A DNA stretch of 64,000 nucleotides from NCBI RefSeq assembly GCF_000429125.1, contig NZ_AUBG01000014.1:124001-188000 (forward strand), written 5' to 3'. The stretch is from Aequorivita capsosiphonis DSM 23843. Its GTDB lineage: Bacteria; Bacteroidota; Bacteroidia; Flavobacteriales; Flavobacteriaceae. A program made the position numbers and the translations under genes. The notes under the pieces are model-generated. The model ran no database searches, was not told the DNA's origin, and saw only the letters and a list, made by a program, of their open reading frames with translations. Positions 1 through 64,000 of this stretch are shown in pieces (the stretch's first letter is position 1; every line of letters starts with the position of its first letter).

Positions 1-573
1 CGCAAAAAAGGAGTAATACGTATTCATATAGGCGAGTAAATAGTCATCCCCATTTCCATCAATAGAAATCGTCTCTATTTTCCATAATTCCGCATCAAAA
101 ATAATAAAGCTTCTCCAAAGGTTAAAGGTGCCTCCGTTATTGGTACTGCGATATACAAGTAAATTTGCATCACCATTGGTATCATTTTCAATAACACTTA
201 TATAGATTATACCTTCAATTGTTACACTCATATCAAATCCGTCAATGATACCTTCATGAACCATCTTGTCCGTATCCCAATATTCTGGAGATCTTGACTC
301 TTCATAACTCCCCTCAACTACTGTCGGTGCTATTATTGGAGTAAGTGGACGGTACAGTGCTGCCATGCGTGGATCTACTTCCTGCCAGGCATATTTAATG
401 GCAAGCCGATTGCTATTAATCTCGGCAGCGGTACCAGTGTTTTCCAATTGCTTGGCCTGTTCATAAAGAGCCTTGAGTTCTGGAGTCACCACTTGGTTTC
501 CAGTGGAATTTATTTGTGACATCCCTTTAAGGATACAAAGTGTACACATTAGTAAAGTAATTACATTTTTCAT
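1..573 (-). CDS. Secreted beta-propeller protein, paralog of the next gene (partial, 3' end outside window)
   Basis: The 191 codons present start at ATG 573 and run off the left edge. The N-terminus (MKNVITLLMCTLCILKGMSQ) is a signal peptide nearly identical to that of the neighbouring 857-2560 gene. The mature part matches that neighbour almost block for block: PELKALYEQAKQLE, AAEINSNRLAIK, ESRSPEYWDTDK, then a BNR/Asp-box-like strand (YRSTNNGGTF). I infer an extracellular beta-propeller protein. The T9SS tail expected from the paralog is not in the window. The gene has its own promoter and putative LytTR site at 710-782, so the duplication included the control region. Function unknown. Confidence 0.85.
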   Translation of the reverse strand, partial: MKNVITLLMCTLCILKGMSQINSTGNQVVTPELKALYEQAKQLENTGTAAEINSNRLAIKYAWQEVDPRMAALYRPLTPIIAPTVVEGSYEESRSPEYWDTDKMVHEGIIDGFDMSVTIEGIIYISVIENDTNGDANLLVYRSTNNGGTFNLWRSFIIFDAELWKIETISIDGNGDDYLLAYMNTYYSFFA

Positions 574-709
574 GATTTTGTGTTTTTAAAATTAATTTTC
601 GTTCGTTTAAATAATTGAGGAGTAATTAATAAGGAATTGAAAATAATCTTAATCGGTAACTAGACATTTTTTAAACTATATGTTATTTAGGCTTTATAAG
701 CCTGCAAAA

Positions 710-782
710 CAAACATATAAGAAAGAAACCTACTACGAAACATACAATTAGAATTCGGTTAGCATGAATTAGTATTCAGTAA
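710..782 (-). promoter_or_regulatory. Promoter with two 21-bp-spaced direct repeats (site A, putative LytTR box)
   Basis: Read on the minus strand, two 14-mers lie at 782-769 (TTACTGAATACTAA) and 761-748 (TAACCGAATTCTAA), exactly 21 bp apart. Seven bases later comes TTTC (740-737), then 19 bases, then the Bacteroidota -7 box TATGTTTG (717-710). The start codon is at 573, giving a leader of about 130 nt. The spacing is the same as at sites B, D and E. Binding by the LytTR protein encoded at 4893-5651 is inferred. Confidence 0.65.
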
Positions 783-798
783 GAAAGAAGCAATTTAT

Positions 799-836
799 AA
801 AGAAAGGAGCCGCAGTTAAGCAGCTCCATTTCTTTA
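799..836 (-). terminator. Hairpin terminator of the 857-2560 gene
   Basis: The AAAGAAA and GGAGC arms at 799-810 pair with GCTCC and TTTCTTT at 823-836, with one or two mismatches. The hairpin lies about 20 bases past the stop codon of the minus-strand gene and separates it from the upstream region of the truncated paralog. Confidence 0.6.
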
Positions 837-856
837 CTAATCAAACAATCATTCTT

Positions 857-2560
857 CTATTTTTTAATGATTTTATAAGTTCCTAATTGACCATCTACTT
901 TAACTTTCATCACATAAACACCCGGGGCAAGTGATGAAACATTGATGGATGGACTTTTTTGTTCTGGTGAAATCTGCATCACCTCCTGCCCAAGCAAGGA
1001 ATAGATAGAAATATTCTCAACTTTGTTTTCCGAAGCAATATTTAAAGTTTCTCTTACAGGGTTTGGATAAAAAGTAAAACCTTCCAATAGGTTCTCTTCT
1101 ATACCCACCAAATCGGTCTTTGCATCAAAGTATAGATTATACCCGTAAGAACCGGCGCTACTAGACCCTGCGAATGCCATACAAGGCAAACCGTCTCCTG
1201 TTTCAGCAATTGCTGCGGGAAAGCCTGCATAAACATCTTTGTCAGTATCTGCCACAGGTTCCAATGGGTCAAAGTCATTTCCATTGTATGTAAGTGACCT
1301 ATTGGCATTATTTTCAGAGCCATCAATATTTTCACGAATATAAGATGTACGAATGGTTTCAACACCACCTACTCTTCGTATCCAAGAATCAGGTTTAACT
1401 ATGTTCCAATCACCTCCGCCGCCAGCGGAATAAGAAGTAAACTCAGCAAAATTTCCACTATTTACACGTTTATAACCTTTTGCGTTATAATGACCTGTAG
1501 ATCCAGCATCTCTGCTGGATGTAAAAATAATAACATTATCTTCTGATGGAGTATTTCTAGCAGCCCGGATGGTTGGGTTGCGAACTTCAATATCCGTTCC
1601 ATAGGTCACATATTCGGCCAGGCTTCCCCATGAGCCGGGATCATTATAGTCAGTGTTTGGACGGGCATATAAATTTCCACTACCAAGCCCAAGATAAGTG
1701 GTGTAACACATACCCAGCCTACCGTAAGCAAAGGCAATTTGACCTAAGTTGGCTCCGGGAACTGGTGTTTCATCGACCCAGTCAAACCCATAGCTTCCTG
1801 ATGTGCTTCTCGCAGAATAAATTTTTGGAGAAGCGGACTCTTTTGTGTAAATAGCGTAAACTCGGGTTGCATTTGTGTTTCCGGGCCAATCACGGTCCAA
1901 GCTGAATTCGGTTACATCGTTGGCTATTCCCTCTGATTCAAAATCGCCAGTGGCCATATTAATTCGAATTCCAAAAAACGATGTATCGGTATTCATATAG
2001 GCTATCAGATACTCGTTGCCGGTACCATCAAAGGAAACTACCTGCATTTTTTGAACCTCAACATTAGATAAATTAAGGCTTTTCCACAATACAAAAGAGT
2101 TGCCTCCGTCGGTGGAGCGATAAACATAGAGGCTGGAATCACTCCCAGTTCCAGTGAATCGTTCAATGGCTGCAACATAGATGTCTCCATCAGCAGTAAC
2201 ATCCATATCTACCCAATCTATATAACCTTCCCGCAACAGTTTGTCTGTATCCCAATCTTCAGGAGATCTCGACTCGTCATAATTTCCTTCAGCTATTCTG
2301 GGCACGCTAACAGGTGCCACTGGCTTGTAAAGTGCAGCCACAGCCGGATCTATTGTCTGCCAAGCGTTTTTAATGGCAAGCCGATTGGCATTAATCTCAG
2401 CTGCGCTACCAGCTTCTTCAAGTTGTTTAGCCTGTTGGTAAAGGGCATTGAGTTCTGGCGTTCTTTCAGGAATTAGCATTTCGCCTCCGGAGGATTCTGT
2501 TTGTGATAGCCCCGAAAGAACAAAAAGGGTACACATTAAAAGAGTAATTACATTTTTCAT
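857..2560 (-). CDS. Secreted BNR/beta-propeller protein with T9SS sorting domain
   Basis: 567 residues. I place the start at ATG 2560, where a clear signal peptide begins (MKNVITLLMCTLFVLSGLSQ). The frame stays open to 2680, but those extra 40 codons are not signal-like and lie within the leader. After a helical stretch (about 30-70) comes a beta-propeller-like body with an Asp-box motif (RSTDGGNSF) and another putative blade. The last roughly 75 residues form a type A T9SS sorting domain (FYPNPVRETLNI, then SIYSLLGQEV, then GVYVMKVKVDG). The product is therefore probably exported by the Sec and T9SS routes to the surface or medium. It is a tandem paralog of the truncated gene at 1-573. Its transcription starts near the divergent sensor kinase gene, and the intergenic region holds two putative LytTR sites. 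Ligand or enzymatic activity unknown. Confidence 0.85.
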   Translation of the reverse strand: MKNVITLLMCTLFVLSGLSQTESSGGEMLIPERTPELNALYQQAKQLEEAGSAAEINANRLAIKNAWQTIDPAVAALYKPVAPVSVPRIAEGNYDESRSPEDWDTDKLLREGYIDWVDMDVTADGDIYVAAIERFTGTGSDSSLYVYRSTDGGNSFVLWKSLNLSNVEVQKMQVVSFDGTGNEYLIAYMNTDTSFFGIRINMATGDFESEGIANDVTEFSLDRDWPGNTNATRVYAIYTKESASPKIYSARSTSGSYGFDWVDETPVPGANLGQIAFAYGRLGMCYTTYLGLGSGNLYARPNTDYNDPGSWGSLAEYVTYGTDIEVRNPTIRAARNTPSEDNVIIFTSSRDAGSTGHYNAKGYKRVNSGNFAEFTSYSAGGGGDWNIVKPDSWIRRVGGVETIRTSYIRENIDGSENNANRSLTYNGNDFDPLEPVADTDKDVYAGFPAAIAETGDGLPCMAFAGSSSAGSYGYNLYFDAKTDLVGIEENLLEGFTFYPNPVRETLNIASENKVENISIYSLLGQEVMQISPEQKSPSINVSSLAPGVYVMKVKVDGQLGTYKIIKK

Positions 2561-2703
2561 GATTTTGTGATTTTTTATTGTTAAATTAATTTTTGTTCGC
2601 TGAAATAATTGAGGAGTTATTAATAAGGAATTGAAAACAATCTCAACCGTTGAAAACACATCTGTTGAAATGCATCTCAATTATGCATTATGGAACTGGA
2701 AGA

Positions 2704-2776
2704 CAAACATATAGTGAAGAACTCTAATCTGAAACCCCCACTTAGAATTCGGACGGTTTGGATTAGAATTCAGTAA
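2704..2776 (-). promoter_or_regulatory. Promoter with two 21-bp-spaced direct repeats (site B, putative LytTR box)
   Basis: Minus-strand repeats lie at 2776-2763 (TTACTGAATTCTAA) and 2755-2742 (CGTCCGAATTCTAA), 21 bp apart. They are followed after 7 bases by TTTC (2734-2731), then 19 bases and TATGTTTG (2711-2704). Layout and distances are identical to site A, and the start codon is 144 bp downstream. This promoter drives the 857-2560 gene. Confidence 0.65.
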
Positions 2777-2788
2777 TAAAGAAGGAAA

Positions 2789-2860
2789 CTACCGAATACT
2801 AACTAAAAGTAGCCAAATTCTAAATAGGTCTAATGAATCCCAGATAGATTAGTATTTTAG
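2789..2860 (+). promoter_or_regulatory. Putative promoter of the sensor kinase with the same direct repeats (site C)
   Basis: The repeats are CTACCGAATACTAA (2789-2802) and TAGCCAAATTCTAA (2810-2823), 21 bp apart. At the expected distance lies TATTTTAG (2853-2860), one mismatch from TANNTTTG; no good -33 element is visible. The box ends only 7 bases before the kinase ATG, so the mRNA would be nearly leaderless. This suggests the two-component system controls its own genes. The 307-bp region 2561-2867 holds nothing else except site B. Confidence 0.5.
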
Positions 2861-2867
2861 TAAACTC

Positions 2868-4889
2868 ATGAGGGTTTCAATTATAATAGTAATTTATTTT
2901 CTAACCAGTTTGACACCATTAAAAGGTCAGATTGTGGCTGATTCCATTAATTACAATCTTGCCTTACTAAACAATAAAGAAGTTCAAGCACTTCGAACGA
3001 GCCCAGAATCTACTTTTGAAGAGATTCAAAAACACACCGATTGGAAATCCTACAACACTAACTATACACCTACTCCAGAATCCACGATTTGGCTAAAATT
3101 TAAAATTGAAAATCAATCCCGAGATACAGTCCACAGCTTTTTATATAGTAGAAACCACTATACCACCATTTATCAACAAAAAAAATCAGGGTTTGAAAAG
3201 TTTAAAAACGGCTTTTATGTTCCGTTGTCACAGCGTGCCAATAAGTCTATAAATTATTTTACACCATTAAGTCTTGCGCCTAATCAACAATCAGAATTAT
3301 ATGTAAGGTTAAAAGTTCTTCAAATTTTGGGCGAACAGAGTGTTCCTGCATTGTACTCAGAAAAAGGATATTTTAAGCATTTGCGGAGTGACTATGAATA
3401 CGAAAAGAACGCTATAGCTTTTATAAGTTTCTATCTCATATCGCTCATAACCATTATGGTTTTTGCAGTCGTGTTCTGGTTCACCTTGGTTAAAAGACTC
3501 TATGTGTATTATTTGGGATATTTATTTTTCCAACTTATCTATGGTTTTATTGTTCTTGGAAGAACTTTAGCCCCAGCAGGTAATATCACTCAACATATTC
3601 CAAAATTAGCCGAAGATCTTTTTGAACCGGCACAGTTTGCCTTTATTGGATTTTATGTTTTTTTCATTCTAAATTTGATTTCAGTAAAAAAATATGATAA
3701 ATTATTGGCTCAGATTCTGAAATATTTAGGCTTTACCTGCTTTTTATACGCCATTTTTCGGTTTGTTTTCAGTCACTATTTCTATAATCCAGAACTCACT
3801 TCTATTTTATTCAACACAATCAGGATCATTATTCTTCCCATAAATTTTATTTTGATTTTTTGGGTAATTTATAAAGTAAAACACCCATTATTAATCTATT
3901 TTATTATTGGACAATCTTTCTTTTTTATTGGTGCATTGATAGCCTCCCTTATTGGTTCCAATATTCTAGAAGCTTACAGTATGCTGCACTTTAGCCAGTC
4001 AGCAAATATTATATTTCAAATAGGATTGCTGGCAGAGGTTTATTGTTTTTCACTTGCACTGGGTAAAAATGTTTTTATACTTCGAAAAGAAAAAAATAAG
4101 ACCACTGATGCATTAATCGCACAATTAAAGGAGAACCAGCTTTTGCAAATAACAATGAATCACGAACTCGACGAAAAGGTGAATAAAAAGACCGAAGAGC
4201 TCATCCAGCTATATACAGAATTAGAAAAAGAAAGAGAGCAAAAAATAAAAGACGATTTTGAACAACGGATCAAAGAAATCGAAATGATTGCCTTAAGGTC
4301 ACAAATGAATCCACACTTTATTTTTAATAGTCTGACCGCTATAAAATTCTTGATTATGGATTCTAGAAATGAATATGCCATTGATTACCTCGACGATTTT
4401 TCAAGTCTGCTTCGAGGCATACTTCAAAACAGTAATCGGAAGAAAATTACCGTAGAGGAAGAGCTCGAAATACTGGAGCTCTACCTATCTTTAGAAAAAA
4501 ATCGTATGGGGGAAGAATTTATTTACGATATTCAATGCACATCTAAAGAAACGTTATCACAATATGAAATACCACCATTACTTTTGCAACCTATTGTGGA
4601 AAATGCTATTTGGCACGGTTTGCATCCAAGTTTAAAAGCGGGGAAAAAACTGACCGTTATCTTTGATACTACAGATAATCTAAAAATAATCATTGAAGAT
4701 AATGGCGTTGGCAGAAAGGAAAGCGCGAAAAGCAAAAAATTGCACGATTCTATGGGAACAAAAATTGTCCATGATCGATTAACGCTTTTCAACCACCTCA
4801 ACGCCCCCTTTATTCGTCTAAAAACGATCGACCTTGAAGAAGACGGCAAGGCTATAGGAACGAGAATAACACTAACCTATCAAAACTAA
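2868..4889 (+). CDS. LytS-type sensor histidine kinase with 7TMR-DISM sensor
   Basis: 673 residues. The signal peptide is followed by an extracellular domain (about 25-175) resembling 7TMR-DISMED2, which often has a carbohydrate-binding-like jelly-roll fold. Seven hydrophobic segments follow (about 185-405, 7TMR-DISM), then a coiled coil rich in Glu and Lys (about 420-470) and a His_kinase domain of the LytS family. The phosphoacceptor motif is MNPHFIFNSL, with His483. The ATPase N box is LLQPIVENAIWHG and the G1 box is IEDNGVGR. It sits in the inner membrane and should phosphorylate the regulator encoded 3 bp downstream. The signal sensed is unknown. Confidence 0.9.
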   Translation: MRVSIIIVIYFLTSLTPLKGQIVADSINYNLALLNNKEVQALRTSPESTFEEIQKHTDWKSYNTNYTPTPESTIWLKFKIENQSRDTVHSFLYSRNHYTTIYQQKKSGFEKFKNGFYVPLSQRANKSINYFTPLSLAPNQQSELYVRLKVLQILGEQSVPALYSEKGYFKHLRSDYEYEKNAIAFISFYLISLITIMVFAVVFWFTLVKRLYVYYLGYLFFQLIYGFIVLGRTLAPAGNITQHIPKLAEDLFEPAQFAFIGFYVFFILNLISVKKYDKLLAQILKYLGFTCFLYAIFRFVFSHYFYNPELTSILFNTIRIIILPINFILIFWVIYKVKHPLLIYFIIGQSFFFIGALIASLIGSNILEAYSMLHFSQSANIIFQIGLLAEVYCFSLALGKNVFILRKEKNKTTDALIAQLKENQLLQITMNHELDEKVNKKTEELIQLYTELEKEREQKIKDDFEQRIKEIEMIALRSQMNPHFIFNSLTAIKFLIMDSRNEYAIDYLDDFSSLLRGILQNSNRKKITVEEELEILELYLSLEKNRMGEEFIYDIQCTSKETLSQYEIPPLLLQPIVENAIWHGLHPSLKAGKKLTVIFDTTDNLKIIIEDNGVGRKESAKSKKLHDSMGTKIVHDRLTLFNHLNAPFIRLKTIDLEEDGKAIGTRITLTYQN

Positions 4890-4892
4890 ATT

Positions 4893-5651
4893 ATGATAAA
4901 AGTAATTATAATTGACGACGAAACCCACTGCACAAACGTGTTACAGAATTTAATTGAAAAAGCACATTCAGACTATACCGTTACTGGGGTTTTCACCAAT
5001 CCACTGCAAGGGCTGGAGTTTATCAAGAAGAATCCACCAGACTTGTTATTTCTAGATATTGAAATGCCAAACCTCAATGGGTTTATGTTGTTGGACAACC
5101 TACTTCCAATAGATTTTGATGTTATTTTCACAACAGCCTATGATCAATATGCTATCAAAGCATTTCGCTATAGTGCCATTAATTATTTACTAAAACCCAT
5201 AACCGAGAAAAGCATCGTAAAAGCATTATCAAGCTGGGAAAAACGACGTAAAAAAACCAGTGCCAAACAATGGGAGATGTTGCAGGATCAGTTAAAAGAT
5301 GAAAAGAAAGAGTGTTCCCAAATAGCGTTGCCCACGGGAATTGGCTATCAAATTGTAGAAATCGAAAATATCGTGCGGTGTCAGTCCGACAGTAATTACA
5401 CTAACATTTTCTGTAAAGATGATAACAAAATTTTAATAAGCCGGACTTTAAAGGATATAGAGGAGCTTTTAAAAGATCACGGTTTTTTAAGGGTACACCA
5501 GTCGCATTTAATAAACCCACAATTCGTAAAAGGGATATTAAAATACGATGGTGGAAGTCTTATTATGAACAATAATGCAGAGGTTCCCGTTTCCAGACAG
5601 AAAGCAAAACAGATAAACAAAATTTTAGAAACGATGCTTCGGTTTAAGTAG
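4893..5651 (+). CDS. LytTR-family response regulator
   Basis: 252 residues. The receiver domain (1-120) has acidic residues Asp8 and Asp9, phosphoacceptor Asp55 in FLDIEMP, and the conserved Lys in YLLKPI. The C-terminal LytTR DNA-binding domain (about 145-250) shows the family pattern IVRCQSDSNYT, then LLKDHGFLRVHQSHLIN, then VPVSRQKAK. It is a full-length cytoplasmic transcription factor in an operon with the kinase at 2868-4889. LytTR proteins bind two direct repeats on one face of the helix about two turns apart. Exactly such repeats occur at five upstream sites in this region (sites A to E), and I infer that these are its targets. Confidence 0.92.
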   Translation: MIKVIIIDDETHCTNVLQNLIEKAHSDYTVTGVFTNPLQGLEFIKKNPPDLLFLDIEMPNLNGFMLLDNLLPIDFDVIFTTAYDQYAIKAFRYSAINYLLKPITEKSIVKALSSWEKRRKKTSAKQWEMLQDQLKDEKKECSQIALPTGIGYQIVEIENIVRCQSDSNYTNIFCKDDNKILISRTLKDIEELLKDHGFLRVHQSHLINPQFVKGILKYDGGSLIMNNNAEVPVSRQKAKQINKILETMLRFK

Positions 5652-5679
5652 CTAAGAGATAGCATGGAAACCGGAAGTT

Positions 5680-5772
5680 AACTTTGACAAAGTTTTCATA
5701 TGCTTCCAGAAGCTATCATACATAATAAAATGTGATCTATTATAAAACAAACGGAGCAACTTTGTCAAAGTT
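5680..5772. repeat. Pair of 15-bp palindromes, each the reverse complement of the other
   Basis: AACTTTGACAAAGTT at 5680-5694 and AACTTTGTCAAAGTT at 5758-5772 are each perfect dyads around a single central base. They are reverse complements of each other, with 63 bp between them. This could be the two ends of a small REP-like or MITE-like element, or two operator sites. Confidence 0.55.
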
Positions 5773-5796
5773 GGGAGCTGTCTGCGTTTTCAAAAG

Positions 5797-5963
5797 TTTA
5801 CGAGCGAAACCCCAGGAACGCGAGCGACGGGAATTTTGGACTATTATTCATGAATTTTTGGTTTATTTTTTATTTCCAAATTACTTCGAGAACTAACTTC
5901 CAAAAATAGACGAGATAAAGGTTTGCGAGTGAAATCTAAGACAAGCGAGCGACTTGGTTCTTG
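5797..5963. repeat. Degenerate 42-bp direct repeat
   Basis: The stretch beginning GTTTACGAGCGAAA (5797) and the one beginning GTTTGCGAGTGAAA (5921) align without gaps over about 42 bases. Each contains an AAGCGAGCGAC or AACGCGAGCGAC core. No coding potential is seen. Confidence 0.5.
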
Positions 5964-5970
5964 TATCGAG

Positions 5971-6043
5971 CAACCTAATTCTAAACCATAGCTACCAAAT
6001 ACTAAATAGCTATTGTAACCTTACTACTAGATGAATAGGTTTG
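5971..6043 (+). promoter_or_regulatory. Promoter with two 21-bp-spaced direct repeats (site D, putative LytTR box)
   Basis: Repeats CAACCTAATTCTAA (5971-5984) and CTACCAAATACTAA (5992-6005) are 21 bp apart. Seven bases later is TTG (6013-6015), then 20 bases and TAGGTTTG (6036-6043), a textbook Bacteroidota promoter. The start codon is at 6109, giving a leader of about 60 nt. Confidence 0.7.
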
Positions 6044-6108
6044 TATTTAATATTCTCCCTTCCCATTAGTTTAAGATTAAAACACTTTAACTCAAAACTC
6101 ATTTAAAT

Positions 6109-7086
6109 ATGAAAACAATTCAACTAAAATCTAAAACACTATTGGATTTACTGCTGATGAGTACATTGTTTTTTAGTAGTACGCCTTCTGTTGCGCAGAG
6201 CCTAGAAGGAAAATGGAATATAGCTCAAGTAGATACCAGGCATTCTAAAGTGATAGAATTTACCAAAGACAGTGCGATATTCTATGAATTTGACAAACGT
6301 CAGGCGGCATATCCTTACCATGTCGAAGGTAATCGCTTAGTTGTCGACACTGCTTCATTGGGAGCGTTTGAGTTTGTAAATCCCCATCGGTTGCGGATAA
6401 AACCAGATCAGGAAACCGAGTCTATTGATCTTGTCCAGTTAAAACCCACAAAAACGAACTTAACAAGAGCTGAAATAGAGCAATTGAATTTCGAAATAAC
6501 TAAAGATAACACGTTCCCGGTAAATCTTGATGGCGTAGAAGATGAATCTGGCAAAACAATCCAGTTGGAGAAAATAGACTCTACCTACTTTCTCTCCTTT
6601 TATCACAAAGACAGAAGGATGGGAGCTATGCCCATTGAGCAGGTAACCTCTGAAAAAATTGTGGTTTATGGATTTCCGGAAAAGCCGTTTATGATTACTG
6701 GAGAGCGGGTGCTTTCCAATGAAATTACCGCCAAAAGCAGCAGTGCCTTGGCTCCTGATGGCGAGATGAGTACTGTAGAAGCACTCACAGGCAAATGGTT
6801 TTACAAAAGTATAGAAGGACGACCTCCCTTATCAGACTGTACTAAAAAGACCTATTTTCAATTTACAGAAGATTTGAGTTTTGAAATAAAAGCTTACGCC
6901 GAAAACCACAGTAACGGAAACTGTATCGCTGGCTCCAGTATAATTGGAACTTACGAGCCTGTGGGGAATGACCAAATCAAGATAATCCAAAATGGTAAAA
7001 TTGAGACTTGGAAAATTAACTCGCCTACAAAGACAATGCTTGTAGTAGAAAGAAATGGCAGTGCACTTACGCTTATAAAAGAATAG
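6109..7086 (+). CDS. Secreted protein with two lipocalin-like halves, function unknown
   Basis: 325 residues. An extended N-terminus with a hydrophobic core ends at a signal-peptidase-like site (SVAQSLEGKW), so I expect export to the periplasm or beyond. Two similar modules follow. The first opens with LEGKWNI (about 32-110) and the second with LTGKWFYKS (about 227-325). The GKW openings and alternating strands resemble the lipocalin-like domains common in Bacteroidota secreted proteins. No catalytic motif is visible. It is the first gene after the two-component system and is preceded by promoter/site D. The N-terminus (MKTIQLKSKT) resembles that of the next gene, hinting at shared ancestry of their leaders. 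Confidence 0.7.
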   Translation: MKTIQLKSKTLLDLLLMSTLFFSSTPSVAQSLEGKWNIAQVDTRHSKVIEFTKDSAIFYEFDKRQAAYPYHVEGNRLVVDTASLGAFEFVNPHRLRIKPDQETESIDLVQLKPTKTNLTRAEIEQLNFEITKDNTFPVNLDGVEDESGKTIQLEKIDSTYFLSFYHKDRRMGAMPIEQVTSEKIVVYGFPEKPFMITGERVLSNEITAKSSSALAPDGEMSTVEALTGKWFYKSIEGRPPLSDCTKKTYFQFTEDLSFEIKAYAENHSNGNCIAGSSIIGTYEPVGNDQIKIIQNGKIETWKINSPTKTMLVVERNGSALTLIKE

Positions 7087-7192
7087 GTCTCTATTTTAAT
7101 AAAACTCAATTTTGAGTCAAAAAATAAAACTACTACAAGCAAACTTTAACGTGAAAAATATTTAAAATTTCATCTTCTAAAACCCTCTAAAT

Positions 7193-7885
7193 ATGAAAAC
7201 ATCTCAACTTAAAATCAAAACCTCAAAAATAACAGTGCCTATACTAAAAACACTACTGTTCATGGTACTCATTGGCGCTGTAACTAGTTGCAATAATAAG
7301 AAGGACGCATCGGCTGACGATAAAAAAGAGAAGGTAACTGATGATAAGAAAGAGAAGGCTGCCGACGATAAAAAAAAGAAGGTAGCAGATGCAGACCACA
7401 CTTTTGATATAACCTTGGTAAAAGACTCTGAAACCATTGAATTTTCCGAGAATATATTAAATAAAGAAGGAAATGCGCTATACAACAATCAACAAATGCC
7501 AACAGGTAAAAAAGGAGATCGAAGACGTAGTATAATGATGACCATAGGGAAGGATTACAACCGTGGCGAAGCTGGTGTTTTTGGTCTTTTTGTAGTGAAT
7601 GAAGATTTTAAACCTCTAAGCGATATTAATGGTTCAGAAAAACAAGTATCCAGTTTAACTATACGGCCCGAAAAGGACGGCGATTGGTATAGTGCCGTTT
7701 CTGGAACCTTAACTTTTTCAGACCTAAAATTTGTCTTGCCCACACCAAATCTGGGTGGAGCCTGCTTTAAACTCAGCTTTGAAGGTGATTTTAAAAAGAA
7801 CGATAACAAGAAAGATATTTATCAGGGTTCGGGTACGATTGTTCTCAGCCCTAAAAGAGCTATGGGTGTTTATAAAGAAAAGTAG
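7193..7885 (+). CDS. Lipoprotein with Asp/Lys tandem repeats, function unknown
   Basis: 230 residues. A long N-terminal region ends in a lipobox (GAVTSC, Cys33), so the protein is probably lipid-anchored. A highly charged linker follows in which an 8-residue unit like ADDKKEKV is repeated three times (about 40-65). The remaining roughly 160 residues form a beta-rich domain (TFDITLVKDSETIEF, then KDGDWYSAVSGTLTF, then GGACFKLSFEGDF). I do not recognise a family. It lies 106 bp after the 6109 gene with no separate LytTR site, so co-transcription is possible. Confidence 0.7.
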   Translation: MKTSQLKIKTSKITVPILKTLLFMVLIGAVTSCNNKKDASADDKKEKVTDDKKEKAADDKKKKVADADHTFDITLVKDSETIEFSENILNKEGNALYNNQQMPTGKKGDRRRSIMMTIGKDYNRGEAGVFGLFVVNEDFKPLSDINGSEKQVSSLTIRPEKDGDWYSAVSGTLTFSDLKFVLPTPNLGGACFKLSFEGDFKKNDNKKDIYQGSGTIVLSPKRAMGVYKEK

Positions 7886-8265
7886 TTTGTTTCTAATTAT
7901 GAATGGCGAGCGTGAATTGTATACGGAAATCTGACAAACGAAACAAGCTTCTTGTAAAACATCAGAAAATTAAGAACTATTTAAGCCAATATGGTCACGT
8001 GTGAATATTATGGATTCGTACCACAATATTCCTGGAATTTCCAAAAACACTAAAGTAATGTGGCCTTTAGTAATAATTTACCGAAAGTGTTTATTTGCAA
8101 AGAGAATTAAGTAAAGATTTAAGATATTTTAGGAAAACCCTAGTCGCAGACCATACTGTAGTTATTAAATATATGTTGAAGATCTCAGTAAAAATAATCG
8201 AGCGAAATTCAACCTGTATCTATAAAAAGGTCATGAGTTACGAATGCTTTCTAGCTCTTTTTGAT
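7886..8265. other. Gene-free spacer
   Basis: A weak TTG-initiated frame (8095-8370) runs through the right part but overlaps promoter/site E and shows no domain or signal peptide, so I do not call it a gene. Nothing else is recognisable. Confidence 0.5.
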
Positions 8266-8338
8266 ATACCCAATTCTAAATTAAAACTACCAAATACTAA
8301 TTGGCTATTGACAGCTATTACCTTAATTAATATTTTTG
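8266..8338 (+). promoter_or_regulatory. Promoter with two 21-bp-spaced direct repeats (site E, putative LytTR box)
   Basis: Repeats ATACCCAATTCTAA (8266-8279) and CTACCAAATACTAA (8287-8300) are 21 bp apart. Seven bases later comes TTG (8308-8310), then 20 bases and TATTTTTG (8331-8338). The layout matches site D to the base. The ATG of the DUF4412 gene is at 8383. Confidence 0.7.
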
Positions 8339-8382
8339 TGTATATTATAGTCTCAATCCAAGCTATTTAAAATCAAACCATT

Positions 8383-9246
8383 ATGAAAAAAATATATCGA
8401 ATTTCACTGACAACATTACTTCTACTTCTTTTTATAGCACCCGCACAAGCGCAACGCGGTTTTATAAAACGGAAAATAAAACAGAAAGTAGAAAAGGATA
8501 TGAGAGAGAAGCATGCCGAACCACAAAGAGAAAAGGGCAAAAAAGCACTAGAGGATATTACTTATGAAAACGATACCCGCTATCCCGTCCCTGAAAATCC
8601 CGTACAAGCAACTTTGGTAATGCAAATGCAATCTTTTAAAAAGAACGGTAAATTGGATGACACCAACACTACCAAAATGATTTTTGGTAAAACCGGGGAA
8701 TGTATGATTATGAACGAAGGCGATAAAAATGAAACCCGAATGCTTTTTGATTATAAAGGAGCCGCTACCTATATGATTAACGAAAAAGAAAAAACGGCCA
8801 TGAAAATGCCCATGATTAATTTTCAGAAAATGGTAGAAAAAATGGCAAAAAGTCAAGGTGACATAGACGACAATAACGGGCAATGGGAACGTACTGAGGA
8901 ACAAAAGGAAATCAATGGCTACAACTGCCGTAAATATATATACCTTAATGCAAAAGAAGACACAAAAATGCATGCGTGGGTCACCCAGGACATCAGCCTT
9001 GATTTAAGTGGTAATCATCTTTTTGGAGGACAAATTAGGGACTTCGCTACTGAAACTGCGACCGATACTACTGTCAAGGTAGATGAAAACTTCCCTAGAG
9101 GAATGATGGTTCGCAGTATTTACTTCGATAAAAAGAGTGATAAACCAAGCATGATAACAGATATAACAACTTTTAAAAAATCTTCCGACCCAAAGTATTT
9201 CGATCTTAGCGATTATGAGATAAATGATATATTGGGCAGGTTGTAA
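8383..9246 (+). CDS. DUF4412-family secreted protein
   Basis: 287 residues. The signal peptide is classical (LLLLLFIAPAQAQ). A basic segment follows (RGFIKRKIKQKVEKD), then a beta-rich domain (about 65-287) with the pattern expected of DUF4412: repeated short Met/Lys-rich strands (MIFGKTGECMIMNEG, then TYMINEKEKTAMKMPMIN), and the sequence GYNCRKYIYLNAKEDTKMHAW. Such proteins are periplasmic or outer-membrane-associated with no known activity. Promoter/site E drives it, and four more exported or membrane proteins follow on the same strand. Confidence 0.75.
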   Translation: MKKIYRISLTTLLLLLFIAPAQAQRGFIKRKIKQKVEKDMREKHAEPQREKGKKALEDITYENDTRYPVPENPVQATLVMQMQSFKKNGKLDDTNTTKMIFGKTGECMIMNEGDKNETRMLFDYKGAATYMINEKEKTAMKMPMINFQKMVEKMAKSQGDIDDNNGQWERTEEQKEINGYNCRKYIYLNAKEDTKMHAWVTQDISLDLSGNHLFGGQIRDFATETATDTTVKVDENFPRGMMVRSIYFDKKSDKPSMITDITTFKKSSDPKYFDLSDYEINDILGRL

Positions 9247-9453
9247 ATTCCGAGAAACCGGAAGAAATTTTTTACGAAAGCTTAAAGTCTTTATCAACAC
9301 CGAATTCTTGTATTATATGCTGGTGATCTTGACAACCAATTTTAAACTATATTAATAAAAGCTCCTTTTAGAATCATATTGAAAAAAGCTTATTTGTGAT
9401 TATACAAAAAACAACTTCCCTAAGAAATACTTCATCCATAAAACCCGTTAACA

Positions 9454-10806
9454 ATGAAAACCCTAAAAAAAAATCTCAAAGCCTTAGCACTCTTTTTATT
9501 CATTGTCATGGTTTTTGCCAGTTGTCGCGATGGCAAGGAAGGTGAAGCAATAGATGATGACTCAGACTCAAATACAGAGCAGTTAAAAAATGCATCAGCT
9601 ACTGATGATGACAGCGGTGAGATAAAGTCAAAGCCGCCACAAGAAAGCAATACCTCAATTGTAGAGGAAGATAATGATGCAACAAGTCCAGATGCTATGG
9701 AAGGCAATACCGCGGCCATCACATTGGACTGCGATTATTTTAGCAAGCATCCAAATACAGTCTTAAAAGACAATCCAGAAGCTCCTGTAGATTATATTAT
9801 CCCTTGTGTGGCAAGAATTGATGGCAAACTTACCATCGAGCCAGGCGTTGTGATTGCTTTTAAACAAGGTGCAGGAATAGATTTTTATGCGAAGTCTTCC
9901 TTTAAGATGAACGGCACCGCTGAAAAACCAATCGTCCTAACCGGAAAAGAAAAAATAAAAGGATTTTGGTGGGGTGTTCGTACGGAAAGCAACAGTATAA
10001 CCAACGCTATGAGTTATGTAACCATTGATTATGCAGGTGGTGGCTTAAAAGCTGCTTTGAAAATCAATAATGAGAAAAGTAGTGTAAAGCTCGAGCATTG
10101 CACTTTTTCAAATAGTAAAGAATACGGAATGATTACCAAGCGAGGCGTCGATAAAGACGTCCATAATATTGTGATGAATAACTGCAACTTTACTAAAAAT
10201 AAAATACCAGTACACACTGATGCAAGTCGCTTAAGATTGTTTAACGGCTCCAATAAATTCTCTGGCAACGAAAAAGATTACATCCATCTGGAAGGTGGAA
10301 CCATGAGAGGTGATGCCACTTGGGCCAAATTAGACGTACCTTATTTTCTTCAAAATAATTTCACCATTAAAGAAGGTGTATTCACAGTAGCACCAGGTGC
10401 AGAGATAATAATGTCTTCCCAAAAATGGATTCACGTTTCCGAAGAGGCTTCCCTGTTAATGATCGGTACGCCAGAAGCGCCTATCAAATTTCGAGGGGAA
10501 CGTGATATTGCTGGGTTTTGGCAACAAATAAACGTGAAGTCCAGCAGCCCTTTAAATGAAATGGGGCATGTAATCATAGAAAACGCCGGCAGAACCACAA
10601 AAAAACCTAACGGTGCTGTATTTTTCGAAAGATCAAGATTCTTGAATATCCACGATGTGATTTTTCGCAATTGTTTTGAATATGGAATTACAGTCCAGGA
10701 TGCAGCACAATCCAATTTAAAATACGCCAATTTAAGTTTAGACAATACGCCAAAACTGTTTTCAGATTGGAGTGGCAAAGAAATCGTTGCTCCTGAAAAG
10801 CCTTAA
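9454..10806 (+). CDS. Lipoprotein with right-handed parallel beta-helix
   Basis: 450 residues. The lipobox is VMVFASC (Cys24). An acidic, low-complexity linker rich in Asp, Ser and Glu (about 27-85) precedes a repetitive domain. That domain has the short hydrophobic/Asn/Gly rungs of a parallel beta-helix: LTIEPGVVIAFKQGAGIDF, then SYVTIDYAGGGLKAAL, then a second half with FTIKEGVFTVAPGAEIIM and GHVIIENAGR. The two halves look like an internal duplication. Similar surface lipoproteins bind or cleave polysaccharide, but I see no catalytic signature. It lies 207 bp after the DUF4412 gene, with no clear promoter of its own. Confidence 0.75.
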   Translation: MKTLKKNLKALALFLFIVMVFASCRDGKEGEAIDDDSDSNTEQLKNASATDDDSGEIKSKPPQESNTSIVEEDNDATSPDAMEGNTAAITLDCDYFSKHPNTVLKDNPEAPVDYIIPCVARIDGKLTIEPGVVIAFKQGAGIDFYAKSSFKMNGTAEKPIVLTGKEKIKGFWWGVRTESNSITNAMSYVTIDYAGGGLKAALKINNEKSSVKLEHCTFSNSKEYGMITKRGVDKDVHNIVMNNCNFTKNKIPVHTDASRLRLFNGSNKFSGNEKDYIHLEGGTMRGDATWAKLDVPYFLQNNFTIKEGVFTVAPGAEIIMSSQKWIHVSEEASLLMIGTPEAPIKFRGERDIAGFWQQINVKSSSPLNEMGHVIIENAGRTTKKPNGAVFFERSRFLNIHDVIFRNCFEYGITVQDAAQSNLKYANLSLDNTPKLFSDWSGKEIVAPEKP

Positions 10807-10911
10807 CAGTTCGTATTGAAACAGGCTAAATCAGAAGGCTTCTTTAAAAATTTCCATTTATTACGAGAAAACAAAAAATAGAAAATTCATTTAAATTAAA
10901 ATCAATTAATC

Positions 10912-11433
10912 ATGAAAAAAGCCATTTTATATGTAGGAGCACTTTTCTTCATGCTAATATCAAATTCGGCATTTGCACAAGAAACCGCTAAGGAATCGAA
11001 AGATTCTAAGACAGAAAATCTTCAAAATATAGAGAACTCAAAAGTGAAGGTATTGGTTGATACCTCTTCTAAGAAAGTCAAGAATTCTTCGACAAAGACC
11101 TCTGCTACCAGAGCAGAAGAAAAAGGAATAGGTACGCCAGATCATTGGCATAAACCTAATAGCAAAACCTGGACTACTAGATTTTCTCAAAAGTTGACCC
11201 TTAACAATAGTGTTTTTCAAATAAAACGCAGTAAAAACGGATTTGACCTTTATGAAAAAGGCTCATCCCAAGTGTATGCCAATTTGGTGCCTACCCCAAA
11301 AGAAGGTTTATACCGCTATAATTCTTCAACTAAAAATGGTGCGGCTCATTTCGATAAAAAAGGCAACTTAATTTTAAAATATTTGGATAATGACACAGGG
11401 AAAACGAAAGAAATACAGTTTCAGTCAAATTAG
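10912..11433 (+). CDS. Small secreted protein, function unknown
   Basis: 173 residues with a good signal peptide (ISNSAFAQE). A Lys/Ser-rich low-complexity stretch follows (about 22-65), then a roughly 100-residue C-terminal domain (FSQKLTLNNSVFQIKRSKNG, then YANLVPTPKEGLYRYNSS, then GNLILKYLDNDTGKTKEIQF) that looks like a small beta-barrel or sandwich. No family recognised. It is 105 bp downstream of the beta-helix lipoprotein and probably belongs to the same transcript. Confidence 0.65.
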   Translation: MKKAILYVGALFFMLISNSAFAQETAKESKDSKTENLQNIENSKVKVLVDTSSKKVKNSSTKTSATRAEEKGIGTPDHWHKPNSKTWTTRFSQKLTLNNSVFQIKRSKNGFDLYEKGSSQVYANLVPTPKEGLYRYNSSTKNGAAHFDKKGNLILKYLDNDTGKTKEIQFQSN

Positions 11434-11502
11434 AGAATTTTCTCAGATTCTACTTTCTACTATAATATTTAAAAGCTGAAAATTCATTTATAATAAAAAA
11501 CT

Positions 11503-11874
11503 ATGGAAAACGAAACAAACACACCGACGCAAAAAACAACAGAAGAGCCTACTAGTATTATCGAGCAAGGTAAAACAATCGCAATAATTAGCTATATCAC
11601 AATCTTTGGTCTCTTGATTGCTTTTATAATGAACAACGATAAAAAAAATACATTTGCGGCATATCACATACGTCAATGCATTGGCTTGGTTTCTGTAGGT
11701 TTAGCTTCTTATATTATTGGTAAAATCCCTTTTGTAGGTTGGTTAATTTCACTTCTAGTCGGTATATTTCTTTTGGTTTTATGGATAATCGGATTAATAG
11801 CTGCAATAAACGGAGAGAAAAAACCAGTTCCTATTTTAGGTGAAAAATTTCAGGAGTGGTTTAAAGGGATATGA
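11503..11874 (+). CDS. DUF4870-like small membrane protein
   Basis: 123 residues with a polar N-terminus and three or four hydrophobic helices (about 27-50, 60-80, 82-105). The sequence AIISYITIFGLLIAF followed by FAAYHIRQC matches the family often named DUF4870 or 'import component' in flavobacteria, where a His-Xaa-Arg-Gln motif follows the first helix. Inner-membrane location is expected; function is unknown. It ends the run of plus-strand genes that starts with the two-component system. Confidence 0.65.
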   Translation: MENETNTPTQKTTEEPTSIIEQGKTIAIISYITIFGLLIAFIMNNDKKNTFAAYHIRQCIGLVSVGLASYIIGKIPFVGWLISLLVGIFLLVLWIIGLIAAINGEKKPVPILGEKFQEWFKGI

Positions 11875-11883
11875 TATCTAGAT

Positions 11884-11946
11884 GAAATCGAAATCGAAGC
11901 CGAAATCGAAGTTGAAAATGAAGATGAAGATGAAGATGAACTAAAA
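11884..11946. repeat. Degenerate hexanucleotide tandem repeat
   Basis: About ten tandem six-base units of the form GAAATC or GAAGAT begin just after the stop codon at 11874. A shorter stretch with the same GAAATC units lies at 31383-31408. Confidence 0.7.
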
Positions 11947-12025
11947 TGCTCAACAATCTTTGAGGTTTTATATTTAAAGAAATCAATCGATATTCCTATA
12001 TTTTTCTGTAATTTATTCAGAATAG

Positions 12026-13327
12026 CTAAACAACTTCGGCATACAAATCAAAATCTTCGGCAGCGGTAATTTTTACATTGAAAAATTCTCCGGTGCGCAA
12101 ATAGTCATCCTCGGCGTTTATTAACACTTCGTTATCCACATCTGGGCTGTCAAATTCTGTTCTTCCCACAAAGTAACCGCCTTCTTTTCTGTCAATCACC
12201 ACTCTAAATTCCTTACCGATTTTCTGTTGGTTTAATTCCCAAGAAATCTGGGATTGGATTTCCATAATTTCATTGGCACGATCCATTTTAACTTCTTCCG
12301 GCACATCATCTTCAAGATTATAGGCGTGCGTATTTTCTTCGTGAGAATATGTAAAACACCCCAAACGTTCAAAACGCATCTCCTTTACCCATTGTTTCAA
12401 GGTTTGGAAATCTTCTTCGGTTTCACCAGGATATCCAACGATTAAAGTAGTTCTGATTGCCATTTCTGGAACTGCAGCTCTAAATTCTTCCAATAATTTT
12501 GTAGTTTTCGCTTTTGTGGTTCCACGACGCATAGATTTCAGAATTGAATCTGAAATATGCTGCAACGGAATATCTAAATAATTACAAACCTTAGGTTCAT
12601 TTCGCATTACTTCTAAAACATCCATCGGGAAACCTGTAGGGAAAGCATAATGCATTCTAATCCATTCAATACCTTCAACCCTTGCTAACTTTTCTAGCAA
12701 TTCCGCAAGGTTTCGTTTTTTGTATAAATCAAGTCCGTAATAGGTTAAATCCTGAGCGATCAATATCAATTCCTTCACGCCTTTGGCAGCGAGCTTTTCG
12801 GCTTCAACAACCAATTCCTCCATAGGCGTACTTCTGTGTTTTCCACGCATAATCGGGATGGCACAAAACGAACAAGGTCTGTCGCAACCTTCAGCAATTT
12901 TGAAATACGCGTAATTTTTCGGAGTAGTTGTTACGCGTTCCCCAATCAATTCGTGTTTGTAATCTGCACCTAAAGCTTTCAACAAGCCGGGAAGTTCGGT
13001 AGTTCCGAAATATTCATCCACATTGGGGATTTCCTTTTGAAGGTCTGGCTTGTATCTTTCAGAAAGACAGCCCGTAACAAAAACTTTATCAACAATGCCT
13101 TCTTCCTTTTTCTGAACATACTCAAGGATGGTGTTTACACTTTCTTCCTTGGCGTTATTAATAAATCCGCACGTATTTATAACCACAATATTTCCCTCTT
13201 CTTCGTGTACAACCTCTTTATTGCTGGCGCGCAACTGGCCCATCAGCACTTCACTGTCATAAACATTCTTGGAGCATCCTAAGGTTACTACGTTTATTTT
13301 ATTTTTCTTTAGGGTTTTTGTACGCAT
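12026..13327 (-). CDS. rimO: Ribosomal protein S12 methylthiotransferase RimO
   Basis: 433 residues. The radical-SAM enzyme adds a methylthio group to an Asp of ribosomal protein S12. The N-terminal UPF0004 domain carries Cys18, Cys53 and Cys87 (TLGCSKN, INTCGF, VTGCLSE), which hold the auxiliary iron-sulfur cluster. The radical-SAM triad is Cys148, Cys152 and Cys155 in GCDRPCSFC. The C-terminal TRAM domain covers the last roughly 65 residues. The TLGCSKN opening and the length favour RimO over MiaB. It is a single gene convergent with the plus-strand secretome genes. A possible -7 box (TACCTTTG, 13465-13458) lies 130 bp upstream. Confidence 0.93.
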   Translation of the reverse strand: MRTKTLKKNKINVVTLGCSKNVYDSEVLMGQLRASNKEVVHEEEGNIVVINTCGFINNAKEESVNTILEYVQKKEEGIVDKVFVTGCLSERYKPDLQKEIPNVDEYFGTTELPGLLKALGADYKHELIGERVTTTPKNYAYFKIAEGCDRPCSFCAIPIMRGKHRSTPMEELVVEAEKLAAKGVKELILIAQDLTYYGLDLYKKRNLAELLEKLARVEGIEWIRMHYAFPTGFPMDVLEVMRNEPKVCNYLDIPLQHISDSILKSMRRGTTKAKTTKLLEEFRAAVPEMAIRTTLIVGYPGETEEDFQTLKQWVKEMRFERLGCFTYSHEENTHAYNLEDDVPEEVKMDRANEIMEIQSQISWELNQQKIGKEFRVVIDRKEGGYFVGRTEFDSPDVDNEVLINAEDDYLRTGEFFNVKITAAEDFDLYAEVV

Positions 13328-13518
13328 TGTTGTTTAACTATTTTTTAAATTTTAATTGTGGCCTAAGGTGCCTGAGTGTTTTGAAAGTATTTCTAAAAAT
13401 CTTACTGCTTTTTATCAATTACTCTTACTTTCAAAATGTACCGAAGGCAAAAGCGTGCAAAGGTACAACCATTTTAAACTAAATCCGCATAATATGGTCA
13501 AAGCTAAAACCTAAACTT

Positions 13519-14598
13519 ATGAAACCTTCCATTTTAATACTTTTCATACTATTTGCTTTCTTCTCAGGATGTTCCCAATCTGATGAAACCACAGAAACTA
13601 GCGCTACATCCCTCTATTTTCCTCCTATCGATTCAGCCGCATGGGAAACCCTTAGCCCTGAAGCCTTAAACTGGAACACGGAATTTCTACCAGAGCTTAA
13701 AACATATTTAGCCGAAAAAAACACCGATGCCTTTATTATTTTAAAGAATGGACGCATCATTGTGGAGTATTATTTCAACGACTTTACGTCAAATACACCA
13801 CACGCATGGAATTCAGCCGGAAAAACGCTTGTCGCTTTTTCAACCGGAATAGCGCAACAAGATGGATATTTAACCTTAGACGATTCCACTTCTGAATACT
13901 TGGGTCCTGGCTGGACAACAATGACGACCCAACAAGAAGGGGAAATCACAATTTGGAATCAACTTACAATGACTGCTGGCGGTGATTATAACGTTCCCGA
14001 CACAGCCTGCACAGATCCAGCGTGTTTGCAATATTTAAACGATCCAGGAACTTTTTGGTTTTATCACAACGCCTTTTACACCTTGCTCCAACCAGTTTTG
14101 GATTCCGCAATTCCAATGGGTTTTGATAGCTATTTTGAAGAAAAACTAAAAAGTCCAACTGGTATTTCAGGAACTTGGTTACAATTTGGATACAACCGTG
14201 TGTTTTTTAGCAATGCACGTTCCATGGCGCGTTTCGGGATATTAAACCTAAACCGAGGCAATTGGGACGGAACGCAATTATTGAATGAAACCTATTTTGA
14301 CCAAATGACCAACACCTCCCAAAACCTCAACAAAGCTTACGGTTATTTATGGTGGTTGAACGGGAAGGAAAGTTATCGACTTCCGCAGACAACCCATGAA
14401 TTTCAAGGAAAATTAATTCCCAATGCGCCTAATGACCTCATTGCAGGTTTAGGAAAAGATGACCAAAAACTTTATATCGTTCCCAGTCAAGACTTAATTG
14501 TGATTCGTATGGGTGGCAATGCAGGGAATCCGCACCCAGGTCCTTCGGGTTTTGACGATGAACTATGGGGGAAATTGAGCGTATTGTTCAATTATTGA
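13519..14598 (+). CDS. Serine hydrolase, beta-lactamase/PBP4-like fold, lipoprotein
   Basis: 359 residues with a lipobox (FFSGCSQ, Cys18). The class C beta-lactamase-like Ser-Xaa-Xaa-Lys motif is NSAGKTL (Ser99, Lys102). A second motif, YHNAFY, fits the Tyr-Xaa-Asn element. A C-terminal strand (LYIVPSQDLIVIRMGG) occupies the place of the KTG strand, but without a canonical KTG. Such proteins are usually esterases or D-amino peptidases rather than resistance enzymes. It stands alone between rimO and an S9 peptidase. Confidence 0.8.
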   Translation: MKPSILILFILFAFFSGCSQSDETTETSATSLYFPPIDSAAWETLSPEALNWNTEFLPELKTYLAEKNTDAFIILKNGRIIVEYYFNDFTSNTPHAWNSAGKTLVAFSTGIAQQDGYLTLDDSTSEYLGPGWTTMTTQQEGEITIWNQLTMTAGGDYNVPDTACTDPACLQYLNDPGTFWFYHNAFYTLLQPVLDSAIPMGFDSYFEEKLKSPTGISGTWLQFGYNRVFFSNARSMARFGILNLNRGNWDGTQLLNETYFDQMTNTSQNLNKAYGYLWWLNGKESYRLPQTTHEFQGKLIPNAPNDLIAGLGKDDQKLYIVPSQDLIVIRMGGNAGNPHPGPSGFDDELWGKLSVLFNY

Positions 14599-14695
14599 AT
14601 GACTTTTTTTCCACGTACGGACAGGTCGCGACCTGCCCCAACAACCAACTTTTTTAAGTAACTTTACATTTAATAATAATTCAATTTTAGTACTG

Positions 14696-16594
14696 ATGAA
14701 AAAAATAACATTCCTGCTGGCCTTTCTTGGCGCCAGCTTTTTGTTCGCTCAAAAAACAATGACTCCTGAACTTTTATGGCAGGTGAAAAAAGTAAGCCCA
14801 ATTGGAATTTCCGATAACGGAGAAGTGCTATTTTACAAGGTTACTACTCCCAATATGGAAGAAAACAGCTTTGATTCAAAGTATTATGCCATGCGGGTTG
14901 CTGGCGGCAATTTTGCCGAAGTTACAAAGGAAGAAGCTAAGGTAGCCGATAAAAACCTTTCTCCAGATGGCAAATATTTGTTAATGAATAAATCCGTTCA
15001 CGTTAAAGATATATTGGGGAAAGATATTTTCAAAGACCTTCCTAAAAGCGATGCCTACGTCTTCACTTCTTTAGATTATCGCCATTGGGATACCTATAAT
15101 GATGGTAGCTACAACCACCTTTTTTTTAAGGATTTAAAAACCGGCGCCGAAACGGATATTACTCCCGGTCAACCTTACTATACACCTCAAGCTCCTTTTG
15201 GTGGTGATGAAGATTACGTTTGGGGCCCAAAAGGCGAAAACATCTACTACGTAAGTAAGAAACTGGCTGGAACCGAGTATGCAGTGAGCACGAACACAGA
15301 TATTTACAAGTTCAATTTAGCTGACAAAAAAACTGAAAACATAACGGAAGAAAACAAAGGTTATGACACCAACCCAGCCTTCTCAAAAAAAGGTGCCATG
15401 GCTTGGCTTCAAATGAAGACTGACGGTTATGAAGCCGATAAAAATGACATTATTGTTTTACAGGACGGTGTTAAACAAAACCTTACCTCACAATGGGACG
15501 GTACAGTGGGTGGTTTCACTTGGGCCAATAATAGCAAAGACATCTATTTTACTGCTCCAGTTAATGGTACCAAACAATTATTTAAAGTTGATTATCCAGG
15601 AAGAACCAGAAAAATGCCAGTTGTGGAGCAAATTTCAAAAGGGCAGTTTGACGTTACTGGTATTGTTGCAGAACAAGATGGGCAATTGATTGTTACACGA
15701 ACCGATATGAACCATGCCTCTGAAATATTCTCTTTCGATTTAAAAAAGCAGACTTTTAAGCAGCTTACCCAAGTAAATACAGATTTATACGGAAAGTTAG
15801 ACTTGCCGACAGTTGAAAAAAGAATGGTAACAACCAAAGACAATAAGCAAATGTTAGTCTGGGTAATTCTTCCTCCAAACTTTGATAAAAACAAAAAATA
15901 TCCAACCCTTCTTTATGCACAGGGCGGGCCACAATCGGCTTTGTCACAATTTTACTCCACGCGTTGGAATTTTCAATTGATGGCTTCTGAAGGCTATATA
16001 GTTGTAGCACCCAACCGTCGCGGAATGCCAGGTCACGGTGTAGCATGGAATGAAGCCATTAGTGGTGATTGGGGCGGTGGTGCTATGCAAGATTACCTTG
16101 ATGCCATTGACGATGTTGCAAAGGAACCTTACGTAGATAATGATCGTTTAGGCGCTATTGGAGCTAGTTTTGGTGGGTATTCTGTATTTTGGTTAGCAGG
16201 TAATCACGATGGGCGCTTTAAAACATTTATAGCTCACGATGGTGTTTTTGATACGCGTTCTATGTATGGAACCACAGAGGAGTTATTCTTTGTAAACCAC
16301 GATATGGGTGGTGCTTACTGGGAAAAGAACAATGCAATAGCGCAGAAATCTTTTAATGAATTTAATCCAATATCTTATGTTGACAACTGGGACACTCCTA
16401 TTATGATTATCCAAGGTGGAAAAGACTATCGCGTACCAATTGAACAAGGACTAGGAGCTTTTCAGGCCGCTCAATTAAAAGGAATAAAAAGTAAACTACT
16501 ATATCTTCCAGAAGAAAATCACTGGGTGCTTCAACCGCAAAATGCGCTTGTTTGGCAACGTGAGTTTTATAGCTGGTTAAAGGAAACGCTTTAG
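14696..16594 (+). CDS. S9-family peptidase (DPP-IV/acylaminoacyl-type)
   Basis: 632 residues with a signal peptide (LGASFLFAQ), so probably periplasmic. The N-terminal beta-propeller (about 25-370) carries DPP-like repeats (LSPDGKYLLMN, FTWANNSKDIYFTAP). The C-terminal alpha/beta-hydrolase has the triad Ser491 (GASFGGYS), Asp577 (GGKDYRVP) and His609 (EENHW). It should release dipeptides or acyl-amino acids from peptide N-termini. A TAACTTTA sequence 30 bp before the ATG may be the -7 box. The TAG stop is followed at once by tandem heptads and a bidirectional terminator. Confidence 0.9.
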   Translation: MKKITFLLAFLGASFLFAQKTMTPELLWQVKKVSPIGISDNGEVLFYKVTTPNMEENSFDSKYYAMRVAGGNFAEVTKEEAKVADKNLSPDGKYLLMNKSVHVKDILGKDIFKDLPKSDAYVFTSLDYRHWDTYNDGSYNHLFFKDLKTGAETDITPGQPYYTPQAPFGGDEDYVWGPKGENIYYVSKKLAGTEYAVSTNTDIYKFNLADKKTENITEENKGYDTNPAFSKKGAMAWLQMKTDGYEADKNDIIVLQDGVKQNLTSQWDGTVGGFTWANNSKDIYFTAPVNGTKQLFKVDYPGRTRKMPVVEQISKGQFDVTGIVAEQDGQLIVTRTDMNHASEIFSFDLKKQTFKQLTQVNTDLYGKLDLPTVEKRMVTTKDNKQMLVWVILPPNFDKNKKYPTLLYAQGGPQSALSQFYSTRWNFQLMASEGYIVVAPNRRGMPGHGVAWNEAISGDWGGGAMQDYLDAIDDVAKEPYVDNDRLGAIGASFGGYSVFWLAGNHDGRFKTFIAHDGVFDTRSMYGTTEELFFVNHDMGGAYWEKNNAIAQKSFNEFNPISYVDNWDTPIMIIQGGKDYRVPIEQGLGAFQAAQLKGIKSKLLYLPEENHWVLQPQNALVWQREFYSWLKETL

Positions 16595-16629
16595 TAGACG
16601 TTAGGCGGTAGAGGGTAGACGGTAGAAAA
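16595..16629. repeat. Five tandem heptanucleotides after the peptidase stop codon
   Basis: Consecutive 7-mers TAGACGT, TAGGCGG, TAGAGGG, TAGACGG and TAGAAAA begin right after the TAG stop (16592-16594). Related units occur after htpG (38339) and on the complementary strand near 38882. Confidence 0.75.
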
Positions 16630-16633
16630 AAAG

Positions 16634-16675
16634 AGCCACGAATTCGCGAATACAATTATTCGTGAAATCGTGGCT
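16634..16675. terminator. Bidirectional hairpin terminator between the S9 peptidase and ftsY
   Basis: A 19-bp stem (16634-16652 with 16657-16675) has one mismatch, one G-T pair and a 4-base loop. It lies 17 bases past the end of ftsY and 40 past the peptidase. Confidence 0.75.
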
Positions 16676-16691
16676 TATACTTTAGAAGTAT

Positions 16692-17645
16692 TTATTTGAA
16701 GAAGGAATCTACAAACTCCAATTTATTAAAAACCTGAAGATCTTCCATGCCCTCACCTACTCCAATATATTTAACCGGAATCTGAAATTGATCGCTAATA
16801 CCGATTACGACCCCACCTTTTGCAGTACCGTCTAGTTTTGTTACTGCCAATGAAGTTACTTCGGTTGCAGCGGTGAATTGTTTTGCTTGCTCAAAGGCAT
16901 TTTGACCTGTAGAACCGTCTAAGACCAAAAGTACGTCGTGCGGCGCATCTGGAATTACTTTTTGCATGACGCGTTTTACCTTTGTAAGCTCATTCATCAA
17001 GTTTACCTTGTTGTGAAGTCGTCCTGCGGTATCAATAATCACAACATCCGCATTTTGGTTTACAGCGCTCTGCAACGTGTCAAAAGCAACACTGGCAGGA
17101 TCACTGCCCATACTTTGTTTCACGATGGAAACATCAGTGCGATCGGCCCAAATTTGTAATTGGTCTATTGCTGCAGCCCGGAAGGTATCAGCGGCTCCAA
17201 GAACTACCGTTTTTCCAGCTTTTTTAAACTGATAAGCAAGTTTGCCAATGGTGGTAGTTTTACCAACCCCATTTACACCAACTACCATCATCACGTATGG
17301 TTTTTTATTTTGTGGAACTTCAAACTCAGTTGCATTCCCCGCATCTACTTTACTTAAAAGACCAGCAATTTCTTCACGAAGAATCTTGTTAAGCTCATCA
17401 GTCCCCACATATTTGTCTTGGGCTACACGCGCTTCAATCCTATCGATTACTTTAAGAGTTGTATTAACACCAACGTCACTGGAAACCAAAACTTCCTCTA
17501 GGTTGTCCAAAACGTCATCGTCAACCTTGCTTTTTCCGGCTACGGCTTTGCTCAGCTTATCAAAAAAAGAGGTCTTGGATTTTTCCAAGCCTCTATCGAG
17601 GGTTTCTTTTTTCTCCTTGGAGAATATCTTTTTAAATAGACTCAT
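16692..17645 (-). CDS. ftsY: Signal recognition particle receptor FtsY
   Basis: 317 residues. The SRP-receptor GTPase docks ribosome-SRP complexes at the membrane. The short charged N-terminus (A domain, about 1-30) is typical of Bacteroidota. The N domain (about 30-100) and G domain follow, with P-loop GVNGVGKTTTIGKLA, DTAGRL and TKLDGTAKGG. The start is ATG 17645. It follows rpmB-rpmG-DUF4295 on the same strand, separated by a hairpin at 17869-17896, so it may be only partly co-transcribed. A heptad repeat ends 11 bp upstream of its start codon. Confidence 0.95.
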   Translation of the reverse strand: MSLFKKIFSKEKKETLDRGLEKSKTSFFDKLSKAVAGKSKVDDDVLDNLEEVLVSSDVGVNTTLKVIDRIEARVAQDKYVGTDELNKILREEIAGLLSKVDAGNATEFEVPQNKKPYVMMVVGVNGVGKTTTIGKLAYQFKKAGKTVVLGAADTFRAAAIDQLQIWADRTDVSIVKQSMGSDPASVAFDTLQSAVNQNADVVIIDTAGRLHNKVNLMNELTKVKRVMQKVIPDAPHDVLLVLDGSTGQNAFEQAKQFTAATEVTSLAVTKLDGTAKGGVVIGISDQFQIPVKYIGVGEGMEDLQVFNKLEFVDSFFK

Positions 17646-17656
17646 GTTTCAGTGGT

Positions 17657-17689
17657 CAGTATTCAGTATTCAGTATTCAGTATTCAGTA
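17657..17689. repeat. Tandem heptanucleotide repeat (CAGTATT) upstream of ftsY
   Basis: Four perfect CAGTATT copies (17657-17684) plus a partial fifth, with a degenerate copy before them (17650-17656). It lies in the presumed leader of ftsY. Confidence 0.85.
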
Positions 17690-17868
17690 AAATTACTCGA
17701 TTTTTTCACTTTAACAAAGTTTGATACCTTTTCAAAGCTTATTTTTCACAGTTCCCTCCCTTTTTCAGAGGATGGTAGATTTTAAATCGCCCTAAAAGGT
17801 GGTTTAAAAGACAGAAGGATCAACTTAAAACTTTATCAAAATCATTCTCTTGAAACAGTAAAATACGA

Positions 17869-17896
17869 AAAGCCACCTTCGTAAAAAAGTGGCTTT
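17869..17896 (-). terminator. Hairpin terminator downstream of the DUF4295 gene
   Basis: AAAGCCAC (17869-17876) pairs with GTGGCTTT (17889-17896). On the minus strand it is followed by a T-rich stretch. It probably ends most rpmB-rpmG transcripts before ftsY. Confidence 0.6.
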
Positions 17897-17916
17897 ATCT
17901 CAATATTTTAGGTTGG

Positions 17917-18069
17917 TTATTTCTTGTTTAACCAATCACTTACCATTTCTGGAGCCATGATAGCTTCAGTAAATGTATATGCCCCTGATTTAGGCGATTT
18001 AACCATTTTAATTGCTTTGGTTAAACGCTTTGAACCTGTTTGTAACGATGCTACTGATTTTTTTGCCAT
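17917..18069 (-). CDS. DUF4295 small basic protein
   Basis: 50 residues (MAKKSVASLQTGSKRLTKAI to VSDWLNKK). It is rich in Lys and Ser, as expected for the DUF4295 family, which is found in Bacteroidota directly after rpmG. Location and composition suggest a ribosome-associated role, but none is established to my knowledge. It is 41 bp downstream of rpmG in the operon rpmB-rpmG-DUF4295. Confidence 0.85.
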   Translation of the reverse strand: MAKKSVASLQTGSKRLTKAIKMVKSPKSGAYTFTEAIMAPEMVSDWLNKK

Positions 18070-18110
18070 AATAAACTTATTTGCATTTCCCACGAAGGTG
18101 GGAACATATA

Positions 18111-18293
18111 TTATTTAATCTCTTTATGAACCGTCATTTTCTTAAGAATAGGGTTGAATTTTTTCAACTCCATTCTATCCGGTGTATTCTTTTTATTTTT
18201 GGTGGTGATGTAACGAGAAGTTCCAGCTTTACCAGATTCCTTGTGCTCTGTGCACTCCAAAATTACTTGTACTCTATTTCCTTTTCTAGCCAT
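18111..18293 (-). CDS. rpmG: 50S ribosomal protein L33
   Basis: 60 residues ([20 protein letters not shown]). It matches L33 over its full length, with [19 protein letters not shown] as the characteristic core. Only one Cys remains, so it is a zinc-free (C-minus) form. It lies 27 bp after rpmB in the same operon. Confidence 0.95.
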
Positions 18294-18320
18294 TGTAATA
18301 GACTTTATTGATTATTGCAG

Positions 18321-18560
18321 TTATTTAGTTAAAAAGCCTTTTTCGCGAGCTTCTTTCATAACCGCTGAAATACCTTTTTTATTGATGTCTTTAATAGCAG
18401 AAGCTGAAACTTTCAGCGTAACCCACTTATCTTCCTCAGGAATATAAAAACGTTTTTTTAGCAAATTTACATCAAACTTACGTTTGGTTTTATTCATCGC
18501 GTGCGACACGTTATTTCCAACCATCGCTTTCTTTCCGGTAAGTTCACAAACTCTTGACAT
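18321..18560 (-). CDS. rpmB: 50S ribosomal protein L28
   Basis: 79 residues. MSRVCELTGKKAMVGNNVSH is the signature L28 start, followed by the basic KRKFDVNLLKKRFYIPEE segment. First gene of the operon with rpmG and the DUF4295 gene, with a canonical promoter just upstream. Confidence 0.96.
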   Translation of the reverse strand: MSRVCELTGKKAMVGNNVSHAMNKTKRKFDVNLLKKRFYIPEEDKWVTLKVSASAIKDINKKGISAVMKEAREKGFLTK

Positions 18561-18596
18561 TTCTTTAACTTTAATTAGTTATTTTAAAACAGGGTG

Positions 18597-18627
18597 CAAA
18601 TTTAAGTAATTCTTTTGGGTTGCACAA
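18597..18627 (-). promoter_or_regulatory. Promoter of the rpmB operon
   Basis: On the minus strand TTG (18627-18625), 20 bases, then TAAATTTG (18604-18597). Both boxes and the spacing fit the Bacteroidota sigma-ABfr consensus. The leader to rpmB is about 30 nt. Confidence 0.75.
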
Positions 18628-18637
18628 CAAAAGAAAA

Positions 18638-19885
18638 TTAGTTTTTTGATATTTCTTTTAAAAGCATCTCAAAAGCCTTATTTATAGTCTTTTCGATGAC
18701 ACGATACCGGTCATTTCCAAATCCAAATTTTTCTGAAATCACCCCTTTCGGCGAAGCAATAGCAATACATACCGTTCCTACCTCATCTACTCCATCACCT
18801 TTGGTAGGGCCAGCAATGCCTGTAGTGGCGATAGCATAATCTGTACTAAAAAGTTTACAGCAATTAATAGCCATGCTTTCCGCGACTTCAATACTCACCA
18901 CGGAATGCTCCTTAATCAACACCTCTGGAACGCCGAGAATCTTTGTTTTTAGCTCCGTTTTATAAGGCACTATGCCACCCAAGAAAAAAGTAGAAGCTCC
19001 GGCCTCTGAGATTATATGCTCCGAAATTGCTCCGCCAGTACAACTTTCAGCTAAACTTAAGGTTTGCTCGTGTTCATTTAAAATATGCGCGATTCTGCCA
19101 ATAATGCTTGTTTCATCTTCAAAGCCAATAGCTATATCTGAAAGCATCTCGCGAAGCACCTCCATTCTCATATCAATACTTTCCTTAAGCAAGGCTTCAT
19201 CTTCACCACTGGATGAAAGTCTTAAACGAACTTTCCCTAAAGATGGTAAATAGGCAAGTTTTATATGCTCGGGTAAATTGTTTTCCCAATCCTCTATTTT
19301 TTCTGCAATAGCACTTTCACCCATGCCATAGGTCAACAGTGTTTTATGATAAATAAAAGGTCTGTTAAAACGCGCAATACTTCTGGGCAAAACCTCTTCT
19401 CTAAGCAAATGCCGCATTTCATAAGGCACACCTGGCAGGGACACAAAAACAGTATTGTCTTTCTCCATCCACATTCCCGGGGCGGTGCCTTGAAGGTTGT
19501 TTAAAATGGTAGCTTTTGAAGGTACCATCGCTTGCTGAAAATTGGCAGGTAATGGCTTGTTGAGCTGATATTTTTCAAAAAGTTGTTTTATATTCTCATG
19601 TACATTTTGATCTTCTACCAAGGTGTCTTCAAAATAATCGCAAAACGTCTGTTTAGTAATATCATCCTTTGTTGGACCTAGACCTCCAGTAACTATAACA
19701 AGATCAACCCGTTTTTGGGCATCCTTAAAGGCTTGTAAGATATGAGTTTTATCATCTTGGATAGAAGTAATCTGGTAGACTTTTATGCCTATTTGATTCA
19801 GTTCCTTTGCAATAAAGACTGAATTTGTATCAATAATCTGGCCGATGAGAATTTCATCGCCTATGGTTATAATTTCTGCAAGCAT
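18638..19885 (-). CDS. cinA: CinA: NMN amidohydrolase / competence-damage protein
   Basis: 415 residues. The N-terminal molybdopterin-binding-like domain (1-170, IGDEILIGQIIDTN and VIVTGGLGPTKDD) is fused to the C-terminal CinA/PncC domain (about 255-415, SLAESCTGG, then TGIAGPTKGDGVDEVGTV). In other bacteria the enzyme recycles nicotinamide mononucleotide to nicotinate mononucleotide and acts on ADP-ribose. Last gene of the operon from 21623; only 2 bp separate it from the Hpt gene. Confidence 0.93.
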   Translation of the reverse strand: MLAEIITIGDEILIGQIIDTNSVFIAKELNQIGIKVYQITSIQDDKTHILQAFKDAQKRVDLVIVTGGLGPTKDDITKQTFCDYFEDTLVEDQNVHENIKQLFEKYQLNKPLPANFQQAMVPSKATILNNLQGTAPGMWMEKDNTVFVSLPGVPYEMRHLLREEVLPRSIARFNRPFIYHKTLLTYGMGESAIAEKIEDWENNLPEHIKLAYLPSLGKVRLRLSSSGEDEALLKESIDMRMEVLREMLSDIAIGFEDETSIIGRIAHILNEHEQTLSLAESCTGGAISEHIISEAGASTFFLGGIVPYKTELKTKILGVPEVLIKEHSVVSIEVAESMAINCCKLFSTDYAIATTGIAGPTKGDGVDEVGTVCIAIASPKGVISEKFGFGNDRYRVIEKTINKAFEMLLKEISKN

Positions 19886-19887
19886 TT

Positions 19888-20229
19888 TTATAGTTGGAAA
19901 TCTTGCCTCAGTTCAGTGAAGACGTTATTCAATGTTTCAAGCACGTTTTCAAGATGCGGAATTACCGAGGTTTTATTTTTTGTTGTTCTAGACCAGGTTT
20001 CGATACTGGTAATATCTTTAAGAGCATCAATACCGAACATTTCGATATTAGGCTTCATTTTATGTGCAAATTGATATGCCAATTCTCTATTCTCATTGTG
20101 GATGGCTTCATCCATAGAATGCAGATCTGGTGGAATTTCCTCAAGAAACGTTCTGGCCAAGATTTTTAAAAAATCTTGATCACCGTCGGCGATTTCTTCC
20201 AGGTTTTCTCTTGAATAATATTTTGTCAT
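19888..20229 (-). CDS. Stand-alone Hpt (histidine phosphotransfer) domain protein
   Basis: 113 residues. The four-helix Hpt pattern is clear: LARTFLEEIPPDLHSMDEAI, then the phosphoacceptor motif AYQFAHKMKPNIEMFG with His56, then a Thr/Asn-rich end. It should relay phosphate between a hybrid kinase and a response regulator, but no two-component partner is adjacent. It is packed 1 bp after the FAH-family gene and 2 bp before cinA, so it is translated from their operon. Confidence 0.85.
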   Translation of the reverse strand: MTKYYSRENLEEIADGDQDFLKILARTFLEEIPPDLHSMDEAIHNENRELAYQFAHKMKPNIEMFGIDALKDITSIETWSRTTKNKTSVIPHLENVLETLNNVFTELRQDFQL

Positions 20230-20230
20230 C

Positions 20231-20842
20231 CTATTTTACTTTTATGGAAAACATTTCTGTTTTACCAATAAACCCCGTCAATATATCATTAGCCTTAACA
20301 CTTCCTACACCAGCAGGAGTTCCAGTAAAGATAATGTCACCAATTTTCAAAGTGAAATATTTTGATACATATTCGATTAAAGCATCGATTTTCCACATCA
20401 TGAGCATAGAATTGCTTTTTTGAACAATTTTATCGTTTCGTTTCAGACTGAAATCTATATCATTTATATCGTCAAAGTCTTCTTTCTTTAGGAAATTTCC
20501 TACAACGGCTGCGCCATCAAAAGCTTTCGCCTTTTCCCAAGGCAGCCCTTCCTTTTTTAGTTTTGCTTGTAAATCTCTAGCCGTAAAATCAATTCCCAAA
20601 CCTATTTCATCATAATATTTATGCGCGAACTTTTGGTCAATATGCTTACCGATTTTGTTAATTCGAACCAGCAATTCAACTTCATGATGCACATCATTTG
20701 AAAATTCAGGTATAAAAAAAGGTTGTTTCTTTAGCAGAATTGATGTGTCCGGTTTTAGAAAAATAACAGGTTCTGTGGGCTTAGCACTATCAAGTTCTTT
20801 GATGTGATCTGCATAATTACGACCTATACATATTATCTTCAT
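20231..20842 (-). CDS. Fumarylacetoacetate hydrolase-family protein
   Basis: 203 residues, the size of a single-domain FAH-fold enzyme. It shows IICIGRNYADH at the start, the metal-site motif EVELLVRI and the C-terminal GDIIFTGTPAGVG loop. Relatives act as acylpyruvate hydrolases or oxaloacetate decarboxylases; the substrate here cannot be told. Second gene of the exonuclease-FAH-Hpt-cinA operon. Confidence 0.88.
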   Translation of the reverse strand: MKIICIGRNYADHIKELDSAKPTEPVIFLKPDTSILLKKQPFFIPEFSNDVHHEVELLVRINKIGKHIDQKFAHKYYDEIGLGIDFTARDLQAKLKKEGLPWEKAKAFDGAAVVGNFLKKEDFDDINDIDFSLKRNDKIVQKSNSMLMMWKIDALIEYVSKYFTLKIGDIIFTGTPAGVGSVKANDILTGFIGKTEMFSIKVK

Positions 20843-20849
20843 CTTGCTT

Positions 20850-21623
20850 CTAAAATTTTGTATTCAACTTTTGAAGTCGGATACGCGTTAAAACCTGTTT
20901 GGTGTAAAGTGGAAAATCCGCATTTAACAACCATCCAAAATAACCAGAATCCTTCTCCAAAATGTCTGTAACTAACTTTCCTTTATACTTTCCGAAAGAA
21001 AACACCTCTACGCCATCCTCATTATAGCTTATAAAACCAGCAAAGTCTGCGTGATCCTTGTGCGAACTGAAATCAGCTAAAAAGCTCATGTCGTTTTGTA
21101 AATCAGGATATTTATCCAACTGCGACTTTAAAACTTCGTAGGTTGCATTGGTATCAGCAGCGGCGCTATGGGCATCTTTTAAATCTTTATCACAATAGAA
21201 TTTATACGCAGCTTCCAAAGTACGCTTTTCCATCTTGTGAAAAATGGTCTGTACGTCAACAGAAAGCGCTTTTTTCATATCGAATTCTACCTCAGCCCGA
21301 AGAAGTTCCTCTGCCAACAAAGGAATATCAAAACGATTGGAATTAAACCCACCAAGATCACTGTCTTTTATCAAGGCGTAAACCTTTGGCGCCAACTCCT
21401 TAAACGTTGGTTCATTAGCAACCATCTCGTCAGAAATCCCGTGAATTGCGGTGGTTTCTGCGGGAATTGGCATTTCTGGATTTACACGCCACGTATGGCT
21501 TTCCTTGTTGCCATTTGGAAATATTTTTAAAATGGCTATTTCCACAATTCTGTCTTTTGCCACATTTATACCAGTGGTTTCAAGATCGAAGAAGCAGATT
21601 GGTTTTTTTAAGTTAAGTTCCAT
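20850..21623 (-). CDS. 3'-5' exonuclease, DNA polymerase III epsilon-like
   Basis: 257 residues. It is a DEDDh exonuclease: FFDLETTG (Asp13, Glu15), NSNRFD (Asp99), and AHSAAADT (His152, Asp157). About 60 C-terminal residues carry an extra domain (EVFSFGKYKGKLVTDILEK) often seen in flavobacterial homologs. It probably acts in DNA repair or as a proofreading-type nuclease. First gene of the operon running to cinA. Confidence 0.88.
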   Translation of the reverse strand: MELNLKKPICFFDLETTGINVAKDRIVEIAILKIFPNGNKESHTWRVNPEMPIPAETTAIHGISDEMVANEPTFKELAPKVYALIKDSDLGGFNSNRFDIPLLAEELLRAEVEFDMKKALSVDVQTIFHKMEKRTLEAAYKFYCDKDLKDAHSAAADTNATYEVLKSQLDKYPDLQNDMSFLADFSSHKDHADFAGFISYNEDGVEVFSFGKYKGKLVTDILEKDSGYFGWLLNADFPLYTKQVLTRIRLQKLNTKF

Positions 21624-21688
21624 TGTTCTGTTTTATTCCAACAAAGCTATTTTTGTTGAAGTTATGAAAAAACATATAAAAAGAAAGA

Positions 21689-21712
21689 GGGGACTTGAAA
21701 TTCAAAATCCCC
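21689..21712 (-). terminator. Hairpin terminator between the E2 gene and the exonuclease
   Basis: GGGGA (21689-21693) pairs with TCCCC (21708-21712) and continues inward with TTGAA/TTCAA. Thymine-rich flanks lie on both strands. Confidence 0.45.
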
Positions 21713-21735
21713 TTTTTTATTATAATTCAATTAAT

Positions 21736-23055
21736 CTAAATTTCTGTATTTACATCCCAATCCTCTAGGTAATCGGCCACTCTTTTTACAAACTGCCCAC
21801 CTAAAGCTCCATTTACAACTCTGTGGTCATAACTGTGTGAAAGGAACATTTTAAAACGAATTCCAATGAAATCCCCTTCCGGAGTTTCAATAACGGCAGG
21901 CACTTTACGAATTGCTCCCAAGGCCAAAATACCAACTTGTGGTTGATTGATTATAGGTGTTCCCATAATACTGCCGAAGGTTCCCACATTTGTAACCGTA
22001 TAGGTTCCACCCTGAATATCGTCTGGCTTAAGTTTGTTTTCACGAGCTCGCCTAGCAAGGTCGTTCACCGCTTTACTCATTCCAAGTAGATTTAATCGAT
22101 CGGCATTTTTAATTACCGGTACAATCAAATTGCCATCTGGCAAGGCTGCTGCCATTCCAAGATTTATATTTTTACGTTTAATAATGTTGTTGCCATCAAC
22201 TGCAATATTCATCATTGGGAAGTCTTTAAGGGCTTTTGCCACAGCTTCCATAAATATTGGGGTAAAGGTTAAGCTTTCCCCTTCTCTTTTGGCAAAACCT
22301 GATTTTACTTTATTTCTCCAATTCCACACATTTGTAACGTCACACTCAACAAAAGACTGAACGTGGGCAGAAGTTTGGGTACTTTCAACCATATGATGCG
22401 CAATAAGTTTGCCCATTCTGGTCATTTCTATAATTTCGTCTTCGCCCCCAACTGAAACTGCTGGTTTCGCTTTTGCGGTTTCAGGATTTTTAGCTTCAAC
22501 TACGGTTTTAGGTGTAGGAGCTTCTGATTTTCCAGAAGAACGATTGTCTACGTAGCCCAAAATATCGTTTTTGGTAACGCGTCCATCTTTTCCTGTACCT
22601 GAAATACCATCGAGTTCAGACTGTGAAATATTCTCTTGTGAAGCAATATTTTTAACCAACGGAGAATAAAAGCGGTCTCCTGTGTTTTCAATTGGGGTTT
22701 GGACTGTTTGTTTTGCCATTTCAACCTGAGCCTCAACTTCTTTGACTCCGGCCGATGCAGCCTTATCCGTTTCAGCAGCTTTTGTTTCTAGTTTTGGACT
22801 ATCGTCGCTTCCACCTTCTGTTTCAATAATGGCGATGGTTTGCCCCACTTGCACTACATCATCAATGTTGAAAAGCTTTTCAACCAATACACCATCCACC
22901 TCGCTGGGCACTTCACTATCCACTTTATCAGTAGCAATTTCCAATACAGCCTCATCGACCTCAATGGTATCGCCCACTTCTTTTAACCAGTTTGTAAGTG
23001 TTGCTTCTGCTACACTTTCGCCCATTTTGGGTAGTTTCAATTCAAATTTTGCCAT
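21736..23055 (-). CDS. 2-oxoacid dehydrogenase complex E2 (dihydrolipoyl acyltransferase)
   Basis: 439 residues. The lipoyl domain (1-80) has the modified Lys44 in EIATDKVDSEV. A Glu/Ala/Lys-rich linker follows, then the peripheral E3-binding domain (about 130-170, PLVKNIASQENI, GTGKDGRVTKNDIL), a second linker and the catalytic domain (about 205-439). The catalytic motif reads SYDHRVVNG, with His411 and Asn415 where most E2 enzymes have Asp. The size and linkers suggest the branched-chain or a general 2-oxoacid complex, but the E1 and E3 genes are not nearby. A TAATTTTG box (23118-23111) may be its -7 element. Confidence 0.88.
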   Translation of the reverse strand: MAKFELKLPKMGESVAEATLTNWLKEVGDTIEVDEAVLEIATDKVDSEVPSEVDGVLVEKLFNIDDVVQVGQTIAIIETEGGSDDSPKLETKAAETDKAASAGVKEVEAQVEMAKQTVQTPIENTGDRFYSPLVKNIASQENISQSELDGISGTGKDGRVTKNDILGYVDNRSSGKSEAPTPKTVVEAKNPETAKAKPAVSVGGEDEIIEMTRMGKLIAHHMVESTQTSAHVQSFVECDVTNVWNWRNKVKSGFAKREGESLTFTPIFMEAVAKALKDFPMMNIAVDGNNIIKRKNINLGMAAALPDGNLIVPVIKNADRLNLLGMSKAVNDLARRARENKLKPDDIQGGTYTVTNVGTFGSIMGTPIINQPQVGILALGAIRKVPAVIETPEGDFIGIRFKMFLSHSYDHRVVNGALGGQFVKRVADYLEDWDVNTEI

Positions 23056-23151
23056 AATATAATTTCAATGTCGAATTTATAGGCATACAAAGCCTGTTTT
23101 TTTAACGCTGCAAAATTAGTTAAAATTTGTTCGTTTAGTGTTTCAAATTTC

Positions 23152-24273
23152 TTAAAATACAATAACCCCACCCTTTTCGTCACTTTGGTCGCTTCCAATG
23201 ATGAAATTACAACCGAAAGGTCTAATACGGAAAAGGTTGTCTTTGTCTTTTAGTTGTTTCATTAATATGAATATTTCCTCATAAGAAATATACTCAGCAT
23301 CGAAAACCAATAAACTATTGCTGAGCACAACTTGTGAATGTACGTGTTTTGAAGCCATCTGAAACACCGTTGAAGTAGCAGCTGAAAGCTTTTCGAGCAG
23401 TTCAATATTTTCGGTGAAAAAGTAACTCCTTTCCGTTTTTGGCGAAGAAATCAATTTTTCTTCGGAAGAAAACCTTCGTGCTTTTTTGGCCAAGGCAACT
23501 CCAGCGTTAACAGAGCCTTCCAACAATATATTTTTATTAAAATGTTTCTTATAAAAAATTTGCATTGCTCCGTAAAACCGTTCAAAATAGGCATCGTTCT
23601 TTTGGGTGCTTTCGCCTTTATAATGAAGCACGGTTGTGCTTCCCAAATAATGATTTTTATAACCTGCTTTGGTTATTTTATAAGAAAGGTCTATATCTTC
23701 ACCGTACATAAAATAATCTTCGTCAAAACCGCCTACTTCTTCGTATATACTCCTTTTTAAAAGCATAAACGCGCCCACTAAAACTTCGGCTTCTCCTTGG
23801 GATGTTTCAGATAAATGACTGGCATAATATTTTTTATGAAAGCCCGTAAGTTTCAATAAGGAGACTTTAGGTGTGGGGAGATTTCTTTTACTTTCAGGGA
23901 GAAAATTCCCCGTTCCATCCATTAGATAAACCCCCAGAGCTCCAATGTTTTCAACACTTTCATAATATTTAATAGCTTGAGTAAAGGTGTCTTCAGCAAC
24001 AGCAGTATCTGGATTTAAAATACAAAGGTATTCTCCTTTCGCAACCTCGACTGCTTGATTATTCGCCTTGCTAAACCCGACATTTACTTTATTTTCAATT
24101 AAAGTGAGCTTTGGAAATTGCGCTCTTATCATTTCGCAACTATCATCTTTAGAGTCATTATCTATAATAATAATTTCTGCGTCTATGTTTTCGATTGCTT
24201 TCTGAACAGAAAGAATGCACTGTTCCAGAAAATAACGCACATTATAATTAAGGATAACAACGGAGAGCTTCAT
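23152..24273 (-). CDS. Family 2 glycosyltransferase
   Basis: 373 residues. The GT-A fold starts with SVVILNYNVRYFL. The family hallmarks are visible: IIIIDNDSKDDS, the ILNPDTAV metal-binding segment, and the acceptor-side EVGGFDEDYFMYGEDIDLSYK, typical of rhamnosyl- and other GT2 enzymes. The C-terminal roughly 100 residues are poorly conserved. It likely adds sugars to a cell-surface glycan from the cytoplasmic face. Single gene upstream of recR on the chromosome map; no other polysaccharide genes are adjacent. Confidence 0.88.
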   Translation of the reverse strand: MKLSVVILNYNVRYFLEQCILSVQKAIENIDAEIIIIDNDSKDDSCEMIRAQFPKLTLIENKVNVGFSKANNQAVEVAKGEYLCILNPDTAVAEDTFTQAIKYYESVENIGALGVYLMDGTGNFLPESKRNLPTPKVSLLKLTGFHKKYYASHLSETSQGEAEVLVGAFMLLKRSIYEEVGGFDEDYFMYGEDIDLSYKITKAGYKNHYLGSTTVLHYKGESTQKNDAYFERFYGAMQIFYKKHFNKNILLEGSVNAGVALAKKARRFSSEEKLISSPKTERSYFFTENIELLEKLSAATSTVFQMASKHVHSQVVLSNSLLVFDAEYISYEEIFILMKQLKDKDNLFRIRPFGCNFIIGSDQSDEKGGVIVF

Positions 24274-24354
24274 CAGTAAATGGAATTTTAGAAATAAATA
24301 CCTGTTCAGCAGGTAGGTAAGATTTTTAGTTTAAAATTTATAAAATGAACTATG

Positions 24355-24975
24355 TTAAGTACTTTTTAATGAAGATTCAAAAGGAATTCGGTGCAAGATA
24401 CTTCTTCCCAGAGTAACCTCATCTGCATATTCCAATTCATCGCCCACTGAGATTCCGCGAGCAATAGTAGTAGTTATTATTTTGTAGGGTTCTATCTGTT
24501 TATAGATATAAAAGTTGGTGGTATCTCCTTCCATCGTTGAGCTAAGCGCAAAAATGAGTTCATTGATGGAGCCAGTTTTTACTTTTTCAACAAGAGACGG
24601 AATGCTGAGATCCCCTGGACCAATACCGTCCATTGGCGATATTTTACCTCCCAAAACGTGATAGTGCCCGCGATACTGGCTGGTGTTTTCAATAGCCATA
24701 ACATCGCGAATATCTTCAACAACACACACCAACTGTGAGTCACGATGTGGATTAGCACATATCTCGCAAAGTTTTGTATCGCTAATATTATTACAGTTTG
24801 CACAAAAGTTGATCTCCTCTCGCATTTTCACCAAACTTGCAGCTAATTTTTGTGATTGTTCCTTGGGTTGTTTCAGTAAATGTAATGCCAATCTTAGCGC
24901 CGTCCGCTTTCCGATTCCGGGAAGTTGGGAGATTTCATTTACCGCATTTTCAAGAAGTTTTGAAGAAAATTCCAT
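24355..24975 (-). CDS. recR: Recombination protein RecR
   Basis: 206 residues from ATG 24975 ([20 protein letters not shown]). The frame is open 21 codons further upstream, but that stretch overlaps a transcription terminator and is not conserved-looking. The helix-hairpin-helix ([17 protein letters not shown]) and four-Cys zinc finger ([16 protein letters not shown]) are followed by the Toprim domain ([13 protein letters not shown]). It acts with RecF and RecO in gap repair. Confidence 0.95.
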
Positions 24976-24999
24976 AGCATAATTCTTGCTGCCAAGATA

Positions 25000-25040
25000 A
25001 AAAAAATGCTTCAGAAAAAGAGATTTTTCCTGAAGCATTC
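25000..25040 (-). terminator. Strong rho-independent terminator after the T9SS propeller gene
   Basis: On the minus strand AATGCTTCAG pairs with CTGAAGCATT through a loop of A/T bases and is followed by a run of eight T. It lies about 75 bp past the stop of the 25118-27610 gene and just upstream of recR. Confidence 0.85.
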
Positions 25041-25117
25041 TATTTCGTTTTGTACCTCAGCCAAAAGAGAGTAAAAAGCAGATGTTATTTCTCCTCTTTT
25101 AGATGTCAGCGGTTAGA

Positions 25118-27610
25118 TTAATTTACAAGAAGTTTTTTGGTCACTGTGCCTTCTTCACTATTGATACGCACAAAATATGCACCAGATGAAAGCGATGAAA
25201 CATTAACGCTATGCTTAGTGTTTATTAGAGCTTGGGCTTCAAATACAAGAAGTTTTCCGCTAATATCGAAAATTCTTATTTCAGCGTTTATGGCTTTTGG
25301 CAAGGCGATAGTGATTTCTGATGTTGCTGGATTTGGATAAATACTAACGTTTCCAGAAAGTACATCATTAATTCCAGCGGTACCTTCTACCAACGGTGAT
25401 GCCCAAAGACCTCTTCCATACGTGCCCGCATAAAGCGTATTCGTTGATTTGTTGATATCAAATTCATTCACCATTACATTTGGCAATAAGTTATTAAATG
25501 GCTGCCAATCTGTAAAAGTATTGTCGATATAGAAAATTCCATAATCCATTCCCAAATAAAGTCCATCTTTACCATTGTCATCCCAAATTACAGCCAAAGA
25601 GCTAAAATTAGGAAGGTTCTTTTTATAGCTTATCCAAGTAGCACCGCCATCTTCAGAAACGGCAACGCGGCTCGCACCATTAACTGCTACGGCTACTTTA
25701 TTTGGATTTGTAGGATGAATTGCGATAGAGTTAATAGAGCCACCAGGGGAAGGCAGTTGCTCCCAATCTGTTGCGCCGCCATCATCAGTTTTATACATAA
25801 ATGCTCCTCGCGAAGCATACATTACTTCATTATTTGATGGAGCAATTTTTAAGTTATCTAAGTTTCCAACAAAGTTCTGTGAAATTGGAACCCAGCTTCC
25901 ACCGCGATTGCCAGATTTATACACATAATTATAACCAACATAGATGGTACTTTCAAGAACGGGATCTTGTTCAAAAGGGGTAACCCAGTTTCCAGAGCCG
26001 CTTCCTGGCAAATTCAAATTAATATATGTAGTTCCACCGTTCATAGATCGGTACAGCGATCCGTATTGACTTGTTCCGTAAAGTATATCAGGGTTTGACT
26101 TGTCTATAAATGATTCCATTCCATCTGCACCCAACCAATCTTTCCAGCCAGTTGCTTCTGTATAAAATGATGTTCCATTGTCCTGAGCTCCTCCAGAAAT
26201 AATTACGTCGGGAGTTTGTGAAACGCCAATTTTATAAAATTGACGAATTCCCAACCCATTGGTAAGATCTTCGTAATAATCAGCCGTTAGGTTCCCTGTA
26301 TCGGCAGCCTTAAAAATACCACCATCCGTTATAGCGAAAAGCGATGTTCCTTGGAACATAAGGTCGTCAACATCGGCGTGACAATACCCAATATTTTGAG
26401 AAGCGGCGCTTCCAGGAATCCAATCTGCAGTACAAGTAAAACTTGTACCGCCGTTCATAGATCTCCAAGTAAGAATACCCGCAATATGCACTTCATTAAT
26501 GTCCGTAGGGTTTACCGCAATTGCCATATCCCGCGGAGCTTGACCATTGTTATCATTAGCAGTAGTGCTGTAGCCAAAATAATTTTTCCCAACATGGTTC
26601 AATTTGGTAAAGCTATCTCCAGAATCATCCGAAGAATAAAAACCACCAAACCTACCGTTGGAAGCTTCAAGAACATATACCACACTGGCATCAGCTTCAG
26701 AAACCCCGATCATTTTCGAACCGGATCCAAAACCTCCAATTGTTGTAAAGGTTGCACCGCCATCTATAGATTTATGAAAGCCACTTCCTGAGGCATACAC
26801 CACTGAGAGATCACCAGGCATAAACTCAACATCATAGCCTCTGCTATCGGAATTAATTTTTGCCCAAGTTACACCAGCGTCCATAGATTTATAAATACCC
26901 GCATTTTCGGATGTAGCGAAGATCATATCTGGATTTGCAGGATTTACAACAATTTTATTTACAACGCTATTTCCGGCTGTTCCCAATAGATTCCAAGTTG
27001 CACCAGCATCAGTCGATTTAAATATTTTACCACTTCTAGAGCCAAAAAAGTACGTATCGGCATTTGTAGGATCAATAGTTACGGAATATACCGAAAGATT
27101 AGAGAAATAATCATTCAATGGAGTCCAAGTTTGAGCACCATCGGTAGTTTTCCATACCCCACCTGTGTTAGCTCCAACAATCATATGGTCTGTGTTACTT
27201 TGCTCAATAGAGAGTCCCGTAATCCTACCAACTCCTGGATTCCATCCTGAAGTGGCACTCCACGATGTCGGGCCTAGTTCTTCCCAATTGTCGTTAAGAG
27301 TAACTCTGTTTTGTGCGGTAGTGTTTAAATGTGCGTTCCAACGCTCAAGTTCATTTAAACGCTCTTCGGTTGTGGGAAGATATCCATCAGGCTCTACCAT
27401 TCTGAGAGCGTTGTACTCCCATCTCTTAAATTGTTTATAACCGGTTCCGCGACCTTTGTCCTTACCGTCAAAGTAAGCTTCGGCATTATCAATAACCTCT
27501 TGGACCTTATAAGTTCCAACATCGATCATTTGAAGATATTCTCGTGTCTGCGATTGTCCTGAAAAGGAACCAAAAACAAAGGCAACAAGTAGTAGTAATT
27601 TAAAACGCAT
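25118..27610 (-). CDS. T9SS-secreted VPS10/sortilin-like beta-propeller protein
   Basis: 830 residues. The signal peptide (LLVAFVFGSFSGQSQ) is followed by a long propeller region (about 100-730). This region contains repeated Asp-box blades (KTTDGAQTWTPLN, KSTDAGATWNLLG, KSMDAGVTWAKIN, KSGNRGGSWVPIS, VSEDGGATWISYK). The C-terminal type A sorting domain (about 755-830) reads SIYPNPATSEITI, then IFDISGKLL, then GAYFVRINSEEG. It is a secreted or cell-surface protein of unknown ligand; similar proteins bind glycans or act as sialidase-like lectins. The probable -7 box TACATTTG (27663-27656) lies 46 bp upstream. It shares only the general fold and sorting domain with the pair at 1-2560. Confidence 0.88.
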   Translation of the reverse strand: MRFKLLLLVAFVFGSFSGQSQTREYLQMIDVGTYKVQEVIDNAEAYFDGKDKGRGTGYKQFKRWEYNALRMVEPDGYLPTTEERLNELERWNAHLNTTAQNRVTLNDNWEELGPTSWSATSGWNPGVGRITGLSIEQSNTDHMIVGANTGGVWKTTDGAQTWTPLNDYFSNLSVYSVTIDPTNADTYFFGSRSGKIFKSTDAGATWNLLGTAGNSVVNKIVVNPANPDMIFATSENAGIYKSMDAGVTWAKINSDSRGYDVEFMPGDLSVVYASGSGFHKSIDGGATFTTIGGFGSGSKMIGVSEADASVVYVLEASNGRFGGFYSSDDSGDSFTKLNHVGKNYFGYSTTANDNNGQAPRDMAIAVNPTDINEVHIAGILTWRSMNGGTSFTCTADWIPGSAASQNIGYCHADVDDLMFQGTSLFAITDGGIFKAADTGNLTADYYEDLTNGLGIRQFYKIGVSQTPDVIISGGAQDNGTSFYTEATGWKDWLGADGMESFIDKSNPDILYGTSQYGSLYRSMNGGTTYINLNLPGSGSGNWVTPFEQDPVLESTIYVGYNYVYKSGNRGGSWVPISQNFVGNLDNLKIAPSNNEVMYASRGAFMYKTDDGGATDWEQLPSPGGSINSIAIHPTNPNKVAVAVNGASRVAVSEDGGATWISYKKNLPNFSSLAVIWDDNGKDGLYLGMDYGIFYIDNTFTDWQPFNNLLPNVMVNEFDINKSTNTLYAGTYGRGLWASPLVEGTAGINDVLSGNVSIYPNPATSEITIALPKAINAEIRIFDISGKLLVFEAQALINTKHSVNVSSLSSGAYFVRINSEEGTVTKKLLVN

Positions 27611-27655
27611 CTTTTTAATTTTTAGGGAGTTATACGATTATTAGGTTGAAAGCAC

Positions 27656-27687
27656 CAAATGTATTAAAAATAAACAGGGTGGAGAAA
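27656..27687 (-). promoter_or_regulatory. Promoter of the T9SS propeller gene
   Basis: Minus strand TTTC (27687-27684), 20 bases, then TACATTTG (27663-27656), giving a leader of about 40 nt. Confidence 0.5.
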
Positions 27688-27741
27688 CCAAACTTTGTAT
27701 TTTTACCCAGTCGAATTCTTAATTGTTGAAGTTCAAAATAT

Positions 27742-29187
27742 ATGGAGTCACTGCACATTCTATTGTTAATTGCTGGTTATTTTTTAGCATTAATACTAAT
27801 TTCCTTTTTAACCAATAGAGGTGGAAGCAATGCCGATTTCTTTAAGGCCGGCAAACAATCTCCTTGGTATTTAGTGGCTTTTGGGATGATTGGCGCTTCG
27901 TTAAGTGGAGTCACATTTATTTCAGTTCCTGGATGGGTAGAAGCTTCAAGTTTTAGTTATTTTCAGGTTGTTCTTGGCTATACAGTGGGATACGCCGTGA
28001 TTGGCACCGTCCTTCTTCCGCTTTATTACCGTCTAAACTTAACTTCAATATATACCTATTTAGATGAAAGGTTTGGAAAAGCTTCCTATAAAACCGGAGC
28101 TTCATTTTTTCTGATTTCCAGAGTTATAGGTGCCAGTTTCAGATTATATCTGGTGGCGATTGTTCTTCAAAGCCTGATTTTTGACGATATGAACATCCCT
28201 TTTTGGGTAACGGTAACCATCACTATCTTACTGATTTGGCTATATACTTTTAAAAGCGGAATAAAAACCATTGTGTGGACAGATACCCTCCAAACACTCT
28301 TTATGCTAGTTGCAGTGGGAGTAGCGGTATATTATGTTTCTACTGATTTAGGATTGTCGGGAAGCAATCTTTTTAATTTTATTGCAGATAGCGATATGAG
28401 CCAAATTTTCTTCTTTGACGATTGGAAATCGGGAGATCATTTTGTTAAACAGTTTATAAGTGGAGCTTTTATAGCGATTGTTATGACAGGGTTGGATCAA
28501 GATATGATGCAAAAAAACCTTACCTGTCGCAATCTGAAGGACGCACAAAAAAACATGTTTTGGTTTACCATTGTTTTGACAATCGTAAATTTTGTCTTTT
28601 TGGTGCTGGGACTGTTATTGACCGTTTATGCCCAACAAAATGGTATAGACGCACATAAAGATCAGCTTTTCCCAACCTTGGCTGCCAACAATGAATTTGG
28701 AATTGGAGTAGCGATCTTATTCTTTTTAGGTTTAATAGCTGCCGCATATAGCAGCGCCGATAGCGCATTAACCGCATTAACCACTTCGTTTAGTATCGAC
28801 ATTTTGGAGATCGAGAAAAAATATGACGAAAAAAAGCAGGTTCGCATACGCAAGCGAATTCATATATTGCTTTCCCTACTGTTGATTTTAGTAATTATAA
28901 TATTTAAATATGTGATTGCTGATGAATCAGTAATCTCAAAGCTATTCGTCTTTGCAGGTTATACATACGGTCCACTTTTAGGACTATACGCTTACGGACT
29001 TTTTACAAAATGGAACGTAAAAGATAAATTTGTTCCGGCCATTGCCATCGCAACCCCTTTTTTAGGATATGGAATAAGCTACCTATGTGAAGCATATTTT
29101 AATTTTGAATTCGGATTTTTTATTTTAATACTAAACGGAGCACTTACCTTTTTAGGTCTAATATTGATTCGTGCCCAAAAGAACTAA
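27742..29187 (+). CDS. Sodium:solute symporter (SSS family)
   Basis: 481 residues with about 13 hydrophobic segments. The family signs are a Gly/Ser-rich first helix pair (GMIGASLSGVTFISVPGW) and a conserved AAAYSSADSALTALTTSF segment for sodium binding. Located in the inner membrane; the substrate is unknown. The last 30 bp overlap the 3' end of the convergent CoA-binding-protein gene. Confidence 0.9.
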   Translation: MESLHILLLIAGYFLALILISFLTNRGGSNADFFKAGKQSPWYLVAFGMIGASLSGVTFISVPGWVEASSFSYFQVVLGYTVGYAVIGTVLLPLYYRLNLTSIYTYLDERFGKASYKTGASFFLISRVIGASFRLYLVAIVLQSLIFDDMNIPFWVTVTITILLIWLYTFKSGIKTIVWTDTLQTLFMLVAVGVAVYYVSTDLGLSGSNLFNFIADSDMSQIFFFDDWKSGDHFVKQFISGAFIAIVMTGLDQDMMQKNLTCRNLKDAQKNMFWFTIVLTIVNFVFLVLGLLLTVYAQQNGIDAHKDQLFPTLAANNEFGIGVAILFFLGLIAAAYSSADSALTALTTSFSIDILEIEKKYDEKKQVRIRKRIHILLSLLLILVIIIFKYVIADESVISKLFVFAGYTYGPLLGLYAYGLFTKWNVKDKFVPAIAIATPFLGYGISYLCEAYFNFEFGFFILILNGALTFLGLILIRAQKN

Positions 29188-29517
29188 GGTGCAGGCAACT
29201 TCAGAGTCGATATTGTTTTCTTTAAGGATTTTATAGAAATCTGGATTTTCAGTACCCGGATTAAAGATGACACGTTTGGGTTTTAGCGAAACTATATAGT
29301 CGTAATATTCAACCTGTCGCTTCGGATTTAAATAAAGCGTTACTGTATTTATATTGTCGAAATCCTCCTTTTCTGTGGAAATAGAAACTCCAGCAACTTC
29401 TCCTTTTTTTAAGCCTACAGCTTCAACAGGATGATCGTGATTTACCAAACGATTGATTGCAAGATTGGAATATCTACTGGGATTAAGGCTGGCGCCAAGT
29501 ACTAAAGTCTTCTTCAT
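29158..29517 (-). CDS. CoA-binding (Rossmann) domain protein
   Basis: 119 residues. The start TLVLGASLNPSRYSN and the downstream VYLNPKRQVEYYDYI-like region match the small stand-alone CoA_binding_2 (YccU/YbhY-like) proteins, of about this size. Cytoplasmic; function not established. It overlaps the symporter gene tail to tail by 30 bp. Confidence 0.85.
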   Translation of the reverse strand: MKKTLVLGASLNPSRYSNLAINRLVNHDHPVEAVGLKKGEVAGVSISTEKEDFDNINTVTLYLNPKRQVEYYDYIVSLKPKRVIFNPGTENPDFYKILKENNIDSEVACTLVLLGTNQY

Positions 29518-29723
29518 TTTTAATAGTTTTTAGGAAAAATACAATACTACTTCCGAAGAATTCACAAATCTTAGTTAAAAAGATAAGTGCGATGAAACAT
29601 TATACCTTTTTCTCCGTCTATATAATAACATTGGCAAGTAAAGCAGTATTTGGTTTAAAAATATTATTCTTTATCGTGATGGTTTTACGTTGATGGTTAG
29701 TGTTAATAATTGCGGTAAAGATT

Positions 29724-29757
29724 CAAACCCGAGGCATTCGCTTCGGGTTTGTTTTTT
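29724..29757 (+). terminator. Orphan plus-strand terminator
   Basis: AAACCCGA (29725-29732) pairs with TCGGGTTT (29743-29750), with inner G-C pairs and a 4-base loop, then six T. No plus-strand gene lies between it and the symporter, which is blocked by a minus-strand gene. Confidence 0.7.
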
Positions 29758-29930
29758 ATACAGCAGCCACAATGTTATTCTTCTGTTAAACGATGAGTTA
29801 TAGTGAAACTATCTCCCCCGTACCTCGTCTAATATAAAAATACCTAAAACTTTATTATATAATTTACCTGCCGTCTGGCAGGCCCGTTTGAATTAGCCTT
29901 TTAACGAATTATACCTTATTTTAGGTAACA

Positions 29931-29964
29931 TAAAAGTCTTTCAGTTTTGCTGAAAGACTTTTTT
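29931..29964 (+). terminator. Second orphan plus-strand terminator
   Basis: Perfect 13-bp stem AAAAGTCTTTCAG (29932-29944) with its complement (29950-29962), a 5-base loop and a T run. Confidence 0.75.
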
Positions 29965-30002
29965 CAATATAAATATTATTCTTATGATGCTTTTCGAAGT
30001 TC

Positions 30003-30096
30003 AGATTTCTTTAATTTTTTACCCTTAACCCTAAAGGAAAATTAAAGAAATCTTCATTTCATCCTTTAGGAGTAAGGTAATTAAATGAAGATTTCT
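30003..30096. repeat. Two overlapping, mutually exclusive hairpins
   Basis: Hairpin 1: a perfect 16-bp inverted repeat (30003-30018 with 30038-30053), with a further CCTT/AAGG inside the loop. Hairpin 2: a perfect 14-bp inverted repeat (30046-30059 with 30083-30096). They share bases 30046-30053, so only one can form at a time. Confidence 0.7.
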
Positions 30097-30278
30097 CCCC
30101 AAGTAGTTGTTAGGTATAAAAGCATTAAACAAAGTATTTTTAAAACTCCTTCTCAAAGGTAGCTGAGTGACTTAAGATTGTCAACAGGCATATCTTAAAG
30201 TGACCGAAGCTCAAATGGTAGCTGAGCCTGCCTCCCGTAGGAAGGTGATCCCGATAACATCGGGATTGTATCGAAGCT

Positions 30279-31286
30279 CTACCACCTAATAATTACACTT
30301 CCCCAAGTAAATCCACTTCCAAAAGCGGCCAAAACCACCAAATCGCCTTCTTTTATTTTTCCTGCTTCCCAAGCTTCAGTTAATGCAATCGGGATAGAAG
30401 CTGCCGTTGTATTTCCGTATTTCTGGATATTATTAAAAACCTGGTCATCGGTCAATTTTAATTTGTGTTGAATAAATTGTGAAATACGAAGATTCGCCTG
30501 ATGTGGAATAAACATATCAATATCTTTTACTTCAAGGTTATTGGCTTGTAATCCTTCTTCAATAACTTCGGAGAAACGAACGATGGCGTGTTTAAAAACA
30601 AACTGTCCATTCATCACTGGATAATAAGGTATATCTTCTTGCGGATTTTCTGCTATAATTTGTGGCACCCAATGGCCAGTGCTTGGGCCTTTTAATGCAA
30701 GTTCGTCTTTATGCTTTCCTTCACTGTGGAGATGGGTTGAAAGAATTCCACCCTTTCCTGCTTCGTTTCTTGACAAAACCGCCGCCCCAGCACCATCGCC
30801 AAAAATTACAGAAACACTGCGTCCACGGGTTGAAAAATCCAAGCCGCCACTATGGTTTTCGCTACCAATTACCAAAACGTTTTTATACATTCCCGTTTTT
30901 ATAAATTGGTCGGCAACTGAAATAGCATATACAAATCCACTACATTGGTTGCGAACATCCAATGCTGGAATGGTGCGCATACCCATCATTTCCTGTACTT
31001 CTACGCCGCCTCCGGGAAAATACATGTCTGGACTCAGCGTGGCAAACACAATCATATCGATATCATTTGGCACCAGATTGGCGCGTTCCAAAGCAAGGGT
31101 TGCGGCTTTTACACCCATCACCGAAGTAGAATTGCCATCACCCTTCTTTATATGCCTGCGCTCTTGAATCCCTGTGCGTTCTTGAATCCAAGCATCGTTG
31201 GTATCCATTAATTTGGAAAGATCATCATTGGTAACCACGTTTTCGGGCACATAATATCCCAGCCCAGTAATTTTTGAAGTGTACAT
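30279..31286 (-). CDS. fabH: 3-oxoacyl-ACP synthase III (FabH)
   Basis: 335 residues. The thiolase-fold condensing enzyme starts fatty-acid chains from acyl-CoA and malonyl-ACP. The catalytic Cys115 lies in VRNQCSGF, His in HQANLRI and Asn in KYGNTTAAS. GDGAGAAVL and the C-terminal GSGFTWGSVIIRW are typical. No other fab genes are next to it. In Bacteroidota some FabH-like paralogs serve secondary pathways; with complete motifs and normal length this is most likely a primary FabH. Confidence 0.9.
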   Translation of the reverse strand: MYTSKITGLGYYVPENVVTNDDLSKLMDTNDAWIQERTGIQERRHIKKGDGNSTSVMGVKAATLALERANLVPNDIDMIVFATLSPDMYFPGGGVEVQEMMGMRTIPALDVRNQCSGFVYAISVADQFIKTGMYKNVLVIGSENHSGGLDFSTRGRSVSVIFGDGAGAAVLSRNEAGKGGILSTHLHSEGKHKDELALKGPSTGHWVPQIIAENPQEDIPYYPVMNGQFVFKHAIVRFSEVIEEGLQANNLEVKDIDMFIPHQANLRISQFIQHKLKLTDDQVFNNIQKYGNTTAASIPIALTEAWEAGKIKEGDLVVLAAFGSGFTWGSVIIRW

Positions 31287-31382
31287 GTATTTGAATTTTT
31301 ATAGAGAGTGGAAAGATAAGTATATACTGTATTAAAGGAAACAAATTGAAGTTTATATAGTATGCGTGCATAGGAATTGAAG

Positions 31383-31408
31383 ATGAAATCGAAATCGAAA
31401 TTGAAAAC
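31383..31408. repeat. Short hexanucleotide repeat (GAAATC)
   Basis: Four tandem units (GAAATC, GAAATC, GAAATT, GAAAAC), the same family as 11884-11946. Confidence 0.6.
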
Positions 31409-31419
31409 ATTTAGCCTAA

Positions 31420-31427
31420 TAATTTTG
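31420..31427 (+). promoter_or_regulatory. -7 box of the second S9 peptidase
   Basis: TAATTTTG lies 28 bp before the ATG at 31456; the -33 element is not clear. Confidence 0.4.
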
Positions 31428-31455
31428 AATATCTTTAGCCTTTAAAATTATTACT

Positions 31456-33876
31456 ATGAAAAAAATTCTAGCAGTTGCTACGTTTCTTCTCTTTTCCTCC
31501 AATTTTATTGCACAGGAAAAACTGGACTACCAAAAACCTCCAAAAGAAATCCTTGACCTCGTGGATGCTCCTTTAGCTCCTTCGGTTTGGATTGACAGCA
31601 AAGGGGAAAACGTCGTCCTTTTTTATCGCGATGCCTATAAATCTATTGCTGAGCTTTCCGAACCCGAACTTCGTTTGGGCGGACTTCGGATCAATCCTAA
31701 AACAAATATTGGCAGTAGAACCAGATATTATAACAATATAAAAGTGAAGAAAGCCACAGCAAAAGATGCTAGTCAAGTTTCTGGACTTCCAGAGCATGCC
31801 ATGCTTTCAAATTTCACAACTTCTCCAAATCAGAAGATGATCGCTTTTTTAAATACCTCTGAAGATGGCGTTCAATTATGGATAACAGATATTGAAAAAG
31901 CAAGTGCTAGCAAACTAAGCACACTCAAGCTGAACGCGAACATGGGAAACCCCATCAATTGGTTTAAAGAAAGTAACGCGCTTTTAGTAAATGTAATTCC
32001 GGAGAATAGAAAGAAATTGATAAATACTTCCGAAGCAGTTCCCGAAGGACCAACCATCACCGTAAGCGATGGAGAAAAAGCGCAAAATAGAACGTACCAG
32101 GATCTATTAAGCAACCCTAACGATGAATACAATTTTGAGCAATTGGCACATTCCGAAGTTAAAAAGATTGCTTTGGATGGAAGTGTTTCTAATTTTCTAC
32201 CGTCCGCCATGTATGACGATCTCGAGTTTTCGCCAGACGGAAAATACGTGATGGTAAATTCATTAAAAAGACCTTTCTCCTATATTGTCCCTTATTATAG
32301 GTTTCCTTTTGAAACGAATATTTATGATATCAATGGAAAGTTAATTCAAAAAGTAAACGACATAGCGCTGAATGAAGTGGAACCAAAAGGTTTTATGGCA
32401 ACCCGAATAGGCAAAAGAAATATGAATTGGCGTAATGATAAACCCGCAACGCTATACTGGGCAGAAGCGCAAGATAAAGGTGATCCTGAAGTAAAAGTTG
32501 ATTATCGGGATGCTGTTTACCAAATAGCCGCTCCTTTTACCGGAAAGGAAAGACTGCTGTTAAAAACCATAAATCGTTATGTAGGCATTACTTGGGGTAA
32601 TGACAATATAGCAATCGCTCGGGATTCCTGGTGGAATGATCGAAATACAAAAAGTTATATTTTCAATCCTTCCAATGCTTCGGAAACGCCCAAGATTATT
32701 TTTGATAGAAGTTATCAGGATAAATATAGCGATCCGGGAAATTTCGTAACAAGCAGAAACAACTTTGATGAAAAGGTTCTAGAAATGGAAAACGGGAAAG
32801 TTTTCTTAATGGGCGATGGTTTTTCCGATAAAGGGCAATTTCCATTTATTGATGAATTCAATCTAAAAACGCAGAAGACGAAACGCGTTTACGAATCTGC
32901 TTATACCGAAAAACTAGAAGACCTTAGAGCAGCTATAGATATGAAGCAAGGAAAGATTTTGGTGCGAATAGAATCTCAAAATGAATATCCTAATTATTAC
33001 TTCAGAAATATTAAAAAGAAGAATAATTTAACGCCGGTAACTTCTTTTGAAAATCCTTTTAAAAGTATTCAGGACGTTCAAAAGGAAGTTATCACATATA
33101 AGCGTGATGATGACTTAGAGCTTGAAGGAACTTTGTATTTACCCATTGGTTATGATGTAAACAAGAAGGAAAAAATGCCGATGATTCTTTGGGCATATCC
33201 GCGCGAATTCAAGGATAAAAGCAGTGCTTCACAAAACACCACAAATCCAAATGAATTTATTTATCCGTATTATGGCTCCCCGATTTATTGGGTAACGCAA
33301 GGTTATGTGGTTTTGGATGATGCTGCTTTCCCCATTGTTGGGGAAGGTGATGAACAACCCAATGATACTTTTATAACTCAATTAGTTGGCAATGCCAAAG
33401 CTGCTATTGATGCGGTTGATAAAATGGGGTATATTGATAGAAATCGCGTTGGCGTTGGGGGACATTCTTATGGCGCCTTTATGGTTGCAAACTTACTGAG
33501 CCATTCCAATCTTTTTGCAGCTGGTATTGCTAGAAGTGGCGCTTATAACAGAACGCTTACTCCTTTCGGATTTCAAAGTGAAGAAAGAAGCTATTGGGAT
33601 TCTCCTATAACTTACAATACTATGTCACCATTTATGAATGCCGATAAAATGAAATCGCCCTTATTGCTAATTCACGGGGAGGCAGATAATAATTCAGGAA
33701 CTTACCCCATGCAAAGTGAGCGTTATTTTAATGCGCTAAAAGGATTAGGTGCAACCGCGCGTTTGGTTATGTTACCAAAAGAAAGTCACGGTTATAGTGC
33801 CAAGGAAAGCGTACTTCACGTTTTATGGGAACAAGATCAATGGCTAGATAAATATGTAAAAAACAGAGAAAAATAA
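31456..33876 (+). CDS. S9-family peptidase (glutamyl/prolyl-type), secreted
   Basis: 806 residues. Signal peptide (LLFSSNFIAQE), then a beta-propeller (about 60-520) and a C-terminal hydrolase. Catalytic Ser671 is in GGHSYGAFM, Asp in IHGEADNNSG and His778 in PKESHGYS. The size and the GGHSYGAF and EADNNSGTYP motifs resemble the prolyl/glutamyl endopeptidase group of S9. Probably periplasmic or outer-membrane-associated peptide degradation. A long inverted repeat (33921-34007) follows the gene. Confidence 0.9.
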   Translation: MKKILAVATFLLFSSNFIAQEKLDYQKPPKEILDLVDAPLAPSVWIDSKGENVVLFYRDAYKSIAELSEPELRLGGLRINPKTNIGSRTRYYNNIKVKKATAKDASQVSGLPEHAMLSNFTTSPNQKMIAFLNTSEDGVQLWITDIEKASASKLSTLKLNANMGNPINWFKESNALLVNVIPENRKKLINTSEAVPEGPTITVSDGEKAQNRTYQDLLSNPNDEYNFEQLAHSEVKKIALDGSVSNFLPSAMYDDLEFSPDGKYVMVNSLKRPFSYIVPYYRFPFETNIYDINGKLIQKVNDIALNEVEPKGFMATRIGKRNMNWRNDKPATLYWAEAQDKGDPEVKVDYRDAVYQIAAPFTGKERLLLKTINRYVGITWGNDNIAIARDSWWNDRNTKSYIFNPSNASETPKIIFDRSYQDKYSDPGNFVTSRNNFDEKVLEMENGKVFLMGDGFSDKGQFPFIDEFNLKTQKTKRVYESAYTEKLEDLRAAIDMKQGKILVRIESQNEYPNYYFRNIKKKNNLTPVTSFENPFKSIQDVQKEVITYKRDDDLELEGTLYLPIGYDVNKKEKMPMILWAYPREFKDKSSASQNTTNPNEFIYPYYGSPIYWVTQGYVVLDDAAFPIVGEGDEQPNDTFITQLVGNAKAAIDAVDKMGYIDRNRVGVGGHSYGAFMVANLLSHSNLFAAGIARSGAYNRTLTPFGFQSEERSYWDSPITYNTMSPFMNADKMKSPLLLIHGEADNNSGTYPMQSERYFNALKGLGATARLVMLPKESHGYSAKESVLHVLWEQDQWLDKYVKNREK

Positions 33877-33920
33877 TCCCTTAATCTAGCATACTCTTAA
33901 AAGTTATAATATTGCTTGAT

Positions 33921-34007
33921 TAACCACAATGAACACAATGGTTTGCACAATGTACACAAAGAAAAATCTTTGTGATCTTTGTGTTTACTCAGTGTTCATT
34001 GTGGTTA
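33921..34007 (+). terminator. 87-bp inverted repeat, likely terminator of the S9 peptidase
   Basis: Perfect 16-bp arms (33921-33936 with 33992-34007) enclose a second inner pair (ACACAAAGA and TCTTTGTGT). A T run follows on the plus strand. The whole is built from CACAATG/ACACAAAG-like units. Confidence 0.55.
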
Positions 34008-34040
34008 TTTTTTTCATCCAGGCAGATTATGATAAAACAA

Positions 34041-34067
34041 AAAGGGCGCAAATTAATGCGCCCTTCT
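34041..34067 (-). terminator. Terminator downstream of the TetR-ABC1 operon
   Basis: AAGGGCGCA (34042-34050) pairs perfectly with TGCGCCCTT (34057-34065), and a T run follows on the minus strand. Confidence 0.8.
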
Positions 34068-34080
34068 TAAACAACCTAAC

Positions 34081-34140
34081 CAATTAAATAATAGAATATT
34101 TCACTTTTTCATAGCAATTTAATATTCAATTATTTAATTG
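34081..34140. repeat. 20-bp inverted repeat (19 of 20 paired) with 20-base loop
   Basis: The arm at 34081-34100 is complementary to 34121-34140 except at one position. It lies between the dyad at 34154-34189 and the terminator at 34041, so a short minus-strand RNA from this interval would be highly structured. Confidence 0.7.
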
Positions 34141-34204
34141 TAAAGATACCATTCTTTGTTTAGTGAAATTGTTAATGCATTAAACAAAGTTTTGTTAAAG
34201 TTTA
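34141..34204 (-). promoter_or_regulatory. Downstream copy of the TetR-type dyad with a possible -7 box
   Basis: CTTTGTTTA (34154-34162) and TAAACAAAG (34181-34189) form a dyad with an 18-bp centre, followed by TGTTAAAGTTTA (34193-34204, overlapping the ABC1 stop). On the minus strand TATCTTTA (34148-34141) resembles a -7 box. The same arrangement occurs upstream of the TetR gene (36250-36311). Confidence 0.45.
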
Positions 34205-35509
34205 AATGTAATTTTTGTAATTATTAATGGAAACTTTCGCTCCCAAATCATTCATCAAATTGTAAAGCCCAAAGAAAGTTCTATTTATATAAAGGAAATG
34301 TTTAGATCCTCGATTTCCATTCATCTTTCTAATTTCGGTGTCTTTTGAATATTTATTACTGAGATCAGCTATTTTTCCAAAGAATTCTTTATCCGAAAAA
34401 TCAAAAGTTTCATCGTGGAATGGTTTGGTAAACAAGCTTAACATTTCATAAAAAAGTTCTGAAAAGAATTTGGTTTCCTCTGGTGAATCTTCCACCTTTA
34501 GAATTTCCAAAGCGTACATTTTTTCTAAAAAGATTTCAGGATTATTGATGTTTTCAGGTTTTGCCAATTCAAAATACGGTGTATAGAAATCTTCAGGAAC
34601 AGATTTTACACAACCAAAATCTATAGCGATTAAATTTGCGTCTTCATCAACCAAGAAATTTCCAGGATGTGGATCTGCGTGAACGCGTTTCAATTGATGC
34701 ATCTGGAACATATAGAAATCCCAAAGGGTTTGCCCTACTTTGGTAGCAGCTTCGCTACTGGTATTCGCTTTTACAAATTCAGATAAATGCACTCCTTCCA
34801 TCCAATCCATGGTAATGATACGTTCGTTGGAAAGTGTTTCGTAATATTTAGGAAATCTGAGATTGGGAATATTACTACAGGCCTCGGTAATTTCCTTACT
34901 CTGCTCCATTTCCAAAACATAGTTGGTCTCCTCCAATAACTTCTCTTCAACTTCCTGAAAATATTTATCGCTGTCCTTCCCTTTAATGTTAAACATTTTC
35001 ATGGCTACAGGTTTTACCATCGCTAAATCACTGCTGATGCTTTCGGCAACGCCAGGATACTGGATTTTAACGGCAAGATCCTTCCCATCTTTTGTAGCTT
35101 TATGAACTTGGCCAATACTCGCTGCGGCAACAGATTCAGCGTTAAAAGTGTCGTACAGACTTTCAGGCGTATCGCCAAAATATTTTTTAAAAGTTTTACG
35201 AACCAATGGTGCAGAAAGTGGTGGCACCTGAAATTGTGCCAACGAAAACTTCTCAACATAAGCCTTTGGCATGATATTCTTTTCCATACTCAACATTTGA
35301 GCAACTTTTAAAGCACTTCCTTTAAGGTTCTTTAAACTGTCATAAATATCTTCGGCATTGCTCTCATTAAGTTCATCTTTATTGTGCTCAGAATTCACGA
35401 GCTTTTTTCCGTAATACTTCAAATAATTGCCGCCAACTTTTACACCGGTAGTCATCAGCTTTGAAGCACGCTGAATTTTATTGGTGGGGATTTTGTCTAG
35501 TGTTTTCAT
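34202..35509 (-). CDS. ABC1/AarF (UbiB)-family atypical kinase
   Basis: 435 residues from ATG 35509 (MKTLDKIPTNKIQRASKL). That ATG overlaps the TAA of the TetR gene by one base, which makes it a better start than the ATG 21 bases upstream. Family signs: the ALKVAQMLSMEKNIMP segment in the place of the KxGQ motif, AAASIGQVHKA, VKIQYPGV, and the catalytic-loop-like HADPHPGNFL with IDFGCVK. Family members regulate ubiquinone or other lipid metabolism by ATPase activity; here the substrate is unknown. Translationally coupled to the TetR gene. Confidence 0.88.
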   Translation of the reverse strand: MKTLDKIPTNKIQRASKLMTTGVKVGGNYLKYYGKKLVNSEHNKDELNESNAEDIYDSLKNLKGSALKVAQMLSMEKNIMPKAYVEKFSLAQFQVPPLSAPLVRKTFKKYFGDTPESLYDTFNAESVAAASIGQVHKATKDGKDLAVKIQYPGVAESISSDLAMVKPVAMKMFNIKGKDSDKYFQEVEEKLLEETNYVLEMEQSKEITEACSNIPNLRFPKYYETLSNERIITMDWMEGVHLSEFVKANTSSEAATKVGQTLWDFYMFQMHQLKRVHADPHPGNFLVDEDANLIAIDFGCVKSVPEDFYTPYFELAKPENINNPEIFLEKMYALEILKVEDSPEETKFFSELFYEMLSLFTKPFHDETFDFSDKEFFGKIADLSNKYSKDTEIRKMNGNRGSKHFLYINRTFFGLYNLMNDLGAKVSINNYKNYI

Positions 35510-36198
35510 TACATCATTTTTTCTTTCCACAAAAATTTACCGAAATCCAACACACTTTCCAGCGGCTGTGTATCGAAAACATCAAAGATGGCTCGAACCG
35601 ATTTTTCAATTGCAACATCCGTATTCTCAAAGCTGGCAGAATTATCGTCCATCCAATATTTCATCAAAAAGAGTGTTTGCAGCCAAGCACCTTCAGAAAA
35701 AACAGTTACCGATTGTTTTAAAACCTTCAGCTTTTTGTCTTCATTGTTTTCGCGAATCAAATTTGCTGCGAAGTGTTTTATTTTTTTTCGAAGGCCTTTT
35801 AGTTGACTCAAGTTCTTCATCATATTTTGATGTTCTCTTAAGGTGAAAAGAACATAGCTTCGGTTTAGCGTAAGTAATTCAAAAAAGGTATAGAAAAAAG
35901 TAAGCATCTTTTCTTGGTTCGAATAATTTTCATAGGACTGATCATTATTCGCCAATGAAATTGTTTGCTCATAAAACGAGTTCCAAATCTCCATTTGCAA
36001 GCCTTCAAAAGAACCGAAATATTCGTAAAACTTGGCTTCTTCAAAGTTGTTTTCCTTGCAGAATTTAAAAACACTCTTTGGATTTTTTTCGTTCAAAAGA
36101 ACAGATTCCATATAAAGTGAAATTATTTTTTCCTTATCCATTTTCTTCTTAGGAACCGATTTTTTAGGTGCTGGAGAATTTTTATTTACAGTTGCCAT
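35509..36198 (-). CDS. TetR/AcrR-family transcriptional regulator
   Basis: 229 residues. After a basic, Pro/Lys-rich tail (about 1-20) comes the helix-turn-helix segment (SVFKFCKENNFEEAKFYEYFGSFEGL), which fits the TetR pattern with tyrosines in the recognition helix. The rest is all-helical and should bind a ligand or partner. It is the first gene of the pair with the ABC1 kinase. A dyad overlapping the promoter region (36261-36292) is the obvious site for autorepression, and its twin lies downstream of the operon. Confidence 0.8.
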   Translation of the reverse strand: MATVNKNSPAPKKSVPKKKMDKEKIISLYMESVLLNEKNPKSVFKFCKENNFEEAKFYEYFGSFEGLQMEIWNSFYEQTISLANNDQSYENYSNQEKMLTFFYTFFELLTLNRSYVLFTLREHQNMMKNLSQLKGLRKKIKHFAANLIRENNEDKKLKVLKQSVTVFSEGAWLQTLFLMKYWMDDNSASFENTDVAIEKSVRAIFDVFDTQPLESVLDFGKFLWKEKMM

Positions 36199-36249
36199 AA
36201 TATCGTAAGTATTTAAAATTGAATTGAATTAGACTTTTGTGTGAAGATA

Positions 36250-36311
36250 CAAAGATAACCTTGTTTAACCTTCTAATTCATTTGCTAAACAAAACATTCT
36301 GTTAAAGTTTA
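36250..36311 (-). promoter_or_regulatory. Promoter and dyad operator of the TetR-ABC1 operon
   Basis: -7 box TATCTTTG (36257-36250). Just upstream lies TTGTTTA (36261-36267), 18 bases, TAAACAA (36286-36292), then TGTTAAAGTTTA (36300-36311). The dyad covers the usual -12 to -41 region. The same elements with the same 18-bp centre recur at 34154-34204. Confidence 0.6.
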
Positions 36312-36325
36312 ATTACTTTTTACCG

Positions 36326-36338
36326 TGACAAGGTGTCA
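36326..36338. promoter_or_regulatory. TGACA-AGG-TGTCA dyad upstream of htpG
   Basis: A perfect 5-bp inverted repeat with a 3-base centre, 80 bp upstream of htpG. Its position suggests an operator or heat-shock control element; this is inference. Confidence 0.35.
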
Positions 36339-36418
36339 GCATGCTAAGGCTTGGTATTTTTTTTGACTTATATAGTTCACTGAGTAATAATAAGAAATAA
36401 CAATAAATAATATTTAAA

Positions 36419-38341
36419 ATGAGCAAAGGAACAATCAATGTATCCGTGGATAATATTTTTCCGCTGATTAAAAAGTTTTTATATAGCGACCACGAGATTT
36501 TTCTTCGTGAATTAATTTCGAACGCAACAGATGCCACTTTAAAAATGAAGCATCTTGCCAATATTGGCGAGGCCGATGGCGTGGAATACGGAAATCCGAA
36601 AATTGAAGTGAAGTTGGATAAAGAGAAAAAACAACTTCGCATTATTGATCAAGGTATTGGGATGACCAAAGATGAAGTTGAAAAATACATCAACGAGATC
36701 GCTTTTTCCGGGGCTGAGGAATTTCTAGAAAAATATAAAGACAAAGACGGAAAAGACGCCGGAATTATCGGGCATTTTGGTTTAGGTTTTTATTCTGCTT
36801 TTATGGTAGCTGAAAAAGTTGAGATTATAACTAAAAGTTACAAAGATGCACCAGCAGTGCATTGGGCTTGCGATGGTTCACCAGAATTCACTTTAGAAGA
36901 AGCTGACAAAAAAGAAAGAGGAACCGAAATAATTCTTCACATTGCAGAAGATTCTACTGAGTTTTTAGAAGATTCTCGCATCACTGAACTCTTAGTGAAG
37001 TATAACAAGTTTATGCCAATTCCAATTCAATTTGGAATGCGTACTGAAACGCTTCCAAAGCCCGAAGACTCCGACTCTGCTGAAGCTACGTCGGACGAAG
37101 GCAAAGATGAACCGGCGCCTACTGTGGAAGTTGATAATATAATCAACAACCCAAATCCAGCTTGGACAAAACAACCAACGGAACTTGAGGATAAGGATTA
37201 CAATGAATTCTATCGCGAATTGTACCCAATGCAATTTGAGGAGCCACTATTCCACATTCATTTAAATGTAGATTATCCGTTTAATCTTACCGGAATTCTT
37301 TATTTCCCTAAGATGTCGAACGATATGAGCATTCAAAAGGATAAAATCCAGCTTTATCAAAATCAGGTTTTTGTAACGGACAATGTAGAAGGAATTGTAC
37401 CTGAATTCTTAACCATGCTTCGCGGAGTTATTGACAGTCCAGATATTCCACTAAACGTTTCGCGAAGCTATTTGCAAGCAGATGGTGCGGTGAAAAAGAT
37501 TGCTAGTTACATCACAAGAAAAGTTGCAGATAAGCTGAAGAGTCTCTTCAATAACGACCGTGAAGGTTTTGAAAAGAAATGGAACGACATTAAGATCGTG
37601 ATTGAATACGGAATGTTGACCGAAGATAAATTCTTCGAAAAGTCAAAAGATTTCGCACTTTATCCAACTGTGGATAATGCGTTTTACACTTTTTCAGAAC
37701 TAAGAGAAAAGATAGAAAAAACTCAAACCGATAAGGATGGTAATCTTGTTGTGCTTTATGCTTCAAACAAAGAAGAGCAACACAGCTATATAGAAGCAGC
37801 CAAAGAAAAAGGTTACGAAATCTTGCTATTGGATTCCCCAATTGTAACGCACTTACTTCAAAAAGTGGAAGGAAGTGAAGAGAAAGTTTCTTTTGTGCGT
37901 GTAGATAGTGATCACGCAGAGAACCTTATCAAAAAAGACGATGCCCAGATCTCAAAACTTTCAGATGAAGAAAAGGAAACTTTAAAAACGTTCTTGGATG
38001 GTGTTATTCCGAAGGAAAAATTCACCGTACAATTGGAAGCTATGGACAGCAACGCCAATCCATTTATCATTACTGAGCCAGAGTTTATGCGAAGAATGAA
38101 GGACATGCAAAAAACCGGCGGCGGTGGCGGAATGTTCGGAATGGGAGGTTTTCCTGAAATGTACAATCTAATCGTAAACACCAATAACGAGTTGGTAAGC
38201 GAAATTTTGAACACCAAAACCGATAAGAAAAAAGAACGTTTGGTGAATCAAGCCTTAGATTTGGCTAGATTAAGCAAAAACCTATTGAAAGGCGAAGAGC
38301 TTACCGCGTTTATAAAACGTAGTTATGAGATGATAAAATAG
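36419..38341 (+). CDS. htpG: Molecular chaperone HtpG (Hsp90)
   Basis: 640 residues. N-terminal GHKL ATPase domain with ELISNATDATLKM, IDQGIGMTKDEV and GHFGLGFYSAFMVAE. The middle domain follows a charged insertion (about 215-250, SDSAEATSDEGKDEPAP), and the C-terminal dimerisation domain contains a Gly-rich stretch (TGGGGGMFGMGG). Cytoplasmic ATP-dependent chaperone. A dyad upstream may mediate stress control. The TAG stop is the first unit of a heptad repeat, and a strong terminator follows. Confidence 0.96.
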   Translation: MSKGTINVSVDNIFPLIKKFLYSDHEIFLRELISNATDATLKMKHLANIGEADGVEYGNPKIEVKLDKEKKQLRIIDQGIGMTKDEVEKYINEIAFSGAEEFLEKYKDKDGKDAGIIGHFGLGFYSAFMVAEKVEIITKSYKDAPAVHWACDGSPEFTLEEADKKERGTEIILHIAEDSTEFLEDSRITELLVKYNKFMPIPIQFGMRTETLPKPEDSDSAEATSDEGKDEPAPTVEVDNIINNPNPAWTKQPTELEDKDYNEFYRELYPMQFEEPLFHIHLNVDYPFNLTGILYFPKMSNDMSIQKDKIQLYQNQVFVTDNVEGIVPEFLTMLRGVIDSPDIPLNVSRSYLQADGAVKKIASYITRKVADKLKSLFNNDREGFEKKWNDIKIVIEYGMLTEDKFFEKSKDFALYPTVDNAFYTFSELREKIEKTQTDKDGNLVVLYASNKEEQHSYIEAAKEKGYEILLLDSPIVTHLLQKVEGSEEKVSFVRVDSDHAENLIKKDDAQISKLSDEEKETLKTFLDGVIPKEKFTVQLEAMDSNANPFIITEPEFMRRMKDMQKTGGGGGMFGMGGFPEMYNLIVNTNNELVSEILNTKTDKKKERLVNQALDLARLSKNLLKGEELTAFIKRSYEMIK

Positions 38342-38366
38342 ACGGTAGTTGGTAGACGGTAGACTT
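38339..38366. repeat. Four tandem heptanucleotides starting at the htpG stop codon
   Basis: TAGACGG, TAGTTGG, TAGACGG, TAGACTT in unbroken register. The first three bases are the htpG stop codon. Confidence 0.8.
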
Positions 38367-38388
38367 AAGGCTACAACTTTCTGATTTT

Positions 38389-38423
38389 AAAAGCCTTCCT
38401 AAAGCAAGTTTAGGAAGGCTTTT
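38389..38423 (+). terminator. htpG terminator
   Basis: Perfect 15-bp stem (38389-38403 with 38409-38423), a 5-base loop and a T-rich tail. Confidence 0.85.
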
Positions 38424-38492
38424 ATCTTTTACATCATTCGTTATTGTTGCAAATCTAAAAAGACCTACTTTTAAAAACTTAAAATCACAACT

Positions 38493-38843
38493 ATGTTACC
38501 TTGGCACCAATATTTGATGGGAGTAATCTTCGTTCTAGCTGGAATGAATCATTTTAGAAAACCGAAAATGTATGAACGTATTATGCCTCCATATATTCCT
38601 GCGCACAACACCATGGTTTTAGTGAGCGGGATTGCGGAAATGATATTAGGTTTTATGCTCTTGAACAAAAACACACAAGATATTGCCGCTTGGGCAATTA
38701 TAGCCATGATGCTTGTGTTTTTACCAGTCCATATTTATATGCTTCAGAATAATAAAGCAGCAATGAAACTACCAAAATGGGCGCTTATCCTTCGGATTCC
38801 ATTACAATTTGCAATTATTTATTGGGCTTATCTTTATACTTGA
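38493..38843 (+). CDS. DoxX-like small membrane protein
   Basis: 116 residues, four hydrophobic helices. FVLAGMNHFRKPKMYERIMPPYIPAH matches the DoxX-like family, where a His-Phe pair follows the first helix. Inner membrane; role unknown. Stand-alone gene after htpG. Confidence 0.8.
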   Translation: MLPWHQYLMGVIFVLAGMNHFRKPKMYERIMPPYIPAHNTMVLVSGIAEMILGFMLLNKNTQDIAAWAIIAMMLVFLPVHIYMLQNNKAAMKLPKWALILRIPLQFAIIYWAYLYT

Positions 38844-38846
38844 AAA

Positions 38847-38937
38847 GGTTCAAGGTTTAAAGTTTAAAATTCAAGGTGAATTGTCTACCGTCTACAAACC
38901 ACCCGCTACCGACTACTAAATACTGACTAAAGACTAA
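38847..38937. repeat. Thirteen consecutive degenerate heptanucleotides
   Basis: The entire interval parses into 7-mers without a gap. It begins with GGTTCAA and GGTTTAA, shifts to units like CGTCTAC and CGACTAC, and ends with TGACTAA and AGACTAA. The end overlaps the stop codon of the minus-strand nuclease gene. Confidence 0.75.
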
Positions 38938-39713
38938 TCAAAAATCTCATTCAACAATCCCGCTAAACGGATGCCTCCTTTTTGAAGTTGGAAGCGTAGG
39001 GTATCCATATAATCATACATATAATTATAGCTTAGCTTTTCTCCGATTTCAGTATTGCTATAAATTTCTTCACAAAGCGCGCGACTTTCGTACATCCAAT
39101 CTACTGCAGTGCCAGATTTAATAGCTTTTACCTGCTCTTTTGTAAGGACATCGCTATTTGCGGCTACTTCGGTATAAGACATTTCATAAGAATCCAACAT
39201 TTGTGAATCCCACACCTTATGTAAGTTGGTGCCTTTTTTAAACCAAAGCACTTGAAAATCATTTCCACCTTTATCTTCTTCCATACCGATGTGTAAAGGT
39301 TGGTGAAGATCTCCTAAAAAATGAGCGAGCATTTTAAGGTGGAAGACCTTATCTTCTTTTGAACTATTATCATTCTTTAAAACTGCAATACATTCGTCAA
39401 TTCCTTGAATGATATCTCCTTTTTCACTTTTTGGATAGGTTTCATATTTTTCACCAAAGGGAAAGTTTACATAGTGCCAAGGACCATACGAATCATAATG
39501 ACGGTCACTTTTTATATCATCACCATAATTTGCAACGAAAGCAAGGGAATGTCCGTTTAATAATTTAGAGATTTCCTTTTCGGCTTTTTTGCTTAAATAC
39601 GAATCGGCGATTTCGCCCACTACGCGATGACCTGTTTTCCCCCAATCTTCAGAGGCAACAAGTGTTGAAATAGAAAATAAAAGTGAACATGTAATTAGAA
39701 CTAACTTCTTCAT
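38934..39713 (-). CDS. S1/P1-type nuclease
   Basis: 259 residues. The signal peptide ends at LVASEDWGKTGH, so the mature protein starts with the Trp that is a zinc ligand in S1/P1 nucleases. Other zinc-site motifs are HFLGDLHQPLHIG and the HKVWDSQML region. Zinc-dependent, single-strand-preferring nuclease or 3'-nucleotidase, periplasmic or secreted; likely used for phosphate and nucleoside scavenging. Confidence 0.9.
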   Translation of the reverse strand: MKKLVLITCSLLFSISTLVASEDWGKTGHRVVGEIADSYLSKKAEKEISKLLNGHSLAFVANYGDDIKSDRHYDSYGPWHYVNFPFGEKYETYPKSEKGDIIQGIDECIAVLKNDNSSKEDKVFHLKMLAHFLGDLHQPLHIGMEEDKGGNDFQVLWFKKGTNLHKVWDSQMLDSYEMSYTEVAANSDVLTKEQVKAIKSGTAVDWMYESRALCEEIYSNTEIGEKLSYNYMYDYMDTLRFQLQKGGIRLAGLLNEIFD

Positions 39714-39954
39714 ATTGCTAAAAATTTAATGTGCAAAGATAGCACCTTAAATAAATTTAGATTGAATTCTAAAAAAATGTTTAGGTTGGAATTTGGAAGC
39801 CTTTGATTCTAATGAATTTTATATGAATGAGAACGCTATTTTATGAATTAAAAAAATTAGGATTGTTAGGGATTTTTGAAAAATATGATCTTACCACTAG
39901 GTGCCTAGATTTTATGCTATCTTAGCATGGAGAATGTTAACCCAATAATTTAAA

Positions 39955-40887
39955 ATGAAGATGAAAAATCTACTTATACTTTTGCTTCTTTTTACTGGAG
40001 TAGTTTCTTCCCAAAACAAAAAATATCAAGGGGAAGATTTGAGCATCACCCCATTAGTTGATGGAACATTATTAACACCCAAAACCAAAGGAAAAATGCC
40101 TTTGGCCATTATTATTAGCGGAAGTGGCCCCACGGACAGAGACGGCAACCAACAAATGCTTATGAACAATTCCCTTCGGTTTTTGGCAGAAGGACTTTAT
40201 ACTAAGAACATTGCCACTTTTAGATATGATAAAAGGATTGTAAAACAGATGAAACAGGGAACGGTGCAAGAAAAAGACATTCGGTTTGATGATTTTATTG
40301 ACGATGCCGTCGCTGTTTTAAAATATTTCAAAAAGGATCCGCGATTTTCAAAAATATTTATCATTGGTCACAGTCAAGGATCACTGGTTGGGATGGTTGC
40401 TGCACAAAATGGAGCTGACGGTTTTATATCTATTTCGGGAGCCGGCCAATCTATAGACCAAGTAATTATAGACCAACTCACCAAGCAATCCCCAGGATTG
40501 GCTGAGAATGCGCGAACTGCATTTAAGGAGCTGCGTGCCAATGGTGAAACCAGTAACTATGACCCTAACTTGGCGTCTATCTTCAGAAAAGACATCCAGC
40601 CGTTCATTTTCAATTGGATGCAATATGATCCCAAAGTGGAAATCGCAAAACTAAATATGCCGACTTTGATAATTAATGGAGATAATGATATTCAAGTCCA
40701 AGTTTCGGAAGCGGAATTATTGAAAGATTCCGAGCCAGATGCCGAATTCAAAATCATCCATAATATGAATCATATCTTAAAAAAAATTGATGGGGATATT
40801 GTAGAAAACACCGAATCTTACAATAAAGAAGATCTGCCTGTAATGCCGGAGTTGATTGATATTGTCGGTGATTTTATTGTAAAATAA
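39955..40887 (+). CDS. Secreted alpha/beta hydrolase
   Basis: 310 residues with a signal peptide (LLLLLFTGVVSSQ). Nucleophile elbow GHSQGS, oxyanion-type IIISGSGPTDRDGN, acid NGDNDIQV, and His in NMNHILK. Similar proteins are annotated as serine aminopeptidase S33-like hydrolases or esterases. Substrate unknown. A possible -7-like TATCTTAG lies upstream; no operon partners. Confidence 0.85.
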   Translation: MKMKNLLILLLLFTGVVSSQNKKYQGEDLSITPLVDGTLLTPKTKGKMPLAIIISGSGPTDRDGNQQMLMNNSLRFLAEGLYTKNIATFRYDKRIVKQMKQGTVQEKDIRFDDFIDDAVAVLKYFKKDPRFSKIFIIGHSQGSLVGMVAAQNGADGFISISGAGQSIDQVIIDQLTKQSPGLAENARTAFKELRANGETSNYDPNLASIFRKDIQPFIFNWMQYDPKVEIAKLNMPTLIINGDNDIQVQVSEAELLKDSEPDAEFKIIHNMNHILKKIDGDIVENTESYNKEDLPVMPELIDIVGDFIVK

Positions 40888-41191
40888 TCGGGATTAAAAA
40901 TTAAAAATTAGAAATTAGAAAAAATTACGCATTTCATTTATAAATACTCCTACAGCGGGCAAAATTTAAAATTCAAGGAATAAAAAAGTTGAGAAGTTGA
41001 GAGTTGAGAAGTTGTGAGGATCTTTAATAAAGTCTCAGCTTTTCATTTCTAAACCCTCCTACGGCGGGCAAGCTCTTAAACTCATCGACTCATCAGCTTT
41101 AAATAATTACTATAGAATAATTCCATTCTAAAACCTTCAACAATTCAGAATTATAAATTAAAAAATGTAATTTGCAGCAAAATCATCATCT
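40888..41191. other. Gene-free 304-bp spacer of simple repeats
   Basis: It holds short heptad stretches (TTAAAAA units at 40894; GTTGAGA units at 40988-41017), two copies of a CTCCTACRGCGGGCAA sequence (about 40949 and 41049) and AATTCAGAATTATAA near 41140. No gene or clear promoter. Confidence 0.6.
40988..41017. repeat. GTTGAGA heptanucleotide repeat
   Basis: Copies at 40988, 40996 and 41003 and a variant at 41011, with single-base interruptions. Confidence 0.7.
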
Positions 41192-42529
41192 ATGCAGGAT
41201 ACAGCCGTTGAAATTATAAAAGACACCACTCCCCTTTTTACGAACGACACCATTGTTTTTGGAATTTTAATGGTGGCATTAGGCCTTATCTTTTACACTT
41301 CCTCTAAAACAGATGGTTTTTGGAAAAAATTCTACGGCATCGTGCCTGCACTTTTTTTGGCGTATTTTTTACCTGCGCTTTTAACTACCACAGGCGTTAT
41401 TTCTCCTGAATGGAGAAGCGTTTCTGAAACTGGCGAAGCTACTGTGGGAAGCACTAGTTTATACTATATGTCCAGCAGGTATTTATTGCCGGCTGCATTG
41501 GTGTTAATGACTTTAAGCATCGATTTAAAAGGGGTTTTCAATTTAGGTCCAAAAGCCTTGATTATGTTCATTGCGGGAACTATCGGAATTGTAATTGGAG
41601 GGCCTTTGGCCGTTTTAATAGTTGGAAGTATTCATCCAGAGGCTGTGGGTGGCGAAGGAGCTGATGCTGTATGGCGTGGGCTATCAACACTTGCGGGAAG
41701 TTGGATAGGCGGCGGGGCCAACCAAACTGCGATGTTGGAAATTTACGGCTACAATCAAAAACTTTACGGCGGGATGGTATTTGTTGATATCGTTGTGGCC
41801 AATATTTGGATGGCTGTTATTCTCTTCGGAATCGGGAAGTCTGAGAAAATTGATAAGTGGTTGAAAGCTGATACTTCCGCTATCGAAAGTTTAAAAGCAA
41901 AAGTTTCCGAATACTCTAAAAAAGTAGATAGAAACCCGAGTTTAACAGACTTGATGATTCTTGCCGCAATTGCATTTGGAACGGTAAGCTTTGCACATTT
42001 TGGCGCCAATATTCTAAGCGAATTTTTCTCTTCCGTGGTAAGTGAAATTCCAAAAGGCATAACAAGAAATATTTTTACTTTCTTGGATTCGAGCTTCTTT
42101 TGGATGATTAGCATAACTACAATAATTGGCGTACTGCTGTCATTTACGAAACTTAGAAGCTATGAAGGCGCTGGAGCAAGTAAATTTGGGAGTGTATTTA
42201 TCTACATTTTAGTGGCCAGTATTGGTATGAAAATGGACTTGACCTTGATCTTTGATAATATGTGGCTTATTGTGATTGGTTTAGTCTGGATGTCCATTCA
42301 CGCTGGGCTTATGATTTTGATAGCAAAATTAATCCGTGCGCCTTACTTCTTCTTGGCAGTGGGAAGTCAAGCAAATGTGGGAGGTGCAGCTTCGGCTCCA
42401 ATTGTGGCTTCTGCATTTCACCCTTCCTTGGCAACCGTAGGCGTGCTATTGGCCGTATTTGGATATGCCGTTGGAACCGTTGCCGCAATTTTATGTACTG
42501 TATTGATGCAATTGGCTTCAGTTGCGTAA
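41192..42529 (+). CDS. DUF819-family integral membrane protein
   Basis: 445 residues, about eleven hydrophobic segments. Features of DUF819 (YjcL-like): ASSKTDGFWKKFYGI-like loop, GTIGIVIGGPLAVLI, GSWIGGGANQTAMLEIYG, and the C-terminal GSQANVGGAASAPIVASAF. A transport function is suspected from topology but not known. No co-transcribed neighbours. Confidence 0.85.
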   Translation: MQDTAVEIIKDTTPLFTNDTIVFGILMVALGLIFYTSSKTDGFWKKFYGIVPALFLAYFLPALLTTTGVISPEWRSVSETGEATVGSTSLYYMSSRYLLPAALVLMTLSIDLKGVFNLGPKALIMFIAGTIGIVIGGPLAVLIVGSIHPEAVGGEGADAVWRGLSTLAGSWIGGGANQTAMLEIYGYNQKLYGGMVFVDIVVANIWMAVILFGIGKSEKIDKWLKADTSAIESLKAKVSEYSKKVDRNPSLTDLMILAAIAFGTVSFAHFGANILSEFFSSVVSEIPKGITRNIFTFLDSSFFWMISITTIIGVLLSFTKLRSYEGAGASKFGSVFIYILVASIGMKMDLTLIFDNMWLIVIGLVWMSIHAGLMILIAKLIRAPYFFLAVGSQANVGGAASAPIVASAFHPSLATVGVLLAVFGYAVGTVAAILCTVLMQLASVA

Positions 42530-42842
42530 AAGGGTTTCAGGTTCATACTTCGGTTTCGCTCAGTAACTGAATATCGAGATTCAACGTATACTTTGATGTA
42601 GTCTATCCTGAGCATTGCCGAAGGATTCAGTAACCGACCATGAAATTTAATATTTATAGAGTCTTTGTTCTATTTTCTAATTTCTTTGTTCTTTCCTCTT
42701 TGTTCTATTTTCTATTTTCTTTCCTCTTTGTTCTTTTCCCAAATTCAACTTTAGCTACTATTTTTCAAAAAATTATTCCATATTTGCACCTTCGTAAACC
42801 GAGGCTATTTTCAGCCTATGTTTGACCCTTAAAAAAGATACA
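42530..42842. other. Gene-free 313-bp spacer with dispersed-repeat debris and heptads
   Basis: The left half has an inverted-repeat-like stretch (CAGTAACTGAATAT, later GAAGGATTCAGTAACCG). The right half is a long heptad repeat (42664-42740). No gene. Confidence 0.6.
42664..42740. repeat. Eleven consecutive pyrimidine-rich heptanucleotides
   Basis: Units TTTGTTC (4 copies), TATTTTC (3), TTTCCTC (2), TAATTTC and TTTTCCC follow each other without gaps. Confidence 0.9.
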
Positions 42843-43559
42843 ATGCGCAAATTTCTATCCCTTTCAATTCTGTTTTTAATTCTTATTGGTTGTACTGCGA
42901 AAGACACAGAAGTAATGAATCTTAAAGGTACTGTGAAAGGGCTAAAAAAAGGAGTCATCCTTCTTCAAAAATTTGAAGACACGGTTTTAGTTTCTGTAGA
43001 TTCGATGCTTGTAGATGGTAATTCAAATTTTTCCTTTTCTGAAAAAATAGAAAGTCCGGAGGTTTATTATCTATACGTCCGACTAAAGGATGGGACTTTG
43101 CGTGACGATAGGATTACATTTTTTGCTGAAAATAGTGATATCAATATCAAGACAAATCTGAAAAACTTTGGCAGCGCTGCAGTAGTTACGGGTTCTGAAA
43201 ATGATAAAACTTTAAAAGAATTTCTTCGACTGAAAGAGCGATATGTAATCAAAAACTTAAGTCTGATTGAAGACCGATTGAAGATAAACCCAAGAAAAGA
43301 TGATTCGGCGGCAATTAAGATTGATCAAAAACAAAGCAAGCTTATTTCGAGCAAATATTTCGCTACCATCAACTTCGCCCTCAATAATAATGACACAGAA
43401 GTGGCGCCTTATTTAATGCTGAGTGAGGTTTATGATTCCAATATCAAATATTTGGATACCGTATATAATAAACTTACCCCAAAAATAAAAGACTCCAAAT
43501 ACGGTAAGGAATTGGAGTCTTATATTGTAGATCGAAAAAAATTGGACACTAATTTATAG
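42843..43559 (+). CDS. DUF4369-domain lipoprotein
   Basis: 238 residues from ATG 42843. The 7 codons open upstream do not belong to the signal peptide. Lipobox ILIGC (Cys17). The beta-sandwich domain (about 22-120) shows the DUF4369 pattern (LKGTVKGLKKGVILLQKFEDT, then FAENSDINIKTNL). The rest is helical. In relatives this domain precedes a thioredoxin-like domain, which is missing here. Its stop overlaps the convergent 88-residue gene by 6 bp. Confidence 0.8.
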   Translation: MRKFLSLSILFLILIGCTAKDTEVMNLKGTVKGLKKGVILLQKFEDTVLVSVDSMLVDGNSNFSFSEKIESPEVYYLYVRLKDGTLRDDRITFFAENSDINIKTNLKNFGSAAVVTGSENDKTLKEFLRLKERYVIKNLSLIEDRLKINPRKDDSAAIKIDQKQSKLISSKYFATINFALNNNDTEVAPYLMLSEVYDSNIKYLDTVYNKLTPKIKDSKYGKELESYIVDRKKLDTNL

Positions 43560-43820
43560 TGCGTTTATTTTTTCAATAAGCTTTCTACCGCGTTCTTCAA
43601 GCTCATTGTTGATCGCTTTAAAGTGCTTCTTTTTATCGTCAACTTTCTTTTCGTTCACTTTTACGATAAGCTCATCAAAAGTACCGATTGCTTCGTCTAT
43701 GATGCCTTCAGCTTTTTTGTTTTCTTTATCTGGATTGGTCAATTCCCACACATATACTGCTTCAATGATATCTCCCAAAACATAATTAATGTCTTTTTTT
43801 AAATCTCTTACGTTTGCCAT
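43554..43820 (-). CDS. Conserved small charged protein, function unknown
   Basis: 88 residues, all helical, rich in Lys, Glu and Asp, no signal peptide (MANVRDLKKDINYVLGDIIE start). It looks like a coiled coil or small helical bundle. I do not recognise a named family, although similar short proteins are common in flavobacteria. A TATCTTTG box (43924-43917) lies 97 bp upstream. Confidence 0.65.
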   Translation of the reverse strand: MANVRDLKKDINYVLGDIIEAVYVWELTNPDKENKKAEGIIDEAIGTFDELIVKVNEKKVDDKKKHFKAINNELEERGRKLIEKINAL

Positions 43821-43826
43821 TTTATT

Positions 43827-43900
43827 GTTTATTGCTATTACTTATTATTACTCTTACTTATTATTATTGATTATTGGTATTCTCTATTATTTATTGTCGA
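43827..43900. repeat. Heptanucleotide-periodic A/T repeat upstream of the 88-residue gene
   Basis: About ten 7-base units of the type ATTGTTT, ATTGCTA, ATTGATT, ATTGGTA in one register. Confidence 0.65.
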
Positions 43901-43931
43901 TAAATTTAAAATCGGGCAAAGATACGAACAT

Positions 43932-44909
43932 TTAGGGAACGAACACCTCTAAAAAGCTTGCGGAATTTGTAATAAATTTTATTTCAGGCAATTGGGCAGG
44001 AATTAAGATGGTTTCCCCTTTAGAAATGCTTTCTGAAAAATCTTCTGTTTCAATTAAAGCGGTGCCTTCCAAACACATATAGACTGTAAAAGAATCTACT
44101 TCTTCTAAATCGCGAACATAGTTTTTTGATAAATCCAGTTTGTTTACCGAAAAGAAAACGGTGCCTCCAACAGGGCTTGGAGTATTTACTTCTTCTGAAT
44201 AATCAAGCTTAGATTTTAAAGGGGAAAAGTCGATTGCATCTATAGCCAAATCGTTATGCAATTCGCGCATTTCACCATTGATATCTGGTCTATCCCAATC
44301 GTAAATACGATAAGTGATATCCGATGTTTGTTGAATTTCGGCAAGTAAAACACCAGCTCCTATAGCGTGGACTGTTCCAGGATACAAAACAAATGCATCG
44401 CCTTTTTTAACCGATTGAGAATTTAAGACATTAGTAATTTGCTTTTTGGAAAGCGCCTCTAAATATTCCTCGCGACCGATGTTTTCATGAAGACCAACAA
44501 TCAGGCGGCCATTTTCTTCTACATCTAGGATATACCACATCTCTGTCTTGCCGAAAGAATCATGTCTCGCTTTCGCCAAAACATCATCGGGATGCACCTG
44601 AACAGAAAGATCTTCTTGAGCATCAATAAACTTAAACAACAACGGAAAGGTGTCTCCAAACTCTTGATACACCCGTTCCCCAACCAATTTTTCCTTATAA
44701 TTTTCCAGTAGCCAATTCAGGGTTTTTCCTTTTAGTGGACCGTTTAATATTTCAGAAATATTTTCTCTTACCCCAGAAATTTCCCAGCTTTCGCCGATTT
44801 TGCCATCAGCCTTTTTATCAAACAATTTGTTCAACTTATCGCCGCCCCAAACTTTTTCTTTTAGAATGGGATCGAATTTTATAGGATATAGTGGAGAAAC
44901 TGTTATCAT
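43932..44909 (-). CDS. manA: Class I mannose-6-phosphate isomerase
   Basis: 325 residues. Zinc-binding cupin with QVHPDDVLAK and the downstream ligand motif GTVHAIGAGVLLAEIQQTSD. The N-terminus YPIKFDPILKEKVWGGDKL is typical of the short ManA (Bacillus) type. Interconverts fructose-6-P and mannose-6-P. Last gene of the idi-queD-manA operon; its ATG overlaps the queD stop (TAATG). Confidence 0.92.
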   Translation of the reverse strand: MITVSPLYPIKFDPILKEKVWGGDKLNKLFDKKADGKIGESWEISGVRENISEILNGPLKGKTLNWLLENYKEKLVGERVYQEFGDTFPLLFKFIDAQEDLSVQVHPDDVLAKARHDSFGKTEMWYILDVEENGRLIVGLHENIGREEYLEALSKKQITNVLNSQSVKKGDAFVLYPGTVHAIGAGVLLAEIQQTSDITYRIYDWDRPDINGEMRELHNDLAIDAIDFSPLKSKLDYSEEVNTPSPVGGTVFFSVNKLDLSKNYVRDLEEVDSFTVYMCLEGTALIETEDFSESISKGETILIPAQLPEIKFITNSASFLEVFVP

Positions 44910-45319
44910 TAGTGGCCATTAAAAACAACAAAGTTACGAGGCGTTTCGTAAAGTTTTATTGAAATTTTATATTCTTCATTTATGCGAGCTCGCATTTTGT
45001 TCCAAATTACTACAGCAATATTTTCAACCGTAGGATTCAGGTTTTTGAACTCCGGAACCTCAATATTAAGGTTTTTATGATCGAAAGGATCTTCCACTTC
45101 TTCCTTAATAATATCTCTTAAAATTTTAAGATCCATTAAAAAACCGGTCTCAGGGTCAATTTCACCCGTAATACCAACTACCAATTCATAATTATGACCG
45201 TGATAATTAGGGTTACTGCACTTTCCAAATACCTCAAGATTTTTGGCGTCGTCCCATTCCTTTTTAAAAAGCCGGTGGGCTGCGTTAAAATGTGCTTTTC
45301 TATAAACTGTCAGGCTCAT
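44909..45319 (-). CDS. queD: 6-carboxytetrahydropterin synthase (QueD/PTPS family)
   Basis: 136 residues. Zinc His in HFNAAHRL and YHGHNYEL, catalytic Cys in FGKCSNPNYHG, and the C-terminal TPRNFVVF. Makes the pterin precursor of queuosine and other 7-deazaguanines. Start overlaps the idi stop by 4 bp (ATGA), so it is translationally coupled. Confidence 0.9.
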   Translation of the reverse strand: MSLTVYRKAHFNAAHRLFKKEWDDAKNLEVFGKCSNPNYHGHNYELVVGITGEIDPETGFLMDLKILRDIIKEEVEDPFDHKNLNIEVPEFKNLNPTVENIAVVIWNKMRARINEEYKISIKLYETPRNFVVFNGH

Positions 45320-45834
45320 ATAACAAGATGTTGGTAAAACTTATCAAAAATAATCTTAAACCAAGCGGTATAAATATCGGGATTGGTTTTAATGTCTTTT
45401 TTCACTTCTTCCAAATCCATCCAGCGCCAAGCGGCAACTTCATCAGGATTAATTTCGGGATCTCCTTCAAAATTTCCAACTAAAATATGATCTAGTTCGT
45501 GCTCTGTCAAGCCATTGTCAAAGGGTGCTTTATAGATAAAAGTAGTGGTTTCCTTTAAATCGGTAGTGAATCCCATTTCTTCAAAAAGTCTTCTCTTACC
45601 TGCGTCCATGGATGATTCACCATCACGCTGATGGCTGCAACAAGTATTTGCCCATAGTCCTGGAGTGTGATACTTATGAAGCGCGCGCTGTTGCAACATA
45701 AGTTCATTCTTTTGGTTAAAAACAAAAACTGAAAAAGCTCTATGAAGAAGACCTTTTACGTGCGCTTCCTGTTTTGGCATTAATCCAATTTTTTGATCGT
45801 TTTCATCGACGAGAATTACTTTTTCTTCTTCCAT
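45316..45834 (-). CDS. idi: Isopentenyl-diphosphate delta-isomerase, type I
   Basis: 172 residues. Nudix-fold enzyme interconverting IPP and DMAPP for isoprenoids. WANTCCSHQRDGES carries the catalytic Cys (65/66) and metal His; the Nudix-like helix is RRLFEEMGF and the catalytic Glu lies in TEHELDHILVG. First gene of idi-queD-manA. Confidence 0.93.
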   Translation of the reverse strand: MEEEKVILVDENDQKIGLMPKQEAHVKGLLHRAFSVFVFNQKNELMLQQRALHKYHTPGLWANTCCSHQRDGESSMDAGKRRLFEEMGFTTDLKETTTFIYKAPFDNGLTEHELDHILVGNFEGDPEINPDEVAAWRWMDLEEVKKDIKTNPDIYTAWFKIIFDKFYQHLVI

Positions 45835-46206
45835 TTAAACTTAATTTTTGCCCAAAAATACGAAATTGGAAGCTGTTGTAAAAGCAAAAGATGTTCAATA
45901 GACTGTATAAAACACTTTCATAAAAAATGTACCCAGGGGAATTTAAGTTCCACAAAATACGCTTGGCATATTATTCTGCATTTTTAAGCATACCAGCCTA
46001 GTGTTTGGTAATGTCGTCAAAATTTAGGGGCGGCATTGTAAGACATAAAATGGCAGATTATGTATCATTTCAACACTTAATATTTATTCATTAGATTAAA
46101 AATCTAATGGTATTTCTTAAAAAGATAGCACAAATTTTTGCTGCATTATGAGTTTATTACTCCAATAACAAGCTTTATCTTTGCAAGCCTATACACAAAA
46201 AAATAT
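45835..46206. other. Divergent 372-bp promoter region of idi and prfC
   Basis: For idi: TATTTTTG (45860-45853) on the minus strand, 19 bp from its ATG. For prfC: TATCTTTG (46176-46183) on the plus strand with TTTA 19 bases upstream, 24 bp before the ATG at 46207. Nothing else found between. Confidence 0.65.
46153..46183 (+). promoter_or_regulatory. prfC promoter
   Basis: TTTA (46153-46156), 19 bases, TATCTTTG (46176-46183). Its location excludes the upstream ATG at 46138 as start. Confidence 0.7.
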
Positions 46207-47820
46207 ATGTCTTTACAGAAAGAAATAAAACGAAGAAGAACTTTTGGCATTATTGCCCATCCAGATGCTGGTAAAACGACCCTTACCGAAAAATTGCTAC
46301 TTTTTGGAGGGGCTATTAACGAAGCTGGGGCGGTAAAAAACAATAAGGTTAAAAAAGGCGCCACCAGTGACTTTATGGAAATAGAGCGCCAACGTGGAAT
46401 TTCTGTAGCTACCTCCGTTTTAGCCTTTGAATATGAAGGCATTAAAATAAACATCCTAGACACACCTGGACATAAGGATTTTGCCGAAGACACTTTTAGA
46501 ACCTTAACCGCTGTTGATAGTGTAATTGTAGTTATTGACGTTGCCAAAGGAGTCGAGGAGCAAACAGAAAAGCTCGTTGAAGTTTGTAGAATGCGGAACA
46601 TTCCAATGATTATTTTTATCAATAAATTAGATCGTGAAGGCCGGGACGCATTCGATTTGCTGGATGAGATTGAACAGAAGTTGCATCTTCGAGTAACTCC
46701 GTTGAGCTTTCCCATTGGTATGGGATATGATTTTAAAGGAATTTATAATGTTTGGGAAAAGAACATCAATCTCTTTAGTGGAGATAGCAGAAAAGATATT
46801 GAAGAAACCATAGAGATCGAAGACTTAAATAGTCCAGAACTAGAAAAACTAATTGGTGCCAAAGCTGCCGAAACACTTCGGGAGGAACTGGAACTAGTTC
46901 ACGAGGTTTATCCCGATTTTGATGGGAAAGAATATCTAGAAGGCAATCTACAACCTGTATTTTTTGGTTCGGCTTTAAATAACTTTGGAGTCCGTGAGTT
47001 GTTGGATTGTTTTGTAGAAATAGCACCAACTCCGCGTCCAAAAGAAAGCAATACCCGTTTGGTAAAGCCTGATGAAAATGAGTTTTCAGGTTTTGTATTT
47101 AAAATTCACGCAAACATGGATCCCAAACACCGCGACCGTTTAGCTTTTGTAAAAATTGTATCCGGAACCTTTGAACGCAACTCACCTTATCTCCACGTAC
47201 GCAATGGGAAGAAAATGAAATTCAGTAGCCCCAACGCTTTCTTTGCTGAAAAGAAACAAATTGTAGATGTATCGTATCCTGGTGACATCGTAGGGCTTCA
47301 CGATACTGGAAACTTTAAGATTGGTGATACTTTAACTGAAGGCGAAGAAATGCAATACAGAGGTATTCCGAGCTTTTCACCAGAACACTTTAAGTATATC
47401 AACAATGCCGATCCAATGAAAAGCAAGCAGCTTGAAAAGGGGATTGATCAATTGATGGATGAAGGGGTAGCGCAACTTTTTACTTTAGAATTAAATGGAA
47501 GAAAAGTAATTGGAACCGTTGGTGCGCTTCAGTTTGAAGTAATCCAATACCGTTTGGAGCACGAATATGGTGCAAGTTGTTCCTATGAAAACCTAAATGT
47601 TCACAAAGCTTTCTGGGTTGAAGCGAAAGATCCAAAAAGTGAAGAGTTTGCCGAATTTAAAAGGGTAAAAGCGAAATATTTGGCAAAGGACAAACGCGGA
47701 CAATTGGTGTTCTTTGCTGATTCTGCGTTTACGTTTCAAATGACACAGTCAAAATATCCGAATGTGAAACTTCATCTTGTTAGTGAGTTTAGCCCCCTAG
47801 CCCCCAAAGGGGGGAAATAA
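46207..47820 (+). CDS. prfC: Peptide chain release factor 3
   Basis: 537 residues from ATG 46207 (MSLQKEIKRRRTFGIIAHPD). GTPase that recycles RF1/RF2. P-loop HPDAGKTTLTEK, switch I RGISVATSV, DTPGHKDF, NKLDREG; then domain II and the C-terminal RF3 domain (FKRVKAKYLAKDKRG). The last 9 residues (SPLAPKGGK) come from reading into a C/G-rich intergenic repeat (CCCCTAGCCCCC...), so the native end was probably near LHLVSEF. A bidirectional terminator follows. Confidence 0.95.
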   Translation: MSLQKEIKRRRTFGIIAHPDAGKTTLTEKLLLFGGAINEAGAVKNNKVKKGATSDFMEIERQRGISVATSVLAFEYEGIKINILDTPGHKDFAEDTFRTLTAVDSVIVVIDVAKGVEEQTEKLVEVCRMRNIPMIIFINKLDREGRDAFDLLDEIEQKLHLRVTPLSFPIGMGYDFKGIYNVWEKNINLFSGDSRKDIEETIEIEDLNSPELEKLIGAKAAETLREELELVHEVYPDFDGKEYLEGNLQPVFFGSALNNFGVRELLDCFVEIAPTPRPKESNTRLVKPDENEFSGFVFKIHANMDPKHRDRLAFVKIVSGTFERNSPYLHVRNGKKMKFSSPNAFFAEKKQIVDVSYPGDIVGLHDTGNFKIGDTLTEGEEMQYRGIPSFSPEHFKYINNADPMKSKQLEKGIDQLMDEGVAQLFTLELNGRKVIGTVGALQFEVIQYRLEHEYGASCSYENLNVHKAFWVEAKDPKSEEFAEFKRVKAKYLAKDKRGQLVFFADSAFTFQMTQSKYPNVKLHLVSEFSPLAPKGGK

Positions 47821-47882
47821 AAATGTAGGCCCACGGTACATCTCGCGCCTAAATTTTTATTTGGAATTTGGGATTTGAGCAT

Positions 47883-47913
47883 AAAAAAGCCTCGAAAATT
47901 TCGAGGCTTTTTT
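47883..47913. terminator. Bidirectional terminator between prfC and the DUF3467 gene
   Basis: Perfect 15-bp stem around AAGCCTCGAAA with a 1-base centre and A/T runs on both sides. Confidence 0.85.
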
Positions 47914-47919
47914 ATGCTT

Positions 47920-48240
47920 TTATGCTTCGCCCGTAGGGCCAAAGTTTAAAGGGAGTGGCGGTTGCTCATAATCCTTTATTTCGCCGTGAGCGTTTTCAAA
48001 TCTTTTAACATTGTCATTCAATGCTTTCAGAAACCGCTTTGCGTGTTGCGGTGTCAAGATAATTCTAGACTTCACTTTGCTCTTCGGAATCCCGGGCATT
48101 ATAGTTACAAAATCTACCACAAATTCAGAAACGGAATGATTGATAATAGCGAGGTTACTGTAAGTACCTTGACCTACGCTTTCATCCAATTCAATGTTTA
48201 TCTGGTTTTGTTTAGGTTGTGCTTTTTTTTGATCTGACAT
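47920..48240 (-). CDS. DUF3467-family protein
   Basis: 106 residues. NQINIELDESVGQGTYSNLAIINHS and FVDFVTIMPGIPKSKVKSRIILTPQHAKRF match DUF3467, a small conserved protein usually encoded right after rpoC in Bacteroidota, as here. Function unknown. The rpoC terminator (48311-48339) separates them. Confidence 0.88.
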   Translation of the reverse strand: MSDQKKAQPKQNQINIELDESVGQGTYSNLAIINHSVSEFVVDFVTIMPGIPKSKVKSRIILTPQHAKRFLKALNDNVKRFENAHGEIKDYEQPPLPLNFGPTGEA

Positions 48241-48310
48241 GATAGATTTTATATTTTAGAGATGAGATTTTAGACTTTGAACCATTTGACGTTGATCCTA
48301 ATACTAAAAG

Positions 48311-48339
48311 AAGAATCCCACAAATATAGTGGGATTCTT
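48311..48339. terminator. rpoC terminator
   Basis: Perfect 11-bp stem (48311-48321 with 48329-48339), a 7-base loop and T-rich flanks. Confidence 0.8.
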
Positions 48340-48409
48340 TGGTATTTACAAACTAGTTTTCGGAATCGCTCAACACGTATTGTCAATGAGCGAAACCAAA
48401 AGTACCTTT

Positions 48410-51400
48410 TTAATTATAATTTACTTCTTGCTTAATGCGATTCATTTCTTCAAGCTCTTGTTTAGACCCCACAATTATAGTGTCATATCTACGCATACCG
48501 GTTCCGGCTGGTATTTTATGCCCTACAATTACGTTTTCTTTCAAGCCTTCCAAGGTATCAACTTTACCAGCTACTGCCGCTTCGTTTAATACTTTGGTAG
48601 TTTCCTGGAAGGAAGCCGCAGAAATGAATGATTTGGTCTGTAACGATGCTCTCGTAATACCTTGAAGTACTGGAGTAGCTGTTGCAGAAACCGCATCACG
48701 CGCTTCTACAAGTTCTTTATCATTTCTTCTCAACAATGAGTTTTCATCGCGAAGTTCACGTGACGAAAGAATTTGTCCTTCTTTCAAGTTAGCTGAATCA
48801 CCGGCGTTAGTAACAACTTTCATTCCGAAGATTTTATCGTTGTCTTCGATGAAATCATCTTTATGAGCCAATTGATCTTCAAGGAAAGTAGTATCTCCCG
48901 GATCTTGGATTCGCACCTTACGCATCATCTGGCGAACAACCACTTCAAAGTGCTTGTCGTTGATTTTCACCCCTTGCAGACGGTAAACCTCCTGAACTTC
49001 GTTCACAAGATATTGCTGTACTGCTGATGGGCCTTTGATACGAAGGATATCTTCCGGAGTAATTGAACCGTCAGAAAGTGGCATACCTGCACGAACATAA
49101 TCGTTTTCTTGAACTAGAATCTGGCTAGATAATTTAACCAAGTACTTTTTCAATTCGCCCAATTTGGACTCTACGATAATCTCACGGTTACCACGTTTTA
49201 TTTTTCCGAAGGAAACAACACCATCAATCTCACTTACAACAGCTGGATTTGAAGGGTTACGCGCTTCAAATAGTTCAGTAACTCGTGGAAGACCTCCAGT
49301 AATATCACCCGCTTTCGCAGATTTACGTGGTATTTTCACAAGTACCTTGCCTATTTTGATTTTATCATTGTCGTCCACCATAATGTGTGCGCCAACTGGT
49401 AAGTTATAAGAACGAATTACTTCGTCTTTTTTACCTAAAATCAATAGCGTAGGAATTCGTTTTTTATCTCTTGATTCAGAAATTACTTTTTCTTGGAAAC
49501 CTGTTTGTTCATCAATTTCAACTTGATATGTTACCCCTTGAACAATGTTTTCATATTTGATTTTTCCAGCAAATTCTGAAATAATAACACCGTTGTATGG
49601 ATCCCAAGAACAAACTACATCACCAGCAGTTAGGCTATCACCATCTTTCACAAATAGTGAAGAACCGTAAGGGATGTTGTTAGTACTTAATGTAATTCCT
49701 GTTTTCTTATCAACCAACTTCAATTCTGAAGTACGGGAAATAACAATATCAACTGCTTTTCCTTGATTATCTTCACCTTTAACAGTTTTAAGATCTTCAA
49801 TTTCAGCTTTACCGTCAAATTTAACGACCAACTTATTATCTTCAGAAATGTTCCCTGCAATACCTCCAACGTGGAACGTACGAAGTGTAAGCTGAGTACC
49901 TGGCTCTCCAATGGATTGTGCTGCAACAACTCCAACGGCTTCCCCACGCTGAACCATTTTATTGGTTGCAAGGTTTCTTCCGTAGCATTGTGAACAAATT
50001 CCTTTTTTAGCCTCACAAGTAAGTGCTGAACGGACTTCTACAGTGTCCAACGGTGACTTCTCAACAGCCGCCGCTATTTCTTCCGAAATATGATCGCCGG
50101 CATGTGCCATTACTTCTTTGGTAAGTGGGTCTATAATATCATTAAGCGCAATACGCCCAACAATTCGCGCACCCAAAGTTTCAACAACTTCTTCATTTTT
50201 TTTCAATGATGAAACTTCTATTCCACGCAATGTGCCACAGTCTTCTTCATTTATGATAACATCTTGCGAAACGTCAACCAATCTACGAGTTAGATAACCC
50301 GCATCCGCAGTTTTAAGAGCGGTATCTGCAAGTCCCTTACGCGCACCGTGGGTAGAGATAAAGTACTCAAGAATTGAAAGACCTTCCTTAAAGTTAGAAA
50401 GAATCGGGTTCTCAATAATCTCACCACCTCCGGAGTTAGATTTCTTCGGTTTTGCCATCAATCCACGCATACCTGTTAGCTGACGGATTTGTTCCTTAGA
50501 GCCCCTCGCACCAGAATCAAGCATCATATACACAGAGTTGAAACCTTGCTTATCTTCACGAATACGTTTCATAGAAAGTTCCGTAAGTTCAGCGTTGGTT
50601 GCAGTCCAAATATCAATAACTTGGTTGTAACGTTCGTTGTTGGTAATAAGCCCCATATTGTAGCTATTGATAATACCGTCAACTTGTGTGTTGGCGCTAT
50701 CAATCATAGACTGCTTTTCTGGTGGGATAATAATATCACCTAAACTAAAGGATAATCCACCTTCAAAAGCGAATTTATATCCTAATGTTTTTATTTCATC
50801 AAGGAAATCTGAAGTAGTAGGAACATTAGTAACTTTTAAAATTTTACCAATAATATCACGAAGCGACTTTTTAGTCAATACTTCGTTTATAAATCCAGCT
50901 TCTACAGGAACCTTTTCATTAAACAGTACTCTTCCTAAAGTGGTAGTGATAATTTGCATTGTCAACTGCCCTTCTTCATTGAAGTCCTGAGTTCTTATTT
51001 TTATTTCGGCGTTCAAATCTACTTGCCCTTCGTTGTAGGCAATAATAGCTTCTTCAGCAGAATAGAAAGTAATCCCTTCGCCTTTCACCACAACATCGCC
51101 CATGGTTTTTTTCAATTTGGTCATATAATAAAGACCCAAAACCATATCCTGTGAAGGTACTGCAACTGGCGAACCGTTTGCAGGGTTCAAAATGTTGTGT
51201 GATGCAAGCATCAAAAGTTGACATTCCAAAATAGCCTCTGGCCCAAGTGGAAGGTGTACCGCCATCTGGTCACCATCAAAATCCGCGTTAAATGCGGTAC
51301 ATACCAATGGGTGCAGTTGGATCGCCTTACCTTCAATCAATTTAGGCTGGAAAGCTTGAATACCTAGTCTGTGCAAAGTTGGGGCCCGGTTAAGCATAAC

Positions 51401-52711
51401 TGGGTGACCTTTCAATACATTTTCAAGAATATCCCAAACTACAGGCTCCTTTTTATCTATTATTTTCTTTGCAGATTTTACGGTTTTTACAATCCCTCTT
51501 TCAATCAATTTACGAATTACGAAAGGTTTGTAAAGTTCGGCTGCCATATCTTTTGGAATACCGCATTCAAACAATTTCAATTCCGGTCCAACAACAATTA
51601 CTGAACGAGCGGAATAATCTACACGTTTACCAAGCAAGTTTTGACGGAAACGACCTTGTTTCCCTTTCAATGAATCTGAAAGTGATTTCAACGGACGGTT
51701 GCTATCTGTTTTTACTGCTGAAGATTTACGCGTGTTGTCAAACAATGAATCTACCGATTCCTGAAGCATACGTTTTTCGTTACGAAGGATTACTTCTGGA
51801 GCTTTAATCTCCATCAATCGCTTCAAACGGTTATTACGGATGATTACACGACGGTATAAATCATTTAAATCTGAAGTTGCGAAACGACCACCATCAAGCG
51901 GCACCAATGGACGTAGCTCTGGTGGAATTACCGGAACTACTTTCATAATCATCCACTCGGCTTTGTTTTCGCGGTTTTTGTTTGCATCACGAAGTGCTTC
52001 TACAACTTGAAGACGTTTTAACGCCTCCGTTTTACGTTGTTTTGAGGTTTCGTTATTTGCTTTGTGACGAAGGGTGTATGAAAGCTCATTAAGGTCGATT
52101 CTTTGAAGCAAATCAATCAAACATTCAGCGCCCATCTTCGCAATAAATTTATTTGGATCGCTTTCTTCCAAATATTGGTTTTCCTGCGGAAGTGTATCTA
52201 GAACGGCAAGATATTCTTCCTCAGTAAGGAAGTCCAATTTGTTCACTGTTTCACCACCTTCGTATTTTGCAATACCTGGCTGAATTACTACATAACGTTC
52301 ATAGTAAATAATCATATCCAGTTTCTTGGAAGGTAATCCAAGAAGATAACCTATTTTGTTCGGAAGACTACGGAAGTACCAAATATGCGCCACAGGAACC
52401 ACCAAATTGATATGCCCCACACGGTCACGACGTACTTTCTTCTCCGTTACTTCCACACCACAACGGTCACAAACGATACCTTTGTAGCGGATTCTTTTAT
52501 ATTTACCACAGGCACACTCATAATCCTTTACAGGACCAAATATGCGCTCACAGAAAAGCCCGTCACGCTCAGGCTTGTGCGTACGGTAGTTTATTGTTTC
52601 AGGTTTTAATACTTCCCCACGTGATTCCGCTAAAATGGATTCAGGAGAAGCTAACCCGATAGAAATTTTGTCAAATTTCTTTACTGTGTTTTCTTTATTT
52701 CTGTTCATCAT
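48410..52711 (-). CDS. rpoC: RNA polymerase beta' subunit
   Basis: 1433 residues. Zinc finger near the N-terminus ([20 protein letters not shown]), catalytic Mg site [12 protein letters not shown], second zinc site in the C-terminal half ([15 protein letters not shown]), trigger-loop region and a normal C-terminus. Forms the clamp and active site with RpoB, encoded 86 bp upstream. Start at [14 protein letters not shown] is plausible because the conserved core begins shortly after. Last gene of the secE to rpoC block. Confidence 0.98.
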
Positions 52712-52775
52712 GATTTAAAATAAACTTTGTTGTTATGATTGAAACCATAAAAATGATTTCTGAAAGAATTATGAG

Positions 52776-52795
52776 ATTCCCGCTTGCGCGGGAAT
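52776..52795. repeat. Small REP-like hairpin between rpoB and rpoC
   Basis: ATTCCCGC-TTGC-GCGGGAAT, 8-bp perfect stem with no T run, so probably not a terminator. It could protect or process the mRNA. Confidence 0.6.
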
Positions 52796-52797
52796 TT

Positions 52798-55700
52798 CTA
52801 TTCCTCTAATCTAATGTCAAGACCCAATCCTTTCAATTCGTGCATAAGTACGTTGAAAGATTCTGGTAATCCTGGTTCCGGCATAGTTTCCCCTTTTACG
52901 ATTGCCTCGTAGGTTTTCGCTCTACCAATAACATCATCAGATTTAACAGTCAATATTTCTCTAAGCGTGCTAGATGCGCCATAAGCTTCCAAGGCCCAAA
53001 CTTCCATCTCTCCAAAACGCTGACCACCAAATTGGGCTTTACCACCAAGCGGCTGTTGCGTAATAAGTGAGTACGGTCCAATGGAACGCGCGTGCATCTT
53101 ATCATCTACCATATGGCCTAGTTTCAGCATATAGATGATCCCTACCGTAGCAGGTTGATCAAAACGCTTACCAGTTCCACCATCAAATAAATAAGTATGT
53201 CCAAATCTTGGTATTCCAGCTTCATCCGTATATTCATTGATCTGGTCTATAACTGCACCGTCAAAAATTGGGGTTGCAAATTTGCGACCTAACTTCTGTC
53301 CAGCCCATCCAAGAACGGTTTCATAAATTTGTCCAATGTTCATACGCGATGGTACCCCAAGTGGGTTCAACACGATATCTACAGGAGTTCCATCTTCAAG
53401 GAAAGGCATATCTTCCTCACGTACAATACGTGCAACAATACCTTTGTTTCCGTGACGTCCCGCCATCTTGTCCCCTACTTTCAGTTTACGCTTTTTAGCG
53501 ATATAAACCTTTGCAAGTTTCAGAATTCCTGATGGAAGCTCATCTCCAACAGAGATGGTAAACTTCTCACGACGTAAGTTTCCTTGTAAATCGTTTTCTT
53601 TAATTTTATAGTTGTGTAACAAATCTGCCACCAACACATTGGTATCATCATCTGTAGTCCAAGTACCACCAATTAAGTGGGTGTAGTCATCAACAGAGTG
53701 AAGCATTTTCAAGGTGAACTTTTTCCCTTTTGGGAACACTATTTCACCCAGGTCATTGTTTATACCTTGTGCAGTTTTTCCTCCTACAATAGTGAATAGC
53801 TTTTCAACTAACACATCTTGAAGTGCAACAAATTTCGCTTCGTATTTTGCCTCAAGTTCTGCAATGTCTTCTTTGTCTTTCGCACGCTTACGTTTATCTT
53901 TAATAGCACGGGCAAACAATTTCTTGTCTATTACCACACCGTTTAAAGAAGGCGAAGCTTTAAGCGAAGCATCTTTAACATCACCTGCTTTATCACCAAA
54001 AATAGCGCGAAGCAGTTTTTCTTCTGGAGTTGGATCGCTTTCTCCTTTTGGAGTAATTTTCCCGATAAGGATATCGCCAGGTTTTACCTCGGCACCAATA
54101 CGGATCATTCCGTGTTCATCCAAATCTTTGGTAGCTTCTTCCGAAACGTTTGGAATATCATTTGTCAATTCTTCGTTACCTAATTTGGTATCACGAACTT
54201 CCAATGAGTATTCATCCACGTGGATAGAAGTAAAAATATCTTCACGAACCACTTTTTCAGAAATAACGATCGCATCCTCAAAGTTATAACCTTTCCAAGG
54301 CATAAAGGCAACCTTCATGTTTCGTCCAAGAGCAAGTTCTCCTTTTTCAGTAGCATAACCTTGACAAAGCACTTGTCCTTTTTTAACTCTATCACCTCTG
54401 CTAACAATAGGTTTTAGGTTAATAGAAGTACCTTGGTTTGTTTTTCTGAATTTTACTAATTGATATGTTTTGGAATCGCTATCAAAACTAACCATACGCG
54501 CTTCTTCGGTACGGTCATATTTAATAGTGATTTCATTTGCATCTACATATTCCACAACACCATCTCCCTCTGCATTGATAAGAACACGGCTATCTGAAGC
54601 AACTTGTCTTTCAAGACCAGTTCCAACAATTGGCGAATCTGCAATCAATAAAGGTACGGCCTGACGCATCATGTTAGATCCCATCAGTGCACGGTTAGCA
54701 TCATCATGCTCCAAGAAAGGAATCAAGGAAGCCGAAATAGATGCAATTTGGTTTGGCGCAACATCCGCATAGTTCAACACGGTAGGTTCAACAAGCGGGA
54801 AGTCACCTTCCATACGTGCAATAACCTTATCGGTATCAATAGCACCTTTATCAGTCAGCGGAATGTTAGCCTGTGCAATGTGCATATCTTCTTCCTCTTC
54901 TGCAGAAAGATAGATAGGTTCATTTTTAAAGTCGATTTTCCCGTCATTTACTTTTCGGTATGGCGTTTCAATAAAGCCAAGGTTATTAACCTTCGCATAA
55001 ACGGCAAGTGAAGAGATCAAACCAATGTTTGGTCCTTCTGGAGTTTCAATAGGGCATAATCTTCCGTAGTGGGTGTAGTGAACATCACGAACCTCAAAAC
55101 CTGCTCTTTCACGAGATAGACCTCCTGGCCCAAGTGCAGAAAGACGACGCTTGTGCGTGATCTCTGCCAGTGGGTTTGTCTGGTCCATAAATTGTGAAAG
55201 CTGGTTGGTACCGAAAAACGAATTGATAACAGAAGAAAGTGTCTTCGCGTTAATCAAATCAATAGGTGTAAACACCTCATTATCACGAACGTTCATACGT
55301 TCGCGAATGGTACGCGCCATACGGGCAAGACCAACACCAAACTGTTGTGACAATTGCTCACCTACCGTACGTACACGACGGTTACTAAGGTGATCAATAT
55401 CATCAATTTCAGCTTTAGAGTTGATAAGCTCGATCAAATATTTAACGATGGTAATAATATCTTCCTTGGTAAGCACTTGCTTGTCCATTGCGATATCAAG
55501 ACCTAGTTTTTTGTTCATTCTGTAACGACCTACTTCCCCAAGATTATATCTTTGGTCGCTGAAGAAAAGCTTGTGGATAATACCACGCGCAGTTTCCTCA
55601 TCTGGTGGTTCAGCGTTACGTAATTGTCTATATATATGTTCTACCGCTTCTTTTTCAGAGTTGGTAGGATCTTTTTGTAGTGTGTTGTGAATAATAGAAT

Positions 55701-56610
55701 AATCCGCCAACAAGTTTTCCTCTTTGTGTAGCAAAACAGTTTTAGAACCGGAATCGATGATTTCATCGATATGCTCTTTTTCAAGAACGGTATCACGGTC
55801 TAAAATAATTTCATTACGCTCTATGGAAACAACTTCCCCTGTATCTTCATCCACAAAATCCTCGTGCCAAGTTTTCAGTACACGAGCAGCCAGTTTACGG
55901 CCAATATATTTTTTAAGTCCTGTTTTTGATGCCTTAACTTCTTCTGCAAGGTCAAATATTTCAAGAATATCCTTATCCCTTTCAAAACCGATGGCTCGGA
56001 AAAGTGTAGTAACAGGTAACTTTTTCTTACGGTCTATGTAAGCATACATTACGCTGTTGATGTCTGTGGCAAACTCAATCCAAGAACCTTTAAAAGGGAT
56101 CACACGAGCCGAGTAAAGTTTAGTTCCATTTGCGTGGAAAGATTGACCAAAGAAAACACCTGGCGAACGGTGTAGTTGAGAAACAACAACACGTTCCGCT
56201 CCATTGATACAGAAAGTACCACTTGGCGTCATGTAAGGAATTGTACCTAGATACACATCTTGCACGATTGTTTCAAAATCTTCGTGCTCTGCATCGGTAC
56301 AGTATAGTTTCAACCGCGCTTTAAGAGGCACACTATACGTTAAACCACGTTCAATACACTCCTGGATGGAATATCTTGGTGGATCTACGAAATAGTCTAA
56401 AAACTCTAAAACGAATTGGTTGCGAGTATCGGTAATTGGGAAATTTTCCAAAAAGGTTTTGTACAAGCCCTCTTGGCCTCTTTCTTCTGACTTGGTTTCC
56501 AACTGGAAAAAATCCTGAAAGGATTTAATCTGAATGTCCAAAAAGTCCGGATAATCCGGCTTATTTTTTACAGAGGAAAAATTCAATCTTTCAGTTTGCG
56601 TTGCTGACAT
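52798..56610 (-). CDS. rpoB: RNA polymerase beta subunit
   Basis: 1270 residues. Fork and rifampicin region [32 protein letters not shown], split here by its standard order of motifs; [22 protein letters not shown]; and the C-terminal [18 protein letters not shown]. Length normal for Bacteroidota. The rifampicin pocket residues visible (Gln in NQLSQFM, Asp in MDQTN, His in EITHKRRLS, Ser in RRLSALG) are wild type. Separated from rplL by a 135-bp gap with a hairpin. Confidence 0.98.
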
Positions 56611-56683
56611 CTATGGACGGAATTTTAATTAAAATGAAATTGAAAATCGTATAAAAAGGTATTAACCATTATATACGCAAAAT

Positions 56684-56722
56684 GGTTTAGGCCTTTCCAG
56701 AACTATCTGGAAGACCTAAACC
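56684..56722 (-). terminator. Hairpin (possible attenuator) between rplL and rpoB
   Basis: GGTTTAGG (56684-56691) pairs with CCTAAACC (56715-56722), and TTCCAGA pairs with TCTGGAA, with a small internal loop. No strong T run, so read-through into rpoB is expected. Confidence 0.5.
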
Positions 56723-56745
56723 TAAGGGTTTGGAACTCTGGAAGC

Positions 56746-57120
56746 TTACTTAAGCTCAACCTCTGCTCCAGCTTCTTCTAGTTGTGCTTTTAAAGCCTCA
56801 GCTTCATCTTTAGTCACACCTTCTTTTATTGGAGAAGGAGCGCTATCAACTAATTCTTTTGCATCTTTAAGACCAGCACCAGTTAATTCCTTAACTAGTT
56901 TTACAACTGCTAATTTAGAAGCACCTGCAGCTTTAAGAATTACATCGAATTCTGATTGCTCTTCAACTTCTTCACCACCAGCAGCACCACCAGCAGCAAC
57001 TGCAACAGCAGCAGCAGCAGGCTCGATACCATACTCGTCTTTTAATATTGTAGCTAACTCATTAACTTCTTTTACAGTTAAGTTAACTAATTTTTCTGCG
57101 AAATCTTTCAAATCTGCCAT
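56746..57120 (-). CDS. rplL: 50S ribosomal protein L7/L12
   Basis: 124 residues. N-terminal dimerisation segment, Ala/Gly-rich hinge ([17 protein letters not shown]) and the C-terminal factor-binding domain ([35 protein letters not shown] region). Forms the stalk with L10. Confidence 0.97.
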
Positions 57121-57211
57121 TTCTATCGTTTTTAAAAATAATTGTGTTTATATAAATTAATTAGTGCAATGTTTAGTCCTCCAAATCTCTCTAAGAGACT
57201 CTTTGGATTTT

Positions 57212-57733
57212 TTATCCTTCTCTTTCGGATAAGGTTTTAACAAGGCCAGCGATTGTGCTACCCCCACTCTTAAGAGCAGAAATAACATTTTTAGCAGGCG
57301 ATTGCAACAACCCGATAATTTCTCCAACAAGTTCGTCCTTAGATTTAAGCTCAACCAAACTATCCAATTGATTATCGCCAACGTAAATTGACTCTTGGAT
57401 GTAGGCTCCTTTCAAAAGAGGCTTGTCAGATTTTTTTCTAAATTCCTTAATTACTTTGGCAGGTGCATTACCTGTTTCAGAAAACATTATAGAAGTATTT
57501 CCTTTAAGTATCTCTGTCAATTCACCAAAGTCCTTATCTGAACTCTCCATTGCTTTTTTAAGCAATGTATTCTTAACTACGGCCAACTGAACTCCTGCTT
57601 TAAAGCAAGCGCGGCGTAGGTTGGTAGTGTGTCCTGCGTTAAGGCCTGAAATATCTGCTAAATAAATATTAGCATTATCAGACAACTGCGCAGTTAACGT
57701 TTCAATTACTTGTGATTTCTCTTCTCTAGTCAT
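57212..57733 (-). CDS. rplJ: 50S ribosomal protein L10
   Basis: 173 residues (MTREEKSQVIETLTAQLSDN start). Stalk-base protein with VVKNTLLKKAM and the helical C-terminus that binds L7/L12. Precedes rplL by 91 bp. Confidence 0.96.
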   Translation of the reverse strand: MTREEKSQVIETLTAQLSDNANIYLADISGLNAGHTTNLRRACFKAGVQLAVVKNTLLKKAMESSDKDFGELTEILKGNTSIMFSETGNAPAKVIKEFRKKSDKPLLKGAYIQESIYVGDNQLDSLVELKSKDELVGEIIGLLQSPAKNVISALKSGGSTIAGLVKTLSEREG

Positions 57734-57745
57734 AATTTCCAGTTT

Positions 57746-58441
57746 TTACTGCTCAGTAAACCTTTTGGTATCTACTTCCACACCAGGGCTCATTGTGCTC
57801 GACATATAGATACTCTTTATGTAAACACCTTTTGAAGCCTGTGGCTTTAGTTTAACGAGGGTTGTTAATAATTCTCTTGCGTTTCCAGCAATTTTATCTG
57901 CATCAAAAGATGCTTTTCCTATTGCCGCATGAACGATACCAGTTTTATCCACTTTAAAGTCGATCTTACCAGCTTTTACATCTGAAACCGCTTTAGCAAC
58001 GTCCATAGTTACTGTACCTGTTTTTGGGTTTGGCATCAAACCACGAGGGCCTAAGATGCGTCCTAAAGGACCTAATTTACCCATAACGCTTGGCATAGTT
58101 ACAATGACGTCAACATCTGTCCATCCTCCTTTTATCTTATCGAGGTACTCATCAAGACCAACGTAGTCTGCTCCTGCTTCTTTAGCTTCGGCTTCCTTAT
58201 CTGGAGTTACCAATGCCAACACTTTTACGTCCTTACCTGTTCCGTGGGGAAGAGTAACAACGCCCCTAACCATTTGGTTCGCTTTACGTGGATCCACGTT
58301 AAGACGAATTGCAAGGTCTACGGAAGCATCAAACTTTACGCTGGTGATTTCTTTTATTAAAGCAGAAGCTTCGGCTACGGTATAGGTTCTATCCTCTACC
58401 TGTAGTTTAGCCTCCTTTTGCTTTTTAGTTAATCGTGCCAT
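57746..58441 (-). CDS. rplA: 50S ribosomal protein L1
   Basis: 231 residues. [14 protein letters not shown] start and the L1 signatures [19 protein letters not shown] and [20 protein letters not shown]1 binds 23S rRNA and often represses its own mRNA; a leader site cannot be judged here. Confidence 0.97.
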
Positions 58442-58462
58442 TTTATAGATTCTTTTTTCAGA

Positions 58463-58900
58463 TTAAAAAGGTGCATCACCTTTTACTTTAACTCCCATAG
58501 AACGTGCAGTACCTGCTACCATTTTCATAGCAGACTCAACGGTAAATGCATTAAGATCGGGCATTTTATCTTCCGCGATTGCCTTAATTTGGTCCCAAGA
58601 GATTGTGGCTACTTTTTTTGCATGTGGTTCACCGGAGCCTTTCTTTGCCTTTGCAGCTTCTAGTATTTGAACTGCAGCGGGTGGCGTTTTAATAACAAAA
58701 TCAAAAGACTTGTCTTTAAAAACCGTGATCGCTACTGGCAATACTTTTCCTTGCTTATCTTGAGTTCTAGCATTAAACTGCTTACAGAACTCCATGATAT
58801 TAACACCGGCAGCACCAAGAGCAGGCCCAACTGGTGGTGATGGATTAGCAGCACCCCCGCGAACTTGCAACTTAACTACTTTACTAATTTCTTTTGCCAT
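58463..58900 (-). CDS. rplK: 50S ribosomal protein L11
   Basis: 145 residues. [20 protein letters not shown] and the C-terminal rRNA-binding segment ending in TARSMGVKV are diagnostic. First of the rplKAJL group, 64 bp after nusG. Confidence 0.97.
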
Positions 58901-58964
58901 TTCTAAATTTTTGTGTGGTTCTTCAAAAGTGGAAGCCTCTGAAAAAACCTATTAAGCGTAACAA

Positions 58965-59519
58965 TTAAACTTTTTCTACTTGCATATAACTCAACTCCAA
59001 CGGTGTTTTTCTTCCAAAGATTTTCACCATCACTTCAAGCTTGCGTTTTTCTTCATTTATTTTTTCTACAGTACCGTTAAATCCGTTAAACGGTCCGTCT
59101 ATAACTTTTACAGTTTCTCCAATTACGAAAGGAATGCTCACACTGTCATCTTTCACAGAAAGCTCATCTACTTTTCCTAACATTCTATTTACTTCAGACG
59201 GTCTAAGCGGCACAGGTTCTCCACCTTTCACTTCACCTAAAAAGCCAATAACACCATTAATTGACTTAATGATGTGAGGGACTTCTCCACTCAAATTCGC
59301 CTTTACCATAATATAACCAGGGAAATAAACACGTTCCTTGTTCACCTTCTTTCCGTTACGGATCTGTATAACCTTTTCTGTAGGAACTAGCACCTCATCA
59401 ATATAGTCTTCAAGTTCCAAGCGTTTTATATCACTTTCGATATAAGACTTTATCTTGTTCTCCTGCCCGCTAACTGATCGGACTACATACCATTTTTTTG
59501 TATCTGTTGTTTCGGTCAT
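58965..59519 (-). CDS. nusG: Transcription antitermination factor NusG
   Basis: 184 residues. NGN domain (WYVVRSVSGQENKIKSYIE) and C-terminal KOW domain (GETVKVIDGPFNGFNGTVE). Links RNA polymerase to Rho and the ribosome. 3 bp downstream of secE. Confidence 0.96.
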   Translation of the reverse strand: MTETTDTKKWYVVRSVSGQENKIKSYIESDIKRLELEDYIDEVLVPTEKVIQIRNGKKVNKERVYFPGYIMVKANLSGEVPHIIKSINGVIGFLGEVKGGEPVPLRPSEVNRMLGKVDELSVKDDSVSIPFVIGETVKVIDGPFNGFNGTVEKINEEKRKLEVMVKIFGRKTPLELSYMQVEKV

Positions 59520-59522
59520 TGC

Positions 59523-59711
59523 TTAGGACTTGATCCAATCAAAATATAAACCTACCACTTTGCTGAAGACAGTATCGACACCCCAAACAGCCAAGGCCAA
59601 TACAATAGAAAATACTGCAACAACCACTGTAAGTTTCTGCGCTTCTGCCCACGTAGGCCAAGTAACGTGATTTCTAAGTTCTTTGTAAGATTCTGTAATA
59701 TAGTTTACCAT
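59523..59711 (-). CDS. secE: Preprotein translocase subunit SecE
   Basis: 62 residues with one transmembrane helix (LTVVVAVFSIVLALAVWGVD) after the conserved amphipathic segment ELRNHVTWPTWAEAQ. Essential partner of SecY. Sits between tRNA-Trp and nusG. Confidence 0.95.
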   Translation of the reverse strand: MVNYITESYKELRNHVTWPTWAEAQKLTVVVAVFSIVLALAVWGVDTVFSKVVGLYFDWIKS

Positions 59712-59774
59712 TTTGTAGTAATATTAATGTTTTTTCCTCAAGACTGAGAGGTTCCTACCTCCGCAGGAATGTAG

Positions 59775-59847
59775 CACGGGTTGAGAGACTCGAACTCACG
59801 ACACCTGGTTTTGGAGACCAGTGCTCTACCAACTGAGCTAAACCCGT
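59775..59847 (-). tRNA. tRNA-Trp (CCA)
   Basis: 73 bases. Acceptor ACGGGTT pairs with AACCCGT, D-arm with GCTC, anticodon loop CTCCAAA with anticodon CCA, T-arm GTTCGAG. 3' CCA is not encoded. Confidence 0.95.
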
Positions 59848-59854
59848 ATATTAA

Positions 59855-59903
59855 ATTCAGAATTGTGAATTCAGAATTATAAATATTGGTATTCAGATTT
59901 CAA
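59855..59903. repeat. Heptanucleotide repeat between tuf and tRNA-Trp
   Basis: Seven units in one register: ATTCAGA, ATTGTGA, ATTCAGA, ATTATAA and variants. Confidence 0.75.
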
Positions 59904-59977
59904 AGTAAAAAAAAATCGATTGATTTCTGAATAGGCTATTAAACTCTTAATAGAGCAAAACCTTCTTTAAAAGCCAA

Positions 59978-60004
59978 GGTATCCCGAAGTAAATTCGGGA
60001 CACC
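59978..60004 (-). terminator. Hairpin after tuf
   Basis: GGTATCCCGAA pairs with TTCGGGACACC (one mismatch) around a 5-base loop. A weak T-rich tail on the minus strand; it may be a partial terminator or processing site. Confidence 0.45.
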
Positions 60005-60027
60005 TAGCACTTTTAATTATAAGATAA

Positions 60028-61215
60028 TTAGTCTAAAATTTCAGTTACCTGACCTGCACCTACAGTACGTCCACCTTCACGAATCGCGAAACGAAGACCT
60101 ACATTCATTGCAATAGACTGAAGCAATTCAACGTGAATAGTTAAGTTATCACCAGGCATCACCATTTCAACACCTTCTGGAAGCATGATTGTTCCAGTTA
60201 CATCAGTTGTACGAACGTAGAACTGAGGACGGTAGTTGTTATGAAATGGAGTGTGACGACCACCTTCTTCTTTTTTAAGAATATAAACCTCAGCTTTGAA
60301 TTTAGCGTGTGGTGTTACAGATCCAGGCTTTACAATAACCATACCTCTAGTAATCTGTGTTTTTTCAATACCTCTTAACAAGATACCAGCATTATCTCCA
60401 GCTTCACCTCTATCAAGGATTTGGCGGAACATTTCAATACCAGTAATAGTAGAAGTTAATTTTTCAGCTCCCATACCGATGATCTCAACTGGATCTCCAG
60501 TTTTAGCAATACCAGTTTCGATACGACCTGTAGCAACAGTTCCACGACCAGTAATAGAGAAAACATCTTCAATAGGCATCAAGAAAGGCTTCTCAACATC
60601 ACGAACAGGCTCTTCAATCCAAGCATCAACTTCTTCCATTAATTTAAGAAGCGCATCAACCCATTTTTGCTCACCATTAAGCGCACCTAAAGCAGAACCT
60701 TGAACAACAGGACCATTATCACCATCATACTCGTAAAAGCTAAGAAGGTCACGGATTTCCATTTCAACCAACTCTAATAACTCTTCGTCATCAACTAAGT
60801 CAACTTTATTCATGAACACTACAATTCTAGGAATACCAACCTGGCGACCTAATAGAATGTGTTCACGTGTTTGTGGCATAGGACCATCTGTAGCAGCAAC
60901 CACAAGTATAGCACCGTCCATTTGGGCAGCACCAGTAACCATGTTCTTTACGTAATCCGCGTGACCAGGACAGTCAACGTGCGCGTAGTGACGATTTGCT
61001 GTTTGATATTCTACGTGTGAAGAGTTAATTGTAATACCTCTTTCTTTTTCTTCTGGCGCATTATCAATTTGATCAAATGATGTTGCTGCAGAAAATCCTG
61101 CATCCGCCATCACCTTAGTAATAGCTGCAGTCGTAGTTGTTTTTCCGTGATCTACGTGTCCAATTGTACCAATATTCAAGTGTGGTTTTGACCGATCGAA
61201 TTTTTCTTTTGCCAT
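60028..61215 (-). CDS. tuf: Elongation factor Tu
   Basis: 395 residues. [26 protein letters not shown], and NKVD in the G domain; beta-barrel domains 2 and 3 follow with the usual C-terminus ([15 protein letters not shown]). Carries aminoacyl-tRNA to the ribosome. Flanked by tRNA-Thr(GGT) upstream and tRNA-Trp downstream, an order shared with E. coli tufB. A possible internal -7 box, TAAATTTG (61259-61252), lies 37 bp upstream. Confidence 0.97.
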
Positions 61216-61251
61216 TTTGTATTAATTTTAATCTTAGTTATTATTAGTGTT

Positions 61252-61259
61252 CAAATTTA
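61252..61259 (-). promoter_or_regulatory. Possible additional -7 box for tuf
   Basis: TAAATTTG on the minus strand between tRNA-Thr(GGT) and tuf; no -33 element at the right distance. Confidence 0.3.
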
Positions 61260-61269
61260 TTCTAACTAG

Positions 61270-61341
<72 letters not shown>

Positions 61342-61361
61342 CTTTACGGTTTGTAGCCTCA

Positions 61362-61389
61362 GGTTTAAAGTTTCAAGTTTCAGATTAAA
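61362..61389. repeat. Heptanucleotide repeat between tRNA-Thr and tRNA-Gly
   Basis: GGTTTAA, AGTTTCA, AGTTTCA, GATTAAA in one register. Confidence 0.7.
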
Positions 61390-61430
61390 AAAACCTGTAA
61401 CATAAAACGAGAAACTTGAAACTCATTTTG

Positions 61431-61503
61431 AGCGGGAGACCGGGTTCGAACCGGCGACATTCAGCTTGGAAGGCTGACGCTCTACCAACTGAGCTACTCC
61501 CGC
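61431..61503 (-). tRNA. tRNA-Gly (TCC)
   Basis: 73 bases. Acceptor GCGGGAG with CTCCCGC, anticodon stem TCAGC/GCTGA, loop CTTCCAA with anticodon TCC, T-arm CCGGTTCGAACCCGG. Confidence 0.95.
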
Positions 61504-61624
61504 AATTTTATGAAAATTCCAAATAAAGGAAATTCCAAATTCCAAAAAAAATTAAGAACATTTCCAATTCTAGACCCAAATCCTTTTGGAACCTGGTATT
61601 TGAAAATTGGAATTTTCAAATCTG

Positions 61625-61706
<82 letters not shown>

Positions 61707-61713
61707 AATTTAA

Positions 61714-61790
61714 TTCAATATTTCAAATTCAATATTCAACGTTAATTAAGTGATTCAGTTTTAAACTTTGAATCTTAAACCTTGAATTTT
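61714..61790. repeat. Eleven consecutive heptanucleotides filling the spacer between tRNA-Tyr and tRNA-Thr
   Basis: Units such as TTCAATA, TTTCAAA, TTCAACG, then AAACTTT, GAATCTT, AAACCTT, GAATTTT. Hardly any base of the spacer lies outside the register. Confidence 0.8.
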
Positions 61791-61795
61791 AAAAG

Positions 61796-61869
61796 AGCCG
61801 ATAGAGGGACTCGAACCCACGACCTGCTGATTACAAATCAGCTGCTCTAGCCAGCTGAGCTACATCGGC
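61796..61869 (-). tRNA. tRNA-Thr (TGT)
   Basis: 74 bases. Acceptor GCCGATG with TATCGGC, anticodon stem GCTGA/TCAGC, loop TTTGTAA with anticodon TGT. First gene of the tRNA-tuf transcript. Confidence 0.95.
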
Positions 61870-61904
61870 TTTTTTGCCTTTTTCGGAGGTCATTTCTGAC
61901 CCAT

Positions 61905-61931
61905 AAAAAAGTCCGCTATTTCTAACGGACT
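61905..61931 (-). terminator. hpf terminator
   Basis: AGTCCG pairs with CGGACT around 10 bases, followed on the minus strand by six T. Confidence 0.7.
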
Positions 61932-61932
61932 G

Positions 61933-61962
61933 CAAATGTATAAAATTTATTTTTTCTACAAA
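61933..61962 (-). promoter_or_regulatory. Promoter of the tRNA-tuf operon
   Basis: Minus strand TTTG (61962-61959), 18 bases, TACATTTG (61940-61933), about 60 bp before tRNA-Thr(TGT). Confidence 0.65.
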
Positions 61963-61981
61963 ACATTTTCTCAAAAAAATG

Positions 61982-62284
61982 TTACAAATATGCCTTTTGT
62001 TTTTGTTTTCGCTTTTTAAGCTGCCTTTCTAAAGTGGTTATTACTTCATCTATAGCCTCTTCAAAAGTTTTCGCTTCTTTTTTCACCATCACCTCATCAC
62101 CGGGGATACTCAACAAAACCTCAACAACCTTATTTTCTTTCTCGCTCGTCTTCTTAACTTTCAAAAAAACATCTGCAAAAACTATCTTGTCATAAAACTG
62201 CTCCAGCTTAGATAATCTATTTTCAACGAATTCTAATAATTCATCTTTTGCCGCAAAATTGGGAGTCTGTACGTTTACTTTCAT
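61982..62284 (-). CDS. hpf: Ribosome hibernation-promoting factor (HPF/RaiA family)
   Basis: 100 residues, the short form without C-terminal extension. MKVNVQTPNFAAKDELLEFV start, basic RRQ-like tail (LERQLKKRKQKQK). Binds the 30S decoding centre during stationary phase. Between xerC and the tRNA operon. Confidence 0.9.
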   Translation of the reverse strand: MKVNVQTPNFAAKDELLEFVENRLSKLEQFYDKIVFADVFLKVKKTSEKENKVVEVLLSIPGDEVMVKKEAKTFEEAIDEVITTLERQLKKRKQKQKAYL

Positions 62285-62342
62285 ATATACTATTTTTAAA
62301 ATTAATGTAATATGTATTTTTAGGCCATAAGCTTCTCTCTAA

Positions 62343-63230
62343 TTATTCATTACGTGGATGCGAACTTTTATAAACCTCCTTTAGTTTGGATATACTGTTT
62401 TGTGTGTAAACTTGCGTAGAAGCCAGACTGGAATGCCCCAGGAGTTCTTTTACCGAGTTAATATCCGCTCCTTCATTTAAAAGATGCGTAGCAAAAGAAT
62501 GCCGCAAAATATGCGGGCTTTTTTTTACTTTTTCTGATGCTCTACTAAAGTAGGTATTTATAATTCGATAGACAAGAGTTTCATATATTTTAACCCCTTT
62601 GGCGGTTAAAAATAAATATTCAGCGTCGCTTATCCTTTCCAATTTTTCACGCATCGGTAAATATGCCCTTAGGCTTTGAATCACGGTGGGCAATAAAGGA
62701 ATAATTCGCTCCTTGTTTCTTTTACCCAAGACCTTGATCGTTTTATGCGCGTATGAAACGTCATCCAGCTTTAAGTTTATCAACTCTGCTCTTCGCATTC
62801 CCGTTGCGTAAAACAACTCAATTATCAGAAGGTTGCGCATCCCCTCAAAGTTATCTTGAATTCCTAAAATTTCTGTGACACCGAAAATTTCCTTTTCGGA
62901 AAATGGCACTTGTATTTTTTTCGAAGTTTTCAGTGCCCTGTGCTTGGCCAAAGGATTAATTTCTATCTGCTTCGTCTTTAGAAGAAACCTATAATATGTT
63001 TTCAGAGACGAAATCTTTCGGTTTACGGTCCTGTTTGAAATACCCGAATCTACCAAATTAACAATCCAGCTTCGCACTATGGAATAATTTACATTTACAA
63101 TATCAGCATATTGATACTCTTTAGAGGAAAAAGCTTCAAACGCTTCCAAATCCCTCAAATAGGCGGTCACCGTATGTGGTGAATACTTTTTCTCTAGTTG
63201 AAGATAATCTGTAAAGACGGAGAAGGACAT
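62343..63230 (-). CDS. xerC: XerC/XerD-type tyrosine recombinase
   Basis: 295 residues. N-terminal SAM-like core-binding domain (1-100) and catalytic domain with Arg146 (TGMRRAEL), Lys170, His240-Xaa-Xaa-Arg243 (HILRHSFATHLL), His266 (LGHSSLAST) and Tyr275. Chromosome-dimer resolution is the likely job: no att sites or phage genes nearby and the place between rpsU and hpf is a housekeeping location. Start codon directly follows a TTTGTGG heptad repeat. Confidence 0.88.
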   Translation of the reverse strand: MSFSVFTDYLQLEKKYSPHTVTAYLRDLEAFEAFSSKEYQYADIVNVNYSIVRSWIVNLVDSGISNRTVNRKISSLKTYYRFLLKTKQIEINPLAKHRALKTSKKIQVPFSEKEIFGVTEILGIQDNFEGMRNLLIIELFYATGMRRAELINLKLDDVSYAHKTIKVLGKRNKERIIPLLPTVIQSLRAYLPMREKLERISDAEYLFLTAKGVKIYETLVYRIINTYFSRASEKVKKSPHILRHSFATHLLNEGADINSVKELLGHSSLASTQVYTQNSISKLKEVYKSSHPRNE

Positions 63231-63257
63231 TTGTGGTTTGTAGTTTGTGGTTTTACC
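63230..63257. repeat. Short heptanucleotide repeat at the xerC start
   Basis: TTTGTGG, TTTGTAG, TTTGTGG, TTTTACC in register directly upstream of the xerC ATG. Confidence 0.65.
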
Positions 63258-63362
63258 CCCAGCTCCTAAAGGGGAGTGAACATGGCTCCCATTAGGGCTA
63301 GAGCAATAGACTTACAAATTAACCTAATAACTCAACAACCCAATAACTTTTAATCATAAAAA

Positions 63363-63392
63363 AAATCCGTTGGAAAAAATTCCAACGGATTT
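63363..63392 (-). terminator. rpsU terminator
   Basis: Perfect 13-bp stem AAATCCGTTGGAA (63363-63375) with 63380-63392, 4-base loop, then a run of eight T on the minus strand. Confidence 0.85.
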
Positions 63393-63458
63393 GTATAATT
63401 TAAGATTTCTGCCTTGCGCCACCACTAAAGCTTTAGCGCGCGTTGTTGCAGGAATTAA

Positions 63459-63653
63459 TTAAATATCTTCCTGATCTCTAAGATTCTGGATGTATTGCGC
63501 TTTTTGCATTTGCGCTCTTTTCTTAACAGATGGCTTCGAAAAAGCTTGTCTTGAACGTAGCTGGCGCATGGTTCCTGTACGGTCAAACTTACGCTTGAAA
63601 CGCTTTAGCGCTCTGTCGATATTTTCTCCGTCTTTAACTGGTATAATTAACAT
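63459..63653 (-). CDS. rpsU: 30S ribosomal protein S21
   Basis: 64 residues (MLIIPVKDGENIDRALKRFK), basic C-terminus. In Bacteroidota bS21 helps to bury the anti-Shine-Dalgarno tail of 16S rRNA, explaining why most genes here lack a Shine-Dalgarno sequence. This gene has a perfect one (63661-63670), consistent with autogenous control. Own -7 box TATCTTTG (63690-63683). Confidence 0.96.
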   Translation of the reverse strand: MLIIPVKDGENIDRALKRFKRKFDRTGTMRQLRSRQAFSKPSVKKRAQMQKAQYIQNLRDQEDI

Positions 63654-63660
63654 AGTGTCA

Positions 63661-63670
63661 TCACCTCCTC
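63661..63670 (-). promoter_or_regulatory. Strong Shine-Dalgarno sequence of rpsU
   Basis: GAGGAGGTGA on the minus strand ends 7 bases before the ATG. It matches the complement of the 16S rRNA 3' end over its full length. I see no comparable site in front of any other gene in the window. Confidence 0.9.
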
Positions 63671-63682
63671 TCTTTAAGTCGG

Positions 63683-63690
63683 CAAAGATA
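63683..63690 (-). promoter_or_regulatory. -7 box of rpsU
   Basis: TATCTTTG on the minus strand, 30 bp upstream of the ATG. The -33 region is occupied by a heptad repeat and has no TTTG. Confidence 0.6.
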
Positions 63691-63696
63691 GAAAAA

Positions 63697-63729
63697 GTTA
63701 TGAGTTGTGAGTTATGAGTTATGAGTTAT
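63697..63729. repeat. GAGTTAT heptanucleotide repeat upstream of rpsU
   Basis: GAGTTGT then three GAGTTAT copies (63702-63729) with a partial unit before. It covers the -33 region of rpsU. Confidence 0.85.
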
Positions 63730-63740
63730 TTTAAAAATAA

Positions 63741-64000
63741 TCACTCTTTATAAAGAGAGGCTCTTTTAGAAAGGTCTTGAATTAGCTTTTCCTCCTCTTT
63801 ACTTTCCAACAAAACATTATAATCTTTCCAAAAGGATGCATTATAAGGTTTGCTTAAAAATATATCAGCAGACCAAGCATTTTCCTGAAGCTCTTTACGT
63901 ATAAGTGCTGGATCCTGAATTATGTCATTAAACAAAATTTCTTGAATGGTATAATAATATTGTGCTCCCTTATCAAAACCAGGTTCAGATTCGGTTTTTG
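63741..64000 (-). CDS. C-terminal end of a protein cut by the right edge
   Basis: 86 codons are visible with no start codon needed inside the window: the frame is open to base 64000 (KTESEPGFDKGAQYYYTIQE... upstream of the FNDIIQDP segment). The tail (WKDYNVLLESKEEEKLIQDL) resembles the end of flavobacterial carboxypeptidase-regulatory-like (DUF5686-type) outer membrane proteins. This is a weak assignment. Confidence 0.55.
   Translation of the reverse strand, partial: KTESEPGFDKGAQYYYTIQEILFNDIIQDPALIRKELQENAWSADIFLSKPYNASFWKDYNVLLESKEEEKLIQDLSKRASLYKE

Follow-up and report, generated by a model that had tools for sequence, protein, structure and literature searches.

Why five promoters in one stretch of the genome of the marine bacterium Aequorivita capsosiphonis carry the same two-repeat operator, and which protein reads it, is the question raised by the window, by which we mean the whole 64-kb stretch of DNA that was analysed. 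Operators A (748-782, minus strand), B (2742-2776, minus), C (2789-2823, plus), D (5971-6005, plus) and E (8266-8300, plus) each consist of two 14-mers with the half-site consensus nTACCRAATWCTAA, and B and C form a divergent pair separated by a 12-bp gap. Scanning the window with up to 3 mismatches returned six matches: the five operators with 0 mismatches, on the strands, at the coordinates and with the 21-bp repeat period (5/5 sites) that an earlier note had claimed for them, and a sixth with 3 mismatches at 17656-17688, which was discarded as an operator since it is a 7-bp tandem array. In 100 shuffles the same pattern gave a mean of 0.02 matches and a maximum of 1. The layout is that of a LytTR operator, namely two direct repeats of 9 to 11 bp placed about 10 to 13 bp apart.

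Behind the operators, the promoter boxes stand at a fixed distance. The -7 boxes of promoters A (TATGTTTG, 710-717, minus), B (TATGTTTG, 2704-2711, minus), D (TAGGTTTG, 6036-6043, plus) and E (TATTTTTG, 8331-8338, plus) follow after 30 bases and the -7-like box of promoter C (TATTTTAG, 2853-2860, plus) after 29, and in A, B, D and E the TT of the -33 element begins after 7 bases; both spacings had been claimed before and were recovered here. The rule extends to other Aequorivita and other Flavobacteriaceae: of 52 non-kinase sites, 46 have the box TAnnTTTG after exactly 30 bases (42/48 without the window sites) and 50 have the shorter box TAnnTTT at the fixed spacing, as compared with a mean of 0.06 and a maximum of 2 in the shuffle control. 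In all 52, the -33 TT starts 7 bp past the end of the repeat, which is the position of a LytTR operator. These counts were made after removing duplicate sequences (L065 was dropped that way) and exclude the two L048 and L049 sites, which belong to paralogs, as well as the heptamer array; the base frequencies come from 72 distinct sites, all of them found with the 21-bp period. No conserved -33 TT was seen in the kinase promoters of the site listing, which fits a promoter dependent on an activator.

The gene behind operator C (2868-4889, plus) encodes a LytS-type sensor kinase, as the note had proposed and as Pfam confirms, with His_kinase (PF06580, 4.2e-21) next to 7TMR-DISM_7TM and 7TMR-DISMED2 (PF07695, PF07696). 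It ends 3 bp upstream of the gene (4893-5651, plus) of a response regulator, the proposed binder of A to E, in which Response_reg (PF00072, 1.3e-20) and LytTR (PF04397, 3.4e-19) both lie above the cut-off. A receiver and a LytTR domain in one protein, adjoining a LytS-type kinase with a membrane sensor, define the pair as a LytS/LytTR two-component system. The predicted structure of the regulator (mean pLDDT 78) has ComE as its best fold match, and the LytTR domain of AgrA, a regulator whose input is quorum sensing, aligns to it with a TM of 0.83 by AgrA-domain length over 103 columns. Operator C lies at the promoter of these two genes, and relatives likewise carry an operator before the regulator's own operon, so that autoregulation is predicted.

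The other predicted targets are mostly genes for secreted proteins. Operator A lies upstream of a gene (1-573, minus) for the N-terminal part of a secreted propeller-like protein, whose open reading frame (L009:10903-12573) codes for 556 aa and runs on beyond the upstream edge of the window. The target of B (857-2560, minus) is a secreted propeller-like protein with a T9SS sorting tail (PF18962), and its ATG stands 181 bases after the operator. The two had been called paralogous secreted propellers: blastp joins them, but the term propeller has no Pfam match behind it in the B target. The gene behind D (6109-7086, plus; ATG 103 bases after the operator) was rightly read as lipocalin-like, with a Lipocalin_4 domain in a secreted protein, and it is followed by a gene (7193-7885, plus; no Pfam match) that looks lipoprotein-like by eye and is possibly on the same transcript. 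Operator E precedes a gene for a secreted protein (8383-9246, plus) whose family, defined as a protein cluster, stands behind the operator in seven Aequorivita genomes, its own included. The label DUF4412 given to this gene has to be withdrawn, since no Pfam family reaches the cut-off; the one target to reach DUF4412 is a different one, the divergent Confluentibacter gene (L058), and blastp established no link between it and 8383-9246. A search for a leader RNA gave no Rfam match.

All five sites of the original set are real, but the set is not confined to the window, as the genome contains ten exact sites, each with a promoter box behind it. Eight of the ten form one cluster reaching 4 kb past the window, and three of the five additional sites lie just upstream of its start. 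Exact sites are thus rare and all lie before promoter boxes, whereas by the note's own criterion repeats common away from promoters would have spoken against its reading. Two of the ten fit incompletely: at C11:121335 the box follows after 29 bases, and C11:119878 has no ATG-started open reading frame of at least 60 aa for about 400 bp and no plausible gene close behind. Loose matches (up to 3 mismatches) number 43 in this genome versus 7 for the reversed control, many of them being simple repeats.

Conservation was the other point on which the LytTR reading could have foundered, and here the sites are kept at the kinase locus and their presence tracks that of the regulator gene. The combination of operator and promoter was found in 17/28 Aequorivita genomes, identical to the 17 with an ortholog of 4893-5651 (73-100% identity), in 0/11 genomes without it, and in 0/28 with the reversed control, for a pattern that was loosened after sites from some of these same genomes had been seen and in counts that are not independent because the genomes are related. 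In the wider family, sites of the same type (CC type, after the bases preceding the core) occur in 4/249 genomes, which are exactly those holding the ortholog, and in 0/245 others, with zero matches for the reversed control. An operator pair stands upstream of the kinase at the locus itself, at 16/16 other Aequorivita loci and at 15/15 loci of other genera, the kinase-facing operator being weak or below threshold in L036, L037, L062, L063, L065, L066 and L070; these counts omit L073 (20% identity, partial) and treat six Aequorivita loci of the ortholog search as the same as loci fetched by handle. The operator pattern alone, with up to 2 mismatches and no promoter box, matches 26/28 Aequorivita genomes including 9/11 that lack the regulator (a total of 102 matches versus 17 for the reversed control), and so fails to separate the two groups because simple repeats match. 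The loose matches in the 11 regulator-less genomes look like mostly simple repeats, or the operator of a paralog (G014, G025). Exact matches do separate the groups, being found in 10/17 genomes with the regulator and 0/11 without. Having passed both the rarity and the conservation check, the reading of the sites as a candidate LytTR regulon is supported.

The sites, their fixed promoter distance, their conservation and the match in presence between operator and regulator are best explained if A to E are operators of the phosphorylated LytTR regulator 4893-5651, which activates the promoters, including that of its own operon; we consider this very probable. The assignment of the sites to this regulator is well supported but unproven, and we infer its binding, activation rather than repression, and control by phosphorylation. 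With its 7TMR-DISM domains the membrane kinase 2868-4889 would perceive a signal from outside the cell, and it would phosphorylate the regulator, two molecules of which would bind the two repeats on one face of the helix and activate the promoter from the proximal repeat, 7 bp before the -33 element. With the kinase-regulator operon among the targets, a positive feedback would arise, and the remaining targets would be lipoproteins and proteins that are secreted or sit in the outer membrane.

Other LytTR regulators of the genome might also bind these sites and thereby bring several inputs to the regulon. With nine LytTR matches in the genome, one of them with internal stops, another LytTR protein could use some sites, and the operators of related regulators have the same AATTCTAA core and 21-bp period. 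We nevertheless find such sharing rather unlikely, as operator plus promoter of the CC type tracks the ortholog in both sets (17/17 versus 0/11 in Aequorivita, 4/4 versus 0/245 in the family) even though all 28 Aequorivita genomes gave matches to related regulators besides the ortholog, and as five Aequorivita paralog operators differ at their 5' bases. Repression from the sites is less probable again: repression is known for some LytTR proteins, among them CoxC with an operator overlapping the -35 box, but the same passages describe most LytTR regulators as activators binding upstream of -35 (PMC11347149). The repeats found here stop 7 bp short of the -33 element, so there is no overlap, and the lack of the conserved -33 TT in the kinase promoters fits a need for an activator.

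It is very improbable that the repeats are read by some other transcription factor, with the LytTR gene a mere neighbour. The co-occurrence could reflect joint inheritance of the whole cluster, and an open reading frame that by eye reads like a Crp/Fnr regulator (L009:2545-3126) lies about 5 kb beyond the leftmost operator. On the other hand, the kinase-regulator pair stays across genera while the divergent target gene changes, promoter-bearing sites at a distance from the cluster are confined to genomes that have the regulator, and the nine proteins scanned by Pfam in window positions 1-12000 include no regulatory-looking ones besides the kinase and the LytTR protein. As an explanation of the repeats, chance matching or a dispersed element is finally rejected as next to impossible: loose matches do come from simple repeats, heptamer arrays like (ACTGAAT)n among them, but the shuffles, the fixed promoter distance, the conservation in other genera and the zero reversed-pattern matches in the family-genome and the Aequorivita operator-plus-promoter scans all stand against it.

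Reportedly, Nikolskaya and Galperin (2002) gave the LytTR site consensus as [TA][AC][CA]GTTN[AG][TG], to which the half-site nTACCRAATWCTAA, without GTT at that place, does not conform. This mismatch does not exclude LytTR membership, because passages of PMC4847170 describe LytTR sites as lacking a common consensus. The geometry, which had been called undescribed, is the standard LytTR layout, with a 21-bp period just upstream of -35 (PMC6193735, PMC4847170, PMC11347149). In PMC6193735 the LytTR Regulatory Systems (LRS) of Streptococcus mutans (HdrRM, BrsRM) and putative relatives have mostly 9-bp direct repeats with a 12-bp spacer, often 10 bp from -35, and such repeats at the LRS regulator's own promoter give positive autoregulation. 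Counted as ACCRAATWC, the Aequorivita sites have the same 9-12-9 layout with 10 bp to the -33 element, and LRS half-sites often begin with ACC as well, whereas the Aequorivita half-site is longer and ends in AATWCTAA (PMC6193735). The promoter thus resembles that of an LRS, but a strict LRS is ruled out by the receiver domain and the histidine kinase partner: an LRS pairs its regulator with an inhibitory membrane protein (PMC6193735), Aequorivita a response regulator with a kinase. The LRS-like operons of Bacteroides also have TATCTTTG-type promoters and repeats starting with TCC or ACC upstream of the LytTR operon, but differ in their 11-bp repeats and 11-bp spacer (22-bp period), in lying 11 bp from the promoter, in sequence, and in a regulator with membrane segments; the passages on them mention no wider regulon (PMC6193735).

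YpdA/YpdB of Escherichia coli is also a LytS kinase with a LytTR response regulator and two direct repeats of 21-bp period; the printed oligonucleotide carries GGCATTTCAT repeats with 11 bp between them, a sequence different from that of Aequorivita (PMC4847170). AgrA of Staphylococcus aureus shares the LytTR domain and the two direct repeats, which there lie upstream of two agr intergenic promoters and differ in sequence (PMC4227749, in part). BtsS/BtsR of E. coli likewise combines a membrane-embedded sensor kinase with a LytTR regulator, but the sensor of BtsS is described as 5TMR_LYT plus GAF where the Aequorivita kinase has 7TMR-DISMED2 plus 7TMR-DISM_7TM (PMC10653868, in part). Of the novelty claimed earlier, the geometry thus falls to published work, while the motif sequence and the regulon stand, as neither was found in the open-licence papers searched. 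The same literature yielded no LytTR operator or regulon of Flavobacteriia. As far as searched, the operator sequence, the regulon and the hint of an operator code are new.

The case supplies an operator, a promoter rule and a target list, and because the predicted switch recurs in relatives before regulator genes and genes of surface and secreted proteins, the controlled gene set becomes testable. Since the case connects a 7TMR-DISM sensor with a group of surface-located and secreted proteins, promoter reporter fusions could serve in a search for its ligand.

Related flavobacterial LytTR regulators have operators with the AATTCTAA core and the 21-bp period but other 5' bases, so specificity rests on few bases. 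A motif-free search for repeats (at least 10 of 12 bases, periods 19-24) at 17 paralog stretches turned up, in five of them (L048, L049, L083, L085, L086), a repeat that has the 21-bp period, matches at 11 or more of 12 bases and contains the AATTCTAA core. L082 and L084 show, by eye, one good and one weak half-site, L080, L087 and L089 have repeats that match at 10 or 11 of 12 bases but differ in sequence, and no repeat appeared in seven stretches; for L080, L081, L088 and L090 the presumed upstream sequence was short, which makes them weak tests. Within the stretches examined, those without a AATTCTAA repeat mean that the grammar does not cover all LytTR proteins. Across the family, a generic core pair occurs at 16 sites in 14/249 genomes versus 2 reversed-control matches. 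Five of these sites belong to the CC-type regulon (G000, G064, G270), and six of the other 11 have a LytS/LytTR pair nearby (G099, G102, G105, G122, G139, G157); none was seen around G136, G141, G197, G203 and G242, three of which were viewed in 3-kb loci only.

Tentatively, and with the chances slightly against it, flavobacterial LytTR systems may share a grammar composed of the AATTCTAA 3' core, the 21-bp period and often the same -7 distance, with 5' bases marking subfamilies and a loop of the LytTR domain setting specificity. If so, LytTR regulons of the phylum could be predicted from sequence, and loop swaps could reveal the DNA code of the beta-type binding domain; the subfamily comparison offers a starting point for a LytTR recognition code. 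The hint of such an operator code comes from comparing sequences: CC before the core accompanies a kinase of the 7TMR-DISM type, TC one with the look of a TPR kinase, and ACG one in which the N-terminal part looks like a two-component propeller. The short loop of the LytTR domain reads SRQK, SQRK and SVRK in these three groups, respectively; for AgrA, a literature passage gives R198, N201 and S202 as DNA-contact residues, together with the role of H200.

The five operators A to E (half-site consensus nTACCRAATWCTAA), for which the earlier note had claimed two 14-mer repeats with a 21-bp period, were all recovered by a pattern scan of the window as exact matches to ACYNAATWCTAA-N10-CCNAATWCTAA; 100 shuffles of the window gave a mean of 0.02 chance matches at up to three mismatches. 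These five sites are real, but the regulon is larger than them, with five further exact sites among the ten of the whole genome (4.04 Mb), in which the window occupies C11:124001-188000: three lie on the same contig just upstream of the window (C11:119878, 121335 and 122768), one on contig C10 and one on C14. Eight of the ten fall within 12.5 kb around the kinase gene. Allowing up to three mismatches, the genome gave 43 matches versus 7 with the reversed pattern, many of them simple repeats. An array on contig C15 (89203-89277; L012:6204-6278) consists of four imperfect half-sites with the same 21-bp period. It precedes a gene for a large secreted protein that contains repeated domains, with a box TATGTTTA after 30 bases, and the contig encodes a LytTR regulator (33% identity) about 8 kb away. 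Another array, of the heptamer (ACTGAAT)n, stands at 17656-17690 of the window before an ORF reading like FtsY, and similar ones occur on C4 and C12.

The sensor kinase (2868-4889) carries the Pfam domains 7TMR-DISMED2, 7TMR-DISM_7TM and His_kinase, and the next gene (4893-5651) encodes a response regulator with receiver and LytTR domains. Besides these two genes, the sites of the C11 cluster precede a Lipocalin_4 protein, the protein encoded at 8383-9246, two propeller-like proteins (the one scanned with Pfam has a T9SS sorting tail) and two lipoproteins recognized by eye, both linked by blastp to a protein whose Beta_helix match falls below cut-off. The distant exact sites on C10 and C14 precede a lipoprotein, recognized by eye and without match in Pfam, and a beta-barrel protein of the outer membrane; a gene reading like a tyrosine recombinase (L010:4488-5756) adjoins the C10 operator. 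Across Aequorivita, the recurrent targets are the 8383-9246 protein (seven loci), beta-helix-like proteins (six), the outer-membrane beta-barrel protein (six) and propeller-like proteins (three).

The promoter geometry was measured on pairs picked solely by their operator score, which had to exceed 20 in sum and 6 in each half under a matrix built from the ten own sites. The pairs came from this genome, from 16 ortholog loci in Aequorivita and 15 in other genera, and from further pattern-found Aequorivita loci. Once the heptamer array and two sites of paralogs had been set aside, the collection comprised 78 sites (72 distinct), 26 facing a kinase and 52 others. Among the latter, a TAnnTTTG box follows after exactly 30 bases in 46 (42 of the 48 outside the window) and after 29 in one, the shorter TAnnTTT is found at 30 bases in 50, and the -33 TT starts 7 bases past the repeat in all 52; in 2000 rounds of shuffling the downstream letters, the box stood at 30 bases in 0.06 sites on average and never in more than 2. 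In kinase promoters the box is looser and often reads TATTTTAG; it lies at 29 bases in 15 matches and at 30 in 6, and the -33 TT is not conserved.

The earlier note had presented this geometry as undescribed, a view that we abandon: layout and logic are already known for LytTR systems from three papers. These describe two repeats of 9-11 nt with 11-13 nt between and without common consensus (PMC4847170), pairs of 9-bp repeats 10-13 bp apart (PMC11347149), and 9-bp repeats, mostly spaced by 12 bp and preferentially placed 10 bp ahead of -35, together with 11-bp repeats in Bacteroides operons (PMC6193735). Because reading the half-site as ACCRAATWC gives 9-12-9 and 10 bp, the layout is a textbook one. 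Searches of open-licence papers returned neither the operator sequence nor the regulon nor the flavobacterial core. Published activating LytTR systems share both the operator position ahead of the -33 element and the autoregulatory site. The set of operator, kinase and regulator is most likely a positive-feedback switch, in which a signal would act through the kinase so that a pair of phosphorylated LytTR regulators occupies both repeats, and this pair would activate promoters with a -33 element 7 bp downstream. We consider the finding real and the LytTR-regulon interpretation very likely right; it is a clean case, with conservation in other genera, and lends itself to direct testing.

Of the 28 Aequorivita genomes, 17 encode an ortholog of the regulator (73-100% identity), and the operator-plus-promoter pattern, loosened after operator pairs at ortholog loci had been seen, matched with up to two mismatches in the same 17 (reversed control, 0 of 28). 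For independent genomes, such a perfect overlap would have a chance probability of about 1 in 21 million, but Aequorivita genomes are not independent. In G002, G011 and G023 the kinase promoter is the sole match, and the two-mismatch matches G012:C5, G024:C22 and G026:C3 look like chance. A stricter operator pattern matched exactly in 10/17 genomes with the regulator versus 0/11 without it. Searching with two mismatches and no promoter box is non-discriminating, since 9 of the 11 regulator-free genomes also match (26/28 overall; 102 matches versus 17 for the reversed control). In a survey of 249 family genomes over 235 genera, the window-derived pattern matched ten, with CC-type sites (operator classes are named by the bases 5' of the common core) in G000, G002, G064 and G270 and other LytTR types in six; the ortholog (E up to 1e-80) was found in four of the 249, the very genomes that have the CC-type sites. 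All 15 ortholog loci from other genera, including Marixanthomonas, Confluentibacter, Tamlana, Psychroflexus, Flagellimonas, Maribacter, Arenibacter, Xanthomarina and Gelidibacter, have at least one operator pair upstream of the kinase (score sum above 17).

Operators at kinase loci often stand back to back. Of 19 divergent pairs at kinase or kinase-like loci in which both operators pass the threshold, 18 are separated by 11-15 bp and the remaining one (L032) by 23 bp, about one helical turn more; a 58-bp pair at L033 belongs to a different promoter pair. The divergent partner gene varies: propeller-like, beta-helix-like lipoprotein, collagen-like lipoprotein (by eye), lipoprotein related to the C10 target, or DUF4412-type, the last resting on a Pfam hit in Confluentibacter to which blastp joins seven further proteins. 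In Psychroflexus gondwanensis, a second divergent pair (L061:1824 and L061:1837), about 4 kb from the first, precedes a kinase-like gene and a DUF4412-type gene.

Other LytTR subfamilies have related putative sites. In five of 17 Aequorivita paralog stretches, AATTCTAA cores recur with a 21-bp period behind different 5' bases (such as TCAAATTCTAA). These repeats precede a kinase that by eye reads like a TPR kinase and its LytTR regulator, which is about 35% identical to that of the window. In ten stretches fetched from other genera around generic core sites, with kinase types read by eye, a LytS-type kinase and a LytTR regulator accompany the ACG-type sites in 6/7 (L133-L137 and L141, not L140; at L141 both genes are encoded on the other strand) and the TC-type sites in 2/3 (L138 and L139, not L142). 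These regulators are 33-39% identical to the window regulator. For those ACG sites that were found with the window-derived pattern, the promoter distance is not independent evidence, because that pattern selected on it. A loop near the regulator C-terminus reads SRQK in the window type and SVRK or SQRK in other groups, and comparison of the three groups suggests that it could set operator specificity.

Behind the operator at C11:119878, no ATG-started ORF of at least 60 aa was found within about 400 bp. A 285-nt stretch on the minus strand (C11:119555-119839; L009:7555-7839), some 4.2-4.4 kb before the window begins, lies directly behind this exact operator and its TATGTTTG box, and may be a regulator-driven small RNA. 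It has strong hairpins (z of -3.37 versus shuffles) and, judged by eye, ends like an intrinsic terminator. Also by eye, the first hairpin recurs almost unchanged in G022, behind the operator of that genome, and the leaders at divergent operators in G004, G009, G024 and G027 end in terminator-like structures. Against a small RNA count the terminator pattern scan, which listed none at this stretch, and Rfam, which gave no match in loci L002, L036, L047 and L012. On the same stretch, an ORF reading like a Crp/Fnr-type regulator (L009:2545-3126) is located some 5 kb past the cluster's leftmost operator.
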